Part shown: in pieces, positions 1 through 64,000 of the stretch | How the letters are laid out: every line of letters begins with the position of its first letter | Position numbering within the stretch: position 1 is the first letter of the stretch | Assembly (NCBI RefSeq): GCF_041821045.1 | Contig: NZ_JBGUAW010000001.1 | Location: forward strand, 124,001 to 188,000 | Length of the DNA: 64,000 nt | DNA from: Thiohalorhabdus sp. Cl-TMA | Lineage (GTDB): Bacteria > Pseudomonadota > Gammaproteobacteria > Thiohalorhabdales > Thiohalorhabdaceae | Direction of reading: 5' to 3' | Program-made: the position numbers and the translations under genes | The notes under the pieces: model-generated | Told to the model about the DNA's origin: nothing | Seen by the model: only the letters and a program-made list of their open reading frames with translations | The model's database searches: none

Positions 1-1
1 C

Positions 2-973
2 ACCATCGGCGCCACCTTCATCCTGATCGGGGTCGGCTTCCTCTACATGATGACCGGTACCCTGAACATGCAGGACCTGGCGGCTCGCCTTCAGGCGGTG
101 GAGGACACCCGCACGGTGCGGGCGGGCTTCGCCTTCCTAACGGTGGGGATCAGCCTCAAGCTGGCGCTGTTTCCGCTGCACCTGTGGCTGCCGAACGCCT
201 ACACCTACGCCCCATCGGCGGTGAGCGCCTTCCTGGCGGCCACGGCCACCAAGGTGGCGGTGTACATGTTCGTGCGCTTCCTGTTCACCGTCTTCGGCGT
301 AGATTTCGCTTTCGGCGACCTGCCGCTGGAGTGGGTCCTCATGGGTCTGGCGCTGGCCGCCATCTTCAGCGCCTCGGCGGTGGCCATCTTCCAGGAGGAC
401 GTGCGGCGCATGCTCGCCTATTCGAGCGTGGCCCAGATCGGCTACATGATCCTGGGGGTCAGCTTCGCCACGGTGGCCGGGCTCACGGCGGGCATGACCC
501 ACCTCTTCAACCACGCCCTCATGAAGGGGGCCTTGTTCCTGGCCGTGGGCGCCGTGGCCTACCGGCTGGGGTCCACGCGGATCGATGATCTCGCCGGATT
601 GGGCAGGCGCATGCCCTGGACATTCGGGGCCCTGGTGATCGGCGGCATCTCCCTGATCGGCCTGCCCCCCACGGCGGGATTCATCAGCAAGTGGTACCTG
701 GTGGCGGCGGCCCTGGAGCTCGGCTGGTGGCCCGTGGCCGTGCTGATACTCCTGGGGTCGCTCCTGGCGCTCGTATATATGGGCCGGATCGTGGAGGCGG
801 CCTACTTCCGGGAGCCGCCCGCGGGCTCGGACCAGCGGCATGAGGCGCCGCCGGGACTGTTGGTGCCCACCTGGACGCTGGTGGCCGCCAACCTGTACTT
901 CGGCCTGGATACGCGGCTCAACGTCGGCCTGTCCCGGGAGGCGGCGCTCGCCCTGTTCGGAGGGGCGGGTTGA
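2..973 (+). CDS. MnhD/NuoL-like proton-conducting antiporter subunit (first of three), 5' end missing
   Basis: The frame is open from the first base, so the start lies outside the window. The visible 323 residues are strongly hydrophobic, with about nine membrane segments and the proton-translocating quinone oxidoreductase signatures: an LKLALFPLHLWLP segment, histidines and lysines inside membrane helices, RRMLAYSSVAQIGYM and LIGLPPTAGFISKWYL. These fit Mrp antiporter subunit D and the related complex I subunits NuoL/M/N. The stop overlaps the next start (TGATG), so the genes are translationally coupled. Family is secure. Whether this complex exchanges Na+ for H+ or has another role cannot be told here. 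Confidence 0.9.
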   Translation, partial: TIGATFILIGVGFLYMMTGTLNMQDLAARLQAVEDTRTVRAGFAFLTVGISLKLALFPLHLWLPNAYTYAPSAVSAFLAATATKVAVYMFVRFLFTVFGVDFAFGDLPLEWVLMGLALAAIFSASAVAIFQEDVRRMLAYSSVAQIGYMILGVSFATVAGLTAGMTHLFNHALMKGALFLAVGAVAYRLGSTRIDDLAGLGRRMPWTFGALVIGGISLIGLPPTAGFISKWYLVAAALELGWWPVAVLILLGSLLALVYMGRIVEAAYFREPPAGSDQRHEAPPGLLVPTWTLVAANLYFGLDTRLNVGLSREAALALFGGAG

Positions 974-2424
974 TGGAGGCGGATACCCTCATGGTCCTGG
1001 CGGGGGCGGTGCCCCTGGTCAGCGCGGTATTGATCCTCGCGGCAGACCGCCGGCCCGCACTGCGGGACGGGCTGGTCCTGCTGGGTGCGCTCGCCCTGCT
1101 GGGCGTGGTGGTGTCCCTGACCCTGGCCTTCTGGGCCGGGGAGCGGCCCTACCTGGAAATCGCCGAGCCGCTCCCGGGGGTGCCCCTGGCCCTGACTCTG
1201 GAGCCTCTGGGGGTCCTCTTCGCCCTGGTGGCGGGTGGGCTCTATGCCGTCACCGCCGTTTACGCGGTGGGCTATATGCGGGGCAACGAGGAGCACGCTC
1301 AGGGGCCCTTCCACGCCTGGTTCGCGCTGGCCCTGGCGGCAACCATGGGTGTGGCCTTCAGCGCCAACCTGTTCTCGCTGTTCATTTTCTACGAGGTCCT
1401 GACCCTGTCCACCTGGCCCCTGGTGACCCACCACGGGGATGCTAGCGCACGCCGGGGCGGGCGGATTTATCTGGGCGTCCTGTTGGCCACCTCGGTGGGC
1501 TTCTTCTTGCCGGCCTTGATCTGGACCTGGCTGGCGGCCGGGACCCTCGACTTCGTATCCGGGGGAATCCTGGCGGGGAACGTGGCGGGCTGGCAGGTGG
1601 GCCTGCTGCTGGCCCTGTACGTGCTCGGTATCGGCAAGGCGGCGGTAATGCCCGTACACTCCTGGCTGCCGGCGGCCATGGTGGCGCCTACCCCGGTAAG
1701 CGCCCTTCTGCATGCGGTGGCGGTGGTAAAAGCCGGGGTGTTCGCGGTCATAAAGGTTGTGGTCTATATCTTCGGCCTGGACTTGCTGCGCGCCGAGCCC
1801 AGTGCCGACCTGCTGATGTACGCGGCGGGCGTAACCGTGGTGCTCGCCTCCTTGGTGGCGCTGCGGCAGGACAACCTCAAGCGGCGACTGGCCTATTCGA
1901 CCATAAGCCAGCTTTCCTACGTGGTAATGGCGGCTTTGCTGTTCACACCGGTGGCCATCGTCGGCGCGGCAATGCACATCGTGGCGCACGCGGTCAGCAA
2001 GATCACGCTGTTCTTCGCCGCCGGCTCCATCCATACCGCCGCCCATAAAACGGAGGTGAGCCAGCTTGATGGTATCGGCCACAGAATGCCTTGGACCATG
2101 GGGGCTTTCACCGTCGGCGCCTTCTCCCTGATCGGCATTCCGCCCTGCATTGGCGTGGTCAGCAAGTGGTATATCCTGCAGGGCACTTTCGCGGCGGAGG
2201 AGCTTTTCCCGGCCGGTGTGCTGTTGATCAGCACTCTGCTCAATGCCGCCTATTTCCTGCCTATCGTCTATGTCGCCTTCTTCCGGAAGGCCGATGGGCA
2301 TGCCCACGGGGAGGCACCGGCGTCCATGGTTTTCGCGATCACAGCCACCGCCCTGGGCGTCGTGGCGCTCTTCTTCCTGCCCGGCGGGGCCATTTCCCTG
2401 GCGCGGTCGGTAGCCGGCCTATGA
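973..2424 (+). CDS. MnhD/NuoL-like proton-conducting antiporter subunit (second of three)
   Basis: A 483-residue polytopic membrane protein of the same family as its upstream neighbour. The start chosen is the ATG at 973, which shares a base with the preceding stop and follows GGAGGGGCGGG. Visible family signatures are the MPVHSWLPAAMVAPTPVSA segment (positions near 1650-1700), a conserved membrane lysine in GIGKAAVMP, RRLAYSTISQLSYV and LIGIPPCIGVVSKWYI. This is standard for antiporter-like subunits that carry one proton channel each. Probably a paralogue in the same multisubunit complex. Confidence 0.9.
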   Translation: MEADTLMVLAGAVPLVSAVLILAADRRPALRDGLVLLGALALLGVVVSLTLAFWAGERPYLEIAEPLPGVPLALTLEPLGVLFALVAGGLYAVTAVYAVGYMRGNEEHAQGPFHAWFALALAATMGVAFSANLFSLFIFYEVLTLSTWPLVTHHGDASARRGGRIYLGVLLATSVGFFLPALIWTWLAAGTLDFVSGGILAGNVAGWQVGLLLALYVLGIGKAAVMPVHSWLPAAMVAPTPVSALLHAVAVVKAGVFAVIKVVVYIFGLDLLRAEPSADLLMYAAGVTVVLASLVALRQDNLKRRLAYSTISQLSYVVMAALLFTPVAIVGAAMHIVAHAVSKITLFFAAGSIHTAAHKTEVSQLDGIGHRMPWTMGAFTVGAFSLIGIPPCIGVVSKWYILQGTFAAEELFPAGVLLISTLLNAAYFLPIVYVAFFRKADGHAHGEAPASMVFAITATALGVVALFFLPGGAISLARSVAGL

Positions 2425-2440
2425 GGAAGGTGAGGGAGTG

Positions 2441-2698
2441 ATGAGACCGGCCGACGAGCGCGAACGCTGGCTGGACCGCAAGGAGAACGTGGCCAAGGTG
2501 TATTGGTCCGTCTGGGTGGTATGCGGCCTTTTGCTGCTGGTCGAGCCCTTCGTGCACAAGCACCCCTATTTCCGCTTCGAGGGCTGGTTCGGCTTTCACG
2601 GGTTCTTTGGATTCTTCGCCTGCGTGGGTCTCGTGCTCGCCGCAAAGGCGCTGCGCGTGATCCTGAAACGGCCGGAGGACTATTATGACCGTGATTGA
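2441..2698 (+). CDS. small two-helix membrane protein between antiporter subunits
   Basis: An 85-residue protein with a charged N terminus (RPADERERWLDRKENV) and two hydrophobic segments (YWSVWVVCGLLLLVEPFV and FGFHGFFGFFACVGLVLAA). GTG at 2438 and ATG at 2441 are both usable; ATG is preferred. The 3' end overlaps the next gene by 14 nt. I do not recognise the family by sequence. Its fixed place between two MnhD-like genes suggests a small accessory subunit of the antiporter-like complex, comparable in size to MnhF/MnhC but not obviously homologous. Confidence 0.75.
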   Translation: MRPADERERWLDRKENVAKVYWSVWVVCGLLLLVEPFVHKHPYFRFEGWFGFHGFFGFFACVGLVLAAKALRVILKRPEDYYDRD

Positions 2699-4379
2699 GC
2701 TCTCGCCCGCCTGGACGCTGATCCTGGGCGCCTGCCTCATTCCCTTCGTCCGGGGCTGGGTGCGTAGCGTCTGGATCCTGGCGCTGCCGATGATCGGCAT
2801 GCTCCAGCTGTGGTACCTGCCCACCGGGGAATGGGGGCACCTGACCTTCCTCGGCCAGGACCTGGTCACCATGCGCGTGGACCGCTGGAGCCTGCTGTTC
2901 GGCTGGGTGTTCATGATAGCGGCGCTGCTGTCCTCTGTTTATGCGCTCCATGGACGCGGATGGCTGGTGCCGCTGGCCGGGCTGACCTACGCGGGGAGCG
3001 CGGTAGGCGCGGTCTTCGCGGGCGACCTGCTGACGCTCTTCGTGTACTGGGAGCTCACGGCCGTAACGTCGGTGTTCCTGGTCTGGGCGCGGGGCGATGA
3101 CCAGTCCTTCCGGGCCGGCATGCGCTACCTGTTCGTGCAGCTTGCCTCGGGTATGCTGTTGCTTTTCGGGGCTCTGCAGCATCTCACCGAGACTGGCTCC
3201 CTGCGTTTCGAGCACCTGGGTCTGGACACCCCGGGCGGTCTGCTGATCTTTCTCGCCTTCGGAATCAAGTGCGCCTTCCCGCTGCTGCACAATTGGCTGC
3301 AGGACGCCTATCCGGAAGCCACCGAGAGCGGCTCGGTCTTCCTGTCCGCATTCACCACCAAGCTGGCGGTCTACGCCCTGGCCCGCGGATTTGCCGGAAC
3401 CGAGGCCCTGATCTGGATCGGGGCCACCATGACGGCGTTCCCCATCTTCTACGCGGTGATCGAGAACGACCTCCGCCGGGTGCTGGCCTACAGCCTCAAC
3501 AACCAGCTCGGCTTCATGGTAGTGGGGGTGGGCATCGGCACGGAGCTGGCGCTGAACGGCACCGCGGCCCACGCGTTCACCCACATCCTCTACAAGGCGC
3601 TGCTGTTCATGTCCATGGGGGCCGTGCTGTACCGGGTGGGCACGGTGAAGGGCAGCGATCTGGGCGGGCTGTACAAGTCCATGCCCTGGACCACGACCTT
3701 CTGTATCGTCGGCGCGGCCTCCATCTCCGCCTTCCCGCTTTTCAGCGGCTTCGTCAGCAAGTCCATGATCCTTTCGGCGGCCGCTCACGAAGGCCATCTC
3801 ATTACCTGGCTGGTGCTGCTGTTCGCTTCCGCGGGCGTATTCCACCACTCGGGCATCAAGATCCCCTATTTCGCCTTCTTCGCGCATGACTCGGGCAAAC
3901 GCTGCAAGGAGGCGCCGGCCAACATGCTGGTGGCCATGGCCTTGGCCGCGGCGCTGTGCATCGGCATCGGCGTGTATCCGGCGCCGCTCTACGCGATGCT
4001 GCCGTTCCCGGTGGATTACGCGCCGTATACGGCCGGGCACGTGCTGACACAGATGCAGCTCCTGGTCTTCTCGGCGCTCGCCTTCTCGGTACTGATGCGC
4101 TCCGGGGTCTACCCGCCGGAGCTGCGGTCGGTGAACCTGGACAGTGACTGGATCTATCGCCGGCTCGGCCCGGTCCTGGGCCGGCGGGCTTTCTCCCTCT
4201 GGGACGGGGTCCAGGGCGCCCTGACGCGGACAATGCTGGGCGGCTTCGATACCTCCTTCCGCTGGCTGCAGCGCCATCACGGGGTGGCGAGCCCCCTGTC
4301 CCGGGCATGGCCAACGGGCAGCATGGTCCTCTGGGTCGCCATCCTCCTGACCGTGTACCTGGTCGCCTATTACGTCTGA
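2685..4379 (+). CDS. MnhD/NuoL-like proton-conducting antiporter subunit (third of three)
   Basis: A 564-residue membrane protein with about fourteen hydrophobic helices and a long hydrophilic C-terminal stretch (about residues 475-545) ahead of a final helix. Family signatures are CAFPLLHNWLQDAYPEATES, RRVLAYSLNNQLGFMVVGVG, THILYKALLFMSMGAV and SAFPLFSGFVSKSM. The ATG at 2685 follows CGGAGGAC and lies inside the 3' end of the small membrane gene. It is the longest and most divergent of the three. The C-terminal extension could be the lateral arm seen in larger NuoL-type subunits, but it is short. It ends the antiporter operon. Confidence 0.88.
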   Translation: MTVIELSPAWTLILGACLIPFVRGWVRSVWILALPMIGMLQLWYLPTGEWGHLTFLGQDLVTMRVDRWSLLFGWVFMIAALLSSVYALHGRGWLVPLAGLTYAGSAVGAVFAGDLLTLFVYWELTAVTSVFLVWARGDDQSFRAGMRYLFVQLASGMLLLFGALQHLTETGSLRFEHLGLDTPGGLLIFLAFGIKCAFPLLHNWLQDAYPEATESGSVFLSAFTTKLAVYALARGFAGTEALIWIGATMTAFPIFYAVIENDLRRVLAYSLNNQLGFMVVGVGIGTELALNGTAAHAFTHILYKALLFMSMGAVLYRVGTVKGSDLGGLYKSMPWTTTFCIVGAASISAFPLFSGFVSKSMILSAAAHEGHLITWLVLLFASAGVFHHSGIKIPYFAFFAHDSGKRCKEAPANMLVAMALAAALCIGIGVYPAPLYAMLPFPVDYAPYTAGHVLTQMQLLVFSALAFSVLMRSGVYPPELRSVNLDSDWIYRRLGPVLGRRAFSLWDGVQGALTRTMLGGFDTSFRWLQRHHGVASPLSRAWPTGSMVLWVAILLTVYLVAYYV

Positions 4380-4432
4380 GGGCGGTTCCGTTTGAGGTAA
4401 GGGAATAGCCGTGTAAATATTAAGGGAATTTC

Positions 4433-4454
4433 CGGCCCCGGGCGGTGGGGGCCG
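4433..4454 (+). other. GC-rich hairpin in the hemN leader
   Basis: A perfect 7-bp inverted repeat (CGGCCCC and GGGGCCG) with an 8-nt loop lies 25 nt before hemN. There is no run of T after it, so it is not a standard intrinsic terminator. It may end antiporter transcripts weakly or sit in the hemN leader. No FNR/ANR-type site is visible in the 100-nt gap. Confidence 0.35.
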
Positions 4455-4479
4455 ACGGAGCTTCCCAGGAGACACGGCC

Positions 4480-5874
4480 ATGACCGACCAGCAGGTGGAA
4501 TTCGCCCTCGATCTGATCGAGAAATACGACAAGAGCGGCCCCCGCTACACGTCCTATCCCACCGCCCCGCAGTTCCACGAGGAGCTCGGCCCGGAGGCCT
4601 ACGCCCGGGTCGCGCGGGCCACCAATGCCGAGCACCCCAAGCGCCCGCTGTCACTGTATTTCCATATCCCCTTCTGCGACACGCTCTGCTTCTACTGCGC
4701 CTGTAACAAGATCGCCACCAAGGACCGCTCCAAGGCGGCTACCTACCTGGACTACTTGTTCCGGGAGATCGAGCTGCAGGGGGCCCTGTTCGACGATGAT
4801 CGTCCGGTGGACCAGCTCCACTGGGGCGGCGGCACCCCGACCTTCCTCAGCTCCGAGCAGATGCGCGCCCTAATGCGCAAGACCGGGGAGCATTTCCGGC
4901 TGCGCGACGACGATACCGGGGAGTACGGCATCGAGGTGGATCCGCGCGCGGCGGACGCGGAAACCATCGCCGCCCTGCGGGAGGTGGGCTTCAACCGGCT
5001 GTCGGTGGGCGTCCAGGACTTCGATCCGGAGGTCCAGAAGGCGGTGAACCGCATCCAGCCCGCCGAGCAGACCTTCGCGGTTCTGGACGCCGCCCGCCGG
5101 GAGAACTTCCATTCCGTCTCCCTCGATCTGATGTACGGGCTGCCCTTCCAGTCGCGGGAGACCTTCGCCTGGACCCTGGAGCGGGTCCTGGAGAAGCGGC
5201 CGGACCGGCTGGCTGTGTTCAATTACGCCCATCTGCCCGACATGTTCCCGCCGCAGCGGCGCATCCGCGAGGAGGACCTGCCGGCGCCGGGAGAGAAGCT
5301 TGCCATCCTCCAGCAAACCATAGAGCGGCTTACCGCCGCGGGCTACGTCTACATCGGCATGGATCATTTCGCCCTGCCGGACGATGAGCTGGCACGGTCC
5401 CAGCGGCAAGGGCAGCTGCACCGCAATTTCCAGGGCTACTCCACCCATGCTTACTGCGACCTGGTGGCAATGGGAGTCACGGCAATCGGCAGCGTGGGGG
5501 CCACCTACAGCCAGAACGTTCGGACCCTGGAGCCGTACTACGAGGCGCTGGAGGCGGGCAGGCTGCCCGTGTTCCGGGGCTACGAGCTCACCGGGGAGGA
5601 CCGCCTCCGCCGGGCGGTGATCACCCGTCTCATGTGCGATTTCGCCCTGGATTTCGACCGGGTGGAGGCGGAGTGGGGGTTAGATTTTGCGGTCTATTTC
5701 GCCGATGAGCTGGCGGACCTGGAGGGCATGGCGGAGGACGGCCTTATCGAACTGAGCGAGCGGGGGCTTTCGGTCACCCCGCGTGGCCGGCTGCTCATCC
5801 GCAATATCGCCATGGTGTTCGATGCCTACCTGCGCGCCAAGGAGGGAGCGCAGCGCTATTCCAAGGTCATCTGA
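4480..5874 (+). CDS. hemN: oxygen-independent coproporphyrinogen III oxidase
   Basis: A 464-residue radical-SAM enzyme that oxidatively decarboxylates coproporphyrinogen III to protoporphyrinogen IX without oxygen. The [4Fe-4S] motif CxxxCxxC is in FCDTLCFYCAC (near residue 66), preceded by the HemN signature YTSYPTAPQF at the N terminus. GGGTPTFLSSEQM is the SAM-binding glycine motif, and SVGVQDFDPEVQKAVNRIQ is typical of true HemN. Length matches the E. coli enzyme (about 457 residues). Good Shine-Dalgarno CCAGGAGA before the ATG. It supplies heme for the b- and a-type cytochrome oxidases encoded further on. Confidence 0.96.
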   Translation: MTDQQVEFALDLIEKYDKSGPRYTSYPTAPQFHEELGPEAYARVARATNAEHPKRPLSLYFHIPFCDTLCFYCACNKIATKDRSKAATYLDYLFREIELQGALFDDDRPVDQLHWGGGTPTFLSSEQMRALMRKTGEHFRLRDDDTGEYGIEVDPRAADAETIAALREVGFNRLSVGVQDFDPEVQKAVNRIQPAEQTFAVLDAARRENFHSVSLDLMYGLPFQSRETFAWTLERVLEKRPDRLAVFNYAHLPDMFPPQRRIREEDLPAPGEKLAILQQTIERLTAAGYVYIGMDHFALPDDELARSQRQGQLHRNFQGYSTHAYCDLVAMGVTAIGSVGATYSQNVRTLEPYYEALEAGRLPVFRGYELTGEDRLRRAVITRLMCDFALDFDRVEAEWGLDFAVYFADELADLEGMAEDGLIELSERGLSVTPRGRLLIRNIAMVFDAYLRAKEGAQRYSKVI

Positions 5875-6099
5875 TCGTCGGATCCAGGAAATCCCGCAAT
5901 GAGGTGCCCATTCGGCGCCGCCAAGGGATGGGCCCCTTACACGATTAGGCCCGCAGGGCGGGACAAGGCCCCCGGGATCAAAAGGCCCTGCCCGGTAGGA
6001 GCCTCCCTTCCGGTCGCCTTGCACGCTTGTGCCCGTGCCTGTGCTGGTCGCCGTAATGGAGGCACAATCCCGCGCGGTGCCGAAGAGCCTTAAGGCCCA
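5875..6099 (+). other. hairpin-rich intergenic leader or candidate small RNA
   Basis: Between hemN and the next gene lie 292 nt without a convincing gene. It holds successive hairpins: GCAGGGC (5955) pairs with GCCCTGC (5985), and CCGGTAGG (5992) pairs imperfectly with CCCTTCCGG about 14 nt on. The terminator at 6100-6130 follows. The layout could be an independent small RNA, a structured leader of the HAD gene or a long hemN 3' UTR. I could not match it to tmRNA, 6S, SRP or RNase P RNA by eye. Confidence 0.3.
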
Positions 6100-6130
6100 G
6101 GCTCCATTGGAGGAGCCGGGGTTTTGTTTT
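6100..6130 (+). terminator. intrinsic terminator
   Basis: GGCTCC and GGAGCC form a 6-bp stem with a 6-nt loop, followed by GGGG and a T-rich tail (TTTTGTTTT). It lies 37 nt before the HAD phosphatase start. It therefore ends either hemN transcripts, a small RNA, or acts as a leader attenuator. Confidence 0.6.
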
Positions 6131-6166
6131 ACGCTTTGCGGCAGCCCGCCAGCCAATGGAACGAGT

Positions 6167-6853
6167 ATGCAGAACCTTCTGGAAGCCTTCGTCTTCGATT
6201 TCGATGGCGTGATCGTCGACAGCGAGCCGGCCCACTACCGGGCATTCCAGGCCGTCCTGGAGCCGCGCGGCCTGGGCTATGACTGGGAAGCCTATCTGGC
6301 GCACTACATCGGCTTCGACGACCGGGATGGCTTCCGGGAGGCCTACCGATTGGGTGGACAGCCGTTGCCGGAGGCGGATCTGGAGGGGCTGATCGCGGAG
6401 AAGAGCACCGCCTTCGAGCGGGAGACGGCCGCCGGGCTGCCGGCGATCCCGGGCTCGGCGCAATGCGTGGAGCGGATGGCGGCCCACCTGCCCCTTGCGG
6501 TCTGCAGCGGTGCCCTGCGCCACGAGATCGAGCCCACCCTCCGGGGGCTGGGGATCGCCGATCATTTCCGGCTGGTGGTTTCCGCGGAAGACGTGCCGCA
6601 CAGCAAGCCGGACCCGGCCAGCTACCGCCTGGCCGTGCAGGGCCTGGGGGCCAGTCTGGGAACGTCCCTCCAACCGGCGGCCTGCGTGGCGCTGGAGGAT
6701 ACTCCCACCGGGGTGGCCAGCGCCCGGGACGCCGGGCTTTGGGTGATCGGCCTCGACCGCTCGGACGAGGGGCGGCTAAACCGGGCCCACCGGGTGGTCC
6801 GGGGCCTGGAGGAAGTGGACGGCGCTCTGCTGGAGGCGCTGGTCCGGGGGTGA
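6167..6853 (+). CDS. HAD-superfamily phosphatase (beta-phosphoglucomutase-like, subfamily IA)
   Basis: A 228-residue soluble hydrolase. HAD motif I is FDFDGVIVDSEP at the N terminus (nucleophile and acid/base Asp). Motif II is VCSGALRHE, motif III the lysine in DVPHSKPDP, and motif IV VALEDTPTGVASARDAG. An alpha-helical cap sits between motifs I and II, as in subfamily IA (Gph, PgmB, YcjU). I chose the ATG at 6167 because the homology starts a few residues after it; an open frame reaching back to 6029 crosses the terminator. Substrate unknown: sugar phosphates or phosphoglycolate are likely. Confidence 0.85.
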   Translation: MQNLLEAFVFDFDGVIVDSEPAHYRAFQAVLEPRGLGYDWEAYLAHYIGFDDRDGFREAYRLGGQPLPEADLEGLIAEKSTAFERETAAGLPAIPGSAQCVERMAAHLPLAVCSGALRHEIEPTLRGLGIADHFRLVVSAEDVPHSKPDPASYRLAVQGLGASLGTSLQPAACVALEDTPTGVASARDAGLWVIGLDRSDEGRLNRAHRVVRGLEEVDGALLEALVRG

Positions 6854-6860
6854 AGCCGGG

Positions 6861-7277
6861 TTACTGTCCCCCTCCCCCCGCACTGCGCGGGGCGATCACC
6901 AAGTGGATAGCCTCGTAGCGGAGCTCGGGCCGCCGCTCGGCGGCGGCATCGGAAGGCAGGTGCTCCACCTGGTGGTAGATGGCCGCCACGTGGTCCCCCT
7001 TGCGGATGTCCTCCAGTTGCCCCCGGCTGCCGTCCAGGAAGTGGATATCGGCATTGTAGGGGACATGCAAGTGGACGCCTCCCAGCCCCAGAACCCCGCC
7101 CATGGTCAGCTCGTGGGTCAGGGACCGGCTTTCCTGGACCTCGGCGGAATAGGCACCCACCCGGCCGGTGGGCCGGGTCCAGGGACCGCCCCCTCCGGGA
7201 AGGGTGTCCCGACGGACCGCCGCGTTCGGGTCCCGGTTCACGTCGAAGCCCGTTCCCCAGTGCTCGTTGATGGCCAT
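6861..7277 (-). CDS. conserved-looking soluble protein of unknown function
   Basis: A 138-residue product starting at the ATG at 7277, which has the excellent Shine-Dalgarno GGGGAGGAGG; an upstream ATG at 7322 lacks one. No signal peptide or membrane helix. The N-terminal half is Gly/Arg/Pro rich. The C-terminal half (LDGSRGQLEDIRKGDHVAA onward) resembles a small beta-barrel with a GDxV turn, but I do not recognise the family. It converges with the HAD gene (7-nt gap) and is divergent from ubiH. Confidence 0.6.
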   Translation of the reverse strand: MAINEHWGTGFDVNRDPNAAVRRDTLPGGGGPWTRPTGRVGAYSAEVQESRSLTHELTMGGVLGLGGVHLHVPYNADIHFLDGSRGQLEDIRKGDHVAAIYHQVEHLPSDAAAERRPELRYEAIHLVIAPRSAGGGGQ

Positions 7278-7423
7278 GGCCTCCTCCCCTGCGTTCGGCT
7301 GAATTCGGTAGGCCTCCACCATTAGACACCATCCGGATTCGGGAAGCTTCCAGGCGTGCCCACGCCGGAAAACCAATAGTACAATACGGCTGGAATCCGA
7401 GTCCGGGCCACGGAGGGAGCGTC

Positions 7424-8665
7424 TTGGCGGAAAAAGTGGATGTGGCGGTGGTCGGCGGCGGCATGGCCGGGGCCACGCTGGCCTGGGCGCTTTACCGTCG
7501 CGGCCTGGAGGTGGCCCTGATCGAGCCGGGGGAGCCGCCCGAGCCCGCTTACGAGGAGGCGCCTCTCCGGGTGAGCGCCATCAACGCCGGGTCCCGGGCG
7601 ATCCTGGCCGATCTGGGGCTGTGGGAGGACATCGCCGCCCAGGGCGCGGCACCCATCGGGACCATCGAGGTAACCGACGGACACCGGCGCGGGCGCACCC
7701 TCCTGGATTGCCGCGAGGCCGGCGTGGAGGCCCTCGGGCACGTGGTCTCCAACCGCGCCGTGGTGGCGACGGCCTGGGAGCGGATACGGGCCGAAGGCGG
7801 CGCCACGCTGCTCCAGCCGGCGCGGATGGAGAGCATGGAGCGGGGCCCGGACCGGACCCGGATCACGGTGGAATCCGGGGGGGAGCGGTTTACGCTGGAG
7901 GCCCGACTGGTGGTGGGCGCCGACGGGGAGCATTCCGGGGTGCGGCGCGCCGCCGGGATCGGGACCTGGGGCTGGCACCACAACCGCCACGCGGTGGTGG
8001 CCGTGGTGGACTGCGAAAGGGATCTGGCGGGGCACGCCTTCGAGCGCTTCCTGCCCGAGGGGCCGCTCGCCTTCCTGCCGTTGGGCGGTGGCCGGGCCTC
8101 CATCGTCTGGACCCTCACCCCCTCGGCGGCCGCGGAGGTTGCCGAGCTCGGCACGGCGGACTTCCTGGCCCGGCTCCGGGCCCGCTTCGGGCCCGCTCTC
8201 GGGGCACTGCATGACACCGGTGAGCGGGCGGTGTTCCCGCTGGAGCTGCGGCTTGCCGAGCGCTTCACCGGGGACCGCGCAGCCCTTGTGGCCAATGCCG
8301 GCCATCTGGTGCACCCGGTGGCCGGACAGGGCTTCAATCTGGGGCTCCGCGACGTGGCCGCCCTTGCCGAGGAGCTGGGCAATGCCCGGGACCGAGGATG
8401 GGATCCCGGCAACGCGGCGGTGCTCGGGCGCTACGAGCGCCGTCGCCGGATGGATACGACGCGGGTGGTGGCTTTCACGGAGGGCCTTAACCGCCTGTTC
8501 GGCAACGAGGCCATGCCTTTGGCCGTGGCTCGCCGCCTGGGGCTGGCGGGCCTCGATCGGATCGGTCCCTTGAAGCGCATGCTCATGAATCAGGCCATGG
8601 GGCGAAACCCCGGGCGGCTGCCCAGGTCCCCGTTTTTCCCGGCCATTGAGGAGCTGCGGCAATGA
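7424..8665 (+). CDS. ubiH: FAD-dependent ubiquinone biosynthesis hydroxylase, UbiH type
   Basis: A 413-residue class A flavin monooxygenase that hydroxylates the ubiquinone precursor ring. The N terminus holds the FAD Rossmann motif VVGGGMAGATLA, the middle the DG motif GADGEHSGVRR, and the C-terminal part LVANAGHLVHPVAGQGFNLG. In that last motif the usual GD is replaced, as in E. coli UbiH, which has GNAAQ there; this favours UbiH over UbiI/UbiF. The start is a TTG after CGGAGGGAG. It overlaps the next hydroxylase gene by 4 nt (ATGA), matching the ubiH-ubiI pairing in gammaproteobacteria. Confidence 0.88.
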   Translation: MAEKVDVAVVGGGMAGATLAWALYRRGLEVALIEPGEPPEPAYEEAPLRVSAINAGSRAILADLGLWEDIAAQGAAPIGTIEVTDGHRRGRTLLDCREAGVEALGHVVSNRAVVATAWERIRAEGGATLLQPARMESMERGPDRTRITVESGGERFTLEARLVVGADGEHSGVRRAAGIGTWGWHHNRHAVVAVVDCERDLAGHAFERFLPEGPLAFLPLGGGRASIVWTLTPSAAAEVAELGTADFLARLRARFGPALGALHDTGERAVFPLELRLAERFTGDRAALVANAGHLVHPVAGQGFNLGLRDVAALAEELGNARDRGWDPGNAAVLGRYERRRRMDTTRVVAFTEGLNRLFGNEAMPLAVARRLGLAGLDRIGPLKRMLMNQAMGRNPGRLPRSPFFPAIEELRQ

Positions 8666-9915
8666 CCGGCAACGCGGCCCCACGAGAGCCCGTGGCCTAT
8701 GATCTGATCATCGTGGGCGGCGGCATGGTGGGCGCGGCGCTTGCAGCGGCCCTGGCGCCAACGCCCATGCGGATCGCGGTGGTGGAGGCGCGGTCCCAGG
8801 CCGACCAGCCGTCCAGCGACGGTCGCCGGGTCAGCGCCCTGACCGCCGGGTCCCTGCGGATTCTCCAGGGGCTGGGAGTCCAGGATAGGGTGGTCGCCGC
8901 GGACTCGGAGCCCATTCAGGGTATGGTGGTCTGGGACGGCGACCGGGCCGGCACCATTACCTTCAGTGCCGAGGAGGCAGGGCTGGAATCCCTGGGCGCC
9001 ATGGCCCCCAACGGAGCAATCGCCGCCGCCCTCCAGGCGGCCACCGTCGATTCGGCCAATGTGGATTGGTATTGCCCAGCAGCCTGGCGGGAGATGTCCC
9101 GGGAGGCGGACCGGGTAGTGCTCACTGTGGAGGCCGGTGGGGAGCGGCATCAATTGCGCGCCTCCCTGGTGGTGGGCGCCGACGGCCGGGACAGCGCCTT
9201 GCGCCGGCATGCGGGCATCCCCACGGTGGGCTGGTCCTACGGGCAGAGTGCCGTGGTGGCCGAGATCCATCCACAGCGGCCGCACCGGGGACGCGCATTC
9301 CAGCGTTTCCTGCGCGGCGGTCCGGTTGCGCTGCTTCCCCTATCCCGGGGACGGAGCTCCCTGGTGTGGTCGGTGCCGCAGGCACGCGCGGAGGGTCTGC
9401 TGGATCTGGACGAAGAGGCCTTTGCCGGACGGCTGCAGCGGGCCTTCGGGCCGGAGCTGGGCAAGCTGGCCGTGGGCGGACCGCGCGCCGCCTTCCCCCT
9501 GCGTCTGGAGCACGCGCGCCGGTACATGGAGGATCGCATGGTGCTGGTGGGGGACGCGGCCCACGCCGTGCATCCCCTGGCGGGGCTGGGCCTCAATCTC
9601 GGCCTGCGGGATTCCGCCCAGCTCGCCCAGACCCTCGCTGAGGCCCATATCGCCGGGGAAGATCCCGGAAGCCGGGCGGTACTGGCCCGCTACCAGCGGG
9701 CGCGCCGTCCCGATAACTGGCTGGTATCCGCCTACACGGACGGATTTCATCGGCTCTTCGCCAACGACAGCCGGATGCTGAGCGACCTGCGGAGCCTCGG
9801 GCTCGGCCTGGTGGACCGGTCCGGGCCCCTTAAACGGCTGCTCATGCGGCAGGGCATGGGAGTGCTGGGAGCCGCCAATCGGCTGGCGCGCGGCAAGCCG
9901 CTGGGGACGCCCTGA
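8662..9915 (+). CDS. second UbiH/COQ6-family ubiquinone hydroxylase (UbiI/UbiF-like)
   Basis: A 417-residue flavin monooxygenase paralogous to the preceding gene. It has IIVGGGMVGAALAAALA (FAD ADP-binding), GADGRDSALRRHAGI (DG motif) and the complete LVGDAAHAVHPLAGLGLNLG motif near residue 295. The intact GDAAH favours UbiI (C5 hydroxylation) or UbiF/UbiM over UbiH. Which ring position it hydroxylates cannot be assigned by eye, so no symbol is given. It is translationally coupled to ubiH and probably works in the same Ubi complex at the membrane surface. Confidence 0.85.
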   Translation: MTGNAAPREPVAYDLIIVGGGMVGAALAAALAPTPMRIAVVEARSQADQPSSDGRRVSALTAGSLRILQGLGVQDRVVAADSEPIQGMVVWDGDRAGTITFSAEEAGLESLGAMAPNGAIAAALQAATVDSANVDWYCPAAWREMSREADRVVLTVEAGGERHQLRASLVVGADGRDSALRRHAGIPTVGWSYGQSAVVAEIHPQRPHRGRAFQRFLRGGPVALLPLSRGRSSLVWSVPQARAEGLLDLDEEAFAGRLQRAFGPELGKLAVGGPRAAFPLRLEHARRYMEDRMVLVGDAAHAVHPLAGLGLNLGLRDSAQLAQTLAEAHIAGEDPGSRAVLARYQRARRPDNWLVSAYTDGFHRLFANDSRMLSDLRSLGLGLVDRSGPLKRLLMRQGMGVLGAANRLARGKPLGTP

Positions 9916-9984
9916 CGGGTAAAGGAAACGCCAATATTTCCTAGGCTTCTGCCGGCTTGACCTATCACCACCTTGGGGTTTTCG

Positions 9985-10449
9985 TCACTCGCTCCCGGCG
10001 AAGTCCTGCTGCCGCCAGGCCTCGAACAGGGCAATGGCCAGGGAGTTGGACAGGTTGATGCTCCGGTTACCGGGGATCATGGGGATGCGCAGGCGCTGCT
10101 CGGCGGGATAGGTATCGCGTACCTCCGACGGCAGTCCCCGGGTCTCGGGACCGAAAAGCAGCACGTCGCCGCGCGCGTAGGGCGCCTCCGTGTAATGGCG
10201 CCCGGCGTGGGCGCTGAAAACCCAGATCCGGTCCGTGTCCAGCGCCCGAAGGCAGGCTTCCAGGTCGGCGTGCTCCTGGACGTGGGCCAGTTCGTGGTAA
10301 TCCAGACCGGCCCGCTTCAGGCGGGTGCTGTCCATGGAGAAGCCGAGGGGGTGAACGAGATGGAGCCGGGCCCCGGTATTGGCGGCGAGGCGGATGGCGT
10401 TTCCGGTGTTTCCCGGGATCTCGGGCTGATAGAGAACGATATGAAACAT
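9985..10449 (-). CDS. trmL: tRNA (cytidine/uridine-34-2'-O)-methyltransferase
   Basis: A 154-residue SPOUT-class methyltransferase that modifies the wobble ribose of tRNA-Leu. It begins MFHIVLYQPEIPGNTGNAIR, the hallmark TrmL N terminus. The trefoil-knot motifs follow: LLFGPETRGLP and IPMIPGNRSINLSNSLAIAL. The length equals E. coli TrmL (157). The ATG at 10449 is fixed by homology although no strong ribosome-binding site precedes it. Upstream in-frame codons would overlap pyrD on the other strand and are rejected. It converges on the ubiquinone genes and diverges from pyrD. Confidence 0.95.
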   Translation of the reverse strand: MFHIVLYQPEIPGNTGNAIRLAANTGARLHLVHPLGFSMDSTRLKRAGLDYHELAHVQEHADLEACLRALDTDRIWVFSAHAGRHYTEAPYARGDVLLFGPETRGLPSEVRDTYPAEQRLRIPMIPGNRSINLSNSLAIALFEAWRQQDFAGSE

Positions 10450-10528
10450 TATTACGATTTTTGGAGCGCGGCGTGTTGAGAAGGTCTGAACCGTTGGGGC
10501 ACTTCGATTCCGGGGGGTCCGGGAATCC

Positions 10529-11479
10529 ATGAGCGCGCCGGCAAGCCGGGAAAGCGCCCTCCGTACCCGTTTCGCCGGCCTGGACATGGCCGGCCCGGTG
10601 GTCCTGCTGTCCGGGTGCGTCGGCTTCGGGGAAGAGTATACCCGGGTGGCGGGCTTTTCCAACGCGGACGTGGGCGGAATCTGCCTGAAGGGCACCACCC
10701 TGGAGCCGCGCCTGGGCAACGACCCGCACCGTGTCTACGAAACGCCCGCCGGGATGCTGAATGCCATCGGGCTGCAGAATCCGGGTACCCGGGCGGTCGT
10801 GGAGCGGATCCTGCCGGAGCTGGATCTCGAGGAGACCCGGTTCATCGCCAACATCTCCGGCTCCACGCTGGAGGAGTACGTGGAGGTGGCCCGCCTCTTC
10901 GACGCCTCCCCCATCGCCGCCGTGGAGATCAACATTTCATGCCCGAACGTGAAGGCCGGGGGCGCCTCCTTCGGCAACTACCCGGAGATGTCGGCCCGCG
11001 TGGTGGAGGCGGTGCGCGCGGTCACCGGCAAGCCCCTGATCACCAAGCTCTCCCCCAACCAGACCGACATCGCGGAGAACGCCCGCCGCTGCATAGAGGC
11101 GGGCAGCGACGGTCTGTCCGTGATCAATACCCTGACCGGCATGGCGGTGGACCTGGAAAGCCGCTCCCCGGTGCTGGGCAACCGTCAGGGCGGCCTCTCG
11201 GGTCCGGCCATCAAGCCCCTGGCCCTGCTCAAGGTCCACCAGGTGCACGAGGTGGCCGGGCCGCACGGCATCCCCATCCTCGGTCAGGGCGGGATCACCA
11301 CGGCCGAGGACGCCCTGGAGTTCATCGTTGCCGGGGCCACCGCGGTGGGCGTGGGAACCGCCCTGTTCTACGATCCGCTGGTGGTGCCACGCATCAATGA
11401 CGGCATCCACGAATACCTGACCCGGCACGGATTCGCCTCGGTCCATGATCTGGTGGGAACCCTCGCCCCGACGGAATAG
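10529..11479 (+). CDS. pyrD: dihydroorotate dehydrogenase, class 1 (1B-like)
   Basis: A 316-residue TIM-barrel flavoprotein for the fourth step of pyrimidine synthesis. Evidence is GFSNADVGGICLKGTTLEPR, the substrate-binding NAIGLQNPG, and the active-site loop VEINISCPNVKAGG with catalytic Cys. A catalytic Cys marks class 1; class 2 membrane enzymes use Ser. FMN phosphate binding is in ILGQGGITTAEDALEF and TAVGVGTALF. The sequence is nearest the 1B (NAD-linked) type, which normally needs PyrK, but no pyrK is in the window. Most gammaproteobacteria have the class 2 enzyme. Start follows GGGGGGTCCGGGA. Confidence 0.9.
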   Translation: MSAPASRESALRTRFAGLDMAGPVVLLSGCVGFGEEYTRVAGFSNADVGGICLKGTTLEPRLGNDPHRVYETPAGMLNAIGLQNPGTRAVVERILPELDLEETRFIANISGSTLEEYVEVARLFDASPIAAVEINISCPNVKAGGASFGNYPEMSARVVEAVRAVTGKPLITKLSPNQTDIAENARRCIEAGSDGLSVINTLTGMAVDLESRSPVLGNRQGGLSGPAIKPLALLKVHQVHEVAGPHGIPILGQGGITTAEDALEFIVAGATAVGVGTALFYDPLVVPRINDGIHEYLTRHGFASVHDLVGTLAPTE

Positions 11480-11500
11480 GACCGAATAAGGAAAGAAAAC

Positions 11501-11554
11501 GGCAAGTCGCCAAGAAGCCAAGAGGGCGAACCGCCAAGCACGTCGAGAAAGAAA
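11501..11554 (+). repeat. dispersed repeat, copy A
   Basis: Lies in the 157-nt gap between pyrD and comF. The stretch 11511-11538 matches 62100-62127 at 25 of 28 positions with no gaps; both contain CAAGAAGCCA and GCGAACCGCCAAG at identical spacing. A matching right-hand inverted arm is not clear here, so this copy may be degenerate or partial. Confidence 0.65.
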
Positions 11555-11636
11555 CAGGACGGTGGAATTACCGTGTAACTTCTGGTCGGGCAATATCCGG
11601 GCCTTCTTAATGAGTGGGCCGTGGGGCTTCTGCCGT

Positions 11637-12368
11637 TCAGGCCCTGGCCACGGCGATAATCCCTACCGATTCCGCGCCCGCCTCCAACAGGGACCGGGTC
11701 GCTGCATCGGCGGTGGCGCCGGTGGTGACCACGTCGTCCACCAGGGCGATCCGTCGACCGGCCACCCGGCGGGCCGAAGCGATGAAGGCGTTACGCACGT
11801 TGGCCGCCCGGTGCCGGTCCGCGAGGCCCACCTGCGGCGGGGTGGGCCGGGTGCGCCGCAGGGCCCCGGCCCGGGTGGGTAGGCGATGCCGCCGGCCGAG
11901 ATGCCGGGCCAGGAGCAGGGCCTGGTTGAATCCGCGCTCCGCCAGGCGGTCCGGGTGGAGGGGCACGGGAACCAGTAGATCGCAGCCGTGGGCGGTGAGC
12001 CAGTCGCCCAGCCCTTCTTCGGCCACCGCCGCCAGCGTGGCTACCAGCCCCAGCTGACCCCCGTACTTGAGCTCCCGGATCCAGGCGGCCAGCGGATCCC
12101 GATATGCCCCCGGGGCATGGACGGCCCGGAAGCCGGGCGGATGCCGCTGGCACCGTCCGCACAGTTCGCGAGGATCGCAATCGGGTCGCGCGCAGCGCGG
12201 ACAGCGGCGCTCGGGGCGGAGCGGGAGGGCTTCACCCCGGCAGGCGGGGCAGATGCGCATCGGACCCGCCATTGGCTGCATGCAGACCAGGCAGTGGACC
12301 GGATAGAGCAGCTCCACCAGGGTCTTGGCGCGGTTACGGACCGTGTCCCGGAAGCTTAAAAGTTGCAT
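11637..12368 (-). CDS. comF: ComF-family phosphoribosyltransferase-like protein
   Basis: A 243-residue protein. The N terminus carries a double zinc ribbon (CLVC, CPAC, CPRC, CGRC, about residues 26-72). The C terminus is a type I PRTase fold with the PRPP loop RRIALVDDVVTTGATADAAT. The YGGQLGLVATLA segment and VPVPLHPDRLAERGFNQA are standard ComF blocks. ComF supports uptake of transforming single-stranded DNA in naturally competent bacteria, with DprA and type IV pili; pilus genes are in this window. In many gammaproteobacteria it neighbours biotin genes, and bioC is 0.7 kb away here. Confidence 0.92.
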   Translation of the reverse strand: MQLLSFRDTVRNRAKTLVELLYPVHCLVCMQPMAGPMRICPACRGEALPLRPERRCPRCARPDCDPRELCGRCQRHPPGFRAVHAPGAYRDPLAAWIRELKYGGQLGLVATLAAVAEEGLGDWLTAHGCDLLVPVPLHPDRLAERGFNQALLLARHLGRRHRLPTRAGALRRTRPTPPQVGLADRHRAANVRNAFIASARRVAGRRIALVDDVVTTGATADAATRSLLEAGAESVGIIAVARA

Positions 12369-12440
12369 TTGTTTTACATCTTCAATTATATTAGAACTTC
12401 TTTACACTCTTGGCTGGCTAAATCGCTCGGGGGAAGAGTA
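12369..12440. promoter_or_regulatory. AT-rich divergent promoter region (comF / membrane protein gene)
   Basis: The 72-nt gap between the divergent starts is clearly AT-richer than its surroundings. Reading toward comF, a TATAAT lies at 12385-12390 (minus strand), but no good -35 is seen at the right spacing. Plus-strand elements are unclear. Confidence 0.4.
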
Positions 12441-12908
12441 ATGGAAGATGCCAACCGCGAAGAGGTCCTATGCATGTCCCCCACCCGGGTGCGAATCCGG
12501 GCCGCACTGTTCCATGTCGGCAATCTGATCTGCATGCTGGCGGGAATCGGTGCCGGGGTCGCCTACTTCGTGGATTTCGGCCTGGTCAGCACTGTGCTCT
12601 CCGTGGCCCTGATCCTGCCCACCGTTCTGTGGTTCGGCGCCTCCATGGCGCTGTATTCCTTCTTCGCCGAAGACCCGCACAGTCTGGTAAGCCGCCATAC
12701 CCGGCGGGCCGGCTACCATTTCTACGGGGCTTCCGGCGCCGGCCTGATGGTCATCGCCTTCCTGCAGAAAGTCAGCATCGCCTACCTGCTGCCCATCCCC
12801 GCCCTGGTGATCGGTACCGTCATATTCCTGGGGATCCGCGATCTCTGGGAGATCTGGCGGGCGGACCTCGGCCGCGAGGCCGGAGCCCTGGAGACCGAGG
12901 CCGCCTGA
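12441..12908 (+). CDS. four-helix membrane protein of unknown function
   Basis: A 155-residue protein with a short charged N terminus and four hydrophobic segments (about residues 22-45, 50-75, 97-115 and 118-136), then a charged tail. The start at 12441 follows GGGGGAAGAG; in-frame codons further upstream would run into the comF promoter. I do not recognise the family. It is followed by two strong hairpins, so it is probably a single-gene transcript. Confidence 0.65.
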   Translation: MEDANREEVLCMSPTRVRIRAALFHVGNLICMLAGIGAGVAYFVDFGLVSTVLSVALILPTVLWFGASMALYSFFAEDPHSLVSRHTRRAGYHFYGASGAGLMVIAFLQKVSIAYLLPIPALVIGTVIFLGIRDLWEIWRADLGREAGALETEAA

Positions 12909-12909
12909 A

Positions 12910-12967
12910 GCGTTCCGTGTCGGAACGCGCCGTCGGATGGGCAGGGCCCGGCAAACAGCCGGGCCCT
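12910..12967. terminator. tandem GC-rich hairpins, probable terminator region
   Basis: Two perfect inverted repeats lie back to back just after the membrane protein gene. GCGTTCCG and CGGAACGC (12910-12928) have a 3-nt loop. AGGGCCCGGC and GCCGGGCCCT (12943-12967) have a 5-nt loop. Neither is followed by a T run, so termination may be Rho-assisted, or the hairpins may protect mRNA ends. Confidence 0.5.
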
Positions 12968-13045
12968 CGACGTTCATGGGGGCATGCGGTTGAATGGACC
13001 CGCCCCGATCCCCATGTATAGGAAACCAAAATACACGGCGAGTAA

Positions 13046-13948
13046 ATGGCCCTGTCCTCTTCCCCCGACCATGAGCCCGGGCCACGAGTGGATCCCGCGG
13101 CGCTGCGCCGCGCCCTGCAACGGGCCGCACCGACCTACGATGAAGCCGCCCTGCTCGCCCGCGAGGTGCAGGGGCGTCTCCTGGAGCGCCTGGATCTCAT
13201 GCAGGTGGATCCAGGACGCCTCCTGGTGGTGGACGCCCGCACCGGCGCGGATGCCCGTGCGCTGGCGCGGCGTTTCCCGAAGGCCGCCAAATACCTGGCC
13301 GACCCGGCCCCGGTCATGCTCAATCGGGCCCGCAAAAAGCGGGGCTGGCGCAGCCGCCAGCATTTCTGCACGGCCTGGAGCGGGGCCCTGCCGTTCCCGG
13401 ACGGGTACTTCGACCTGATCTGGTCCAATCTGGGGCTGCCCTGGACCAATGACCTCGACACCGTCTTGCGGGAGCTTCGGCGGGTGGTGGCCCCGGAGGG
13501 CCTGGTGCTGTTCTCTTCCCTCGGCCCGGATACCCTGGCCGAGCTGCGTCAGGCGCTGCCGGCGGCCTTCGGCCGGGTACCCGATATGCCGGTCTTCCTG
13601 GACATGCACGACGTGGGAGACGCCCTCTCCCGCGCCGGCCTGGAGGGCGTGGTCATGGAGAACGAGCTGCTCACGGTGACCTACCCGGACTTGCGGGCCC
13701 TGCTGCGCGATGCCCGGGCCACTGCCAGCGGGGCGCTCATGGAGAACCGGCCGCGCGGTCTGCTCACCCCGCGCCGGCTGGCGGCGCTGGATGCGGCCCT
13801 GCCCCGGGAGGCGGGGCGGCTGCCCGCCCGCTTCGAGGTGGTCTATGGCCATGCCTGGCGGCCCGAGCGGAGCGGTGCGGCGGCGGATGACTCCGGGATC
13901 GCCCGGATCGGCATAGACCAGATCGGCAGGGCGCCGGGAACGCGGTAG
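13046..13948 (+). CDS. bioC: malonyl-ACP O-methyltransferase, BioC
   Basis: A 300-residue SAM-dependent methyltransferase. Features are the BioC-type start (an AAPTYDEAALLAREVQGRLL helix), a modified glycine motif LLVVDARTGADARALA, an acidic block SGALPFPDGYFDLIWSNLGL and LRELRRVVAPEGLVLFSSLGP, where the phenylalanine and glycine after the strand are typical of BioC. BioC methylates malonyl-ACP so that fatty acid synthesis can build pimeloyl-ACP for biotin. Motif I lacks the usual second glycine, so SAM binding may differ slightly. No other biotin gene is in the window. Confidence 0.85.
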   Translation: MALSSSPDHEPGPRVDPAALRRALQRAAPTYDEAALLAREVQGRLLERLDLMQVDPGRLLVVDARTGADARALARRFPKAAKYLADPAPVMLNRARKKRGWRSRQHFCTAWSGALPFPDGYFDLIWSNLGLPWTNDLDTVLRELRRVVAPEGLVLFSSLGPDTLAELRQALPAAFGRVPDMPVFLDMHDVGDALSRAGLEGVVMENELLTVTYPDLRALLRDARATASGALMENRPRGLLTPRRLAALDAALPREAGRLPARFEVVYGHAWRPERSGAAADDSGIARIGIDQIGRAPGTR

Positions 13949-14016
13949 GCAGTAACGGGCGGGGATGCTACAACAATAGAAACGCTCGCAAGCCTAAGCC
14001 TTGCCAGGGAGAGGTA

Positions 14017-16512
14017 ATGAAGGCAGTGATCATGGCGGGCGGACAGGGCTCCCGTCTCCGCCCGCTGACCGAAGGGATCCCCAAGCCCATGATCCCCATC
14101 CTGGGCCGGCCCATGATGGAGTACATCCTCGAAGCCGTGCGCGACGCCGGCATTACCGACATCCTCGTAACCCTCCATTACCGCCCCAACCTTATCCAGG
14201 ACTACTTCGGCGACGGCAGCGACTGGGGGGTGAACATCGACTACGCCATCGAGGAGAACCCCCTGGGAACCGCCGGCTCGGTGAAGAACGGCGCCCATTT
14301 CCTCGATGACACCTTCCTGATCATCAGCGGCGACGCCCTCATGGACTACGATCTGGGCGCGCTTATGGATTACCACGCCCGCAGCGAGGCGCTGGTCACC
14401 TTCTGCCTGGCCCGGGTCCAGGATCCCAGCGAGTTCGGCATCGTGGTGACCGGCGACGACGGCCGGGTGCAGCGCTTCCAGGAGAAGCCGGGGCCCTCCG
14501 AGGTGTTCACCGACACGGTGAACACCGGCATCTACGTCATGGACCCCAGGGTCCTGGAGGATGTCCCCGCCGATACAGAGTTCGACTTCTCCCACGATCT
14601 CTTCCCGGCGCTGCTGGACCGTGGCGAGCCCCTGATGGGCTACGTGGCCAAGGGCTACTGGAACGACATCGGCAACGTGGACCAGCTCGCCCAATCGACC
14701 TGGGACCTGTTGGAGGGGCTGGTGGATCTGCCCATCCCCGGGGAGGAGATCCGGTCCAAGGTGTACGTGGAGGGCACCGCCCACGTGGAGGACGGCTGCT
14801 CCCTGCAGGGGCCGGCCTGGATCGGCCGGGATGCCATCCTGCGCAGTGGCGCGGTGGTCGGCCCGTACGCGGTGGTGGGCCGCCATTCGGAGGTCGATGC
14901 CGGGGCGCGGGTGCGGCGCTCCATCGTCCTGGATTCCTCCTACGTGGGAGAGCACGCCGAGATCCGCGGCTCCTTCTGCGGCAACCGGGTGCTCCTGGAG
15001 CAGGAGGTGGAGGTGGAGCAGGGGGCGGTACTCGCCGACGACGTCCACCTGGGCCGCCGCGTATCCATCGAGGCGGACGTGCGGGTATGGCCGCACCTGG
15101 AGGTGGAGGCGGATACCCTCATCGATCAGAACGTGGTCTGGGAGTCCGTGGGGCGCCCCGCTCTGTTCAGCGAGTACGGCGTGGCCGGGCTGGCCAACCT
15201 GCGCCTAACCCCGGAGACCGCCGCCCGCATCGGCAAGGCCTTCGGCAGCTGGCTGGGCCGCAGCCAGCGGGTGGTGGTGGGCCACGGCTCCCACGCCTTC
15301 TCCCACGTGCTGGAGAAGGCCTTCGTCTCCGGGCTGCTGTCGGTGGGTATCGAGGTGGAGGCGCTCGGGGTCTCCGCCCATGCCATCACCCGCTTCGCAG
15401 TGGCCCGCAACATCGAGTTCGAGGGCGGGGCCTTCGTCCGCCAGGGCCCGGAGCATGCACAGGTGGCGGTGATCGAGCTCTACGACCGCAACGGCCATCC
15501 GCTGCCGCGCAAGGGGCGGCGCAAGGTGGAGGCCACCTACCGCCGCGCCGACTTCCCCAAGGTGGACGCCGACCACGTGGGACGGCTGCTTTCCACCGGC
15601 GACCACGAGGCCCGCTACGTCAGCGAGCTCATGGCCAAGCTCGATCGCAAGGCCCTGGTGGATATGGAGCCCAAGCTGGCCGTCCTGTCGCGCAACCGCT
15701 GGAGCACCCGGGTACTGGATATCCTGCTGGATGAGATCCAGACCGAGGCGGTCACCGTCTCCGGCGAGACCGGGCCGCACGGGCGGGATACGGAGGACCC
15801 CGGCCAGCGCCTACGCGAGATCTACGCCCTGGGCGGCGAGCACCGCCGCATCGGGCTGTACCTGTCCGCCGACGGCCGCAGCATGTGGCTGCTGGACGAG
15901 TACGGCCACCTCTATCGTCCGCAGACCGCCAACCATCTCCTGACCCTGGCCTATCTGCTGGACGGGCCGGCGCGGGACGGGGAGACCGGGCAGGTGTTCC
16001 TGCCGCCGCAGGCCCCGGACCGGATCCGGGATCTGGCCGGGGCCCAGGGCTTCGAGATCGCGGAGCGGCGCCTGGGGCTGGCGGAGACCATCACCGAGAA
16101 CCAGAGCAGCCATGCCCACAGCTGGCTGGATTTCGAGCATTTCTATCTGGGCATGGCGGCGGTTCCGGCCTTCTTCCGGCTTCTCGACTTCCTCGCCCGC
16201 CACGGCACCGATTTGGCGGATCTGGCCGCCTATCTCAGCGACAGCCACACGGGCACCATCGACGTTGAGTGCCCCTGGCGCGACATGGGATGGGTCATGC
16301 GCCACCTCACCGAGGAGTATGCCGAGCACCTGGAGGGGGTATCGGACGGCGTGAAGGTACGCCATCCCGAGGGCGGCTGGACCTACGTGGTCCCGGCCAG
16401 TGGAGAACCGGTCCTGCGGGTCTTCGTGGAGGGCGACAACGAAGCGGAGGTCCAGGAGCGGCTGGAGCGGATCCGGCGCAATCTGGTGCGCATGATCCGG
16501 CAGGCCGGATGA
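14017..16512 (+). CDS. NDP-sugar pyrophosphorylase fused to left-handed beta-helix and degenerate phosphomannomutase domain
   Basis: An 831-residue fusion. Residues 1-235 form a nucleotidyltransferase: MAGGQGSRLRPLTEGIPKP for NTP and metal binding, then the Gly-rich ENPLGTAGSVKN. Residues 250-370 carry hexapeptide repeats. Residues 385-830 match the phosphoglucomutase/phosphomannomutase fold, but the catalytic serine loop (TASHNP in active enzymes) reads GGAFVRQGPEHAQ and the metal loop (DxDGDR) reads SADGRSM. The C-terminal phosphate-binding block VPASGEPVLRVFVEG survives. The protein therefore probably makes GDP-mannose (or UDP/ADP-glucose) and the mutase part is regulatory. It overlaps the phosphatase gene by 4 nt. 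Confidence 0.85.
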   Translation: MKAVIMAGGQGSRLRPLTEGIPKPMIPILGRPMMEYILEAVRDAGITDILVTLHYRPNLIQDYFGDGSDWGVNIDYAIEENPLGTAGSVKNGAHFLDDTFLIISGDALMDYDLGALMDYHARSEALVTFCLARVQDPSEFGIVVTGDDGRVQRFQEKPGPSEVFTDTVNTGIYVMDPRVLEDVPADTEFDFSHDLFPALLDRGEPLMGYVAKGYWNDIGNVDQLAQSTWDLLEGLVDLPIPGEEIRSKVYVEGTAHVEDGCSLQGPAWIGRDAILRSGAVVGPYAVVGRHSEVDAGARVRRSIVLDSSYVGEHAEIRGSFCGNRVLLEQEVEVEQGAVLADDVHLGRRVSIEADVRVWPHLEVEADTLIDQNVVWESVGRPALFSEYGVAGLANLRLTPETAARIGKAFGSWLGRSQRVVVGHGSHAFSHVLEKAFVSGLLSVGIEVEALGVSAHAITRFAVARNIEFEGGAFVRQGPEHAQVAVIELYDRNGHPLPRKGRRKVEATYRRADFPKVDADHVGRLLSTGDHEARYVSELMAKLDRKALVDMEPKLAVLSRNRWSTRVLDILLDEIQTEAVTVSGETGPHGRDTEDPGQRLREIYALGGEHRRIGLYLSADGRSMWLLDEYGHLYRPQTANHLLTLAYLLDGPARDGETGQVFLPPQAPDRIRDLAGAQGFEIAERRLGLAETITENQSSHAHSWLDFEHFYLGMAAVPAFFRLLDFLARHGTDLADLAAYLSDSHTGTIDVECPWRDMGWVMRHLTEEYAEHLEGVSDGVKVRHPEGGWTYVVPASGEPVLRVFVEGDNEAEVQERLERIRRNLVRMIRQAG

Positions 16513-17297
16513 GCCGCCTTCTGGCAACCGACATGGACCGGACCCTGGTGCCTAACGGCCTGCAGCGGCCCGAGGCGGGCGCCCTGGATCGGTTCCGCGA
16601 CTGGGCGAGCGCCCGGGAGCCTGACCATCTCGCCTATGTCACCGGACGCCATCGGGCGCTGGCCCTGGAGGTGGTGGCCGAGTACCGCCTTCCGGAGCCC
16701 GACTGGCTGATCTGCAACGTGGGCACGGAGATCTACGCCGCCGGTGCCCAGCAGCCCCTGGAGGAATGGGAGGAGCTTCTGGAAAAGGGCTTCGATGCCG
16801 GGGCTGTGCGGCGCTGGGCGGAAGGGGTGCTGCCCGGAGCCCGCCTGCAGGAGCCGGAAAAGCAGTCTCCGCTCAAGGTGAGCTTCTACCTGGATGAAGA
16901 GCCCGAGCCCGGGGCGCTGCAGGCGCGGTTGGCGGCGGGGCTGGACGCGCAAGAACTCGACGCGCGGGTGGTCGTCTCCTACGACGAGACCGAGAAACGG
17001 GGCCTGGTGGATTTCCTGGCCCCGGGCTCCGGTAAGGCCCGGGCCCTCGACTATCTCCGCCGCCATTTGAATGTCCCCATGGACCGCACCCTGTTCGCCG
17101 GGGACAGCGGCAACGACGCCGACGCCCTCCTTTCCGGGGTGTGCGGGGTTCTGGTGGGCAACGCCACCGACACGGTCCGGGACCATCTCCAGGAGGCCCT
17201 GGCCAGCCATCAGGGGGCCCGCGTACTTTTCGCCCGCCGCCCCTATACGGCCGGAATCCTGGAGGGGATGGCCCACTACGGCTGGGAGGAGCACTGA
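16509..17297 (+). CDS. HAD-IIB phosphatase, sucrose-phosphate-phosphatase-like
   Basis: A 262-residue hydrolase starting at ATG 16509, inside the upstream stop (ATGA). Motif I is LLATDMDRTLVPNGLQ, motif II YVTGRHRALAL, motif III a lysine in KARALDYLRRHL, and motif IV LFAGDSGNDADALL. A C2B cap (EKQSPLKVSFYLDE) is typical of sucrose-6-phosphate, mannosylfructose-phosphate and glucosylglycerol-phosphate phosphatases. It is encoded 3 nt before a sucrose-phosphate-synthase-like glycosyltransferase. The pair should make a phosphorylated disaccharide and then remove the phosphate. Confidence 0.85.
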   Translation: MSRLLATDMDRTLVPNGLQRPEAGALDRFRDWASAREPDHLAYVTGRHRALALEVVAEYRLPEPDWLICNVGTEIYAAGAQQPLEEWEELLEKGFDAGAVRRWAEGVLPGARLQEPEKQSPLKVSFYLDEEPEPGALQARLAAGLDAQELDARVVVSYDETEKRGLVDFLAPGSGKARALDYLRRHLNVPMDRTLFAGDSGNDADALLSGVCGVLVGNATDTVRDHLQEALASHQGARVLFARRPYTAGILEGMAHYGWEEH

Positions 17298-17300
17298 CCC

Positions 17301-18551
17301 ATGCGTATCGCCTTCGTGAGTCCGCACAGTGACCCCCTCGCCGAGCCCGGCGAGCCGGACTCCGGTGGCCAGTGCGTCTACGAACGGCGCCTGGCCGCCA
17401 CCTTCGGCGAAGCGCGCTCCGACGAGGTCCGCGTCTATACCCGGGGCTGGGGCGGCAAGGAGTCCCGCAGAACCATTTCCGCGGAAGCGGAGGCGCTGCG
17501 CATCGAGGCCCACGGGGACGAATTCATCCGCAAGGAGGATATGGCCCCGGTGCTGCCCGCATTCCTGGAGAGCATGTGGCGGCGGGACGGTGACTGGCTC
17601 GATTCCGCCGAGGTCTTCCATGGCCACTATTGGGACGGCGGTGCGGCGGCCCTCATGGCCAGCCTGCGCACCGGACGGCCCCTGGTGTTCACCTCCCATT
17701 CCCTGGGCCGGGAAAAGCGGGACCGGGTACCCGAGGACGGTACGCTCAAATACGCCCTGCGTATCGCCAATGAGCACCGCGTCATGGCCGCGGCTGACCG
17801 CATCATCGCCCTGACCGAAATGGAGAAGGGCATCCTCGAGCGCCGTTACCACGTGGATCCGGAAAAGGTCGCGGTGGTGCCGGCGGGGGTGGATACGGAC
17901 GCCTACCGGCCCACCGGTGATACCGCGGCCCTGCGCGGCAAGCTGGGGCTGGAGGCGGACGAGCGCCTGGTATTCACCACCGGCCGTCTGGATCCCCGCA
18001 AGGGATACGACCTCTTCCTGGATGCCATCCCCGAGGCTACCCGGCGATTGCGGGAGCGGGGGCTGAAGGCCCGCTTCCTGCTGCCCGCGGGCGGCGATGC
18101 GCTGGACGAAAACGAGCGCGCCGTCCGGGAGCGGATGGATGCGCGAATCGCCGAGCAAGGTTTGGAGGACCGGGTGATCCTGTTCCCCCATCTGACCCTG
18201 GAAGAGCTCCTGGTGTACTACACCGCCGCGGACCTGTTCGTCCTTCCCTCTCCCTACGAGCCCTTCGGCCTGGTGGCCGTGGAGGCCATGGCCTGCGGTA
18301 CGCCGGTGCTGGCCACCCGCAATGGCGGGCCGCCCGAGATCATCGATGCCGGCAGTGACGGAGCCTTGATGGATCCGGCCGATGCGGGGGAATTTGGCAC
18401 CGTCATGGCCGATATGCTCACCGACCGGGGGCGTTTGGCGGCCATGGGCGAGAACGCCCGGCGAAAAGCGCGCGAGGTTTTCGACTGGCGTGCCGTGGCC
18501 GCCTCCATACGCGAGGTGTACGGCCAAGCGCTGGCAAGCGCTCCCACCTGA
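17301..18551 (+). CDS. GT4 glycosyltransferase, sucrose-/mannosylfructose-phosphate-synthase-like
   Basis: A 416-residue GT-B enzyme. The acceptor half has DSGGQCVYERRLA, HGHYWDGGAAALMAS and VFTSHSLGREKRDR, close to the sucrose-phosphate synthase blocks (TGGQ, HGHY, GHSLGR). The donor half has FTTGRLDPRKGYDLFLDAI and the E-x7-E motif in SPYEPFGLVAVEAMACGTP. Sucrose-phosphate synthase uses UDP-glucose; mannosylfructose-phosphate synthase uses GDP-mannose. The nearby pyrophosphorylase makes the second option attractive, but donor choice is inference. Likely product: an osmoprotectant. Confidence 0.87.
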   Translation: MRIAFVSPHSDPLAEPGEPDSGGQCVYERRLAATFGEARSDEVRVYTRGWGGKESRRTISAEAEALRIEAHGDEFIRKEDMAPVLPAFLESMWRRDGDWLDSAEVFHGHYWDGGAAALMASLRTGRPLVFTSHSLGREKRDRVPEDGTLKYALRIANEHRVMAAADRIIALTEMEKGILERRYHVDPEKVAVVPAGVDTDAYRPTGDTAALRGKLGLEADERLVFTTGRLDPRKGYDLFLDAIPEATRRLRERGLKARFLLPAGGDALDENERAVRERMDARIAEQGLEDRVILFPHLTLEELLVYYTAADLFVLPSPYEPFGLVAVEAMACGTPVLATRNGGPPEIIDAGSDGALMDPADAGEFGTVMADMLTDRGRLAAMGENARRKAREVFDWRAVAASIREVYGQALASAPT

Positions 18552-19154
18552 GTAGGCCGGCCTTCCCCGAGCATCTCCCCTCCGTCGATAGCGGCGCACC
18601 CCGTCTCCCCTGGAAAGCCCCCCGTGTGGCCCCCGCGTCACCGCTTCCGAATCGCCCGATCCCCGCCCCGGACAGGAAGCCAGCCCGCGCCGTCTGTCCA
18701 TTAGCTCCTTTTTATATTTCTGTCCAGCCCGCGCAATGCAGGCATTTTTCGCACGGAGTCTACTCCGCGTAGCGGCAGCCAAGTCCCTTATAAAAGTGTG
18801 TGAATTTAATTCCAGGCATACTCTTCGTCTTTAATTGAAGGTGGGCGGCAAATTGGCATATTCAGCGTAAGGTTTTTAATTAAGGGGATTCCCTTACTCC
18901 CTTGGCATGATCGACGGCCCTTTTCCGGTGGGTGCATAAAGTGGCAGTGGTGGGCTGGACAGGGGAAGCCCGGCGACAAGGGGCGGAATAGAATATTAAG
19001 AATTTTCTAATATAAAAATTACATTAATTGGCTTTTTAATTTTTGGCTAATTAAAAAACTAATTATTGTTTTGTTTTGCTTGGACACCTGGGTTAGGATC
19101 GTTTAAAGCTGACCGGGGAGGCCCTATGTTAATGCCGGGAATGGGAGTAGCCCC
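18552..19154. other. 603-nt gene-free region; right part AT-rich
   Basis: No protein or RNA gene is recognisable. The first 140 nt are GC-rich, like the flanks. From about 18770 to 19080 the sequence is strikingly AT-rich, with runs such as TTTTTAATT and ATATAAAAATTACATTAATT. A short palindrome CGGAGTCTACTCCG lies near 18754. It probably contains the promoter for the DUF2244-cox operon and the 3' end of the sugar operon, and may be remnant foreign DNA. Confidence 0.55.
19033..19057. repeat. AT-only perfect inverted repeat upstream of cox operon
   Basis: TTTTTAATT and AATTAAAAA form a perfect 9-bp repeat around a 7-nt spacer, about 100 nt before the DUF2244 start. It could be a regulator-binding site. 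With its A and T runs it could also act as a weak bidirectional transcription stop or an intrinsically bent element. Confidence 0.4.
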
Positions 19155-19652
19155 GTGGTCGAAGAAGAGCAGTGCCCGGATTCCGAAGACCGGCAGTTCG
19201 TTATTCGGCCCAACTGCTCTCTTTCCTGGCAGGGGGCCAAGCGGTACCTGGCCTTGCAGGCACTGGCATGCGGCATTGCCGCGCTGCCGCTTGCCTGGAT
19301 CGGAGCCTGGCTGGTTCTGCCCTTCGCCGTCGTCGCGCTGGTGGCCGTTGCGGTCAGCTTCTACCTGGTGCTCCTGCGGGCCAACCGCATCGAGGTGGTC
19401 TGGCTCACGGAGGACCAGGTGGCCGTGGAGCGGGGCCTGCGCGGCCCCGAGGAGCGTACCGAGTTCCCACGTAACTGGGTGCAGGTGGTACTAGAGCCCG
19501 CGGAGCGAAGGCTGGGAGCCAATCACCTTTATCTGCGGGCCTACGGGCGGCAAACGGAAATCGGGGCCTTTCTCACTAACGAGGAACGAGAGCACCTGGC
19601 CGATGCGCTGGGCCGCGCGGTTAGGCGGGGCCAGACCGGCAGGAAGCTTTGA
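19155..19652 (+). CDS. DUF2244 membrane protein preceding the cytochrome oxidase genes
   Basis: A 165-residue protein beginning at GTG 19155 with GGGAG eight bases upstream. The N-terminal part ends in NCSLSWQGAKRYLALQAL, typical of DUF2244. Two membrane helices follow (about residues 28-75), then a cytoplasmic domain with EVVWLTEDQVAVERG and GAFLTNEEREHLADAL. DUF2244 genes are commonly next to coxB in proteobacteria, as here with a 53-nt gap. The function is not established; a part in aa3 oxidase assembly is plausible. Confidence 0.85.
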   Translation: MVEEEQCPDSEDRQFVIRPNCSLSWQGAKRYLALQALACGIAALPLAWIGAWLVLPFAVVALVAVAVSFYLVLLRANRIEVVWLTEDQVAVERGLRGPEERTEFPRNWVQVVLEPAERRLGANHLYLRAYGRQTEIGAFLTNEEREHLADALGRAVRRGQTGRKL

Positions 19653-19705
19653 GTGCGAGAAGGGGTGCCTCGCTGGATAAGCATCTATCGGAGTGGGGAG
19701 ATCGC

Positions 19706-20548
19706 ATGTCCAAGATACGCGGAAGGAGCCAAATCGGGGCCTTGCTGGCGGGAGCGGCACTGCTGCTGACCGCGGGTCCGGCGGGGGCCGGTTGGGGGGC
19801 CCTGAACATGCCCGAGGGGGTGACGCCCATCAGCGGCGAGGTCTACAACCTCCACATGCTGATCCTGTGGATCTGCGTGGCCATCGGCATCGTGGTCTTC
19901 GGGACCATGATCTATTCCATCATCCGCTTCCGGAAGCGGGACGGCGCGGAGGCCGCGCAGTTCCACGAGAGCACCACGGTGGAGATCATCTGGACCATCA
20001 TTCCCTTCCTGATTCTGGTGGGGATGGCGATCCCGGCCACCGGGACCCTGATCACCATGGAGAACACCGAAGATCCGGAAATGACGGTCAAGGTGACGGG
20101 GTATCAGTGGAACTGGCACTACAAATACATGGGTGAGCAGGTGAGCTTCTACAGCAACCTCGCCACCCCGGTGGATCAGATCCAGGGACAGGCGGCCAAG
20201 AACGAAAATTACCTCCTGGAAGTGGACCGGCGCCTGGTGGTTCCCACGGACCGAAAGATTCGCTTCCTGATCACCTCCGCCGACGTTATCCATTCCTGGT
20301 GGGTCCCGGACCTGGGCATGAAGAAGGACGCCATCCCCGGGTTCGTCAACGAGGTCTGGACCAAGATCGAGGAGCCCGGCGTCTACCGCGGGCAGTGCAC
20401 CGAGCTCTGTGGCCGGGGGCACGGATTCATGCCGGTGGTCGTGGAGGCGAAAGCTCCGGAGGCCTACCGGGAGTGGCTGCAGAAGCAGAAGCAAAGCGCC
20501 CAGGCCTCGAACGGGAATGCGGGCAAAGTGGCCCAGGCGGACAAGTGA
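19706..20548 (+). CDS. coxB: cytochrome c oxidase subunit II (CuA)
   Basis: A 280-residue subunit with a signal-like N-terminal helix, two membrane anchors (about residues 47-70 and 90-112) and a periplasmic cupredoxin domain. The CuA ligands are in CTELCGRGHGFMP (Cys, Cys, His, Met) plus the upstream His in ADVIHSWWVPDLG. The aromatic electron-entry patch is GYQWNWHYKY. The start at 19706 follows GGAGTGGGGAG; an open frame from 19649 lacks support. There is no C-terminal heme domain, so this is an aa3 rather than caa3 enzyme. Confidence 0.96.
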   Translation: MSKIRGRSQIGALLAGAALLLTAGPAGAGWGALNMPEGVTPISGEVYNLHMLILWICVAIGIVVFGTMIYSIIRFRKRDGAEAAQFHESTTVEIIWTIIPFLILVGMAIPATGTLITMENTEDPEMTVKVTGYQWNWHYKYMGEQVSFYSNLATPVDQIQGQAAKNENYLLEVDRRLVVPTDRKIRFLITSADVIHSWWVPDLGMKKDAIPGFVNEVWTKIEEPGVYRGQCTELCGRGHGFMPVVVEAKAPEAYREWLQKQKQSAQASNGNAGKVAQADK

Positions 20549-20603
20549 GGATTCGCGTTTCTGCCACGTTGCCAGGAACGATCGCGCAGGGAGGATTTAG
20601 ATC

Positions 20604-22175
20604 ATGAGTGAGGCAGTGGAGCACGATACCCATCACGGTCCGCCGAGCGGCATATTGCGGTGGGTTTTCACGACCAACCACAAGGACATCGGTAGCCTTT
20701 ATCTGATCGCGTCATTCGTCATGCTGCTCATCGGCGGCGTGATGGCGCTGGTGATCCGCTCCGAGCTGTTCCAGCCGGGCATGCAGGTGGTGGATCCCAT
20801 GTTCTTCAACCAGATGACCACCATGCACGGGCTGATCATGATCTTCGGGGCGATCATGCCGGCATTCGTGGGTCTGGCGAACTGGCAGGTGCCGCTCATG
20901 GTGGGAGCGCCGGATATGGCCCTTCCCCGCATGAACAACCTGTCCTTCTGGATCCTGCCCTTCGCCTTCCTGCTGCTCGTTTCCACCCTCTTCATGGAGG
21001 GCGGGGCGCCGGCGGCGGGCTGGACCATGTACCCGCCGCTGGTGCTGCAGACCGGGGACGCTTTTCCGTTCCTGATCCTGGCGGTCCATCTCATGGGGCT
21101 GTCGTCGATCATGGGCGCGATCAACATCATCGCGACCATTCTCAACCTGCGCGCCCCGGGCATGACCCTGATGAAGATGCCCCTGTTCGTCTGGACCTGG
21201 CTGATCACCGCCTTCCTGCTGATCGCGGCCATGCCGGTGCTGGCGGGAGCGGTCACCATGATGCTGACGGACAAGTTCTTCGGCACCAGCTTCTTCAATC
21301 CGGCGGGCGGCGGTGACCCGGTGATGTACCAGCACATCTTCTGGTTCTTCGGGCATCCCGAGGTCTACATCATGATCCTGCCGGCCTTCGGGATCGTGTC
21401 CCAGATCATTCCCACCTTCGCCCGCAAGCCGCTGTTCGGCTACACCTCCATGGTGTATGCCACGGCGAGCATCGCCTTCCTGAGCTTCATCGTCTGGGCG
21501 CACCACATGTTCACGGTGGGGATGCCGCTGGCCGGCGAGCTGTTCTTCATGTACGCGACCATGCTCATCGCCGTGCCCACGGGCGTTAAGGTGTTCAACT
21601 GGGTGGCGACCATGTACCGGGGCTCCATGACCTTCGAGACGCCCATGCTGTTCGCCATCGCCTTCGTGATCCTGTTCACCATCGGCGGCTTTTCCGGCCT
21701 GATGCTGGCGATCACGCCCGCGGACTTCCAGTACCACGACACGTACTTCGTGGTGGCCCACTTCCACTATGTCCTGGTGCCGGGGGCGCTGTTCTCCATC
21801 ATCGCCGCCGTGTACTACTGGCTGCCGAAGTGGACCGGGCACATGTACAACGAGACCCTCGGCAAGTGGCACTTCTGGCTCTCGGCCATCTTCGTGAACG
21901 TGCTGTTCTTCCCGCAGCATTTCGTTGGCCTGGCCGGCATGCCGCGGCGCATCCCCGACTATGCCCTCCAGTTCACGGAGTGGAATCAGGTTTCGACCAT
22001 CGGAGCCTTCGGTTTCGGGCTCTCGCAGCTGCTGTTCGCTTACATCGTAATCCAGACGGTGCGTGGCGGTGAGCGGGCCGAAGCCCGGGTCTGGGAAGGA
22101 GCGCGCGGTCTGGAGTGGACGGTGCCCTCGCCCGCGCCCTATCACACCTTCGAGAAAGCGCCGGAAGTCAAATGA
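20604..22175 (+). CDS. coxA: cytochrome c oxidase subunit I (heme a / a3-CuB)
   Basis: A 523-residue, twelve-helix heme-copper oxidase subunit. The A1-type signature is FWFFGHPEVYIMILPAFGI, with the active-site His, the K-channel-linked Tyr and the D-channel Glu. Downstream are the CuB histidines in VWAHHMFTVG and the heme ligand pair in YFVVAHFHYVLVPGA. The N-terminal KWVFTTNHKDIG-like block reads RWVFTTNHKDIGSLYL. It reduces oxygen to water while pumping protons across the inner membrane. Confidence 0.98.
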   Translation: MSEAVEHDTHHGPPSGILRWVFTTNHKDIGSLYLIASFVMLLIGGVMALVIRSELFQPGMQVVDPMFFNQMTTMHGLIMIFGAIMPAFVGLANWQVPLMVGAPDMALPRMNNLSFWILPFAFLLLVSTLFMEGGAPAAGWTMYPPLVLQTGDAFPFLILAVHLMGLSSIMGAINIIATILNLRAPGMTLMKMPLFVWTWLITAFLLIAAMPVLAGAVTMMLTDKFFGTSFFNPAGGGDPVMYQHIFWFFGHPEVYIMILPAFGIVSQIIPTFARKPLFGYTSMVYATASIAFLSFIVWAHHMFTVGMPLAGELFFMYATMLIAVPTGVKVFNWVATMYRGSMTFETPMLFAIAFVILFTIGGFSGLMLAITPADFQYHDTYFVVAHFHYVLVPGALFSIIAAVYYWLPKWTGHMYNETLGKWHFWLSAIFVNVLFFPQHFVGLAGMPRRIPDYALQFTEWNQVSTIGAFGFGLSQLLFAYIVIQTVRGGERAEARVWEGARGLEWTVPSPAPYHTFEKAPEVK

Positions 22176-22201
22176 TTCCCGGGGCCCGGCAAGGTGCAAC
22201 C

Positions 22202-22336
22202 ATGAGTCAAGGCATGGCCCAACAGGACGAGGAGCTCCGTAGGCGTCGCAAGGCCGCCGTGCGCACCGCGCTGGTGCTGGCGGCCCTGGCGCTGGCCATT
22301 TACGTGCTGTTCTTCATCAGCATGGGCCTGGACTGA
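22202..22336 (+). CDS. 44-residue single-helix protein in the cox11 position
   Basis: A tiny gene between coxA and coxC, with a basic N terminus (ELRRRRKAAVRTALVLAAL) and one membrane helix. It resembles both the small assembly proteins found after coxA in many proteobacterial oxidase operons and the N-terminal anchor of the CuB chaperone Cox11/CtaG. The copper-binding domain of Cox11 is absent, and no Cox11 is encoded elsewhere in the window. Either this is the small assembly protein and cox11 lies elsewhere, or it is a reduced cox11 remnant. Confidence 0.65.
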   Translation: MSQGMAQQDEELRRRRKAAVRTALVLAALALAIYVLFFISMGLD

Positions 22337-22394
22337 AGCCCGGTACGGGCGGAAACGACGGTACGGAGCATTACTCTAGGAAGGGGACGGCTGA

Positions 22395-23261
22395 ATGAGC
22401 GAAGCACACGGCGGGTATTACGTTCCGCATCAGAGCCACTGGCCGATTGTCGGCTCCATAGGACTGTTCGTGCTGATGGCGGGATTCGCGTCGCTCCTGA
22501 ACGGGGCGTCGTTCGGGCCCACCCTGATGATCGCGGGCGCGGTGATCACCATCCTCATGATGGTGGGCTGGTTCGGGACCGTCATCCGCGAGAACCAGCA
22601 GGGCCTCTACCACGAACGGGAGGACATGTCCTACCGCTGGGGAATGGGCTGGTTCATCTTTTCCGAGGTTATGTTCTTCGCGGCCTTCTTCGGCGCCCTG
22701 TTCTACGCCCGGGTACTGGTGGTGCCCTGGCTCGGCGGGGCCGCTCCGGAGGAGTGGACGCATCGCCTCCTCTGGCAGGGCTTCGAGGCCGCCTGGCCCA
22801 CCAACGGCCCGGGCAACGTGGGGGGCGAGTTCCAGCCTATGGGTGCCTGGGGTCTCCCCGCGATCAATACGCTGATCCTGCTCTCCTCGGGTGCCACGGT
22901 CACCTGGGCCCATTGGGGCATCAAGGAGGGGAATCGCCAGAAGCAGATCATCGGCCTGGCGGCTACGGTGGCCCTCGGCTTCCTGTTCGTGTTTCTCCAG
23001 GCCTTTGAGTACGGAGAGGCCTACTCCCACCTGAACCTGACCCTGGAAAGCGGTATTTACGGCTCCACCTTCTTCATGCTGACCGGCTTCCACGGCATGC
23101 ATGTGACGGTGGGCGCCATCATGCTCCTGGTCATGCTGGGACGGGCCATTGCCGGCCATTTCACGGAGGAGAACCATTTCGCCTTCGAAGCGGCCGCCTG
23201 GTACTGGCACTTCGTCGACGTGGTGTGGCTGGGCCTGTTCGTCTTCGTCTATTGGCTGTAG
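22395..23261 (+). CDS. coxC: cytochrome c oxidase subunit III
   Basis: A 288-residue, seven-helix subunit. Typical features are the opening HGGYYVPHQSHWPIVGSIGL, YRWGMGWFIFSEVMFFAAFF with the conserved Glu, the FQAFEYGEA segment and the closing FHGMHVTVG and AWYWHFVDVVWLGLFVFVYW. The start follows AGGAAGGGGACGG. Subunit III stabilises proton uptake by subunit I and protects the enzyme from turnover inactivation. Confidence 0.97.
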   Translation: MSEAHGGYYVPHQSHWPIVGSIGLFVLMAGFASLLNGASFGPTLMIAGAVITILMMVGWFGTVIRENQQGLYHEREDMSYRWGMGWFIFSEVMFFAAFFGALFYARVLVVPWLGGAAPEEWTHRLLWQGFEAAWPTNGPGNVGGEFQPMGAWGLPAINTLILLSSGATVTWAHWGIKEGNRQKQIIGLAATVALGFLFVFLQAFEYGEAYSHLNLTLESGIYGSTFFMLTGFHGMHVTVGAIMLLVMLGRAIAGHFTEENHFAFEAAAWYWHFVDVVWLGLFVFVYWL

Positions 23262-23277
23262 GTCCGGAGCCGCAGGT

Positions 23278-23493
23278 CTACTGCGGCGGTACTGCGGGGT
23301 GCGGGGAAATGAGGCCGGTGGCGAAGCCGAGCATCAGAATCAGGAACAGGACCAGGGAAAGTCCGATTCGGACCGTCAACGCCCGCACCGTGCGATGGGA
23401 CTGGCCGTCGTCCCGGAGCAAGTAGAAGAGCCCGGATCCTAGACTGCCGACGATGACGAGCAGGACGGCGATGATCAAGCCTTTGACGACCAT
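23278..23493 (-). CDS. twin-helix membrane protein, DUF2909
   Basis: A 71-residue protein with two membrane helices (MVVKGLIIAVLLVIVGSLG and RIGLSLVLFLILMLGFATG) joined by a polar loop containing LRDDGQSHRTVRALTVR, the DUF2909 pattern. The start at 23493 has AGGAG upstream. The gene is convergent with coxC and divergent from the SURF1 gene, the same slot that a DUF2909 gene holds in Pseudomonas aa3 clusters. Probably an oxidase assembly or stability factor; role not established. Confidence 0.8.
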   Translation of the reverse strand: MVVKGLIIAVLLVIVGSLGSGLFYLLRDDGQSHRTVRALTVRIGLSLVLFLILMLGFATGLISPHPAVPPQ

Positions 23494-23573
23494 GGGGGCT
23501 CCTTGGCGCACGCCCGATTGGACCCCCAGTATAAACCCGCCTCGCGGCAAGGCCACAATGGCGGGAGTGGAGC

Positions 23574-24353
23574 ATGCGCCTCGGCCCGTATGAATTCAGG
23601 CCGCGCCTGCTGCCGGCGCTGGTGACCCTGGCGCTCCTTCCCGCGCTGCTGGCGCTGGGCTTCTGGCAGCTGGACCGGGCGGAGCAGAAGCGCGCCCTGC
23701 TCGCCCAGTGGGAAGCGGGAAAACGCGCTGCTCCGAGTGCGCTTTCCGAGCTGGGGGCTACCGGGTCGAAGGACGCCGATACCCGGTTCCGCCGGGTACG
23801 GGCAAAGGGGCAGTACGATCAGGCCCACCAGTTCCTTCTGGACAATCAGATCCGCGAGGGACGGGCCGGTTTCCAGGTGCTCACCCCCTTGAGGCTGGCG
23901 GGCCGGGAAAAGGCGGTCCTGATCAATCGGGGCTGGGTGCCCATGGGGGCCAGTCGTCGGGATCTGCCCGATCTGCCCGCGCCGGAGGGCGAGCAGCAGC
24001 TCCGGGGCATCCTCACGGATCCGCCCTCAGTGGGCATCCGGCTGGGTGAGGCCGATACGGGCGGCAACGACTGGCCCAAGGTGGTTCAATACGTGGCGCC
24101 GGAGCGTATACAGAAGCAATTGGGCTATCCCGTCATGGAGCGGGTGATCCAGCTGGGAAGAAACCAGCCCCATGGCTTCGAGCGGGATTGGGAGGCCCCG
24201 GTCCACTTCGGACCCCAGCGTCACGTCGGTTACGCCGTTCAATGGTTCGGGCTGGCCGCCGCACTGTTGGCGATCTTCCTGGTGGTGAACACGAAACGGA
24301 GCAAGCCCGCGCATGCAGAGTCAATCCATGAGCGCTTCCACGCAGACTCCTAA
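23574..24353 (+). CDS. SURF1-family oxidase assembly protein
   Basis: A 259-residue protein with two membrane anchors, near residues 12-28 and 222-243. The large periplasmic domain has LLDNQIREGRAGFQVLTPLR and VLINRGWVPMGASRRDLP, classic SURF1 blocks. YAVQWFGLAAALLAIFLVV ends the protein. SURF1 helps insert heme a into subunit I. The N terminus begins RLGPYEFRPRLLPALVTL, so the start at 23574 is right. Its 3' end overlaps the SCO-like gene. Confidence 0.93.
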   Translation: MRLGPYEFRPRLLPALVTLALLPALLALGFWQLDRAEQKRALLAQWEAGKRAAPSALSELGATGSKDADTRFRRVRAKGQYDQAHQFLLDNQIREGRAGFQVLTPLRLAGREKAVLINRGWVPMGASRRDLPDLPAPEGEQQLRGILTDPPSVGIRLGEADTGGNDWPKVVQYVAPERIQKQLGYPVMERVIQLGRNQPHGFERDWEAPVHFGPQRHVGYAVQWFGLAAALLAIFLVVNTKRSKPAHAESIHERFHADS

Positions 24354-24942
24354 CGGCGGCAGCCGCCTGCAGCTCTGGCTGCTACTTGTGGTGTTCTTCG
24401 GGCCCGTGATCCTGGCGGGGCTGCTCTATGCCAACGCGGACCGCTGGCTCGGCCACACCGGAACCGGACACCACGGCCAGCTTTTCGATCCCGCCAGGCC
24501 GCTCCAGGGACTGCCCGTGCAGGATCAGGAGGGAGAGCGCTTCGGGATCGACTTCCTGCACGGCAAGTGGACCCTGCTCTATATCGGTCCGGCGGACTGC
24601 GGGGACGCTTGCAGGACGGACCTCTACGGCATCCGCCAAGCCCATAAGGCGCAGGGAAAGAATATCGGCCGGGTCCAGAGGTTGTTCATCGCGCGGGGTG
24701 GGCCTGTGGCCGCGGAAACGCGCTCCTTCCTGGCCGAGCAGCATCCCCATATGAGGGTCGCCCGGGTGGCACCCGGCAAAACCCTGGACGGCTTCAGGGG
24801 GGACGGCCCGTCTCCTTCGGTGGGCGGACTCTACCTTGTGGATCCCAACGCCAACCTGGTGCTTCGCTACGGCACAGGCGCCTCGCCCGACGGGATCATC
24901 GAGGACCTGGAAGCCCTGCTAAAGCACTCCACCATCGGTTAG
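24313..24942 (+). CDS. SCO-like thioredoxin-fold protein of the cox cluster
   Basis: A 209-residue protein with an N-terminal membrane anchor (LWLLLVVFFGPVILAGLLY) and a periplasmic thioredoxin-like domain. HGKWTLLYIGPADCGDACRTDL holds a CxxxC pair in the place of the copper-binding CPxxC of SCO1. The distal ligand histidine typical of SCO is not obvious near PSVGGLYLVDPNANLV. The same position in Pseudomonas clusters is filled by a similar protein. Probable thiol or copper role in CuA assembly. The start may instead be the ATG at 24328; 24313 overlaps SURF1 by 41 nt. Confidence 0.75.
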   Translation: MQSQSMSASTQTPNGGSRLQLWLLLVVFFGPVILAGLLYANADRWLGHTGTGHHGQLFDPARPLQGLPVQDQEGERFGIDFLHGKWTLLYIGPADCGDACRTDLYGIRQAHKAQGKNIGRVQRLFIARGGPVAAETRSFLAEQHPHMRVARVAPGKTLDGFRGDGPSPSVGGLYLVDPNANLVLRYGTGASPDGIIEDLEALLKHSTIG

Positions 24943-24944
24943 CC

Positions 24945-25985
24945 ATGGCCAGAGAAACCCGTTTCGCGCTCCTGACCCTGGGGACGGCTGTCCTGGCCTT
25001 CGCCGTGGTGGTGCTCGGCGGCTACGTGCGTCTATCCAATGCCGGTCTGGGCTGTCCGGATTGGCCGGGATGCTACGGGCACCTCAAGGTGCCGGAATCC
25101 CTGGCCGGCACGAGCGGCTTCGAGCGCCCTCTGGAGACGGGCAAGGCCTGGAAGGAGATGGTCCACCGCTATTTCGCCGGGGCCCTTGGGCTGACAATCG
25201 CCGGTCTCGGCTTCATCGCATGGCGGCGGCGCCAGGAGGACGGCCAAGCGGTGGCACTTCCCCTGATGCTGGTGGCGCTGGTGATCTTTCAGGCCCTGCT
25301 CGGCATGTGGACGGTGACCTGGCTGCTCAAGCCACTGGTGGTGACCGCGCATCTCCTCGGCGGCATGGCGACCCTCGGGCTCCTGGTGTGGCTGGCCCTT
25401 CGCCAGGGCCACCTTCTGCGGCCCGTGGCCGAGCCCGGCCCCTGGCGCACCTGGGCCCTTTTGGCCCTCGGAGTGGCAGTGCTGCAGGTCCTTCTCGGCG
25501 GTTGGACGAGCGCCAACTATGCCGCACTGGCCTGTCCGGACTTTCCTACCTGCCAGGGCCAGTGGTGGCCGCGCACCGATTTCGGCCAGGCGTTCACCCT
25601 CTGGCACGGCCTGGGGATCAATTACGAGGGCGGGATCCTGGGAAATCCCGCCCGCATGACCATCCACCTCACCCATCGTCTGGGTGCGGTGCTCACCCTG
25701 CTGACAGTGGGCGGTCTGGTACTGGCCCTGCTCTACCGGGCCCGCTCAGCGCGGGTACGCAAGGTGGCGGGGGTCGCGGGGATGGCGTTGCTGGTCCAGG
25801 CCGGTCTGGGTATAGCCAATGTGGTTTTCGGGCTGCCCCTGTCGGTGGCGGTGGCCCATAACGCCGGGGCCGCGATCCTTCTTCTGTCCCTGGTGGCCCT
25901 GAATCATGTGCTGCGACCTAAGACCCGTCCAGTCCCCGAGCCGGCCGCTGCCCGCTCTTCCGTGACGGGACTGGAATCTGCCTAG
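24945..25985 (+). CDS. ctaA: heme A synthase
   Basis: A 346-residue, eight-helix membrane enzyme of the COX15/CtaA family. It oxidises the C8 methyl of heme O to a formyl group. Evidence: GGYVRLSNAGLGCPDWPGCYG near the N terminus, EMVHRYFAGALG with a heme-ligand His, VVTAHLLGGMATLG, and a second half repeating the pattern (LACPDFPTCQGQWWP, THRLGAVLTLLT, VAHNAGAAILLLSLV). Two cysteine pairs are present, as in bacterial CtaA. The start is two bases after the SCO-like gene stop. Confidence 0.95.
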   Translation: MARETRFALLTLGTAVLAFAVVVLGGYVRLSNAGLGCPDWPGCYGHLKVPESLAGTSGFERPLETGKAWKEMVHRYFAGALGLTIAGLGFIAWRRRQEDGQAVALPLMLVALVIFQALLGMWTVTWLLKPLVVTAHLLGGMATLGLLVWLALRQGHLLRPVAEPGPWRTWALLALGVAVLQVLLGGWTSANYAALACPDFPTCQGQWWPRTDFGQAFTLWHGLGINYEGGILGNPARMTIHLTHRLGAVLTLLTVGGLVLALLYRARSARVRKVAGVAGMALLVQAGLGIANVVFGLPLSVAVAHNAGAAILLLSLVALNHVLRPKTRPVPEPAAARSSVTGLESA

Positions 25986-25998
25986 GGAAGGGGAAAAC

Positions 25999-26928
25999 AT
26001 GCCGCAAGCGCTGACCAAGATGGTGACGGTTGGGGGGCAGTTTCGAGCCCATTGGCGGGATTATTACGAGCTCTGCAAGCCGAGGGTCGTGGCGCTCATC
26101 GTGTTCACGGCCATGGTGGGCATGTTCCTGGCCACACCCGGATTCGTACCCCTGGGGGCGTTCGCTTTCGGCTCCCTGGGCATCGCCCTTTGCGCGGCCT
26201 CCGGAGCGGCCATCAACCATGTGGTGGACGAGGAGGTGGATGCGCGGATGGCCCGTACTCGCGGCCGGCCGCTGCCCACGGGGCACTTGGACCGGCGTCT
26301 GGCCCTGGGCTTCGCTTTCGCCCTGGGTGGTGTCGGGATGGCCCTGCTGATCTGGATGGTCAATCCCCTGACCGCTTGGCTGACCTTCGCCTCGCTGGTG
26401 GGCTACGCCGTGGTCTATACGGTCTTTCTCAAGCGCGCTACCCCGCAGAACATCGTCATCGGCGGAGCGGCCGGGGCGGCTCCGCCGGTGCTCGGCTGGG
26501 CGGCGGTTACCGGAGAGGTGCATCCGCACGCGCTATTGCTGTTCCTCATCATCTTCGCCTGGACGCCGCCCCATTTCTGGGCCCTCGCCATCGCCCGGTA
26601 CCGGGACTACGCGGAAGCGGAGATCCCCATGCTTCCGGTTACCCATGGGCTGGCCCTCACCCGCCTGCACCTGCTTCTGTACACGGTGCTCCTGGTTCTG
26701 GTTTCCGTGCTGCCTTTCGTAACCGGCATGAGCGGTTGGCTCTACCTGGTGGGCGCGCTTGGGCTGGGCGCCGGCTTCCTGGGGCAGGCGCTGGCCTTAC
26801 TGATCACCGGGGATGACGCCCGGTACGCCATGCCCACCTTCGGCTATTCCATCCTCTACCTGATGGCCCTGTTCGCCTTCCTCTTCGCCGACCACTATCT
26901 GCCGATCCTGAGCCGCACGCTGGCGTAA
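25999..26928 (+). CDS. ctaB: protoheme IX farnesyltransferase (heme O synthase)
   Basis: A 309-residue UbiA-family prenyltransferase. The Asp-rich site is NHVVDEEVDARMARTRGRPL (DxxxDxxM type), with KRATPQNIVIGGAAGAAPPVLGW and a second site in YAEAEIPMLPVTHG. Nine membrane helices are apparent. It adds farnesyl to heme B, providing heme O for CtaA. It closes the aa3 cluster, followed by a hairpin and the cbb3 promoter. Confidence 0.96.
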   Translation: MPQALTKMVTVGGQFRAHWRDYYELCKPRVVALIVFTAMVGMFLATPGFVPLGAFAFGSLGIALCAASGAAINHVVDEEVDARMARTRGRPLPTGHLDRRLALGFAFALGGVGMALLIWMVNPLTAWLTFASLVGYAVVYTVFLKRATPQNIVIGGAAGAAPPVLGWAAVTGEVHPHALLLFLIIFAWTPPHFWALAIARYRDYAEAEIPMLPVTHGLALTRLHLLLYTVLLVLVSVLPFVTGMSGWLYLVGALGLGAGFLGQALALLITGDDARYAMPTFGYSILYLMALFAFLFADHYLPILSRTLA

Positions 26929-26951
26929 AAACCAGCTACAACCGCAGCGGG

Positions 26952-26994
26952 CCCCCGCCAGACCCTGTGCAACGCAGGGTTTGACAGGCGGGGG
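26952..26994. repeat. nested inverted repeat between ctaB and ccoN
   Basis: CCCCCGCC (26952-26959) pairs with GGCGGGGG (26987-26994). Inside it, ACCCTG (26962-26967) pairs with CAGGGT (26975-26980) around a 7-nt loop. The right side of the structure contains the -35 hexamer of the ccoN promoter. It may end ctaB transcripts despite lacking a T tail, or serve as an operator. Confidence 0.6.
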
Positions 26995-27008
26995 TCTATG
27001 CCTATAAT
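26981..27008 (+). promoter_or_regulatory. consensus sigma-70 promoter upstream of ccoN
   Basis: A perfect TTGACA at 26981-26986 and a perfect TATAAT at 27003-27008, separated by 16 bp. Both hexamers match consensus completely, which is rare in a genome of this base composition. Transcription would start near 27015, giving a leader of about 180 nt before ccoN. Confidence 0.8.
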
Positions 27009-27020
27009 CCCACAAAGTTT

Positions 27021-27034
27021 TTGCGGGGAATCAA
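27021..27034 (+). promoter_or_regulatory. probable FNR/ANR box upstream of ccoN
   Basis: TTGCGGGGAATCAA fits the 14-bp FNR/ANR pattern TTGATN4ATCAA with one perfect half-site and two mismatches in the other. AT-rich -10-like stretches (TATATT at 27044, TTATAT at 27051) lie downstream at roughly the spacing of an FNR-activated promoter. Oxygen-responsive control of cbb3 genes is well established in related bacteria. Confidence 0.45.
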
Positions 27035-27196
27035 AGTATAAAGTATATTCTTATATGGCGGATCTATTGCTTTGGATAAGGAGTTCCGCGTAGGATAGCG
27101 TCCGCGACCAGAATGTGAGTATCCACTAACCGGATCCCGGGTGGGCTCCGCTTTTCGCCTTATCCAGCCCAAAAAGATCAAGCCGGAGGGGAGATC

Positions 27197-28657
27197 ATGG
27201 CACAGGCGCAGGCAGCAACCGCCGGCCAGACAAGCGTTCAGGAAGAGTATAACTATCACGTTATACGCCAATTTACTGTAATGACGCTTGTCTGGGGCAT
27301 CGTAGGTATGTTCGTTGGGGTGTTCATCGCTCTCGAGCTGGCCTACCCGGAGCTGATGTACGCATTGACGGGCAGCAGCGAATACCTGAACTTCAACCGC
27401 CTGCGCCCCGTGCATACCAGCGGAGTGATCTTCGCATTCGGCGGCTCCGCCCTGTTCGCCACCTCCTATTACGTGGTGCAGCGTACCTGCCAGGCGCGCC
27501 TGTTCAGCGACCGGTTGGCGAGCTTCACCTTCTGGGGCTGGCAAGCGATCATCGTCCTATCGGTGATCAGCTACGTAACCGGCTACACCCAGAGCCGCGA
27601 ATACGCGGAGATGCCCTGGCCGGTGGACATCCTGATCGCGCTGGTGTGGGTCGCCTACTTCGCGGTCTTCATCGGCACCATCATGAAGCGCCGCCAGCCC
27701 CACATCTATGTGGCCAACTGGTTCTACATGGCCTTCATCGTGGCCACCGCCCTGCTGCACATCTTCAATAACCTGCAGGTGCCGGTAGCCTGGAACTCCA
27801 TGGAGTCCTACTCCGTGTTCGCCGGAGTCCAGGACGCCATGACCCAGTGGTGGTACGGCCACAATGCCGTGGGCTTCTACCTCACCGCCGCCTTCCTCGG
27901 CATGATGTACTACTTCGTGCCCAAGCAGGCCGGCCGCCCGGTGTACTCCTACCGGCTCTCCATCATCCACTTCTGGGCGCTGATCTTCCTCTACATGTGG
28001 GCCGGTCCGCACCACCTCCACTGGACCTCCCTGCCGGATTGGGTCTCCACGCTGGGCGCCACCTTCTCCATCATGCTGCTCATGCCCTCCTGGGGCGGCA
28101 TGATCAACGGCATCATGACCCTCTCCGGGGCCTGGGAGAAGCTGCGCACCGACCCCCTGATCAAGTTCATGGTGGTGGCGCTGTCCTTCTACGGCATGTC
28201 CACCTTCGAGGGGCCCATGATGGCGCTGCAGAACGTCAACGCCCTGTCCCACTACACGGACTGGACCATCGGCCACGTCCACTCCGGGGCGCTCGGCTGG
28301 GTGGGCATGATCACCTTCGGCTCCCTCTATCACCTGGTGCCGCGCCTGTGGAACACCGAGCTCTACAGCGTGCGCCTGGCCAACGTGCACTTCTGGCTGG
28401 CCACCCTCGGGGTGCTGTTCTACATCGTCGCCATGTGGATCAGCGGCATCCTGCAGGGCCTGATGTGGCGGGCCTTCGATGACTACGGCAACCTCGTCTA
28501 CACCTTCGCGGAGTCGGTGGAGGCCATGCATCCCTTCTACGCCATGCGCGCCTTCGGCGGGATCCTCTACCTGGCCGGCATGATCTTGCTGACCTACAAC
28601 TGCTACAAGACGATTGCCCAGGCCAAGGCCGCCCAGCCGGCCGCCGCCCGGGCCTAA
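27197..28657 (+). CDS. ccoN: cbb3-type cytochrome c oxidase subunit I
   Basis: A 486-residue heme-copper oxidase subunit of the C family. [19 protein letters not shown] opens the first helix, [16 protein letters not shown] carries a low-spin heme ligand, and [35 protein letters not shown] and [15 protein letters not shown] give the active-site histidines and cbb3-specific motifs. CcoN holds heme b and the heme b3-CuB centre and works at low oxygen. The ATG at 27197 follows GGAGGGGAG. Confidence 0.98.
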
Positions 28658-28687
28658 GCGGCCTACCGGCGTGAAGGAGCTCGCTTA

Positions 28688-29431
28688 ATGCGACACGAGA
28701 ATATCGAAAAGAATATTGGCCTGATGACCATCCTGACGCTGATCGTGATCAGCGTCGGGGGGCTGGTGGAAATCGTCCCGCTCTTCTACATCGACGATAC
28801 GGTGGAAAAAGTCGAGGACGTGCGCCCGTTCACGCCCTTGGAGCAGCGCGGGCGCGATATCTATGTCTCCGAGGGCTGCTATCTCTGCCACTCCCAGCAG
28901 GTGCGTCCGTTCCGGGATGAGCAGATCCGCTACGGCCACTACTCCCTGGCCGCCGAGAGCAAGTACTCCCATCCCTTCCAGTGGGGATCCAAGCGGACCG
29001 GGCCCGATCTGGCCCGGGTGGGGGGCAAGTACTCCAACGCCTGGCACGTCCAGCACCTGATCGCCCCGCGCTCCGTGGTGCCCGAGTCGGTGATGCCCAA
29101 TTATCCCCATCTGATGGAGGATGAGCTGGAAACCGGCCAATTGCGGGACCGCATGCATGCGCTCAAGACAGTCGGCGTCCCCTATACCGAAGAGAAGGGG
29201 GATCTGTACCGGAAGAACGTCGAGCGCTGGGGGAAGCAAGTAGCCGAACGCCTGCACATTCCTAACGCCAAGCAGTCCCTCCTGGCCGAGGCCAAGCAGG
29301 GCAATTTCGATGGCGACCCGAGCAGGCTGACCGAGATGGATGCCCTGGTGGCCTACCTGCAGGTGCTCGGCACCATGGTGGACTTCGACGAGTACAGCGA
29401 GCCCAAACAGGGGCGGGCCCGGGGCTTCTAA
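28688..29431 (+). CDS. ccoO: cbb3 oxidase subunit II, monoheme cytochrome c
   Basis: A 247-residue membrane-anchored cytochrome c. One N-terminal helix (about residues 12-35) is followed by GRDIYVSEGCYLCHSQQVRP, the CxxCH heme site, and TGPDLARVGGKYSNAWH. The axial methionine is in VVPESVMPNYPHL. DALVAYLQVLGT near the C terminus is typical of CcoO. AAGGAG precedes the start. It passes electrons to CcoN. Confidence 0.97.
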   Translation: MRHENIEKNIGLMTILTLIVISVGGLVEIVPLFYIDDTVEKVEDVRPFTPLEQRGRDIYVSEGCYLCHSQQVRPFRDEQIRYGHYSLAAESKYSHPFQWGSKRTGPDLARVGGKYSNAWHVQHLIAPRSVVPESVMPNYPHLMEDELETGQLRDRMHALKTVGVPYTEEKGDLYRKNVERWGKQVAERLHIPNAKQSLLAEAKQGNFDGDPSRLTEMDALVAYLQVLGTMVDFDEYSEPKQGRARGF

Positions 29432-29465
29432 GCCCTGCTCGGGTCCCGCCCGGCGGGATAGAGAA

Positions 29466-29714
29466 ATGACCGAATTATTCGCCTGGTTCTCCGATGCCCT
29501 GACGGACATGCAGAAGGCCGGTCAGATCGCCACGGTGATCTTCTTCGCGGTCTTCACCGCGATCCTGGTCTACGTGTTCACCGGAAAGAAACGGAAGAAG
29601 CGTTTCGACAGTTACCGGTACATCCCCTTGGATGACGACGAGCAAAAGGGGTCGGGCAAAGACGAAACCGGCGAAGGTGAGCGCAAGGGGAGTGCCGAAG
29701 ATGGCCAGCAATGA
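29466..29714 (+). CDS. ccoQ: cbb3 oxidase small subunit CcoQ
   Basis: An 82-residue single-helix protein: FFAVFTAILVYVFTGKKRKK followed by FDSYRYIPLDDDEQ, where the short post-helix aromatic/acidic segment is typical of CcoQ/FixQ. The remaining tail is unusually long and made almost entirely of charged and small residues. The start at 29466 is chosen because earlier frame belongs to ccoO. The 3' end overlaps ccoP by 14 nt. CcoQ stabilises the complex. Confidence 0.85.
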   Translation: MTELFAWFSDALTDMQKAGQIATVIFFAVFTAILVYVFTGKKRKKRFDSYRYIPLDDDEQKGSGKDETGEGERKGSAEDGQQ

Positions 29715-30564
29715 AAAGAATCAGGTCCAGACCACCGGTCATACCTGGGACGGGGACCTGGCGGAGTACAACAACCCCCTTCCCCAGTGGTGGGTCTGGG
29801 TGTTCTACGCGACGGTGGTCTTTGCCGTCGTCTACTGGATTCTCTATCCCGCCTGGCCCATGGGCGGGGGCTATACGCAGGGTGTGCTGGACTATTCCAA
29901 GCGGGCCCGGCTGAACGAGGCCATGTCCCAAGAGGCCTTGAAGGAAAAGTATCCGCAGCGTTTCGAGGCGCTGAACAAGATCTCCAAGATGAGCCCCGCG
30001 ACCATTCTCGGGGATTCGGACCTCATGAACTTCGTGAACTCTTCCGGCAAGGTGCTGTTCGGCGATAACTGTGCCCCCTGCCACGGTTCCGGCGGCCAGG
30101 GAGTGATCGGCCATTACCCCAACCTGGCGGACAGCGCCTGGCTCTACGGCGGCACACCGGCCGACATTAAGCAGACCATCGTTCAGGGCCGGAACGGTTA
30201 CATGCCCGCCCACGGTGATAAGCTCTCCAAGCAGGAGATCGAGGCGGTGGCCATGTACGAGGGCAGCCTCGCCGGGGAAGAATGGGCCGACGACCCGCAG
30301 AAGGTGGCGCAGGGCAAGGAGATCTTCCACGGCAGCCAGGCCGCCTGTTACGCCTGCCACGGCAAGGACGGCAAGGGAAAGGAAGCCTTGGGCGCCCCGA
30401 ACCTAACCGACGCTATCTGGTTCTACGGTGGTGAAAAGAGTGCGGTCATCGAGACCCTCACCTACGGCCGGGACGGCAAGATGCCGAGCTGGGGGGACCG
30501 GCTTACGGAGAACCAGATAAAGATCCTCACCGCCTACGTGCATTCCTTGGGCGGGGGTGAGTGA
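29701..30564 (+). CDS. ccoP: cbb3 oxidase subunit III, diheme cytochrome c
   Basis: A 287-residue membrane-anchored diheme cytochrome. The N-terminal DGDLAEYNNPLPQWWVWVF is the CcoP signature, followed by a membrane helix. The two heme c sites are CAPCHGSGGQG and CYACHGKDGKG, with methionine ligands in NGYMPAHGDKL and DGKMPSWGDRL. The two domains are an evident tandem repeat. The start at 29701 lies inside ccoQ; an upstream ATG at 29632 would overlap ccoQ much further. It accepts electrons from soluble cytochrome c. Confidence 0.97.
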   Translation: MASNEKNQVQTTGHTWDGDLAEYNNPLPQWWVWVFYATVVFAVVYWILYPAWPMGGGYTQGVLDYSKRARLNEAMSQEALKEKYPQRFEALNKISKMSPATILGDSDLMNFVNSSGKVLFGDNCAPCHGSGGQGVIGHYPNLADSAWLYGGTPADIKQTIVQGRNGYMPAHGDKLSKQEIEAVAMYEGSLAGEEWADDPQKVAQGKEIFHGSQAACYACHGKDGKGKEALGAPNLTDAIWFYGGEKSAVIETLTYGRDGKMPSWGDRLTENQIKILTAYVHSLGGGE

Positions 30565-30602
30565 GGCAGTTGAGCGCCTATCGAAATCCGCAATAACGCG
30601 TG

Positions 30603-30629
30603 CAGGCCGGGCACACGCCCGGCCTGTTT
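30603..30629 (+). terminator. intrinsic terminator after ccoNOQP
   Basis: CAGGCCGGG and CCCGGCCTG form a perfect 9-bp stem with a 6-nt loop, followed by a short TTT. It separates ccoNOQP from ccoGHIS and lies 38 nt after the ccoP stop. Confidence 0.75.
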
Positions 30630-30689
30630 CGCGTGTGCGCGCGGAATCCGCGTAAACGGTGGTTGTCAAAGCGGTTGATTCCTTCTGTC

Positions 30690-30707
30690 TATTAGGCTTT
30701 CCTAATA
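30690..30707. promoter_or_regulatory. perfect palindrome upstream of ccoG
   Basis: TATTAGG-N4-CCTAATA is a perfect 7-bp inverted repeat, 43 nt before the ccoG start. Its length and spacing fit a dimeric regulator's site. The pattern is not FNR, Fur or IscR-like to my eye. TTGATT at 30675 is a possible -35 nearby, but no well-spaced -10 is seen. Confidence 0.45.
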
Positions 30708-30750
30708 CGGTAAAACACCGTCCCGCCAGCTTCCCGTGAGAGGAATGTTC

Positions 30751-32166
30751 ATGGCCGAGCAAACCGAAGGACTCTACGCGGCGCACGAGAAGGTGTATCC
30801 GCAAGCGGTCCGAGGGTTCTTCCGCCGCATGAAGACCACGATCCTGTTGGTGGCCTATGCGGTGTATTTCCTCCTTCCCTATGTGCGCTGGGAAAACCGG
30901 CAGGCCGTTCTTTTCGATATCCCAGGGCGCCAGTTCTTCCTCTTCGGGCTCCGGGTCGCCCCGGAAGACATCATCTGGCTTTCGGGCCTGCTGTTCATCG
31001 CCGCGGTGGCCCTCTTTTTCGTGACCAGCCTAGCGGGACGGGTATTCTGCGGCTACTTCTGCTTCCAGACGCTCTGGTCCGACGTATTCCTATGGATCGA
31101 GGAAAAGGTGGAAGGCGGCCGGAGCCGCCGCCTACGGCTGGATAAGCAGCCATTGAGCGCGGACAAGGCGCTGAAGAAGGGAATCAAGCACAGCCTTTGG
31201 CTCGCGGTCGCGCTCCTGACCGGTATCACGTTTACCCTGTACTTCGCCGACGCCTACCAGCTCTGGTACCAGTACCTGACCTTTCAGGCGCCTCTTCCGG
31301 CCCTGTTCACCGCCGGGCTGTTGACGGCGACGACCTATACCATGGCGGGTCTGGCGCGCGAGCAGGTGTGTACTTACATGTGCCCCTATGCGCGCTTCCA
31401 GGGAGCCATGTTCGATCGGGACACCCTGATCGTGGCCTACGACCCTTCACGGGGCGAGCGCTCCCAGGGCCGCCAACCACCCAAGCGGGGGGAGCGCTAC
31501 GAGGAGCGAGTGGCCGCCGGAAAGGGCGACTGCATCGATTGCGGATACTGCGTGAAGGTATGCCCTACGGGCATCGATATCCGGGAAGGCCAGCAGTACC
31601 AGTGCATTACCTGCGGGCTGTGCATCGATGCCTGCGACACCATCATGGAGAGCCAGGGCTTCCCCAAGGGCCTGATTCGCTACACCTCGGAGAACGAGCT
31701 GGAAGGAGGCAAGACGCACCTGTTACGCCCGAAGATACTGGGGTATGCGGTGATCCTGCTGGCGGCCATCGGGGTTCTTGCCTACAGCATCGCCAACCAG
31801 TCCATGATGGATCTCAACGTGGCCAAGGTGCGCAACCCCACCTATATCCTGGAGCCCGACGGTCGCATAAAGAATGTCTACGAGCTGCGGGTCAACAACA
31901 AGGCCCAGGAGGTCCGCCGCTACCGGGTATCCATGCAGGGCCTGCCGGCGGCCGAGTACGAGATCCAGGGCGGATTCCGCGAGTTTTCCGTCGACCCCGG
32001 CGAGAACCAGACCGTGCGTGCTTACGTGTGGGTGGACCCCGATGACCTGAAGGGCCCGCGCTCCCACTTCTCCTTCCGGGCCGAGCGCATTGACGTGCCG
32101 TCCGGGAAGGAAACGGAAGCCAGCGAGGCGACCGCCATGTTCTACACCCCGGAGCAATACCTGTAG
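30751..32166 (+). CDS. ccoG: cbb3 oxidase maturation ferredoxin-like protein CcoG
   Basis: A 471-residue FixG/RdxA family protein with about five membrane helices and a dicluster ferredoxin region: CIDCGYCVKVCPTGID and CITCGLCIDACD, near residues 260-295. GRVFCGYFCFQTLW and CTYMCPYARFQGAMFDRDTL are further conserved cysteine blocks. The C-terminal periplasmic part is a beta-sandwich. CcoG is a cupric reductase for cbb3 copper assembly. The start at 30751 follows GAGAGGA; two in-frame codons just upstream are possible. Confidence 0.94.
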   Translation: MAEQTEGLYAAHEKVYPQAVRGFFRRMKTTILLVAYAVYFLLPYVRWENRQAVLFDIPGRQFFLFGLRVAPEDIIWLSGLLFIAAVALFFVTSLAGRVFCGYFCFQTLWSDVFLWIEEKVEGGRSRRLRLDKQPLSADKALKKGIKHSLWLAVALLTGITFTLYFADAYQLWYQYLTFQAPLPALFTAGLLTATTYTMAGLAREQVCTYMCPYARFQGAMFDRDTLIVAYDPSRGERSQGRQPPKRGERYEERVAAGKGDCIDCGYCVKVCPTGIDIREGQQYQCITCGLCIDACDTIMESQGFPKGLIRYTSENELEGGKTHLLRPKILGYAVILLAAIGVLAYSIANQSMMDLNVAKVRNPTYILEPDGRIKNVYELRVNNKAQEVRRYRVSMQGLPAAEYEIQGGFREFSVDPGENQTVRAYVWVDPDDLKGPRSHFSFRAERIDVPSGKETEASEATAMFYTPEQYL

Positions 32167-32177
32167 GAGCGGTCAGG

Positions 32178-32717
32178 ATGCGCATGGAGCAGGCGGCCCC
32201 GGAGCACGATGCGGAAGCCCGGAAGACCAAGCGGACGATCAGGCTGTGGATCCTGGCGGGGGCCGTATTCGCCACCACCGTGCTGGGCTACAGCGCTACC
32301 ATGGTCTACTTGGCGCAGCGGGATTATCCGGGTTCCGTAGTAAACGATTACTTCGAGAATTACAAGCAGTTCAACGAATACGCGGATAAGCTGGAAAATC
32401 AGGAGGAGCTGGGCTGGCGGGTAGCCACCAGCATCGACAGCCTCCCCATGGTGGGCAACCAGCTGGACATCGAGGTGTGGGCCGAGGATGACCAGGGCGA
32501 GCCCATCGTGGACGGCGAGGTCCTCGTGCACTTCGTCCGCAATGTGAATTCGCGGGGAGACCGAAAGGTCCGGCTGGGGGCGCTCGGGGATGGGCGCTAT
32601 TTCGGTCGGGTGACGCTGCCCAAGCCGGGCAACTGGACGATCCTGACCACCATCCGGGACGATGGGAAAGCCTATAAGGCCCGCCGGTTCCTGTGGGTGG
32701 AGGAGTCCCTGGAGTGA
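32178..32717 (+). CDS. ccoH: FixH-family protein
   Basis: A 179-residue protein with a charged cytoplasmic N terminus, one membrane helix (LWILAGAVFATTVLGYSATM) and a periplasmic Ig-like domain (QLDIEVWAEDDQGEPIVDG, GRVTLPKPGNWTILTTIRD), matching FixH/CcoH. CcoH associates with the cbb3 complex and is required for its assembly. The stop overlaps the ccoI GTG start (GTGA). An in-frame ATG two codons downstream is an alternative start. Confidence 0.88.
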   Translation: MRMEQAAPEHDAEARKTKRTIRLWILAGAVFATTVLGYSATMVYLAQRDYPGSVVNDYFENYKQFNEYADKLENQEELGWRVATSIDSLPMVGNQLDIEVWAEDDQGEPIVDGEVLVHFVRNVNSRGDRKVRLGALGDGRYFGRVTLPKPGNWTILTTIRDDGKAYKARRFLWVEESLE

Positions 32718-35200
32718 GCGAGGCCCCCGCGGGCTGCTACCACTGCGGCCTGCCGGTCCCCGGCAATGACCCGTGGCGGGGCACGGTGGGGGGCGCGGAG
32801 GTGTCCTTCTGCTGCGCCGGCTGCCGGGCGGTGGCGGAGGCCATCGACCGGGCCGGGCTGACGGCCTACTACCAGCAGCGAACGGCCTACCCCGAGCGCC
32901 CGGAGGAAGCGGTGCCGGAGGTGCTCCGCGATGCCGGTCTCTATGACCGGGAAGAGGTGCAGGAAAGCTTCGTGCGCCAGGAGGCGGGGATCCGCGAGGC
33001 CTCCCTGATCCTCGAGGGTATAACCTGCGCGGCGTGCGTCTGGCTCAACGAGCGCCAGCTCCAGGCCACCCAAGGGGTGGTGGACGCCCAGGTCAACTAC
33101 ACTACCCACCGGGCCCGGGTGCGCTGGGACCCCGATCGCATCAGCCTTTCCCAGATCCTGCAGCGGATCGCGGCCATCGGCTACACCGCCCATCCCTATG
33201 ACCCCGAACGCCAGGAGGCCGCCCTGGCACGGGAGCGCCGCGATCTCCTGAAGCGCATCGGCGTGGCGGCCATGGCCACGGTCCAGTTGATGATGATCGC
33301 GGTGGGTCTCTACGCCGCGGACTTCTACCCCATCGACGAGCGGTTCCTGGCCTTTTTCCGCTGGATCTCCCTCGCCCTCGCCGTCCCCGTCCTCACCTAT
33401 TCCGGCCGTTCCTTCTTCGCCGGAGCCTGGTCCAGCCTGCGCCGCGGTCAGGGCAGCATGGACATTCCGGTGGCCCTGGCTCTGGGGCTTACCTTCTCCG
33501 CATCGGCGTGGGCCACCATCATCGGCCGAGGGGATGTCTATTTCGAGACCATGGCCATGTTCGTACTGTTTCTCCTCACCAGCCGGTTCCTGGAGATGAA
33601 CGCGCGCAAGCGCGCGGCGGAGGCCAACGAGGAGCTTTCCCGGCTCGTGCCGACCATGGCCCGCCGTCTGGGGGCGGATGGTCGGACGGAGTGGGTCCCG
33701 GTGGGAGCGCTGCGCAGCGGCGACACCGTGCGGGTAATTCCCGGCGAGACCATCCCCGTGGACGGAACCGTGACCGAGGGGCATTCAGATATCAACGAGG
33801 CGGCCCTGACCGGTGAGCAGACTCCGGTGCACCGGGGTCCGGGAGAGCCAGTGCTCGGCGGGACCACCAATGGCGAGGGCCCCTTGCTGCTCGCGGTGGA
33901 GCGAGTGGGCGAGGAGACCTTCGTCTCGGGGATACTGCGGCTTCTGGAGGACGCCCAGGCCGGTCGGCCCCGCATCGCCCGCAAAGCGGAGGTGGCGGCA
34001 CGCTGGTTCGTCTGGGGCCTGCTGGTGACGGCCATCCTGGTGGGCGTGGCGTGGTGGCTCCACGATCCGGACCGGGCCTTCTGGGTAGTGGTATCGCTGC
34101 TCATCGTCACCTGCCCCTGCGCCCTGGCCTTGGCCACGCCCACCGCCGTGGTGGTGGCCACCGGAGAGCTGTCGAAGCGCGGGGTCCTGTCGGCCCGGGG
34201 AGAGGCCCTGGAAACCCTGTCCGGGGTCACCCGCGTAGTATTCGACAAGACGGGCACCCTCACCCGGGGTCGCCTACGATTGCGTGCCTGGTCGGGGGAA
34301 TCGGGGGCCCTGGATCGGGCGGCCGCCCTTGAGCAGGCCTCCGAGCACCCGGTGGCCGCCGCCCTGGTGGAGGCCGGGGACGGTCCGGAGGTGGCGGGGG
34401 TGGAGGGAATCGAGAATTTTCCCGGGCGCGGGGTGCATGGACGCGTGCACGGGTGCCGGTGCTGGGTGGGCTCCTACGGCTGGGTGGCCGAAATGGCCGG
34501 CGCCCCACCGGAAGGGCTGGTCCGATCCGCCGAGGAGATGGCCACACGCGGCGACACCGTAGTGGGCCTGGCCGGGGAAGCAGGCTGGGAAGGGGTTTTC
34601 GCCGTCACCGACGAGGTGCGGCCCGTGGCCGGGGAAACCGTTCGGGCCCTCGCGGAGCGCGGCTGGACCGTCTCCCTGGTAACCGGCGACAGCGAGGCCG
34701 CCGCCCAGGCCCTTGCGGACGGGGTCGGCATCGAGGAAGTGTACGCTGCGCAACGGCCCGAGGATAAGCTGGCGCTGGTACGCGCCTGGCAGGAGCAGGG
34801 GGAAGTGGTGGCGGTGGTCGGGGACGGATTGAACGACGGGCCGGTTCTCGCCGGCGCGGACGTTTCCCTGGCCATGGGTGCGGGTGTTCAGGCCGCCCGC
34901 GCCTCGGCGGATTTTATCCTCCTTTCCAACCGCCTGGAGCGCATACCGGAGATCGCCGATATCGGTGAGGCCGTACTGGAAAACATCCGGCAGAACCTCT
35001 CCCTCTCCTTTGGATACAACGTCTTGGCGGTTCCGCTGGCCGCGCTGGGATGGGTTGCGCCCTGGATGGCGGCTATCCTGATGCCGGCCTCCAGCCTCCT
35101 GGTGGTGGGTAATGCGCTCCGCCTGCGATCCCTGGGCCGCGGCCGGCCTCGCCCGAACGCCGGCTCTCCGCAGATGATGGCCCAGGAAACGGAATCCTAG
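32714..35200 (+). CDS. ccoI: copper-translocating P1B-type ATPase of cbb3 assembly
   Basis: An 828-residue ATPase. The N-terminal metal-binding ribbon (CYHCGLPVPG and FCCAGCRAV) characteristic of CcoI/FixI is followed by a heavy-metal domain with GITCAACVWLNE near residue 104. The membrane metal site is TCPCALALATP near residue 467, the phosphorylation motif DKTGTLTRGR near 510, and the hinge GDGLNDGPVL. It exports Cu+ to the periplasmic side for CuB insertion. The start is GTG 32714, overlapping the FixH stop. Confidence 0.95.
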   Translation: MSEAPAGCYHCGLPVPGNDPWRGTVGGAEVSFCCAGCRAVAEAIDRAGLTAYYQQRTAYPERPEEAVPEVLRDAGLYDREEVQESFVRQEAGIREASLILEGITCAACVWLNERQLQATQGVVDAQVNYTTHRARVRWDPDRISLSQILQRIAAIGYTAHPYDPERQEAALARERRDLLKRIGVAAMATVQLMMIAVGLYAADFYPIDERFLAFFRWISLALAVPVLTYSGRSFFAGAWSSLRRGQGSMDIPVALALGLTFSASAWATIIGRGDVYFETMAMFVLFLLTSRFLEMNARKRAAEANEELSRLVPTMARRLGADGRTEWVPVGALRSGDTVRVIPGETIPVDGTVTEGHSDINEAALTGEQTPVHRGPGEPVLGGTTNGEGPLLLAVERVGEETFVSGILRLLEDAQAGRPRIARKAEVAARWFVWGLLVTAILVGVAWWLHDPDRAFWVVVSLLIVTCPCALALATPTAVVVATGELSKRGVLSARGEALETLSGVTRVVFDKTGTLTRGRLRLRAWSGESGALDRAAALEQASEHPVAAALVEAGDGPEVAGVEGIENFPGRGVHGRVHGCRCWVGSYGWVAEMAGAPPEGLVRSAEEMATRGDTVVGLAGEAGWEGVFAVTDEVRPVAGETVRALAERGWTVSLVTGDSEAAAQALADGVGIEEVYAAQRPEDKLALVRAWQEQGEVVAVVGDGLNDGPVLAGADVSLAMGAGVQAARASADFILLSNRLERIPEIADIGEAVLENIRQNLSLSFGYNVLAVPLAALGWVAPWMAAILMPASSLLVVGNALRLRSLGRGRPRPNAGSPQMMAQETES

Positions 35201-35209
35201 GAGGAAGCC

Positions 35210-35449
35210 ATGGAAACCCTGTTTTCTCTGCTGCCCATCGTCCTGGGCCTGGTGGTTTTGGCGGTGGCGGCGCTTCTGTGGGCGATCAGGAGCGGGCAGT
35301 TCGACGACCTGGAAGGCCCCGCCTACCGGATCCTCCACGACGACGACGATCCCCGTATTCCCTTCAACCGCGAGCAGCGGGAGGCCGGCGAGGGGGAACA
35401 GGAAAACCGGGCCGACGACGGGGATGAAAAGGGCCAATCCGGAACTTGA
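35210..35449 (+). CDS. ccoS: cbb3 oxidase maturation protein CcoS
   Basis: A 79-residue protein with one N-terminal membrane helix (LLPIVLGLVVLAVAALLWAI) and the CcoS signature RSGQFDDLEGPAYRILHDDD. A polar tail of about 30 residues follows. CcoS is needed for cofactor insertion into CcoN. It ends the ccoGHIS operon. A GGAGG lies before the ATG. Confidence 0.93.
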   Translation: METLFSLLPIVLGLVVLAVAALLWAIRSGQFDDLEGPAYRILHDDDDPRIPFNREQREAGEGEQENRADDGDEKGQSGT

Positions 35450-35531
35450 AAAAGCAATTAATTAAATATAGATTAATATTTCCTTCAATTTATCCTTGAA
35501 AATTTCGTAGGATCTTCGGGAGAGTTGAGCC

Positions 35532-35621
35532 ATGGATCATACCCGCATCACCCTTGGCGTGGTGGCCGTGCTCGTGAGCATCGCCTACACCAGCTTCTTC
35601 TCCGTCGTATTTAGCGGTTAA
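35532..35621 (+). CDS. 29-residue putative membrane peptide after ccoS
   Basis: An ATG with GGGAGAG upstream opens a 29-codon frame: a short polar start (MDHTRIT), one helix (LGVVAVLVSIAYTSFFSVVF) and a stop. It sits in an otherwise AT-rich 190-nt gap, before a strong terminator. Single-helix peptides of this size serve as minor subunits of terminal oxidases (CcoM in Pseudomonas stutzeri cbb3, CydX and CydH in bd oxidase). No sequence match to those is claimed. Confidence 0.55.
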   Translation: MDHTRITLGVVAVLVSIAYTSFFSVVFSG

Positions 35622-35660
35622 GCGCGACAGACGCGCTCGCTGCTACTCCTCCTTTGCGAG

Positions 35661-35698
35661 AAAAAGGCCTGCCCCCCTCGGGGCAGGCCTTTTTTTTT
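35661..35698. terminator. strong bidirectional intrinsic terminator
   Basis: GGCCTGCCCC and GGGGCAGGCC form a perfect 10-bp stem with a 4-nt loop. It is preceded by AAAAA and followed by nine Ts. It can end the cco transcripts from the left and fbp transcripts from the right. Confidence 0.93.
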
Positions 35699-35721
35699 CG
35701 GATATCGCGAAGGGGGCACCG

Positions 35722-36738
35722 CTAGGCGGTTCCGAACCGTTCGTAATATTCCTTCACCCGCTCCACCTCGGCCTTGGAGCCGATGACCACCGGGACCCGC
35801 TGGTGCAGGGACTCGGGCTGGATATCCAGCATCCGCCGGACACCGTCGGTGCAGGCGCCGCCTGCCTGTTCGGCGAGGAAGCCCATGGGGTTGGCCTCGT
35901 AGAGCAGGCGCAGCTTGCCGGGCTGTTCGGGCTTCTTCAGGTCGCGCGGATAGAGGAAGACGCCGCCCCGCATGAGGATCCGGTGAAAGTCGGCCACCAT
36001 GGAGCCCACCCAGCGCATGTTGAAGTTCTTCCCGCAGGGACCGTCCTTGCCCTCCTCGCAGTCCTGTACATACTGCTGAATGGCCGGTTCCCAGAAACGC
36101 CGGTTGCTGGCGTTGATGGCGTACTCGGTGGTCTCCTGCGGGATCTTCAGGTCCTGGTTGGCCAGGATGAACTCGCCCACGTGGGGGTCCAGGGTGAAGG
36201 CGTGCACCCCCTGGCCCGTGGAGTAGATGAACTGGGTGGAGCCCCCGTAGACGGTATAGCCGGCGGCCACCTGTTCGGCTCCCGCCTGCAGAAAATCCTC
36301 CACCGTGGCGTCCACGCCGGGACGGGGAGCCTTCAGGATGGAAAAGATGGTGCCGACGCTGATGTTGACGTCGATGTTGCTGGAGCCGTCCAGGGGATCG
36401 AAGACCAGCAGGTACTTGCCCTTGGGGTATCCGGTGGGGATGGCGTAGGGGGCCTCCATCTCCTCGGAGGCGAGCCCAGCGACATGGCCCATGGCCTCCA
36501 TGGACTGGAGGATGAGGTCGTTGGCCAGCACATCCAGCTTCTTCTGATCCTCGCCCTGTACGTTGGTGGCCCCGGCCTGCCCCAGCACATCCTCGATCCC
36601 GGCGCGATTCACCGCGCTGGAAATGGTGCGGATGGCGGTGGTCAGATCGCTCATCAGGCGGGTGAAATCCCCGGAGGCGTCGTGGTACTTGCGTTCTTCC
36701 TCCAGCAGGAAGTGCGTCAGCGTAGTGCCGATGTCCAT
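35722..36738 (-). CDS. fbp: fructose-1,6-bisphosphatase, class I
   Basis: A 338-residue enzyme that hydrolyses fructose-1,6-bisphosphate in gluconeogenesis (and in the Calvin cycle of autotrophs). Metal and substrate blocks are LASEEMEAPY, the FBPase signature VFDPLDGSSNIDVNISVGT near residues 110-130, YTVYGGSTQFIYSTGQGVHA and RWVGSMVADFHRILMRGGVF. FLAEQAGGACTDGVRRMLDI lies near the C terminus. Start ATG 36738. The AT-rich 57-nt gap to zapD may carry its own promoter. Confidence 0.97.
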   Translation of the reverse strand: MDIGTTLTHFLLEEERKYHDASGDFTRLMSDLTTAIRTISSAVNRAGIEDVLGQAGATNVQGEDQKKLDVLANDLILQSMEAMGHVAGLASEEMEAPYAIPTGYPKGKYLLVFDPLDGSSNIDVNISVGTIFSILKAPRPGVDATVEDFLQAGAEQVAAGYTVYGGSTQFIYSTGQGVHAFTLDPHVGEFILANQDLKIPQETTEYAINASNRRFWEPAIQQYVQDCEEGKDGPCGKNFNMRWVGSMVADFHRILMRGGVFLYPRDLKKPEQPGKLRLLYEANPMGFLAEQAGGACTDGVRRMLDIQPESLHQRVPVVIGSKAEVERVKEYYERFGTA

Positions 36739-36795
36739 AAAAAAGTCCTCAAACGTGATATTGCTTCAAGATCAATATTCGGAAACCGGGTATCC

Positions 36796-37545
36796 CTACA
36801 GGGTAAACCAACCGACAACGGCGTCCACGGGCTCCTGGGGACTGGAAAGCCGCTCTGCGCTGCGGAGGCCGATGTGGACGCCGGAGGGGTCGGATTCGAA
36901 GACCGGCAGCGAGAGGGAACCCAGGACCTGGACCTCCACCAGCCCGCTTGCAGGCTGGTTTTCCCAATGCAGGGTGTGCCCTTCCCGCGGGATCCGCAGG
37001 TTCTCCCGGTGCAGGGAATCCCGGAGCAGGCGGAGAATGGCCTCCCCGGCGGTCCAGACCGGGGCCAGCAGGTCCAGCCACCGCTCCAGCCGGGCGGCGC
37101 CGTCCGGAGAGGCGGCCCACGCTTCGGGACCCAGGCGGATCACCGGGCTGCCGTTGCGATAGGAAAGGTAGGCGGACATCCAGGGATCCTCGGTGAGTGC
37201 CTGGTAGTATGCGGGCCAGTCCTGTTCAAGCCGGTCCGCCAGCTGGTCCAGCCCCACCCGGAGGCGGCCTACCTTGCCGGAGTCGGCGCCTGGCCGTCCG
37301 GCGAGGTCCTGCAGATAACCGGTCCAGCGTCGGACTTCCCGGATCAGGCTGGCTTCCAGCCGCTCCGGCGCGAGCTCCGGGAGATGGCCCGCCAGGCGTT
37401 CGGCGCCCAGATGCCGGAAAACGGCAATCTCCCGATCCCGGGCCTCCTCCAGCGTCTGCACCACGGCCTCGAGCTCCAGCAGACCGGCCATGGTCCCGGT
37501 CAGGGGAAATTCGTAGACGCGCTGTCCGGTGTGGGCCGAAGCCAT
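36796..37545 (-). CDS. zapD: cell division protein ZapD
   Basis: A 249-residue all-alpha/beta protein matching ZapD (formerly YacF). It opens YEFPLTGTMAGLLELEAVVQ, equivalent to EHPLNEKMRTWLRIE in E. coli. It has an alpha-helical middle and a C-terminal beta domain (VQVLGSLSLPVFESDPSGVHIGLR). ZapD cross-links FtsZ filaments at midcell. Synteny supports the call: zapD normally lies next to coaE and pilD. The start has GGGAGGT upstream and overlaps the ABC-like gene by 46 nt. Confidence 0.88.
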   Translation of the reverse strand: MASAHTGQRVYEFPLTGTMAGLLELEAVVQTLEEARDREIAVFRHLGAERLAGHLPELAPERLEASLIREVRRWTGYLQDLAGRPGADSGKVGRLRVGLDQLADRLEQDWPAYYQALTEDPWMSAYLSYRNGSPVIRLGPEAWAASPDGAARLERWLDLLAPVWTAGEAILRLLRDSLHRENLRIPREGHTLHWENQPASGLVEVQVLGSLSLPVFESDPSGVHIGLRSAERLSSPQEPVDAVVGWFTL

Positions 37546-38114
37546 TGCTCTACCTCCCAGATGGCATCATTGACGGCGGCTCCCGGAGGTTCCCCGGTGA
37601 TCAGAACGACCGAGCCCCGATCCGCGAGCAGCGGACGGCACTCCGTCCAGAGTCTGGCGGCCTCGGCCGCGCCCATACCGGCAAAAGGCGTATCCAGCAG
37701 AGCCAGCACAGGCTCTGCGGCAAGCACGCCGGCGAGGGCGGCCCTACGCCGCTGCCCGGGGGTCAGGAGCTCCGGGGGTCGGTCCCGGAAAGGCAGGCAT
37801 CCAGCTGCCTCCAGGGCTCGCTCGACGCCTTCGGGAGAACGGGCGTTCAGGGCCACGTCCGCATCCGTACGCGACGCAAGAAGCTGGTAATCGGGGTTCT
37901 GGAAAGCCATGGCGACGCGGGGCGGCTCCGGGGCCGCCCCATCCAGAAGCACCCGGCCTCGTTCCGGCAGTATCAAGCCGGCGGCCAGATAGAGCAGAAG
38001 GCTCTTGCCGTTTCCGGTGGCCCCCTGGAGCCAGCCCACCTGGCCCGCTGGCAGGTGGAGATCCACCCCCTGCAGAGGGCCCTGCGCGACGCCCTCCAAA
38101 AGCAGGCCGCTCAA
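37500..38114 (-). CDS. degenerate ABC-type ATPase-like protein between zapD and coaE
   Basis: A 204-residue ABC nucleotide-binding fold. Walker A is intact (LQGATGNGKSLLL) and the Q-loop reads VAMAFQNPDYQLLAS. The signature is LLTPGQRRRAALAGVL rather than LSGGQ. In Walker B the catalytic Glu is Thr (VLALLDTPFAGM), the D-loop Asp is lost, and the switch His is Gly (VLITGEPP). ATP turnover should therefore be poor. The start is TTG at 38114, overlapping the coaE stop (TTGA) with GGAG upstream. No permease is nearby. It resembles CbiO-type ATPases; its role is unknown. Confidence 0.7.
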   Translation of the reverse strand: MSGLLLEGVAQGPLQGVDLHLPAGQVGWLQGATGNGKSLLLYLAAGLILPERGRVLLDGAAPEPPRVAMAFQNPDYQLLASRTDADVALNARSPEGVERALEAAGCLPFRDRPPELLTPGQRRRAALAGVLAAEPVLALLDTPFAGMGAAEAARLWTECRPLLADRGSVVLITGEPPGAAVNDAIWEVEQWLRPTPDSASTNFP

Positions 38115-38731
38115 GGGGCTCCGTCCGCCCCCGCGAGACGGCGATAACGCTCCATGAGCTCTTCCACCTGGCGCAACGTCTCCGCCCAGTCTCCGTCGTT
38201 GTCGATACGGTCGTCCGCGTGGCGCAGCCGCCGCTCGCGCGACCATTGAGCCGCCATGATGGCGCGAACCTGCCCGGCATCCCGGTCGCCTCGCGCGACG
38301 GCCCGGCGCACCTGGGTCTCCGGATCCGCGTCCACCACCAGTACCCGGTCCACCAGGTTCTCGGCCCCCGATTCCAGCAGCAGCGCGGCGTCGTAGAGGA
38401 CCACGGCCTTCGGGAAGCGGTCGCCGATGGCCGCGGCGCGGCGCCGGGCCAGCTCGTTGATGCGCGGATGGAGAATGCCGTCCAGGGTGGCACGGGCATC
38501 GGAATCATCGAAAATGCGCTCCGCGAGACGGGCCCGGTCCAGGTCCCCGGATTCGGTGAGGATGTCGCCGCCCAGCTCCGCAGCCACCTCGTCCAGGACC
38601 TCGGAGCCGGGTGCCAGAACCTCCCGGGCCAGCTGGTCGGCATCGAGAATGTGCGCGCCGCGCCCCGCAAAGGCCCGGCTAATGGAGCTCTTCCCGGAGC
38701 CGATCCCGCCGGTCAGTCCCACCAGCAGCAT
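38111..38731 (-). CDS. coaE: dephospho-CoA kinase
   Basis: A 206-residue P-loop kinase for the last step of CoA synthesis. MLLVGLTGGIGSGKSSISRA is the ATP site. The substrate-binding ILDADQLAREVLAPGS and LHPRINELARR follow, then VVLYDAALLLESG and VLVVDADPETQVRRAVARGD. The length matches the family. The start overlaps the end of the secreted-protein gene region. Conserved pilD-coaE-zapD neighbourhood. Confidence 0.96.
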   Translation of the reverse strand: MLLVGLTGGIGSGKSSISRAFAGRGAHILDADQLAREVLAPGSEVLDEVAAELGGDILTESGDLDRARLAERIFDDSDARATLDGILHPRINELARRRAAAIGDRFPKAVVLYDAALLLESGAENLVDRVLVVDADPETQVRRAVARGDRDAGQVRAIMAAQWSRERRLRHADDRIDNDGDWAETLRQVEELMERYRRLAGADGAP

Positions 38732-38732
38732 G

Positions 38733-39221
38733 TCAGCGGACGGTAAAAACCGTGCGCTCTCCCTCCGGGCCGGTCCGCACGATCCGTCCGGGGAGGGCCG
38801 AGACCCGGCCACCCCGCTCGCGGAAATCGGTGAACCGCCAGCGGACCCCGGAGGAGGTACGCAGGAGCACCGGCCATTCCCCGCCGCGGTCAACCAGCAG
38901 CCGCAAGCCCGGCCGTTGGCCGGTGACGCCGAAGACCCGGACGGTGCCGGGCTCCTCCGCCCAGTCCAGACTGACGGACTCCGGAAAGATCCCGCGCCGC
39001 AGGAAATGGTGGTTCAGGGTCTCGGCGTCGCCCGGGCGCAGGAGCCAGCGGGGCCAGTCCTCCGGCGGGCCGCCGGATCCGTCCTTCGTCTGGTACGAGG
39101 CGGTGCCGATCCCGTTGTCGCTGAGCCAGTTCCCGAGCGCGGTATGCACGCTCACCCCGGCGGCCGACGCCAGCCCGGGCAGCAGTATCAGCCCAATGAG
39201 CCCGATAAGCCGAAATACCAT
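38733..39221 (-). CDS. small secreted protein of unknown function
   Basis: A 162-residue product with a clear signal peptide (MVFRLIGLIGLILLPGLASA, cleavage after ASA). The mature part is polar and rich in Arg, Gly and Trp, with no cysteine pairs. The start at 39221 lies within the last 34 nt of pilD. I do not recognise a family. Its place in the pil-coaE array may reflect coupling rather than function. Confidence 0.6.
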   Translation of the reverse strand: MVFRLIGLIGLILLPGLASAAGVSVHTALGNWLSDNGIGTASYQTKDGSGGPPEDWPRWLLRPGDAETLNHHFLRRGIFPESVSLDWAEEPGTVRVFGVTGQRPGLRLLVDRGGEWPVLLRTSSGVRWRFTDFRERGGRVSALPGRIVRTGPEGERTVFTVR

Positions 39222-40018
39222 CGGATGATCGTATCCTTCCAAAGGAACAGGGCCCACCCGCCGGCGGCGAGGAAGGGCCCGAAGGGAATAGCCAGATGCC
39301 TGTCTCCACCACGCAGGAGGATCAACAGGCCACCGATAAGGCTACCCATGAGGGCGGCCAGGAACAAGGCGAGCAGCACCGCCACCGGGCCCACCCAAGC
39401 CCCGAGGGCGCCGAGCAATTTCAGGTCTCCGCCCCCCATGCCCTCCCGGCCGGTGGCCCGTTCATATCCCCATCCGGCCAGGAAAAGGAGTCCATAGCCC
39501 AGGGCCGCGCCCAGGAGCGCGGCCAGCGGGCTGGCCGGGGCACCGGCGGCGGTGGGGGCCACCGGGGGCATCGGCAGGTAGGCTGCGCCCCCGGCATAAA
39601 GGAGGCCGAGCCCGCCCAGCGGCAGGGTGAGGCGGTCCGGGAGCAGCTGCAGCTCCAGGTCGATCCGGGTGAGCACCATCAGCATCCAGGTGAATACCAG
39701 GGCCGGGACCAGGGTCCAGGAGGCTCCCACCACCCAGACGGTCAGTGCGGTAAGGATGGCGCTGGTCAGCTCGGTGAGCGGGTAACCGGGGGGGATGGTG
39801 GCCCCGCAGCCCCGGCAGCGCCCGCGCAGCGCCAGGTAGCTGAGCAGGGGGATGTTCTCCAGAGCCCCAATGCGGTGACCGCAGGACGGGCAGGAGGAGG
39901 CGGGCCGAACGATGGAACGGTCCCGGGGAAGCCGGTGGGCGACCACGTTCAGGAAGCTTCCCACGATCAAGCCGAGCACCCCGGCCGCGACCAAGAGCAT
40001 GGCGCTGGACGGAATCAT
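39188..40018 (-). CDS. pilD: type IV prepilin peptidase / N-methyltransferase
   Basis: A 276-residue, eight-helix membrane enzyme that cleaves prepilin leaders and methylates the new N-terminal Phe. The N-terminal domain has GSFLNVVAHRLPRDRSI and the zinc tetracysteine CPSCGH and CRGCG. The aspartyl protease residues are in TRIDLELQLLPDRLTLP and GREGMGGGDLKLLGALG. It would process the short pilin encoded at 53.7-53.9 kb. The start overlaps the pilR stop by 4 nt. Confidence 0.96.
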   Translation of the reverse strand: MIPSSAMLLVAAGVLGLIVGSFLNVVAHRLPRDRSIVRPASSCPSCGHRIGALENIPLLSYLALRGRCRGCGATIPPGYPLTELTSAILTALTVWVVGASWTLVPALVFTWMLMVLTRIDLELQLLPDRLTLPLGGLGLLYAGGAAYLPMPPVAPTAAGAPASPLAALLGAALGYGLLFLAGWGYERATGREGMGGGDLKLLGALGAWVGPVAVLLALFLAALMGSLIGGLLILLRGGDRHLAIPFGPFLAAGGWALFLWKDTIIRWYFGLSGSLG

Positions 40019-41370
40019 TCCATGCCCAGTTTCTGGATGCGGTAGCGCAGGGAGCGGAGACTGACCCCAAGGCGGGTGGCCGCCTCGGTCTTGTTGCCGG
40101 AGGTGGCCTCCATGGCCTCCCGGATCAGGCTCCGCTCGATGTCGGCGAGATGCTGGTCGAGCTGAAACCCGCCCGCGTCCGTCCCCGCGGGGTGGTCCCC
40201 GGCCTCCCGCTCCTCACAGGGACGCTCACGGCCGCCGCAGATGCGTTCGGGGGGAATGGTGTCCTCGTCCGACAGGCTAATGGCCCGTTCCAATACGTTT
40301 TCCAGTTCCCGGACGTTGCCGCGCAGCGGCATGCTGCGCAGCTTTTCCAGTGCCCCGGGGCTGAGGACGGGCGGCGGCGGGTCGTCCCGTCGGCGGTGCC
40401 GACGGGCCAGCAGGGCGGAGGCGATCTCGGGAATATCTTCCGGGTGCTCCCGCAGGGGCGGTAGGTGGACCTGGAGCACATCCAGGCGGTAGAAGAGGTC
40501 CTCCCGGAAGCGGCCGGTCTCCACCTCCTCCTCCAGGTCCTTGTTGGTGGCGGCAACGATCCGCACGTCCACCGGTACCTCCCGGGTCGCGCCCAGGGGC
40601 CGGATGGCACGCTCCTGGAGGGCGCGCAGCAGGTTGGCCTGTACGGAGGCGCCGAGATCGCCCACCTCGTCCAGAAATAAGGTGCCGCCCTCCGCCTCTT
40701 GGAAAAGTCCCTTCTTGTCCATGCTGGCCCCGGTAAACGCCCCCTTCCGGTAGCCGAAGAGCTCGCTCTCGATGAGGTGCTCGGGAATGGCGGCGCAGTT
40801 GACCGGCACGAAGGGGTGGCGGGCGCGCGTGCTGATCCTGTGTATGGACTGGGCCACCAGCTCCTTGCCGGTGCCGCTTTCCCCGGTGATCAGCACGGGC
40901 GCCTCGCTGTGGGCCACTCGAGCGGCCTGGCTGCGCACCGCCTGCATGGCCGGGCTCTGGCCCACGAGCTCCGAGCCGAGCTCGTTGGGCTCCGGGCCGG
41001 CGGCCTGTGTCAGGCGGAGGCCGTGCTGGACCAAAGAGCGCAAGCGGTTGGTATCGATGGGCTTGGACAGGTAGTCGTAGGCGCCAACCCGCATGGCCTC
41101 CACGGCACTTTCCGGGGTTCCGTAGGCGGTGATAACCGCAACCGCCGGCGGCCGTCGAAGGCTCGCGCTCTCCTCCACTACGGTCATGCCGTCACCGTCG
41201 GGGAGTCGCAGGTCCGTGAGGATAAGGTCGAGCTGCGATTCGTCGAACGCCTGTCGGGCCTCCGCCAGGGTGCCGGCCTCGCGTACCTCGAACCCCAGGG
41301 GCCCCACCGTTAGGCCGATGAGCTCCCGGATGGTGGGCTCGTCGTCGACTATGAGTAGCACCGGGTTCAC
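40015..41370 (-). CDS. pilR: sigma-54-dependent response regulator PilR
   Basis: A 451-residue NtrC-family activator. The receiver domain has phospho-acceptor Asp53 (LILTDLRLPDGDG). The AAA+ domain has GESGTGKELVAQSIH (Walker A), RKGAFTGASMDKKG (sigma-54 contact) and GGTLFLDEVGDLG. The C terminus is a Fis-type helix-turn-helix (NKTEAATRLGVSLRSLRYRI). The start is GTG 41370 with GAGGGGAAAAGG upstream, overlapping the pilS stop. Its expected target, a sigma-54 promoter at pilA, is present at 53993-54008. Confidence 0.95.
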   Translation of the reverse strand: MNPVLLIVDDEPTIRELIGLTVGPLGFEVREAGTLAEARQAFDESQLDLILTDLRLPDGDGMTVVEESASLRRPPAVAVITAYGTPESAVEAMRVGAYDYLSKPIDTNRLRSLVQHGLRLTQAAGPEPNELGSELVGQSPAMQAVRSQAARVAHSEAPVLITGESGTGKELVAQSIHRISTRARHPFVPVNCAAIPEHLIESELFGYRKGAFTGASMDKKGLFQEAEGGTLFLDEVGDLGASVQANLLRALQERAIRPLGATREVPVDVRIVAATNKDLEEEVETGRFREDLFYRLDVLQVHLPPLREHPEDIPEIASALLARRHRRRDDPPPPVLSPGALEKLRSMPLRGNVRELENVLERAISLSDEDTIPPERICGGRERPCEEREAGDHPAGTDAGGFQLDQHLADIERSLIREAMEATSGNKTEAATRLGVSLRSLRYRIQKLGME

Positions 41371-42968
41371 CCTTTTCCCCTCTTGGAGCAGTGGCTTGGC
41401 AGATCCACGGCGATGCAGGTCCCGCCGCCCGGGCGGTCCGCGATGGAGATTGTACCGCGATTGGCCTCCACCAGCTCCCGTACCAGTCCGAGCCCCAGTC
41501 CGGTGCCCTGGGTGGCGGTGGTGTAGAAGGGCTCGAAGACCGTTTCCCGGGATGTTCCGGGGATTCCGGGACCGCGATCCAGCACTTCGAGCCGCGCCCG
41601 TCCGGGGCTTGCGACCCGCCCCCGTATGAGGCCCCCGCCCCGTTCCGGGATCTTGCCGTGGCGGATGGCGTTGATGCCGAGGTTCCACAGGATCTGCTGC
41701 AGGTGTCCCTCGTCCGCGCAGACGGTCAGGCCCTCGGAGACCTCCCATTCGAAGCAGCCCTGCTCCGGCATGCATCCCTCGTTCCCGAGCAACCGTACCG
41801 TGCTCTCCACCAGCGGAGCGACCTCCAGCTCCCGGGCCTGACCGGAAGGTGGCCGCAGATGGCGCAGGAGGGTCTCCACCCACTGGTTGAGGCGCTTGGT
41901 CTCGCGCTGAATAATGCCCGTCATGCGACCGTCGGCGCCGCTCTCCGCCAGCAGCTGGCCGGCGTGCTGAATGGAGCTCAGCGGGTTGCGTATCTCATGG
42001 GCGAGATTGGCGGAGAGCCGGCCCAGGGCGGCCAGGCGCTCGGTGAGCTCCTGGGTGTGCTGGCGCTGCCGAGCTTCCGTCAGGTCATAGAGGTTGATCA
42101 GGGTCGCCGTGCCTTCCGGGGATCCCAGCGGGGTAAAGCGGAAGGCCAGGACATGGGGATGGTCTGAATCACCCCGTGGAGAAACGCCGCGGAGCTCCCC
42201 GCTGCCCGGACCGCTCCCGGCCTGCCAGCTCTGGAAGTGGCGGAACAGCTCGGGGGCCCGGATATTGAGGAAATCCAGCTCGGCGGCGGGTGCCGGATAG
42301 AGGAACTGGTCCGCCTGCGGATTGGTGAAGCGGATGCCCCCCTGGTCCTCCACCACGAGCAGGCCGTTATCCACCCGTTCCAGCACCTGGTCGGCGAGCG
42401 CGGTCAGGGTTCGGACATCACGCTCCCGCCGCTGGGCCCGCTGCTCGTGGCGGTGGAGCCGGGAGGTGAGCCCGTCGCTGAGCGCGGCCAGCGCCACCAG
42501 CAGGAGTCCTTGCAGGAGCAGCCCGCGGATGGCCGCATCCGGCTCGGGCCCGCCCACGGCCAGATAGCCCGCCCCCTGGAGCAGGAAGGCAGCCGCCGCC
42601 GAGTAATAGGAAACGCCCGGCCCCAGAAGGAAGCTGGAAGAGACCACCGCCAGCGGGTAGAGGAAGACCAGGGGGCCGTCTATGGGGCCGGAGAACCAGA
42701 CCAGATGCGTGGCGGCGAGGAAATCCCCCCCCACCAGGGCCCCGGCCAGCCGCAGGGGGTGGCCACCCACCCGGAGGCGGTAGAGGACCCAGGAGCCCAC
42801 CACCACCTCGATGGCCAGGGCGGCCGCCAGGTCGACGATGGAGAACTGTGTGAAGGGGGGGAACTGGCCCCAGCCGACGGTCAGCGCGGCGAGCAGGAAC
42901 CCGAGTCCAGTCCGATACAGAACCGCCCGCCGCAGGGTGGCGAGGGAAGGGGTCCAGCCGCTTAGCAT
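41367..42968 (-). CDS. pilS: sensor histidine kinase PilS
   Basis: A 533-residue kinase with six membrane helices in the first 180 residues, a PAS-like linker (DNGLLVVEDQGGIRFTNPQA), and a HisKA domain with LAHEIRNPLSSIQHAGQLL. The ATPase domain has LWNLGINAIRHG (N box), RGPGIPGTSRETVF (G1) and GTGLGLGLVRELVEANRG (G2). It partners PilR. In Pseudomonas PilS senses pilin in the membrane and adjusts pilA transcription. It sits between pilC and pilR, an order familiar from Geobacter and Myxococcus. Confidence 0.94.
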   Translation of the reverse strand: MLSGWTPSLATLRRAVLYRTGLGFLLAALTVGWGQFPPFTQFSIVDLAAALAIEVVVGSWVLYRLRVGGHPLRLAGALVGGDFLAATHLVWFSGPIDGPLVFLYPLAVVSSSFLLGPGVSYYSAAAAFLLQGAGYLAVGGPEPDAAIRGLLLQGLLLVALAALSDGLTSRLHRHEQRAQRRERDVRTLTALADQVLERVDNGLLVVEDQGGIRFTNPQADQFLYPAPAAELDFLNIRAPELFRHFQSWQAGSGPGSGELRGVSPRGDSDHPHVLAFRFTPLGSPEGTATLINLYDLTEARQRQHTQELTERLAALGRLSANLAHEIRNPLSSIQHAGQLLAESGADGRMTGIIQRETKRLNQWVETLLRHLRPPSGQARELEVAPLVESTVRLLGNEGCMPEQGCFEWEVSEGLTVCADEGHLQQILWNLGINAIRHGKIPERGGGLIRGRVASPGRARLEVLDRGPGIPGTSRETVFEPFYTTATQGTGLGLGLVRELVEANRGTISIADRPGGGTCIAVDLPSHCSKRGKG

Positions 42969-42977
42969 GCTGTGGTG

Positions 42978-44213
42978 TTATCCGCCGATGGCCTGGCCCA
43001 TCTTGAAGATCGGCAGGTACATGGAGATCACCAGGCCGCCCAGCACCACGCCCAGAACCACCATGATGATGGGCTCCAATAGATCGGTAAGGCCGTCCAC
43101 CGCGGCATCCACCTCCGATTCGTAGAAATCGGCGATCTTGGCGAGCATGGTCTCAAGACTCCCGGATTCCTCGCCGATGGCAATCATCTGGGTGACCATG
43201 GGCGGAAAGACCCCGGACTCCTCCAGGGGGTCCGAAAGGCGCTGCCCCTGGCTGACCGCCTCCTGGGTGTTCTCCACGGCTTCCTGGATGACCTTGTTGC
43301 CCGCCGTCCGGCTGACGGTATCCAGGATCTCCAGCATGGGCACGCCCGCCGCGCTCAGGGTGGCGAAGGTCCGCGTCATGCGGGCCACGGAAGCCTTCAG
43401 GGCGATGTTACCGAACACCGGGAGCTTGAGAATGTACTTGTCCACCTGATAGTGGAACTTCGGTGAGCGCCTATAGGCCTCCCGAAAGGCGAAGAAAGCG
43501 GCGATGATGCCGCCGAAGATCCAGTACCAGTTGGAACGGAAGCTGCGGGACAGGTCGATGACGAACTGCGTGGGCGCCGGAAGGGAGGTGCCGAAGCCGG
43601 CGAAGATTTCCTCGAACTTGGGGATCACGAAGACCATGAGCACCGCGGTCACCAGCGCCGCCACCACGATCACCGCGATGGGATAGAACATCGCGGATTT
43701 TACCTTGGCCCGCAGGGCCTCGGTCTTCTCCAGGTAGGTGGCCATGCGGTCCAGGACGGTATCCAGGATGCCGCCCTTTTCGCCGGCGCGGATCATGTTC
43801 ACGTACAGCTCGTCGAAGACGTCGGGGTGGGCCGCCAGGGCATCTTGCAGGGGCTGGCCGCTCTCGATGTCCGCGGCCACCTGCTCGATGACCTTGCGCA
43901 TGGCCCCGTTCTCGCTGCCCCGGGCGATGAGCTTGAAGGCCTCCACCAGGGGCAATCCCGCGTCGATCATGGTGGAGAGCTGGCGCGTCATCACCACGAT
44001 GTCGTGGATCTTGATCTTCTCTTTCTTCTGAAAGAGCGGCTGAGGCTTCTTCTTGACCTTGGCGGGGATGATGCCCCGCTGCCGAAGGGCCGCAGTGGCC
44101 GCCTCTGCGGAGACCGCCTCGATCTCCCCCTTCTGCGCCGTCCCCTGGCGGTCCCTCCCCTTCCATTGGAATTCGATCTGCTTGGGCTTTTCGTCCGACT
44201 TCTTTTCGGCCAT
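42978..44213 (-). CDS. pilC: type IV pilus inner-membrane platform protein PilC
   Basis: A 411-residue protein. The N-terminal block KQIEFQWKGRDRQGTAQKGE and RQRGIIPAKVKKKPQPLF is typical of PilC/GspF. Two T2SSF domains follow, each with the pattern RQLSTMIDAGLPLVEAFKLI and RTFATLSAAGVPMLEILDTV. Helices lie near residues 175, 225 and 385. PilC anchors the assembly and retraction motors PilB/PilT, neither of which is in the window. The 26-nt gap to aroE suggests cotranscription. Confidence 0.96.
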   Translation of the reverse strand: MAEKKSDEKPKQIEFQWKGRDRQGTAQKGEIEAVSAEAATAALRQRGIIPAKVKKKPQPLFQKKEKIKIHDIVVMTRQLSTMIDAGLPLVEAFKLIARGSENGAMRKVIEQVAADIESGQPLQDALAAHPDVFDELYVNMIRAGEKGGILDTVLDRMATYLEKTEALRAKVKSAMFYPIAVIVVAALVTAVLMVFVIPKFEEIFAGFGTSLPAPTQFVIDLSRSFRSNWYWIFGGIIAAFFAFREAYRRSPKFHYQVDKYILKLPVFGNIALKASVARMTRTFATLSAAGVPMLEILDTVSRTAGNKVIQEAVENTQEAVSQGQRLSDPLEESGVFPPMVTQMIAIGEESGSLETMLAKIADFYESEVDAAVDGLTDLLEPIIMVVLGVVLGGLVISMYLPIFKMGQAIGG

Positions 44214-44239
44214 AAACCCCGTTCCCCCTTATGGACGGG

Positions 44240-45091
44240 TCAATTCCCCAGCTGCCCCTCCAGCCACTCGATGACCGGCTCGACGCGGGGCTCCTTCCCG
44301 GTCCAGCGAGCATAGCTGATGGCCCCCTGGCGGACCAGCATGCCGAGGCCGTTGGCCACGGCAAGGCCTTGCTGCTCCGCTTCCTGGAGCAGGGGCGTGC
44401 GCGCCGGGTTGTAGATCAGGTCGTAGACTCCGGCCTCCCGGGGAAGCGCGTCAAGCGAGAGCCCGGGAAAGGTCTCCCCTTTCAGGCCCACGCTGGTGGT
44501 GTTCACCAGGAGCCGAGCCCGGGGGAGCGCGTTCTGCAACTCCTCCGAGGGAAGTGCGACCGCCCTCCCCGTCTCCGGGGCCAATTGGCCGATCAGGGCC
44601 TGCCCCGTTTCGAGGGTCCGATTGGCCACCACCACTTCGGGGACGCCGGCCACGGTGAGGGCGTGCACTACGGCCCGGGCCGCGCCGCCGGCACCGAGGA
44701 CCACCACTGGCCCTTTTCCCCAGCCGGTGTGGTCGAAGTGCGCCTCCAGGTCGGCTGCGAAGCCCGCCCCGTCGGTGTTATCCCCGATCAAGCGCTCGCC
44801 GTCGACGATCACGGTGTTCACCGCCCCCATGGCCCTGGCGGCATCGGTGTGCTCGGAAACCAGGCGAAAAGTGGATTCCTTGTGCGGAACCGTGATGTTC
44901 ACGCCCCTGATGCCCAGGCTCGGCAGGGCGTGGAGGGCGGTTTCCAGGTTTTCCGGAAGTACATGGAAGGGGACGTAAACCGAATCTTCTCCGCTTTCTT
45001 CGGCGAAGCGGGTGTGCATGGCCGGGGACAGGCTATGGGCCACGGGATCTCCGAAAACTCCCAGGACACGGGTTGAACCCCGGATACTCAT
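44240..45091 (-). CDS. aroE: shikimate dehydrogenase
   Basis: A 283-residue NADP-dependent enzyme of aromatic amino acid synthesis. Shikimate binding is in GVFGDPVAHSLSPAMHTRFA and GVNITVPHKEST with catalytic Lys. NADP binding is in VVVLGAGGAARAVVHAL and the arginine-containing VVANRTLETG. Its start overlaps the O-ligase stop (ATGA), so a housekeeping gene is translationally coupled to pilus-associated genes. Confidence 0.95.
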   Translation of the reverse strand: MSIRGSTRVLGVFGDPVAHSLSPAMHTRFAEESGEDSVYVPFHVLPENLETALHALPSLGIRGVNITVPHKESTFRLVSEHTDAARAMGAVNTVIVDGERLIGDNTDGAGFAADLEAHFDHTGWGKGPVVVLGAGGAARAVVHALTVAGVPEVVVANRTLETGQALIGQLAPETGRAVALPSEELQNALPRARLLVNTTSVGLKGETFPGLSLDALPREAGVYDLIYNPARTPLLQEAEQQGLAVANGLGMLVRQGAISYARWTGKEPRVEPVIEWLEGQLGN

Positions 45092-46644
45092 CGTAAGGTC
45101 CCTTCTTGTTGTGGTGCGGCGCAGTTCTCTTTGCTTACGGGCGAGGGCCAGGGAGGCCGGCAGAGATCACCTTGCAGCCAGAACCTGGGGTGGAAGCGCA
45201 TTTCCTGCTTGCTATAGGTCTCATGGGCTTCGGGCAAACCGGTCAAGGAAAAGCTGAATCCGGGAACGAGGGCTGTGATTCCCAGCAGACCGAAGGCTGC
45301 CAGGAAGGCACCATGGGCATCTCTACGACGAGGAACTTCGGGTTGCGGGGATGCCTTCCGCCGAGCGAAATGAACACCCAGAAGCCACCCGACTACTAGT
45401 ACGGCCATAATTTGGCTCATGGGCATGACCATGGTGCCACTGACCATGCCGTGGCCCAGGCCCGCGAACAAGGCGGCGGTGAGGGCCGGTGGCAATGCTC
45501 CTTCCCATGCCGGCAGCTGAGTCGGCACATGCCATTCCGTTCCGCTCCATTGGTGGGCCCAGGACAGCACCCCGCCCAGCACGAGTACCACCCCTGCCAG
45601 GGTGGCCGGCAGGCCCCACTCGGCGAATAGCTGCAGGAGGGCATTGTGTGGATGGGTGGCGATTTCGGGATCTAGGGCTAGCTGCATGGGGCCTACACCC
45701 AGAAAAGGGTGGGCGAGGCCGGCCTTAAGGGCCGCCGACCATAAAATAAGGCGCTGGGAATCCGCCGAACCGCTTTTGTCGATGGCCCGCTCAAAACCGG
45801 GCGTTCCACCGGGCAAATAGAACAAAAGAAAGTAGAGGGCTCCACCTAGCCCGACGAGGAGAAGGGTTGTGCCAAGCCATTGGAGGGCCTTCCCCCGGAA
45901 GAACAGGACAACGAACAGGGTGCTCAAAAGGGCCGCGATAAGGGCTCCCCGGCCGCCTGTGGCGAACAGGAGCGCCCACCAGAATCCCCCCAGGAGCGCT
46001 AACAGGGCCCGGAGGGTTCGGCTCCATTGCCCAGCCAGCAGGGTGGCTGCGGCAACCAGCGGCAGGGACCAGCTCTGGAACTGATTCAGGAAGCGGACGT
46101 TGGCGAAATGGAAAAAGGGGCTTCCCCAGAAGATAGTTACTTCGGGCACTCGAACGGTTGGGAGATACATCGCCAAAAACTTCCCGGTGTACAGCGCCAC
46201 CCCGCCCAGGGTTAGCGCCAGAAACCACGCGTCCCCTTCCTTGGCCGATTGCCACCTGGCCCCAGCCACCGCAACGACCGCCCCCACAGCCAGCGTTAGG
46301 GTCCCCCACTCGAGGAAGGCGGGCATGGGAGAAGGGCTACGGGCAGCAGAAACAAGGCCCAGGGCAAAAAACAGCCCGATGGCGGCCCGGGCCCAGACCG
46401 GGAGCCCGGTCCAGAAGGTCCCGTTAACCGAGCGCATCGATCGGGATAGCAGAGGGAGAAGGGCCAGGGTGACCAGCGAGGCCACCACCAAGAGCCGCTG
46501 ATGGTCGTAATGGCCGGGAACGAGCGATGGCATCAACAGGCCATTGGGGCCTGCAACGACGGGCAGCGCGGCCGTGGCCATCGTCAGGCGGGCCAGCCAG
46601 GGGACCCATGGGTTTGGGGTGCCGCCAGCACCTTGGTTAGGCAT
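45088..46644 (-). CDS. O-antigen ligase / pilin O-oligosaccharyltransferase-like membrane protein (Wzy_C)
   Basis: A 518-residue protein with about 12-14 membrane helices. The Wzy_C/PglL motif is in the large periplasmic loop: SADSQRLILWSAALKAGLAHP, GVGPMQLALDPEIATHPHNA and LLQLFAEWGLPATL. The HPHN with WG is the mark of O-antigen ligases and bacterial O-linked protein glycosyltransferases. The surrounding pil genes favour a pilin oligosaccharyltransferase (PglL/TfpO-like) over LPS ligase. The start at 46644 is the most likely; it overlaps the ABC ATPase by 8 nt. Confidence 0.82.
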   Translation of the reverse strand: MPNQGAGGTPNPWVPWLARLTMATAALPVVAGPNGLLMPSLVPGHYDHQRLLVVASLVTLALLPLLSRSMRSVNGTFWTGLPVWARAAIGLFFALGLVSAARSPSPMPAFLEWGTLTLAVGAVVAVAGARWQSAKEGDAWFLALTLGGVALYTGKFLAMYLPTVRVPEVTIFWGSPFFHFANVRFLNQFQSWSLPLVAAATLLAGQWSRTLRALLALLGGFWWALLFATGGRGALIAALLSTLFVVLFFRGKALQWLGTTLLLVGLGGALYFLLFYLPGGTPGFERAIDKSGSADSQRLILWSAALKAGLAHPFLGVGPMQLALDPEIATHPHNALLQLFAEWGLPATLAGVVLVLGGVLSWAHQWSGTEWHVPTQLPAWEGALPPALTAALFAGLGHGMVSGTMVMPMSQIMAVLVVGWLLGVHFARRKASPQPEVPRRRDAHGAFLAAFGLLGITALVPGFSFSLTGLPEAHETYSKQEMRFHPRFWLQGDLCRPPWPSPVSKENCAAPQQEGTLR

Positions 46645-47581
46645 TCGGTGCGGGGGCCTCGCCGGTGGCCGCGATGAAGGTGCCTTCCAGCCCGGTGCCC
46701 TTGGGCTGAATCTCCAAGAGCTCCAGCCCATCCTGCTGCAGGGTGTTCAAGGCCGCCCACAGGTCAGCGGCTGGGAGCGCCGTCCGCCACAGGCCAGCCC
46801 CCTCCTCGATTGCTTCCCAGCCGTCCGGAGCCCGGGCCCCTCGAAACCTGACCGTGTAGCCGGTCAGCTGCTCCCCAAGCAAATCGGTGGGGCGGGCCTC
46901 CCGGATCAGCCGCCCCTGGTTGAAGATCCCGACCCGATCGGCAATCCGCTCGACGTCCGAAAGGATATGAGAGCTGAACAGGATGGTCCCGCCCTCCTGA
47001 CAGAAGTCCCGGAGAAGCTCCGTGACATGGTGCCGCCATAAGGGATCCAACCCCGTCATGGGCTCATCGAGGATCAGAAAGCGCGGCCGGCCCGCCAGGG
47101 CGAACCCAATAGCGGCCCTTTGCGCCATGCCCTTCGAATACTGCTGAATGGGCTTACCGGCCACTTCGGTCAGGCCGAGCCGTTCCAGCAGTTGGTCTGC
47201 ATGGGCGCGGGCCGGCTGCCGGTGCAGCCCCCGGACCCGTCCGGCGCCCGAGAGCAATTGCCGGGCGGGAATATGGGGCATCAATGAGGGATTCTCGGGC
47301 AGGAAGCCGAGATCTTCCCGCCCTCGGGCATCCCCCGAGGGGTAGCCGTTTACCCGAATGCGGCCACGGGAGGGAAAGATCAGACCGAGGGCCAGTTTGA
47401 GGGTCGTGCTCTTCCCCGAGCCGTTATGCCCGACCAGTCCATAGACCTCCCCCCGGCGAACGGTAAGGGCCAGGTCCCGCAGCGCCTCCGTTTCCAGGCG
47501 CCGGCCCGTCCAGTTGCGGTTCCGGTATGTCTTGCCCAGATGGCGGGCCTCCAAGGGATGGGATGCTTCGTCAGCGGCCAT
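46637..47581 (-). CDS. ABC transporter ATP-binding protein (PilH-like)
   Basis: A 314-residue ATPase with all active motifs: VYGLVGHNGSGKSTTLKLAL (Walker A), DLGFLPENPSLMPHIPA (Q-loop), QYSKGMAQRAAIGFALA (signature), RFLILDEPMTGLDPLWRHH (Walker B) and ILFSSHILSDVERI (switch His). About 80 residues of C-terminal extension follow, as in ABC-2 exporters. It is encoded with an ABC-2 permease and a TPR protein. The trio recalls Myxococcus xanthus PilG/PilH/PilI, needed for pilus export; that link rests on context. Confidence 0.88.
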   Translation of the reverse strand: MAADEASHPLEARHLGKTYRNRNWTGRRLETEALRDLALTVRRGEVYGLVGHNGSGKSTTLKLALGLIFPSRGRIRVNGYPSGDARGREDLGFLPENPSLMPHIPARQLLSGAGRVRGLHRQPARAHADQLLERLGLTEVAGKPIQQYSKGMAQRAAIGFALAGRPRFLILDEPMTGLDPLWRHHVTELLRDFCQEGGTILFSSHILSDVERIADRVGIFNQGRLIREARPTDLLGEQLTGYTVRFRGARAPDGWEAIEEGAGLWRTALPAADLWAALNTLQQDGLELLEIQPKGTGLEGTFIAATGEAPAPNA

Positions 47582-47589
47582 GGCGTTGC

Positions 47590-48450
47590 CTACTCCTCTG
47601 GGGTGCGGACCCTGTCCAGATTGGGTGGCTGGACACGAACCCGGCCCGACTTATCGATGATAAAGCCCTCCCCCATGGGGTCCTCGGGGACTTCCGTCAA
47701 GTTGGCATATCCGACCAGGGCCTCCAGATCGGGCGGAGGATGGCCGACTTCCTTTCGAAAGGCGTCAGCGGCTTTCCGTAATTGGATGAGACCCCGCAGT
47801 TGTTTGGCTCGAATACCCAGATTGCGGCGCAACGGGCCGGAAGAGGACCCTTGCGCCATGGATTCCACTAGCCTCAGGGCCTCTTCGGGATCCTTTCCGA
47901 GGGCCGACCAGCGCCCGGCTATGGCACGGAGCCCGATTGCCTTCTTGGGCGGAGAGCGGTCAGCGGCTTCCTGCAGGATCTGGGCCCCCGCTATGGGCTG
48001 GTTGCGGAAGTAATAGAGGTTGAAGGCCTGGAAAAAGGGGGGGAGCCAGTCCCAGGGACGGGCCCGGGATGCGCTTACCAACAGTTCTTGAGCCTGAGAA
48101 ACGCGGCCCTGCCAGGGGAGGTAGGCCTCCGTCAGGTAATAGGAATCCTCCTGGGCGGGATTGAGGGTCAGCGCCAATTCCAGCATGGAGGCGAAGAGGG
48201 CCTCTTCCGCATCCCCCTCCATGTTGGAGGCGGCCACCAGGGCGCGCAGGGCGGCGAGGTCGCTGGCCAGGTAGCGGTCGCCAAAGGCCAGAGCCAGGGC
48301 AACCGGGGCTGGGGGGACCACCTGGAGGCGGACATCAAGGAGTCGCCCTTCTGGCCCCTCTTTCGCCCAGTGCTTGGTGCTTCCGGCAAAGGCTGCCAAA
48401 CCGGCGCAAATCAGAAAGACCGCAATCCCGGGAGGCCGGAGCCGGCTCAT
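47590..48450 (-). CDS. membrane-anchored TPR protein with pseudopilin-like tail
   Basis: A 286-residue protein with an N-terminal membrane anchor or uncleaved signal (IAVFLICAGLAAFAGS). Helical repeats rich in Ala/Leu follow (AQELLVSASRARPWDWLPPF, AGAQILQEAADRSPPKKAI). The C-terminal section reads RKAADAFRKEVGHPPPDLEA then LTEVPEDPMGEGFIID, a pattern like the C-terminal domain of pseudopilins (Y-P-x-x-L then DPWG-N). It sits between the permease and ATPase genes with 4-nt overlap to the former. Likely an extracytoplasmic partner of the transporter, comparable in position to PilG. Confidence 0.65.
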   Translation of the reverse strand: MSRLRPPGIAVFLICAGLAAFAGSTKHWAKEGPEGRLLDVRLQVVPPAPVALALAFGDRYLASDLAALRALVAASNMEGDAEEALFASMLELALTLNPAQEDSYYLTEAYLPWQGRVSQAQELLVSASRARPWDWLPPFFQAFNLYYFRNQPIAGAQILQEAADRSPPKKAIGLRAIAGRWSALGKDPEEALRLVESMAQGSSSGPLRRNLGIRAKQLRGLIQLRKAADAFRKEVGHPPPDLEALVGYANLTEVPEDPMGEGFIIDKSGRVRVQPPNLDRVRTPEE

Positions 48451-49250
48451 GAGAATTCCCGGATATTAAAACGCCAGACCGCCAGCCCCAACAGGAGGAT
48501 GGTATAGCCCAGGGCCATCCCTGCCCCTGCGGCCATAGTCTCTCCGGGGGGCCACTGGCCGTACAGCACTCCGGCGCGGAGGTCCAGGCGGCTCAGGTCG
48601 GGCAGGGCCCATTGCAGGGCCTGAAGCCCGTCGCCGAAGGTTTGTCGCAGACCCGGTGTGGTCTGCTGGCTCCCATAGAGGTAACCGAGCACCGGTCCAA
48701 GGGTACGTGCGGCCCATGCGAAAGCCAGGCCCAGGCCGAACGGGAGCAGGGGGGTTGTAGAAAGGGTCCCCATGAGCAGGGCAAAGGCGGTGATGGTGAG
48801 CAGATCGAGCCAGAGGTAGGCCATCACGGGGATGAGAGGCCAGCCATTATGGACAGGAGTGCCCTGGCTGTATCCGTTGGAGACCCAGAACCCCAGCCAC
48901 CATAAAAGGACCCCGAAAAGCAAGAGGGTTCCGGCCAATAAGGCACCGATGCCTAAGAAACGTCCCAGCAGGTACTGCTCCCTGGGCCGAGGAAGGCTTA
49001 GGAGCGTGTGCAGCCTGCCTTGCTCCAGCTCTTTGACAAAGAGCTCCTGGATCCAGAAGAGAGCCAGCAGGACCCCGATGATTCGAAAGGTCGACAAGCT
49101 GAGGTTCATGGCGACTGTTGTGGGCTGCCGCCCGGAAAAGCTGGAGAACAATGCCCCGCCGATAATCACCAACAACCCTAAGACCAGCAGGAAAAACAGG
49201 CTCCGTCGGCGGAGTCCGAGCCGAATGGCGGTCCAGGCGTGCCAGCCCAT
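48447..49250 (-). CDS. ABC-2 type permease (PilI-like)
   Basis: A 267-residue membrane protein with six helices. A short cytoplasmic start (MGWHAWTAIRLGLRRRS) leads into LFFLLVLGLLVIIGGALF. The EQGRLHTLLSLPRPREQYLLGR cytoplasmic loop is the usual ABC-2 coupling segment. The start at 49250 has GGAAGGGAGGGGG upstream and is divergent from the sulfotransferase gene. First gene of the long minus-strand array. Confidence 0.85.
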   Translation of the reverse strand: MGWHAWTAIRLGLRRRSLFFLLVLGLLVIIGGALFSSFSGRQPTTVAMNLSLSTFRIIGVLLALFWIQELFVKELEQGRLHTLLSLPRPREQYLLGRFLGIGALLAGTLLLFGVLLWWLGFWVSNGYSQGTPVHNGWPLIPVMAYLWLDLLTITAFALLMGTLSTTPLLPFGLGLAFAWAARTLGPVLGYLYGSQQTTPGLRQTFGDGLQALQWALPDLSRLDLRAGVLYGQWPPGETMAAGAGMALGYTILLLGLAVWRFNIREFS

Positions 49251-49283
49251 GCCCCCTCCCTTCCATTGCTGGGAAGAAAACGA

Positions 49284-52200
49284 ATGAGCGAATGGTACCA
49301 TCCGGGAATGCCCTATTCGTCAAATTCGTGCTTGAACCGGGAGTCTTCTCCAGTGACGCAGCAAACCGCCGCCGAATGGGTCCAGCACGGCCTGGGTTTT
49401 CACCAGCAAGGGGATTTGGCCTCGGCCGAGGCTTGTTATCAGAGGGCCCTCGAAGCTGATCCCGCTTCTTTCAATGCCCTGCACTTCTTCGGCATGGCTA
49501 AATTCCAGCAGGGTGAACCGGAGGCGGCGGAGGAGCTTATCCGCCAGTCCATCGATTTGCGGCCGGATTCCCCCCTATTTCGCTACAACTTCGGCCAGTT
49601 CCTGGAAAACCAGAACCGCCTGGACGAGGCCCTTTGGGCCTACGAGTACGCCTTTACCCTCGACCCCACCATGGCCGCCGCCCTGAACGAACGTGGCCGG
49701 ATCCTGCAGCAGGTTGACCGGGGGGTGGAGGCCGAGGCGGCCTATAGGCAGGTCCTGGAAATCGAACCCGACATGGCCGCAGCGCATACCAATCTTGGTG
49801 TGGCCCTTTGGTCGCAAGGGGATCTCCCCGGTGCTTTAGACCAATTAACCCAAGCGTGTGCGAAAGACCCAGAGCAACTCCTCCCGCACATTCATTTGGT
49901 GGCCCTATTACTGCAAATGGGGCGGGCTGAACATGCCGTTGAGGCCGCGGAAAAGGCCCGGCAAATAGGGCTGAGCCACCCCCTTTTGGAAGTCAAGCAG
50001 GCCGAAGCCGAGAAAGAGGTGGGGTCCCAGGGAAAGGCTGCCGCCCGCCTTGAAGCCGTGCTCCAGGACGATCCCCGCAATTTTGAAGCCCTTTATACGT
50101 TGGCCCCGCTCGCTGGTCGTCTGGATGTTTCATTCCCTCAGCGGGAGGCAGAGTCCCTATTTCACGACCCGCATCTGGACCGGGATGGGCGGAGCCTATT
50201 GGGCTTTTCTTTGGGCGCCTATTCCGATTCCCGGAAAGAGCATGATGCGGCTTTCCTCTATTGGCTGGAGGCGAACCAGGCTGAGGAGGAACAAGCGGAC
50301 GCCCGGAAGACCGAACAGCTTCTTTCCCATTGGAGGGAATTACGGAAAGTATATTCGAAGGAGGTGATAGATCAGCTGGCCACGTGGGGGGACCAGGAGT
50401 CAGAGCCAATATTCGTGGTCGGCACCCCGCGTTCCGGCACCACCCTGATCGAACAGATTCTCGCGAGCCACTCCCGGGTGACCGGTGTTGGGGAAAGTGG
50501 CCTGGTGGAAGGTGTGTTACGGGATTACCTGGGGATCAACGGAAACGCGGAGGGCGGAGGAAGTGCCTCTTCCCTTTCCCCCGAGCGGTGTTCAGAGCTA
50601 GGTGCGGCATACATGCATAAGCTCCGGGAGCTTGCCCCTGGTGCAGACCGAATCGTCGAGAAGACCCCGGGCAATGCCCATAATCTTGGTTTGATCCGGG
50701 CTCTTTTCCCGAATGCTCGGGTGATCTTTGCAAGCCGGGATCCCTTGGATTCCGGTATTTCCATGTTCTCCCTTCGCTTTTCCCAATCCGTTGATTTTTC
50801 TTTTGATCTGGAAACCTTGGGGCGTTACCTGCACGGATTCCAGGAACAAATGGGTCATTGGCAGAAGGTGCTGCCCTCGAGTTTCCTTCTCAAGGTGGAG
50901 TATGAGGACCTGGTGACTGATCCTGGGCGATGGGTTCGGGAGATGCTTGCCCATTGCGGGTTGGAGTGGGAGGAAGAATGCCTCCGTTTCTTTGAAACAA
51001 AGCGTACAGTCCGAACCGCCAGCATGTCCCAGGTTCGCCAGCCCATATATAAAAGCTCGGTGAAGCGGTGGCCCCGATATGCAATCCATATCCGGCCCCT
51101 GGCGCGGGCCGCGGGCCTGGAAGAGCGATTACCCACGGAGGCTAGAGAGGAATTTAGAAGCTTTTCCCGGCTGGGTGAGCGCCAATTGGCACGTGGGCAA
51201 ATGCAGGATGCAATCCATTCTTTCCGGCGGGCCATGATGTGGGAGCCATCCCGGCGTGGCCGCATCAATGTTCTGTTGGGTCAGGCATTGGAAAGGGCTG
51301 AGCGCTTTCAAGAGGCGGAGGCCTGTTTTCGTGCCGCGGGAGAAGCCGGAATAGATCCTGAGCCCTTAGGTCTCGAAGGGGACTTAGAACTTGCGCGAGT
51401 AAGGTGCCTGCGCAAGATGGAAGGAATGCAGAAAGCGGCAGAACTCCTAGAAGCTAGACCGGTTTGCCAACAAATCCCGGAAAAACTGGAACGAGCATGG
51501 CTGGCCTTGTGGTCGGGGGAACTGCAGGGGGCCCAGTCTCAGTTCGAGGAGGTCTTGGAAGAACGGCAAGACGAGGAGGCCTGGCAGGGATGGCTCCAAG
51601 TGACCGAGCAGTTGGGCAGGACAGAAGAAGCACAGGAAATGCTGGCCTCCTCGATGGCCGAGAGGCCGGAGAGTGCCCTCCCCATCCGACTGTTTGCGGA
51701 TCTATTGCTTCAGCAGGAAAAATTTGAACAGGCGGAACCATGGGTGGCCCGTGCTCTGGAATTGGCACCACACTGCCACAAATCCCACATGATTGCCGCC
51801 GCATTCCATTACAACCGCGATCGCCTGGATGCGGCGGAACACTCCGTGAACCACGCCTTGTCCTTCTGTCCGGACCATCTTCCCGCCCACCTTATAGCCG
51901 CCCGGATCCATTTGGCCCAGGGCCAATTCCGCCTTGCCCATGCAAGTGCCCGTGAGGCCCTAGGGGTCCGAGATAATTATGAAGCCAGGACCTTATGGGG
52001 CAGAACCCTTATATTGATGGGGTCGGGGGAGGCTGGCCTAGCAGAAATTCGGAAAGCTCGGAGAGGGTATTCAAGGGAACCTAGTTTCTGGTTCCAGGAG
52101 GCTGGAGCGCTGGAGGAGCTGAACCGTCGGGCCGAGGCAATGGAACTTTTACAGACGGCTCGGGAACGGTTTCCGGAAGACGAAGACCTTCGCTTCCTCG

Positions 52201-53273
52201 AACTCCAACTCCTTCGTCAGGAAGGCGCCACCGCGGAGGCCTTGGAAGGCTTGTTGAGTTTGCCAGAGTCCTTCGAAAAACTTCCTCGCTACCATTCAGA
52301 GCTCGGCTTTTTGTATGACAGAAGGGGAGAGGTTGATCGGGCCATGGGCCATTTTCAGGAGGCCAATGACCGTTTCGCGGCCCGCTCGGCGGCGCGCCGA
52401 TTCCCCAAGGAGGTTTCGCAGTCCCGGATTGCTCGTTTGAAATCCTCTATGAACGAGAATTGGGTCCGCCACTGGCGGGTTTCCTCCCGGCCCACGGGCT
52501 GGGAAAATCCGCCGGTATTTCTGCTTGGGTTTCCTCGGTCGGGAACCACTTTGCTGGATCAGGTTCTTTCCAGTCATAGCCAAATGGCGGTAATTGAGGA
52601 GAAGCCGGCTTTCGAAGCGGTGTTGGGGGAGCTTAGGCGACAGTTTGGTGGGGACCTCAAAGGGCTGGTGGAGCTAACTGACCGGGATATAGCGGAACTG
52701 CAAGAATTCTATCGGCGGACTCTTGCCGAGAACAGTGAGAATCCTGAAAACCCAATGTTGGTGGACAAGATGCCCCTCCGCACGGTCGATGCGGGGATGG
52801 TTTACCGTTTATTCCCGGATGCTAGGTTTATCTTTGCTCGTCGGCACCCTGCAGATTGTGTTCTTAGTGCCTTCATGCAGTTATTTGTGCCTAACACGGA
52901 AATGGCGAATTTTCATTCCTTGGCAGCAGGCTCAAATTACTATCGGGCAGTGATGGAGCTCTGGGGTCAGATCCGATGGCTTTTCCCCGGTATGCAGGTC
53001 CACGAAGTCCGATACGAGGAGCTGGTGGAGGACTTTGACGGTGTCGTGGGGGCGCTTCTGGACTTCCTTGGGCTGCCCTGGGAAGAAGGAGTTCGGGCCT
53101 ACCGGGACACTGCCCGCGGCCGGGGGCGGGTAGCCACTCCGAGCCGAACTCAGGTAACCCAGCCCCTTTACCAGCATGCCCGCTACCGCTGGCGGCGCTA
53201 CAGGGAGTATTTCGGGGAGGCTTGGGAGGAGTTGTTGCCCTTCATTCGAGCGGCTGGTTACTCCGAAAACTAA
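49284..53273 (+). CDS. giant TPR-sulfotransferase-TPR-sulfotransferase protein
   Basis: About 1329 residues. Residues 25-250 are tetratricopeptide repeats (for example ALEADPASFNALHFFGMAKF). A sulfotransferase domain follows with the PAPS 5'-phosphate loop VVGTPRSGTTLIEQILASHS near residue 377 and the 3'-phosphate block FASRDPLDSGISM near 482. A second TPR array spans about 630-1010. A second sulfotransferase has LLGFPRSGTTLLDQVLSSHS near 1079 and FARRHPADCVLSA near 1184. No signal peptide is seen, so it is presumably cytoplasmic. Codon use after about 50 kb is less GC-biased than in neighbours, hinting at transfer. The start is uncertain: ATG 49284, ATG 49308 and GTG 49353 are candidates. 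Confidence 0.85.
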   Translation: MSEWYHPGMPYSSNSCLNRESSPVTQQTAAEWVQHGLGFHQQGDLASAEACYQRALEADPASFNALHFFGMAKFQQGEPEAAEELIRQSIDLRPDSPLFRYNFGQFLENQNRLDEALWAYEYAFTLDPTMAAALNERGRILQQVDRGVEAEAAYRQVLEIEPDMAAAHTNLGVALWSQGDLPGALDQLTQACAKDPEQLLPHIHLVALLLQMGRAEHAVEAAEKARQIGLSHPLLEVKQAEAEKEVGSQGKAAARLEAVLQDDPRNFEALYTLAPLAGRLDVSFPQREAESLFHDPHLDRDGRSLLGFSLGAYSDSRKEHDAAFLYWLEANQAEEEQADARKTEQLLSHWRELRKVYSKEVIDQLATWGDQESEPIFVVGTPRSGTTLIEQILASHSRVTGVGESGLVEGVLRDYLGINGNAEGGGSASSLSPERCSELGAAYMHKLRELAPGADRIVEKTPGNAHNLGLIRALFPNARVIFASRDPLDSGISMFSLRFSQSVDFSFDLETLGRYLHGFQEQMGHWQKVLPSSFLLKVEYEDLVTDPGRWVREMLAHCGLEWEEECLRFFETKRTVRTASMSQVRQPIYKSSVKRWPRYAIHIRPLARAAGLEERLPTEAREEFRSFSRLGERQLARGQMQDAIHSFRRAMMWEPSRRGRINVLLGQALERAERFQEAEACFRAAGEAGIDPEPLGLEGDLELARVRCLRKMEGMQKAAELLEARPVCQQIPEKLERAWLALWSGELQGAQSQFEEVLEERQDEEAWQGWLQVTEQLGRTEEAQEMLASSMAERPESALPIRLFADLLLQQEKFEQAEPWVARALELAPHCHKSHMIAAAFHYNRDRLDAAEHSVNHALSFCPDHLPAHLIAARIHLAQGQFRLAHASAREALGVRDNYEARTLWGRTLILMGSGEAGLAEIRKARRGYSREPSFWFQEAGALEELNRRAEAMELLQTARERFPEDEDLRFLELQLLRQEGATAEALEGLLSLPESFEKLPRYHSELGFLYDRRGEVDRAMGHFQEANDRFAARSAARRFPKEVSQSRIARLKSSMNENWVRHWRVSSRPTGWENPPVFLLGFPRSGTTLLDQVLSSHSQMAVIEEKPAFEAVLGELRRQFGGDLKGLVELTDRDIAELQEFYRRTLAENSENPENPMLVDKMPLRTVDAGMVYRLFPDARFIFARRHPADCVLSAFMQLFVPNTEMANFHSLAAGSNYYRAVMELWGQIRWLFPGMQVHEVRYEELVEDFDGVVGALLDFLGLPWEEGVRAYRDTARGRGRVATPSRTQVTQPLYQHARYRWRRYREYFGEAWEELLPFIRAAGYSEN

Positions 53274-53274
53274 A

Positions 53275-53302
53275 AAAGGGGAGACCCAAAGGTCTCCCCT
53301 TT
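53275..53302. terminator. bidirectional intrinsic terminator between sulfotransferase and pilin partner genes
   Basis: AAAGGGGAGACC and GGTCTCCCCTTT form a perfect 12-bp stem with a 4-nt loop, flanked by A and T runs. It follows the sulfotransferase stop directly, and lies 20 nt beyond the end of the pilin-partner gene on the other strand. Confidence 0.92.
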
Positions 53303-53322
53303 AAAACCTGCAGGCTGATTCT

Positions 53323-53691
53323 TCAGCCGCTGGAAACCGTATCGTAGCCCAGGTTGCTGGAGGTGCACTTTCCGGTGCCGAAATCGGCATCCTTTTGAAT
53401 GCTGCCACCACCGGTATCCCCGAAGTATGCAGCGCTCCCACCCTCATGGCAGGAGGTCACGGCGATATCGCTGGCACCGACATTAGAAGCGGTGCCGTCC
53501 TCGACTTTCAGGATTACCCCTGAGGATACCTGAATATCCACGCTCGCCCCGCTACGCAGGTTGCTAAGGGTCGAGGTGGTGATTCCAGTTTTGGAAGTGC
53601 TCCCGCTCGTGCCATCGATGGTAGTAGCGGCGTTTGCCACGAGGGGCGAACCCAGGGCCAGAGGAAGAGCGAAGGCTAGTTTCTTATTCAT
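53323..53691 (-). CDS. secreted partner of the short pilin, PilA-C/Spc-like
   Basis: A 122-residue protein with a classical signal peptide (MNKKLAFALPLALGSPLVANA) and a mature part of about 100 residues rich in Ser, Thr, Gly and beta-strand patterns. VDIQVSSG, then SDIAVTSCHEGGSAAYFG, recalls the V-x-V-x-Y then Y-x-V-x-T-x-H-x-x-G core of PilA-C-like globular pilin domains. Two cysteines could form a disulfide. It lies 44 nt downstream of the short pilin gene, in the same order as Geobacter pilA-N/pilA-C. AGGAG precedes the start. Homology to PilA-C is inferred from pattern and context. Confidence 0.7.
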   Translation of the reverse strand: MNKKLAFALPLALGSPLVANAATTIDGTSGSTSKTGITTSTLSNLRSGASVDIQVSSGVILKVEDGTASNVGASDIAVTSCHEGGSAAYFGDTGGGSIQKDADFGTGKCTSSNLGYDTVSSG

Positions 53692-53735
53692 CTTTGTTCT
53701 CCTAGTGATCGATCAGTGGCGGCGTAGGGAAAGCC

Positions 53736-53930
<195 letters not shown>

Positions 53931-53992
53931 TGGTGCTCCTCCTGTGGGGTTTGTCCGGTATCCGGTGGGCCGTGGCCCGCGAGGCTGGAATA

Positions 53993-54008
53993 AGCAATTG
54001 ATGTGCCA
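53993..54008 (-). promoter_or_regulatory. sigma-54 promoter of the pilin unit
   Basis: On the minus strand the sequence reads TGGCACATCAATTGCT, matching the -24/-12 consensus TGGCAC-N5-TTGCW. GG and GC are ten bases apart as required. It is 63 nt upstream of the short pilin start. PilR, an NtrC-type activator, is encoded at 40.0-41.4 kb. Confidence 0.85.
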
Positions 54009-54121
54009 AGAGTAAACTTGCCGAATACAGGCTGTCCCGCGGGAGGATGAGGGGGTGTCCTGACAAAAATGGTCGCCGCGTGCGACAAAGTCCGTACGCG
54101 CAAACGGGAGGTGGAGCGGAT

Positions 54122-54358
54122 TCAGTTTTCTTGCCGGAAGGCCTCGCGGCATTTGTCGGAGCAGTAGAAATGGCCTTGCCCGTCCTCCAGGGCCTGTTTT
54201 TTGGGCACAAAGGTGCCGCAGCTCTTGCAGGGGACCACGGGCTGGGAGTCGGGAATACGGCTGTCCGCCTGGGGTGGCTGGAGCTTGGACAGGACGCGGC
54301 GGATGGCCCGGTAGGCGAAGAAGAGCAGGATGGCGAGGGCGATCAGGCGAAGAATCAT
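54122..54358 (-). CDS. small membrane protein with zinc-ribbon tail, PP0621-like
   Basis: A 78-residue protein with one N-terminal helix (MILRLIALAILLFFAYRAI) and a C-terminal metal-binding finger: CKSCGTFVPKKQAL and FYCSDKCREAF, four cysteines. This matches the PP0621 family of small proteins found in pseudomonads and relatives. The start at 54358 is set by the helix; the frame continues upstream through the tRNA gene, which is meaningless. Function unknown. It lies between tRNA-Pro and the pilin gene. Confidence 0.78.
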   Translation of the reverse strand: MILRLIALAILLFFAYRAIRRVLSKLQPPQADSRIPDSQPVVPCKSCGTFVPKKQALEDGQGHFYCSDKCREAFRQEN

Positions 54359-54422
54359 TGAACAGGCCGCGCTAGGGGCGTGTGCCCTGAAGCGCCTCCC
54401 CGGATGGTTCAGGCTGGAAACA

Positions 54423-54499
54423 TGGTCGGGGTGAGAGGATTCGAACCTCCGGCCCCCGCCTCCCGAAGGCGGTGCTCTGCCAGGCTGAGCTACACCCCG
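54423..54499 (-). tRNA. tRNA-Pro (CGG)
   Basis: A 77-nt cloverleaf including the encoded CCA. The acceptor stem CGGGGTG pairs with CACCCCG. The D arm contains TAGCTCAGCCTGGCAGAGC. The anticodon stem CCGCC/GGCGG encloses the loop TTCGGGA, so the anticodon is CGG (proline). The T arm has GGTTCGAATCC. Such tRNA genes beside pilin loci are frequent integration points, though no attachment-site duplication was seen here. Confidence 0.96.
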
Positions 54500-54588
54500 A
54501 TCTCGAACCGGAACCGGCCGTTGGTGGCAGGGTCCCGCGCGGTTCCGAATGGTCGGACAGCCGGGCACCGGAAGCGTTCCGTATAAGG

Positions 54589-55557
54589 CTAGAAATCCCG
54601 GGTTACGACGAAGTCCGCCAGGGATTCCAGGGCTCTGCGCTCTTCGGTCTCCGGAAGACCGGCCAAGGCGTCCTTGGCGGCTTTCACCCGCTCACGGGCC
54701 GCCTGCACAGTGTATTCAATGGCCCCAGTGCTTTCAATTGCCGTCCGTACCGGGTCGAGCAGGGCTACGCCTTCCTCTTCCAGGGCGCGCCGGATAGCGT
54801 CCCGTCCCTGGTGGTCGGCGTGCGCCAGGGCGTGGATGGTGGGCAGGGTGGGCTTGCCCTCTTCCAGGTCGTTGCCCAGCTGCTTGCCCCAGGCCTCCGC
54901 GGTGGCGCTGTAGTCGAGGGCGTCGTCGATGAGCTGGAAGGCCACGCCCAGGTTGAGGCCGTAGGCGGCCATGGCCTCCTCTTCCTCACCGGACCGACTG
55001 TTGATCACCGCCGCCAAGCGCGCCGCCGCCTCGAACAGGGTGGCGGTCTTGGCCGTCACCACCCGCAGGTAGTTGGCCTCGTCCACCTCGGGGTCGTGGG
55101 TGTTCTGAAGCTGCAGGACCTCGCCCTCGGCCAGCTCGCGGGTGGCGGTGGCGAGGATATCGAGCACCCGTATATCGCCGTCGGCGACCATGGCCTGGAA
55201 GGAGCGGGCGAACAGGAAGTCGCCCACCAGCACCGGGGCCTGGGCGCCCCACAGGGCGTTGGCGGTGGGTCGGGTGCGCCGCTGCTCGGCGGCGTCCACC
55301 ACGTCGTCGTGCATGAGGGTGGCGGTATGGATGAATTCGATGACCGCCGCGAGTACCGTATGGCGATCGCCCTCGTAGCCGAACATCCGGGTTCCGGCCA
55401 GCAGGACCATGGGGCGAAGCCGCTTGCCCCCGCTGTCGATGACATAATTGCCGAGCAGCGGGATAAGCGGGATGTCCGAGTCCAGGAGCTCGTGGATCGC
55501 TTGGTCCACGGCTGCAAGGTCATCGGAAAGAAGGGCTTTTAGCTGTTCTATCGCCAT
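54589..55557 (-). CDS. ispB: all-trans polyprenyl diphosphate synthase (octaprenyl type)
   Basis: A 322-residue trans-prenyltransferase that makes the ubiquinone side chain. The first Asp-rich motif is TATLMHDDVVDAAEQRR (DDxxD) and the second VAFQLIDDALDY. GGKRLRPMVLLAG is the IPP-binding block and LPTIHALAHA is also conserved. ATG 55557 is preferred; a GTG lies two codons upstream. Product chain length is inferred from family membership. It complements the ubiH/ubiI genes at 7.4-9.9 kb. Confidence 0.93.
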   Translation of the reverse strand: MAIEQLKALLSDDLAAVDQAIHELLDSDIPLIPLLGNYVIDSGGKRLRPMVLLAGTRMFGYEGDRHTVLAAVIEFIHTATLMHDDVVDAAEQRRTRPTANALWGAQAPVLVGDFLFARSFQAMVADGDIRVLDILATATRELAEGEVLQLQNTHDPEVDEANYLRVVTAKTATLFEAAARLAAVINSRSGEEEEAMAAYGLNLGVAFQLIDDALDYSATAEAWGKQLGNDLEEGKPTLPTIHALAHADHQGRDAIRRALEEEGVALLDPVRTAIESTGAIEYTVQAARERVKAAKDALAGLPETEERRALESLADFVVTRDF

Positions 55558-55584
55558 GGGCACTGGTTGTCGCGGGCCGGGGCA

Positions 55585-55613
55585 AACCTAGGGTGGCGGG
55601 ATGGCCTTGTCAA
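55585..55613 (-). promoter_or_regulatory. probable sigma-70 promoter for ispB
   Basis: On the minus strand, TTGACA (55608-55613) is followed after 17 bp by TAGGTT (55585-55590). The -35 is perfect and the -10 matches three of six positions. Spacing is ideal, with the ispB start about 25 nt beyond. Confidence 0.5.
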
Positions 55614-55701
55614 GGCGATAATTCTTGCAAGCCCGGTTTCGGGAAGCAAATCAGACTTTTTTCTTGACAATAATCAGTGTTCCGGGCACCAAGCAGGGAT
55701 T

Positions 55702-56373
55702 ATGGCGCAGACCAATCAACAAGACCCCGTACAACATCTCCGTACCATCCTCCGGGAGAATCCCCGCCTCTTCCGGGACCACCCCGAGCTGCTGGAAGAG
55801 CTCGATCTGGGGCCCGGCGCGGAGGCCACCGTGGTTTCCCTGGAGCACGCGCGCGCTCTGCAGCTGCAGCGCAGGATCGCCCACTTGGAGGAAGATCTCG
55901 AGCGGCTGGTCGGGACCGCCCGGGACAACGACCGGGTGGCGACCCACCTCCATCGCCTGACCATCGACCTCCTGGGCAGCCAGGACCAGGAAGAGCTGGT
56001 GCATACCCTGCTCGAAGGGGTGCGTGAGAACTTCCGGGTGGATGCCGTGGGCCTGCGCGTGGATCAGGACGAGCTCGCCGGCCAGCTGGATGACCGCTTC
56101 CTGGCCCCGCTCAGCTGGATACGCAACCGCTTCGTGACGGAGGATCGCGTCAGCCTGGGGCCGGTGCAGGATCCCGCCGTTGCCCGCGCCCTGTACGGTG
56201 ACGAGCTGACCTTCCAGTCCCACGCCCTGGTGCCGCTGCGGGAGGGGACCCGGCTGTTCGGGCTGCTGGGGCTGGCCAGCCGGGAGGCGTCGCGGTTCGA
56301 GCCGGGAATGGGCACTACCTATCTGGAGCGGCTGGCCGAGCTTGCCGGGGTCCTCCTGGCGGGCGGCGAGTAG
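55702..56373 (+). CDS. DUF484 family protein upstream of xerC
   Basis: A 223-residue cytoplasmic protein with a GAF-like fold. It starts with a helical segment (VQHLRTILRENPRLFRDHPE), a coiled-coil (LQLQRRIAHLEEDLERLVGT) and the DUF484 domain ending SHALVPLREGTRLFGLLGLA and GTTYLERLAELAGVLL. DUF484 is regularly found directly before xerC, 6 nt away here. Its function is not established. The frame opens further upstream, but ATG 55702 is where homology begins. Confidence 0.9.
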   Translation: MAQTNQQDPVQHLRTILRENPRLFRDHPELLEELDLGPGAEATVVSLEHARALQLQRRIAHLEEDLERLVGTARDNDRVATHLHRLTIDLLGSQDQEELVHTLLEGVRENFRVDAVGLRVDQDELAGQLDDRFLAPLSWIRNRFVTEDRVSLGPVQDPAVARALYGDELTFQSHALVPLREGTRLFGLLGLASREASRFEPGMGTTYLERLAELAGVLLAGGE

Positions 56374-56379
56374 GGCCGC

Positions 56380-57291
56380 ATGTCCGAACCGGAAGCGGAC
56401 GGCAGTCCCCTGGTGCGCTTCCTGGGCCATTTGGCCGAGGAACGGGGCCTGTCTCCCCGTACCGTAGCCGGGTACCGGCGCGACGTGGAGGCCTTTCGCG
56501 CCTACCTGGAGGCGGACAGCCCGGTATGGGACGCGGTGAGCCCCCAGCAGGTGCGCGGTTTCGTTGCCCATCTCCACCGGCGGGGCCAATCGGCCCGCTC
56601 CATCCACCGTTCCCTGTCGGCCTTGCGCAGCTTCTATCGCTACCTGATCCGCGAGCGGCTGGTTGCCACCAACCCCGCGGAGCAGGTGGGGGCACCGCGC
56701 ATGCAGCAATCCCTGCCCCGCGTCCTGGCGCCCGACCAGGCCTCCGCCCTCCTCGATCGCTCCAACCCGGGGTTCGAGGGATTACGCGACAAGGCGCTGC
56801 TCGAGCTGCTGTACTCCAGCGGCCTGCGCGTCGCAGAGGCCGCCGCCCTGGACGTTTCCGGCATCGATCGCGGCGCCGGCGAGGCGCGGGTGGTGGGCAA
56901 GGGGCGGAAGACCCGCCTGGTGCCCGTGGGCCGCAAGGCCCTGGAGGCATTGGAGGCCTACCTTCCCGCCCGGGCGGAACGGGCCGCCGAGGGGGAAGCT
57001 GCCCTGTTCATCACCAAGCGCGGCCGGCGCATGTCCGTGCGCACCATGCAGGACCGCGTGCGCCGTCTCTCCGGCGGGGCCGCGTCTCCGCACACCCTGC
57101 GCCACAGCTGCGCCAGCCACATGCTGGAGAGCTCCGGGGATCTCCGCGCCGTGCAGGAGCTCCTTGGCCACGCCAACCTCTCCACCACCCAGATCTATAC
57201 CCACCTGGACATCCAGCAGCTCTCCAAGGCCTATGACCGTGCCCATCCCCGGGCCCGCCGCGGAACCTCCGACGCTGAGAGTGAGGACTAA
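56380..57291 (+). CDS. xerC: tyrosine recombinase XerC
   Basis: A 303-residue site-specific recombinase. The N-terminal SAM-like domain has [20 protein letters not shown]. The catalytic domain has the full residue set: Arg in [13 protein letters not shown], Lys in [26 protein letters not shown], and [17 protein letters not shown] with His and nucleophile Tyr. It acts with XerD at dif to resolve chromosome dimers; DUF484-xerC context excludes an integrase of a mobile element. Confidence 0.93.
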
Positions 57292-57303
57292 CCCTCTAGA
57301 AGC

Positions 57304-57309
57304 TATAAT
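57304..57309 (+). promoter_or_regulatory. TATAAT -10 element before hslV
   Basis: A perfect TATAAT lies 52 nt upstream of hslV in the short gap after xerC. No consensus -35 is seen at 16-18 bp upstream, and no clear heat-shock sigma-32 promoter is visible, so the call is weak. Confidence 0.35.
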
Positions 57310-57360
57310 GTTCCGCTTCACCGGACTTCCGCGTGCCACTTAACCACGGAAGGCGCATCC

Positions 57361-57898
57361 ATGGCCGACTTCGAAGGCACAACCATCCTCTCCGTGCGCC
57401 GGGGGCACCGCGTCGCCATGGGCGGCGACGGCCAGGTAACCCTGGGCAGCACCGTCATGAAGGCCAACGCCGTCAAGGTACGGCGCATGTTCCACGAGCA
57501 GGTCCTGGCGGGCTTCGCCGGCTCCACGGCGGACGCTTTCACCCTGTTCGAGCGCTTCGAGGGCAAGCTCGACGCGCACCGCGGCAACCTCAAGCGGGCG
57601 GCGGTGGAGCTGGCCAAGGACTGGCGCACCGACCGCGCCCTGCGCCGCCTGGAGGCCCTGCTCGCGGTGGCGGATGCCGAGTCCTCACTGATCCTTTCCG
57701 GAAACGGTGACGTCATCGAGCCGGAAGGCGGGCTCATCGCCATCGGCAGTGGCGGTCCCTACGCCCAGGCCGCGGCCCGGGCCCTCACCGAGCACACCGA
57801 AATGGATCCCGTGGATACCGTACACCACGGCCTGAACATCGCCGCCGAGATCTGCATCTACACCAACGCCAACCGCACGGTGGAGGTCCTGGACAGCA

Positions 57899-57906
<8 letters not shown>
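57361..57906 (+). CDS. hslV: ATP-dependent protease peptidase subunit HslV
   Basis: A 181-residue threonine peptidase of the proteasome beta type. After a six-residue propeptide (MADFEG) the catalytic Thr begins TTILSVRRG. Family blocks are [38 protein letters not shown] and [18 protein letters not shown]. It forms a double hexamer that degrades proteins unfolded by HslU. Its 3' end overlaps hslU by 8 nt. Confidence 0.97.
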
Positions 57907-60135
<2,229 letters not shown>

Positions 60136-60149
60136 TAGGGGAAACCGAT

Positions 60150-60734
60150 TTGGCCAGAAAGGGGCAACGGCGCGAGGAGATCCTCCAGGCTCTTGCGCGC
60201 ATGTTGGAGAACAATACGGATGGGCGGGTAACCACGGCGGCCTTGGCGCAGGAAGTGGGCGTGTCCGAGGCGGCGCTATACCGTCACTTCGGCAGCAAGA
60301 GCCAGATGTTCGAGGCGCTCATCGAGTTCATCGAGGAGAGCCTGTTCACCCGCGTGAACCGGATCGTGGAGGCGGAGGAGGACCCGCGCGAGCAGTGCGA
60401 GTCCATCCTGCGCCTGTGGCTGGGCTTCGCGGGCAAGAATCCCGGGCTCGCCCGCCTCATGCTGGGGGAGTCCATCCAGGGGGAATCGGACAGTCTGAAG
60501 GGCCGTGTCAACCAGCTCCTGGAGCGTCTGGAGACCCAGCTCAAGCAAGTCCTGAAGCGGGCCCGACTGTCGTCGCAGCTGTCCGGGGAAACGGACGCCC
60601 TGGCCGCCGCCAACCTTCTGGTGGCCGTGGTGCACGGACGGATCAACCAGTACTCCCGCTCAAACTTCCGCGTGGACCCTACCCACCAGTGGTCCGCCCA
60701 GTGGGCGATCCTGGAAGGCGGGCTTTTCCAGTAA
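60150..60734 (+). CDS. slmA: nucleoid occlusion factor SlmA
   Basis: A 194-residue TetR-family protein. The helix-turn-helix is VTTAALAQEVGVSEAALYRH, followed by FGSKSQMFEALIEFIEESLF. The C-terminal YSRSNFRVDPTHQWSAQWAI is specific to SlmA. It binds chromosomal sites and blocks FtsZ ring formation over the nucleoid. The start is a TTG at 60150 after AGGGGAA; no in-frame ATG fits. It is 14 nt after argB and probably cotranscribed. ZapD, another FtsZ regulator, is at 37 kb. Confidence 0.92.
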   Translation: MARKGQRREEILQALARMLENNTDGRVTTAALAQEVGVSEAALYRHFGSKSQMFEALIEFIEESLFTRVNRIVEAEEDPREQCESILRLWLGFAGKNPGLARLMLGESIQGESDSLKGRVNQLLERLETQLKQVLKRARLSSQLSGETDALAAANLLVAVVHGRINQYSRSNFRVDPTHQWSAQWAILEGGLFQ

Positions 60735-60772
60735 GCCCCGGAGCCGCCGTCAAGTCGGGCGTGATGAACCAG

Positions 60773-60838
60773 GGGGCTCGGCGAGCCCCGGTGCCGCCGG
60801 TAACCGGGTTGCCAGCCCCGGTCAGCTACGCTGACCGG
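60773..60838. terminator. two GC-rich hairpins after slmA
   Basis: GGGGCTC/GAGCCCC (60773-60789) has a 3-nt loop. CCGGTCAGC/GCTGACCGG (60818-60838) is a perfect 9-bp repeat around TAC. No T runs follow. They lie in the 180-nt gap between the convergent slmA and JAMM genes and likely mark transcript ends. Confidence 0.45.
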
Positions 60839-60914
60839 CCCGTCCCCTCCCGTTATCCGCATGCGTGCGCGGGGTGTCGCTTGTGATGGCGGCCCCGCGC
60901 TGTCATGGCCCCCA

Positions 60915-61322
60915 CTACCCCGCGACGGTCTTCAGCGTCAGCTCCCCTACCCCGTCATCCAGACGGAACGCCCGCACCCGCCACTCCGCTCCCTCCCGGC
61001 CAATGAGCACGTGCGCCACCTCCGGATACTGGTTGGAGGCCACATCGGTACGGCTCGGGTAGGCGGGGCCGAAGGGGTGGGAGTGGTAGATGGCCACCAG
61101 CTCTCCGCCGGACTCCCGAATATTGCGCATGGCGTCGAGCAGCCCGGCGGGCTCCATGTCGAAGGCGTGCGGGCTGTGGAGGGCGTTCTCAACGGGAAGC
61201 AAGGTATCGGCCACGTTTCCGTGGCCGGAGAGGAGGCCGCAGACCTCCTCCTCCGGCCGGGCGGCGGCCTCGGCCTCCATGGCCCTCAGGAGGCGGGCTG
61301 GAAGGCGGAGCAGGCCGGACAT
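60915..61322 (-). CDS. JAMM/Mov34 metalloprotease-like protein (M67)
   Basis: A 135-residue JAB-domain protein. The zinc and catalytic residues are in EEEVCGLLSGHG (Glu) and IYHSHPFGPAYPSRTDVA (HxH-x10-D). Bacterial stand-alone JAMM proteins remove C-terminal extensions from ubiquitin-like sulfur carriers. Here it overlaps the E1-like moeB gene by 37 nt, which supports joint action in sulfur transfer. A MoaD/ThiS carrier gene is not in the window. Confidence 0.88.
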   Translation of the reverse strand: MSGLLRLPARLLRAMEAEAAARPEEEVCGLLSGHGNVADTLLPVENALHSPHAFDMEPAGLLDAMRNIRESGGELVAIYHSHPFGPAYPSRTDVASNQYPEVAHVLIGREGAEWRVRAFRLDDGVGELTLKTVAG

Positions 61323-62062
61323 TGCGGATCGCGGGCCAGCTTGATGGTGCGGAAATCCATGGTCAGGGCATCCATCAGCAGCAGGCGGCCGGCCAGGCCT
61401 TCCGGGATGCCGGCCAGCCGCTTGATGGTCTCGGCGGCCATGACGGTGCCGATGAGGCCGGCGGCGGGGCCCAAGACGCCGGTGATGGCGCAGCGCTCCG
61501 TCTCCGAAGCATCCGGGGCCTCCCGGTACAGGCAGCGGTAGCAGGCGGGGGTCAATTCGTCGGCGAAGGGAAATACCGTGACCTGCCCCTCCATGCGGAT
61601 TACCGCGCCGGAGACCAGCGTCCGGCGATGGCGCAGGCAGGCCGCGTTGACCGCGTAGCGGGTATCGAAGTTATCGCTGGCGTCCACCACCAGATCGGCC
61701 CCGGCCACCGCCTCGTCGAGCGCCGCGCCGTGCAGGCGCTCGGGCCGGGGATGGACGCGGACCTCCGGATTCAGCTCGTACAGGGCCGCCGCCGCGGACT
61801 CCGCCTTGTTCCAGCCCACGCGGCTTTCCGCGTGCAGGACCTGCCGGTGCAGGTTGGAGGCCGCCACCTCGTCGGCGTCCGCGATTGTCAGCTCCCCCAC
61901 CCCGGCGCCGGCTAGATAGAGGCCGGCGGGCGCGCCCAGCCCGCCGGCCCCGATCAGGAGGAGCCGCGCCTCCAGCAGCCGCTGCTGGCCCTCCACGCCC
62001 ATGCGGGGCAGCAGGATCTGCCGGCCGTAGCGATCGAGCTGTTCGTCGGTGAGGTCGTCCAT
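61286..62062 (-). CDS. moeB: MoeB/ThiF-family E1-like adenylyltransferase
   Basis: A 258-residue enzyme that adenylates the C-terminal glycine of MoaD/ThiS. It opens DEQLDRYGRQILLPRMG, with the nucleotide loop LIGAGGLGAPAGLYLAGAG, and IADADEVAASNLHRQVLH. VVDASDNFDTRYAVNAAC and the zinc cysteines (CYRC, CPAC) are present. The prfA-prmC-moeB order is common in gammaproteobacteria. With JAMM attached, it could activate a sulfur carrier other than MoaD. Confidence 0.92.
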   Translation of the reverse strand: MDDLTDEQLDRYGRQILLPRMGVEGQQRLLEARLLLIGAGGLGAPAGLYLAGAGVGELTIADADEVAASNLHRQVLHAESRVGWNKAESAAAALYELNPEVRVHPRPERLHGAALDEAVAGADLVVDASDNFDTRYAVNAACLRHRRTLVSGAVIRMEGQVTVFPFADELTPACYRCLYREAPDASETERCAITGVLGPAAGLIGTVMAAETIKRLAGIPEGLAGRLLLMDALTMDFRTIKLARDPQCPACSAFQPAS

Positions 62063-62086
62063 GTTGGTTCCCTTCAGGGGTCCAAC

Positions 62087-62207
62087 GTCGAGAAAACGTC
62101 AAGAAGCCAGGACTGCGAACCGCCAAGGACACCAAGCAAGAATCCGAAAAGAAGGACATCCGGAGCGGTCCCTGAACGGGATAGGCGCTTCTTGGCGTTT
62201 TCTCGAC
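62087..62207 (-). repeat. dispersed repeat copy B: 121-nt inverted-repeat element
   Basis: The left arm 62087-62107 and the right arm 62187-62207 are inverted repeats matching at 20 of 21 positions; the one mismatch would still be a G-U pair in RNA. The arm contains GTCGAGAAAACG. Inside is the 28-nt core shared with 11511-11538. The element lies between moeB and prmC and would fold into a long hairpin if transcribed, like a small non-autonomous (MITE-like) element. Confidence 0.7.
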
Positions 62208-62214
62208 ATTTCGG

Positions 62215-63078
62215 TCAGCCAGTCGCGGGCCGGCGGCCCACCACGACCCGGTCCCGCCCCCCATAATCGCGGTGCACGGCCACTTCCGTGAAGCCGTTTT
62301 CCTCGAAAAGCGCGGAAACCGTATCCCCCTGGTCCCAGCCGATTTCCAGCATCAGCCAGCCGCCGGGGCCTAAGTGCTCGATGGCGGCGGGAACCAGGGT
62401 GCGGTAGGCGTTCAGGCCCTCCGGGCCGGCGGCCAAGGCCTCGCGGGGCTCGGCGGCAACGTCGCCCGCTTCCAGATGCGGATCCGCCTCGGGGATATAG
62501 GGCGGGTTGGAGACGATCAGGTCGTAAACGGCATCCCCGAGTGGCTCGAACCAGCTCCCCGTATGCACGGCTACGCGATCCTCGAGGTCGAGCCGCGCCA
62601 TGTTGTCGGTGGCCACGGCTGCCGCCTCCGGGCTGGCCTCCACGGCGTCCACTTGCAGCTCCGGCCGTTCCCGGGCCAGGGCGGCGGCAATGCAGCCGGT
62701 ACCCGTGCCCAGATCCAGGGCGCGCCCCGGCTGCCCTTCCGGCAGGTGCCCCAGGGCCTGCTCCACCAGCACTTCTGTATCGGGCCGGGGAATCAGGGTG
62801 TCAGCGGTGACCCGAAGCGGCAGGGACCAGAATTCCCGTTCGCCCACCAAGTGGGCCACGGGGGCCCCGCGGGCGCGGGCCCGAACCAGCTCCCGGTAGG
62901 CGGCTCGCTCGCTCTCGTCCAGGGGGCGGTCGGGGTCCAGGTAGAGCTGGAGGCGTTCCACGCCGAGGGCGTGGCAAAGGAGCAGCTCGGCATCCAGGCG
63001 CCCCGACTCGCTGCCGGTCTCGGCCAGGTGGCCGGCGGTCCACTCCAGCACGGCCCGCACGGTCCAGGCGCCGGCCAT
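62215..63078 (-). CDS. prmC: peptide chain release factor N5-glutamine methyltransferase
   Basis: A 287-residue methyltransferase that methylates the Gln of the GGQ motif in release factors. It has an N-terminal helical domain (VRAVLEWTAGHLAETG), the PRPDTEVLVEQAL segment, SAM motif LDLGTGTGCIAAALA and the catalytic VSNPPYIPEADPHLE. It is 5 nt downstream of prfA, its substrate. Start ATG 63078. Confidence 0.96.
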   Translation of the reverse strand: MAGAWTVRAVLEWTAGHLAETGSESGRLDAELLLCHALGVERLQLYLDPDRPLDESERAAYRELVRARARGAPVAHLVGEREFWSLPLRVTADTLIPRPDTEVLVEQALGHLPEGQPGRALDLGTGTGCIAAALARERPELQVDAVEASPEAAAVATDNMARLDLEDRVAVHTGSWFEPLGDAVYDLIVSNPPYIPEADPHLEAGDVAAEPREALAAGPEGLNAYRTLVPAAIEHLGPGGWLMLEIGWDQGDTVSALFEENGFTEVAVHRDYGGRDRVVVGRRPATG

Positions 63079-63083
63079 GGGTG

Positions 63084-64000
63084 TCAGGCCTCTAGCTGGG
63101 CCAGCTGCTCGGCCTGGTCCTCGGTGATCAGGGGGTTGATGAGGAGGTCCAGGTTGCCTTCCAGCACCTGCTCGAGCTGGTAGAGGGTCAGGTTGATGCG
63201 GTGGTCGGTGACGCGGCCCTGCGGGAAGTTGTAGGTGCGGATCCGCTCGGACCGGTCGCCGCTGCCCACCAGCGAGCGGCGCTGATCGGCGCGCTCCTGG
63301 TCGGCGCGCTGCCGCTCCGCCTCGTAGAGGCGCGCCTGCAGCACCTTCATGGCCTTGTCCTTGTTCTTGTGCTGGGACTTCTCGTCCTGGCACGAGACCA
63401 CAACCCCGGTAGGCAGGTGGGTGATGCGCACCGCCGAGTCGGTGGTGTTCACGCTCTGGCCGCCGGGCCCGGAGGCGCGGAATATGTCGATGCGCAGGTC
63501 GTTGGGGTCGATGTTCACCTCCACCTCCTCCGCCTCGGGCATGATCGCCACGGTGCAGGCGGAGGTGTGGATGCGGCCCTGGGTCTCCGTTTCGGGGACG
63601 CGCTGCACCCGGTGGCCGCCGGACTCGAACTTGAGCCGGCTGTAGGCGCCCTGGCCCCGGATCTGGAGGATCACCTCCTTGAAGCCGCCCCGCTCACTCT
63701 CGCTGGCGGACATGATCTCCGTTTTCCAGCCCTGGGATTCGGCGTAGCGGGTGTACATCTTGAGCAGGTCGCCGGCGAACAGGGCGGCCTCCTCGCCGCC
63801 GGCTCCCGCCCGGACCTCGAGGAATACGTTCTTCTCGTCGTTGGGGTCCCTGGGCAGCAGCAGGCGCTGCAGCCGGTCCTCTAGCTCCTCCAGCTTGGCC
63901 TCGGCCTCCTCCAGCTCGGCCCGGGCCATCTCGCCCAGCTCCGGATCCTCGACCAGCTCCCGGCTCTGGGCCGCCTCGTCCTCCCATTGCTCATACTCGC
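63084..64000 (-). CDS. prfA: peptide chain release factor 1, N terminus outside window
   Basis: The frame continues through the window edge, so the start is missing; about 305 residues are visible. It has [20 protein letters not shown], the GGQ motif in [19 protein letters not shown], and [20 protein letters not shown]. The tripeptide for stop codon recognition should lie in [20 protein letters not shown], which is the RF1-type (PxT) block. It releases peptides at UAA and UAG. Confidence 0.97.

What the first reader, a model, noticed from the sequence alone, without database searches (positions are those of the whole stretch)
49284..53273. Double TPR-sulfotransferase protein from an internal duplication
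The gene carries two complete modules, each a TPR array followed by a sulfotransferase with PRSGTT and a 3'-phosphate block. Single TPR-sulfotransferases are common in marine and sulfur bacteria, but a fused tandem of about 1330 residues is unusual. The two domains are well diverged (VGTPRSGTTLIEQ against LGFPRSGTTLLDQ), so the duplication is old or the parts were joined. Two sites could act on two positions of one substrate.
Basis: partly seen in the sequence, partly recalled or inferred. Interest (0 to 1): 0.65.

Follow-up and report, generated by a model that had tools for sequence, protein, structure and literature searches.

The report
Fused double sulfotransferase beside pilin genes
A bacterial gene next to the type IV pilus genes encodes two different, apparently intact sulfate-transferring enzymes joined end to end, which may add sulfate to the pilus protein or its sugars; such fusions are rare but exist elsewhere, and the parts are of a known kind.

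Summary
One open frame (49284-53273, 1329 aa) encodes TPR–sulfotransferase–TPR–sulfotransferase. Both sulfotransferase domains pass the Pfam cut-off and keep the PAPS-binding and catalytic residues.

The title's "internal duplication" does not hold. The halves belong to two deep clades of the TPR-sulfotransferase family, separated by a 100/100-supported branch. A sister relationship is rejected (AU p = 6.6e-8). Single proteins end where the second module begins, so this is an end-to-end fusion of two different genes. Tandem pairs, including clade A→B pairs, are common elsewhere. True fusions are rare: two others were found among about 200 family members (1225 and 1725 aa), so the architecture is not unique.

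The gene lies tail-to-tail with a split type IV pilin (short PilA-N plus secreted PilA-C), inside the pilus locus with an ABC transporter and a TfpM-like O-ligase. A clade-B sulfotransferase end occupies the same slot in a second species of the genus; the third lacks it. The genome's other TPR-sulfotransferase sits between fliC and flgL.

Best reading: a cytosolic bifunctional enzyme that sulfates pilin or its O-glycan precursor. The substrate is inferred, not shown. Ordinary enzyme family, unusual fusion, suggestive location.

The parts
49284..53273 (+). Double TPR-sulfotransferase gene, 1329 aa, no signal peptide seen
49368..50303 (+). TPR array 1 (residues about 29-340)
   Evidence: Pfam TPR matches; model helices
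50406..51119 (+). Sulfotransferase domain 1 (residues 375-612), family clade A
   Evidence: PF13469; tree
50421..50444 (+). 5'-phosphosulfate loop 1, GTPRSGTT (residues 380-387)
50733..50768 (+). 3'-phosphate block 1, SRDPLDSGISMF (residues 484-495)
51120..51158 (+). Junction of the two modules (residues about 613-625); single TPR-sulfotransferases end at a median of 22 residues after the (R/K)W..Y motif, i.e. here
51159..52463 (+). TPR array 2 (residues about 626-1060)
52509..53207 (+). Sulfotransferase domain 2 (residues 1076-1308), family clade B
   Evidence: PF13469/PF00685; tree
52527..52550 (+). 5'-phosphosulfate loop 2, GFPRSGTT (residues 1082-1089)
52839..52874 (+). 3'-phosphate block 2, RRHPADCVLSAF (residues 1186-1197)
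53275..53303 (.). Inverted repeat AAAGGGGAGACC-CAAA-GGTCTCCCCTTT between the convergent sulfotransferase and pilA-C genes, looks like a two-way terminator
   Evidence: read directly
53323..53691 (-). PilA-C-like pilin head protein, 122 aa with signal peptide
   Evidence: no Pfam or NCBIfam match; by position and sequence character
53736..53930 (-). Short pilin PilA-N, 64 aa, GFTLIELMIVVAIIGILAAIAIPQF
   Evidence: N_methyl PF07963; TIGR02532
48447..49250 (-). ABC-2 permease (PilI-like by position); start moved to 49250 by comparison with G001
   Evidence: PF12679
47590..48450 (-). Unknown protein between the two ABC genes (PilG-like by position only)
   Evidence: no family match; homologue in L109
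46637..47581 (-). ABC ATPase (PilH-like by position)
   Evidence: PF00005
45088..46731 (-). Wzy_C / TfpM-like O-antigen ligase or O-oligosaccharyltransferase
   Evidence: PF04932 59.7 bits; TfpM NF058641 E 7e-9, far below its cut-off
42978..44213 (-). PilC (inner-membrane pilus assembly protein)
   Evidence: PF00482; NF052606 E 4e-144

Best explanation
The gene is an end-to-end fusion of two ancient, different TPR-sulfotransferases (clade A then clade B), probably from a neighbouring gene pair that lost the stop between them. It makes a cytosolic protein with two PAPS-dependent active sites, each behind a TPR superhelix. Most likely the TPR arrays hold a surface-filament substrate before export, and the two sites put sulfate on it: on the type IV pilin encoded next door (the PilA-C head) or on the lipid-linked glycan that the O-ligase of the same locus attaches to it. 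Architecture and intact sites are shown (about 0.95); catalysis is inferred from conservation; the pilin link is inferred from position only (about 0.42, the figure given below).
For: Architecture and residues. Fusion of unlike halves: tree with a 100/100 branch between the clades and AU p 6.6e-8 against sisterhood. Unfused tandem pairs: 28 counted among the fetched loci (some seen twice), including an A->B pair in G609 with a 54-nt gap and one in G311 with a 245-nt gap. The G084 gene pair (4 nt apart) is the unfused counterpart of the fused proteins in G641 and G704. Pilin link: the gene sits between pilA-C and the ABC/ligase/pilC genes. A clade-B sulfotransferase end lies tail-to-tail with the split pilin in G002. 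The genome's only other TPR-sulfotransferase found lies between fliC and flgL. APS kinase is present. Precedents: FlmG docks flagellins through its TPRs in the cytoplasm (PMC7591256); two sulfotransferases sulfate two sugars of the Halobacterium N-glycan, which also decorates archaellins (PMC11980604, PMC11239922).
Against: G001, same genus, has the same pilus locus without any sulfotransferase. Outside the genus, no pilin lies beside any TPR-sulfotransferase looked at. The G002 fragment is clade B but no closer to this protein than to other clade-B members, so strict orthology is not shown. The gene faces the pilin genes and is not in their operon. Low GC (58% against 60-67% for most neighbours; GC3 0.62-0.65 against about 0.9 for pilC and hslU) suggests acquired cargo that could serve something else. 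No sulfated bacterial pilin turned up in the papers searched.
Confidence: 0.42

Rival explanations
1. The same fused enzyme, but its substrate is unrelated to pili: an exopolysaccharide, lipid or small molecule. The gene is mobile cargo that landed between pilA-C and the ABC operon.
For: Low GC and GC3; absent from G001; no pilin next to other family members; the genome has a dozen further PF13469 matches; cyanobacterial sulfotransferase genes (PF00685, PF03567, PF13469) mostly sit in polysaccharide clusters (PMC8205485).
Against: No polysaccharide cluster is next to it; a clade-B sulfotransferase sits at the same place in G002; the sister gene is in the flagellin locus.
Confidence: 0.38
2. 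It is a protein-tyrosine sulfotransferase acting on PilA-C tyrosines, as TPST does, instead of on a glycan.
For: The solved sulfotransferases nearest to either half by sequence are TPST1 and TPST2; PilA-C of this genome has two tyrosines, each with an aspartate one to three residues downstream (AYFGD, GYDTV).
Against: PilA-C of G002, which has the sulfotransferase neighbour, has no tyrosine in its mature part; nearness to TPST is true of both clades and does not tell the substrate.
Confidence: 0.12
3. The halves arose by duplication within one gene and then diverged.
For: Same domain order in both halves.
Against: Halves fall in different deep clades with outside relatives closer to each (44-47% against 33%); AU p 6.6e-8.
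Confidence: 0.02
4. Two separate genes joined by a sequencing or assembly error.
For: Tandem separate genes are the common form; an out-of-frame TAG and a GGAGG lie at the junction (51137-51155), which could be relics.
Against: One frame reads through without a break, the first TPR of module 2 has no start codon before it, GC3 is even, and fused relatives exist elsewhere.
Confidence: 0.05

Closest known systems
Tetratricopeptide repeat-containing sulfotransferase family protein (NCBI product name; PF13469 with N-terminal TPRs)
   Same: Each half has the standard layout, motifs and length
   Different: Two modules from two clades in one chain instead of one
Fused double TPR-sulfotransferases of G704 (L211, 1225 aa) and G641 (L210, 1725 aa)
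   Same: TPR-ST-TPR-ST in one chain (G641 has a TPR and GT9-like stretch between)
   Different: Both of their halves are clade A, and they match another gene pair (G084 type); independent of the window's fusion
Protein-tyrosine sulfotransferases TPST1/TPST2
   Same: Sulfotransferase fold and PAPS residues; 3ap3 TM about 0.67 by target length for half 1, 8w5z 0.55 for half 2
   Different: Identity about 20-24%; no TPRs, Golgi enzymes; substrate here unknown
FlmG of Caulobacter (TPR-glycosyltransferase that modifies flagellins)
   Same: TPR module plus transferase, cytosolic, modification of an exported filament subunit (PMC7591256)
   Different: Glycosyltransferase, not sulfotransferase; one module; flagellin, not pilin
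Agl30/Agl31 sulfotransferases of Halobacterium salinarum
   Same: Two sulfotransferases acting on two sugars of a glycan carried by a type-IV-like filament (PMC11980604, PMC11239922)
   Different: Separate proteins, archaeal N-glycan, homology not tested here

Membership tests
TPR-containing sulfotransferase (PF13469) | Sulfotransfer_3 domain over the curated cut-off | tested here: met
   Two stretches; 137 and 133 bits each
TPR-containing sulfotransferase (PF13469) | N-terminal TPR array before each sulfotransferase domain | tested here: met
TPR-containing sulfotransferase (PF13469) | Intact PAPS loop, 3'-phosphate block, catalytic Glu and Lys, C-terminal Ser | tested here: met
   R383/S384/T387/E404/K460/R485/S493/S580 and R1085/S1086/T1089/E1106/K1162/R1187/S1195/S1287; invariant or nearly so in alignments A1-A3
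TPR-containing sulfotransferase (PF13469) | One module per polypeptide, as in nearly all members | tested here: not met
   Two modules; three such proteins among about 200 family ORFs
Internal tandem duplication | The halves are each other's closest relatives | tested here: not met
   Tree, AU p 6.6e-8
Protein-tyrosine sulfotransferase (TPST) | Fold and PAPS-site residues of TPST | tested here: met
Protein-tyrosine sulfotransferase (TPST) | Sulfates tyrosine in acidic context | tested here: inconclusive
   Neighbour PilA-C has two Tyr here, none in G002; no biochemistry
Pilin or pilin-glycan modification enzyme | Gene linked to the pilin locus in related species | tested here: inconclusive
   Yes in G000 and G002, no in G001; not outside the genus
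Pilin or pilin-glycan modification enzyme | Sulfate found on pilin | not testable with these tools
   Needs mass spectrometry

The most novel reading that the evidence does not exclude
This bacterium sulfates its surface filaments with dedicated TPR-sulfotransferases: one for flagellin (between fliC and flgL) and a fused two-site enzyme for the split type IV pilin or its O-glycan. It would be a bacterial counterpart of the doubly sulfated archaellin glycan of haloarchaea.
Probability: 0.28. Interest if true: 0.68.

Novelty: new variant of a known kind. Interest (0 to 1): 0.4.

Why it matters
TPR-sulfotransferases are widespread (143 of 399 genomes sampled in the phylum had a strong match), yet no function was found for them in the papers searched. 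A member fixed to a pilin locus, with its sister at the flagellin locus of the same genome, gives a concrete and cheap test: weigh the pilin and flagellin with and without the genes. If positive, sulfation joins glycosylation as a way bacteria tune pili, and the fused enzyme would show how two sulfations are coupled.

Tried and rejected
(1) Rows with open_frame_aa near 1300 in the genome search looked like many fused doubles; most were tandem genes in the same frame with a stop between them. Only G641 and G704 were true fusions. (2) General pilin linkage of the family: rejected; a motif scan found none outside the genus beside the gene. (3) General flagellin linkage: weak; 2 of about 52 other loci with wide flanks (G203 between flgL and fliC, G054 within 4 kb). 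(4) One conserved neighbour for the family: none; frequent neighbours were TPR proteins including TPR-glycosyltransferases (GT41 in L151) and, in Sphingomonadaceae, what looks like a TonB receptor, and an Asp/Asn hydroxylase. (5) Doubles on plasmids: none. (6) Papers on TPR-sulfotransferases: none under that name. (7) The organism's name could not be obtained; the collection leaves its own record out.

Full report
1. The observation. The ORF 49284-53273 (+) is real and open for 1329 codons. Pfam places two Sulfotransfer_3 domains (residues 375-564 and about 1076-1269) and TPR repeats before each. A whole-genome search scores the two domains separately at 137 and 133 bits against a cut-off of 27. 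The P-loops, the 3'-phosphate blocks, the catalytic glutamate (E404, E1106), the lysine of the EKTP/DKMP motifs (K460, K1162) and the C-terminal serine (S580, S1287) are present in both halves. They line up with TPST1/TPST2 and are invariant or nearly so in alignments of relatives. Which residues are catalytic is taken from my knowledge of TPST2. AlphaFold2 gives confident models of both halves: mean pLDDT 87.3 for residues 1-629 and 85.6 for 610-1329. Foldseek matches both to TPR superhelices (OGT, SPINDLY) and to TPSTs. So both sites should be able to bind PAPS; activity itself is not shown.

2. How the two halves are related. They are 33% identical in the sulfotransferase domain, 24% in the TPR part, and have no meaningful DNA similarity. 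In a tree of 205 family domains their common ancestor is the midpoint root of the tree. In a careful 69-row tree a branch with 100/100 support and length 1.47 separates the clade that holds half 1 (A) from the clade that holds half 2 (B). Forcing the halves together costs 106 log-likelihood units, p-AU 6.6e-8. Internal duplication is therefore rejected; two different enzymes were joined.

3. How the fusion arose. Single TPR-sulfotransferases stop at a median of 22 residues after the (R/K)W..Y motif (151 proteins). In half 1 that point is about residue 621, and the first TPR of half 2 begins at about 626. The junction is thus where two complete genes would meet. Among the fetched loci 28 same-strand neighbouring pairs with gaps of at most 400 nt were counted (a few are one pair seen in two overlapping loci), some 1-6 nt apart. 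A->B order occurs in G609 (54-nt gap) and G311 (245-nt gap). A direct parallel exists: the adjacent, unfused genes of G084 (4 nt apart) branch with the N and C halves of the fused proteins in G641 and G704. The inference is loss of the stop between tandem genes. An out-of-frame TAG and a GGAGG at 51137-51155 could be relics, but this is only suggestive.

4. How rare it is. Searches of 369 class genomes and 399 phylum genomes, with inspection of about 200 family ORFs of 450 aa or more, gave three fused doubles: this one, G704 (1225 aa) and G641 (1725 aa, with a TPR and GT9-like stretch between). The two others were fetched because they looked long, so 3 in 200 is an upper figure. Many rows that looked like doubles were separate in-frame neighbours. 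None was found on plasmids.

5. Context. The gene is convergent with a split type IV pilin: a 64-aa PilA-N (53736-53930) and a PilA-C-like head with signal peptide (53323-53691), with an inverted repeat between the convergent genes. On its other side are, on the minus strand, an ABC permease, an unknown protein, an ABC ATPase, a Wzy_C/TfpM-like ligase, an aroE-like gene and pilC. The split pilin is like that of Geobacter (PMC5174107). Likeness of the ABC genes to PilGHI of Myxococcus rests on position and memory. In the same genus, G002 has a clade-B sulfotransferase end at the same tail-to-tail place on a short contig. It is not closer to this protein than to other clade-B members, so I call it a positional counterpart. 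G001 has the locus without the gene, with the ligase in that slot.

6. A second clue from the same genome. Its other TPR-sulfotransferase (contig C7, 673 aa, nearest to half 1) lies between fliC and flgL (gene names from sequence character and from matches). A 45-46% identical protein in G203, another family, lies between flgL and fliC as well. Two TPR-sulfotransferases, both beside filament genes, is hard to put down to chance, although the remark was made after the fact. Most family members elsewhere are not beside flagellin or pilin genes.

7. Mechanism. PAPS can be made (APS kinase). No signal peptide is seen, so action is probably in the cytosol, before export. FlmG shows the principle: its TPR domain binds flagellins and its transferase domain modifies them in the cytoplasm (PMC7591256). 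Halobacterium shows that a filament glycan can carry two sulfates placed by two sulfotransferases (PMC11980604; PMC11239922). By analogy the fused enzyme may sulfate PilA-C or the glycan that the locus's ligase attaches. A glycan is favoured over tyrosine because PilA-C of G002 has no tyrosine, while all three heads are rich in Ser and Thr (19-31%). Steps shown: architecture, intact sites, fusion of unlike halves, location. Steps inferred: activity, cytosolic location, substrate, cooperation of the two sites.

8. Verdict. The enzyme kind is known, the two-clade fusion is a new variant, and its place in a pilus locus makes a testable proposal about a family without an assigned role in the papers I could search.

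Noticed in passing
window 53323-53930: Split type IV pilin (64-aa PilA-N plus separate PilA-C head with signal peptide), Geobacter-like, present in all three genomes of this genus; the PilA-C heads differ strongly while PilA-N is much more constant.
   Followed up: partly
L085:3958-9139 (G000 contig C7): A second TPR-sulfotransferase (673 aa) lies between fliC and flgL; a 45% identical one in G203 (L264:8288-10390) lies between flgL and fliC too.
   Followed up: partly
L210:1680-6857 and L211:2890-6567: Two other fused double TPR-sulfotransferases; the G084 gene pair (L088:2263-3966 and 3971-6133, 4 nt apart) is their unfused counterpart.
   Followed up: yes
window 45088-46731; L109:13636-15378: The O-ligase gene moves within the pilus locus: between the ABC ATPase and aroE here, between pilA-C and the ABC permease in G001.
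   Followed up: no
G000 contigs C2, C3, C4, C5, C6, C9, C24: About a dozen further PF13469 matches in this genome; one on C9 (near L276:5784) is about 2 kb from three pseudopilin-like genes (L276:2083-4062).
   Followed up: no
L151:7153-12159; L160:8713-9645: TPR-sulfotransferases elsewhere often neighbour TPR proteins including TPR-glycosyltransferases (GT41); in Sphingomonadaceae they neighbour what looks like a TonB receptor, and an Asp/Asn beta-hydroxylase.
   Followed up: partly
window 49251-49283: Only about 33 nt separate the divergent starts of the sulfotransferase and the ABC permease, so the promoter of the permease operon may lie inside the sulfotransferase gene.
   Followed up: no
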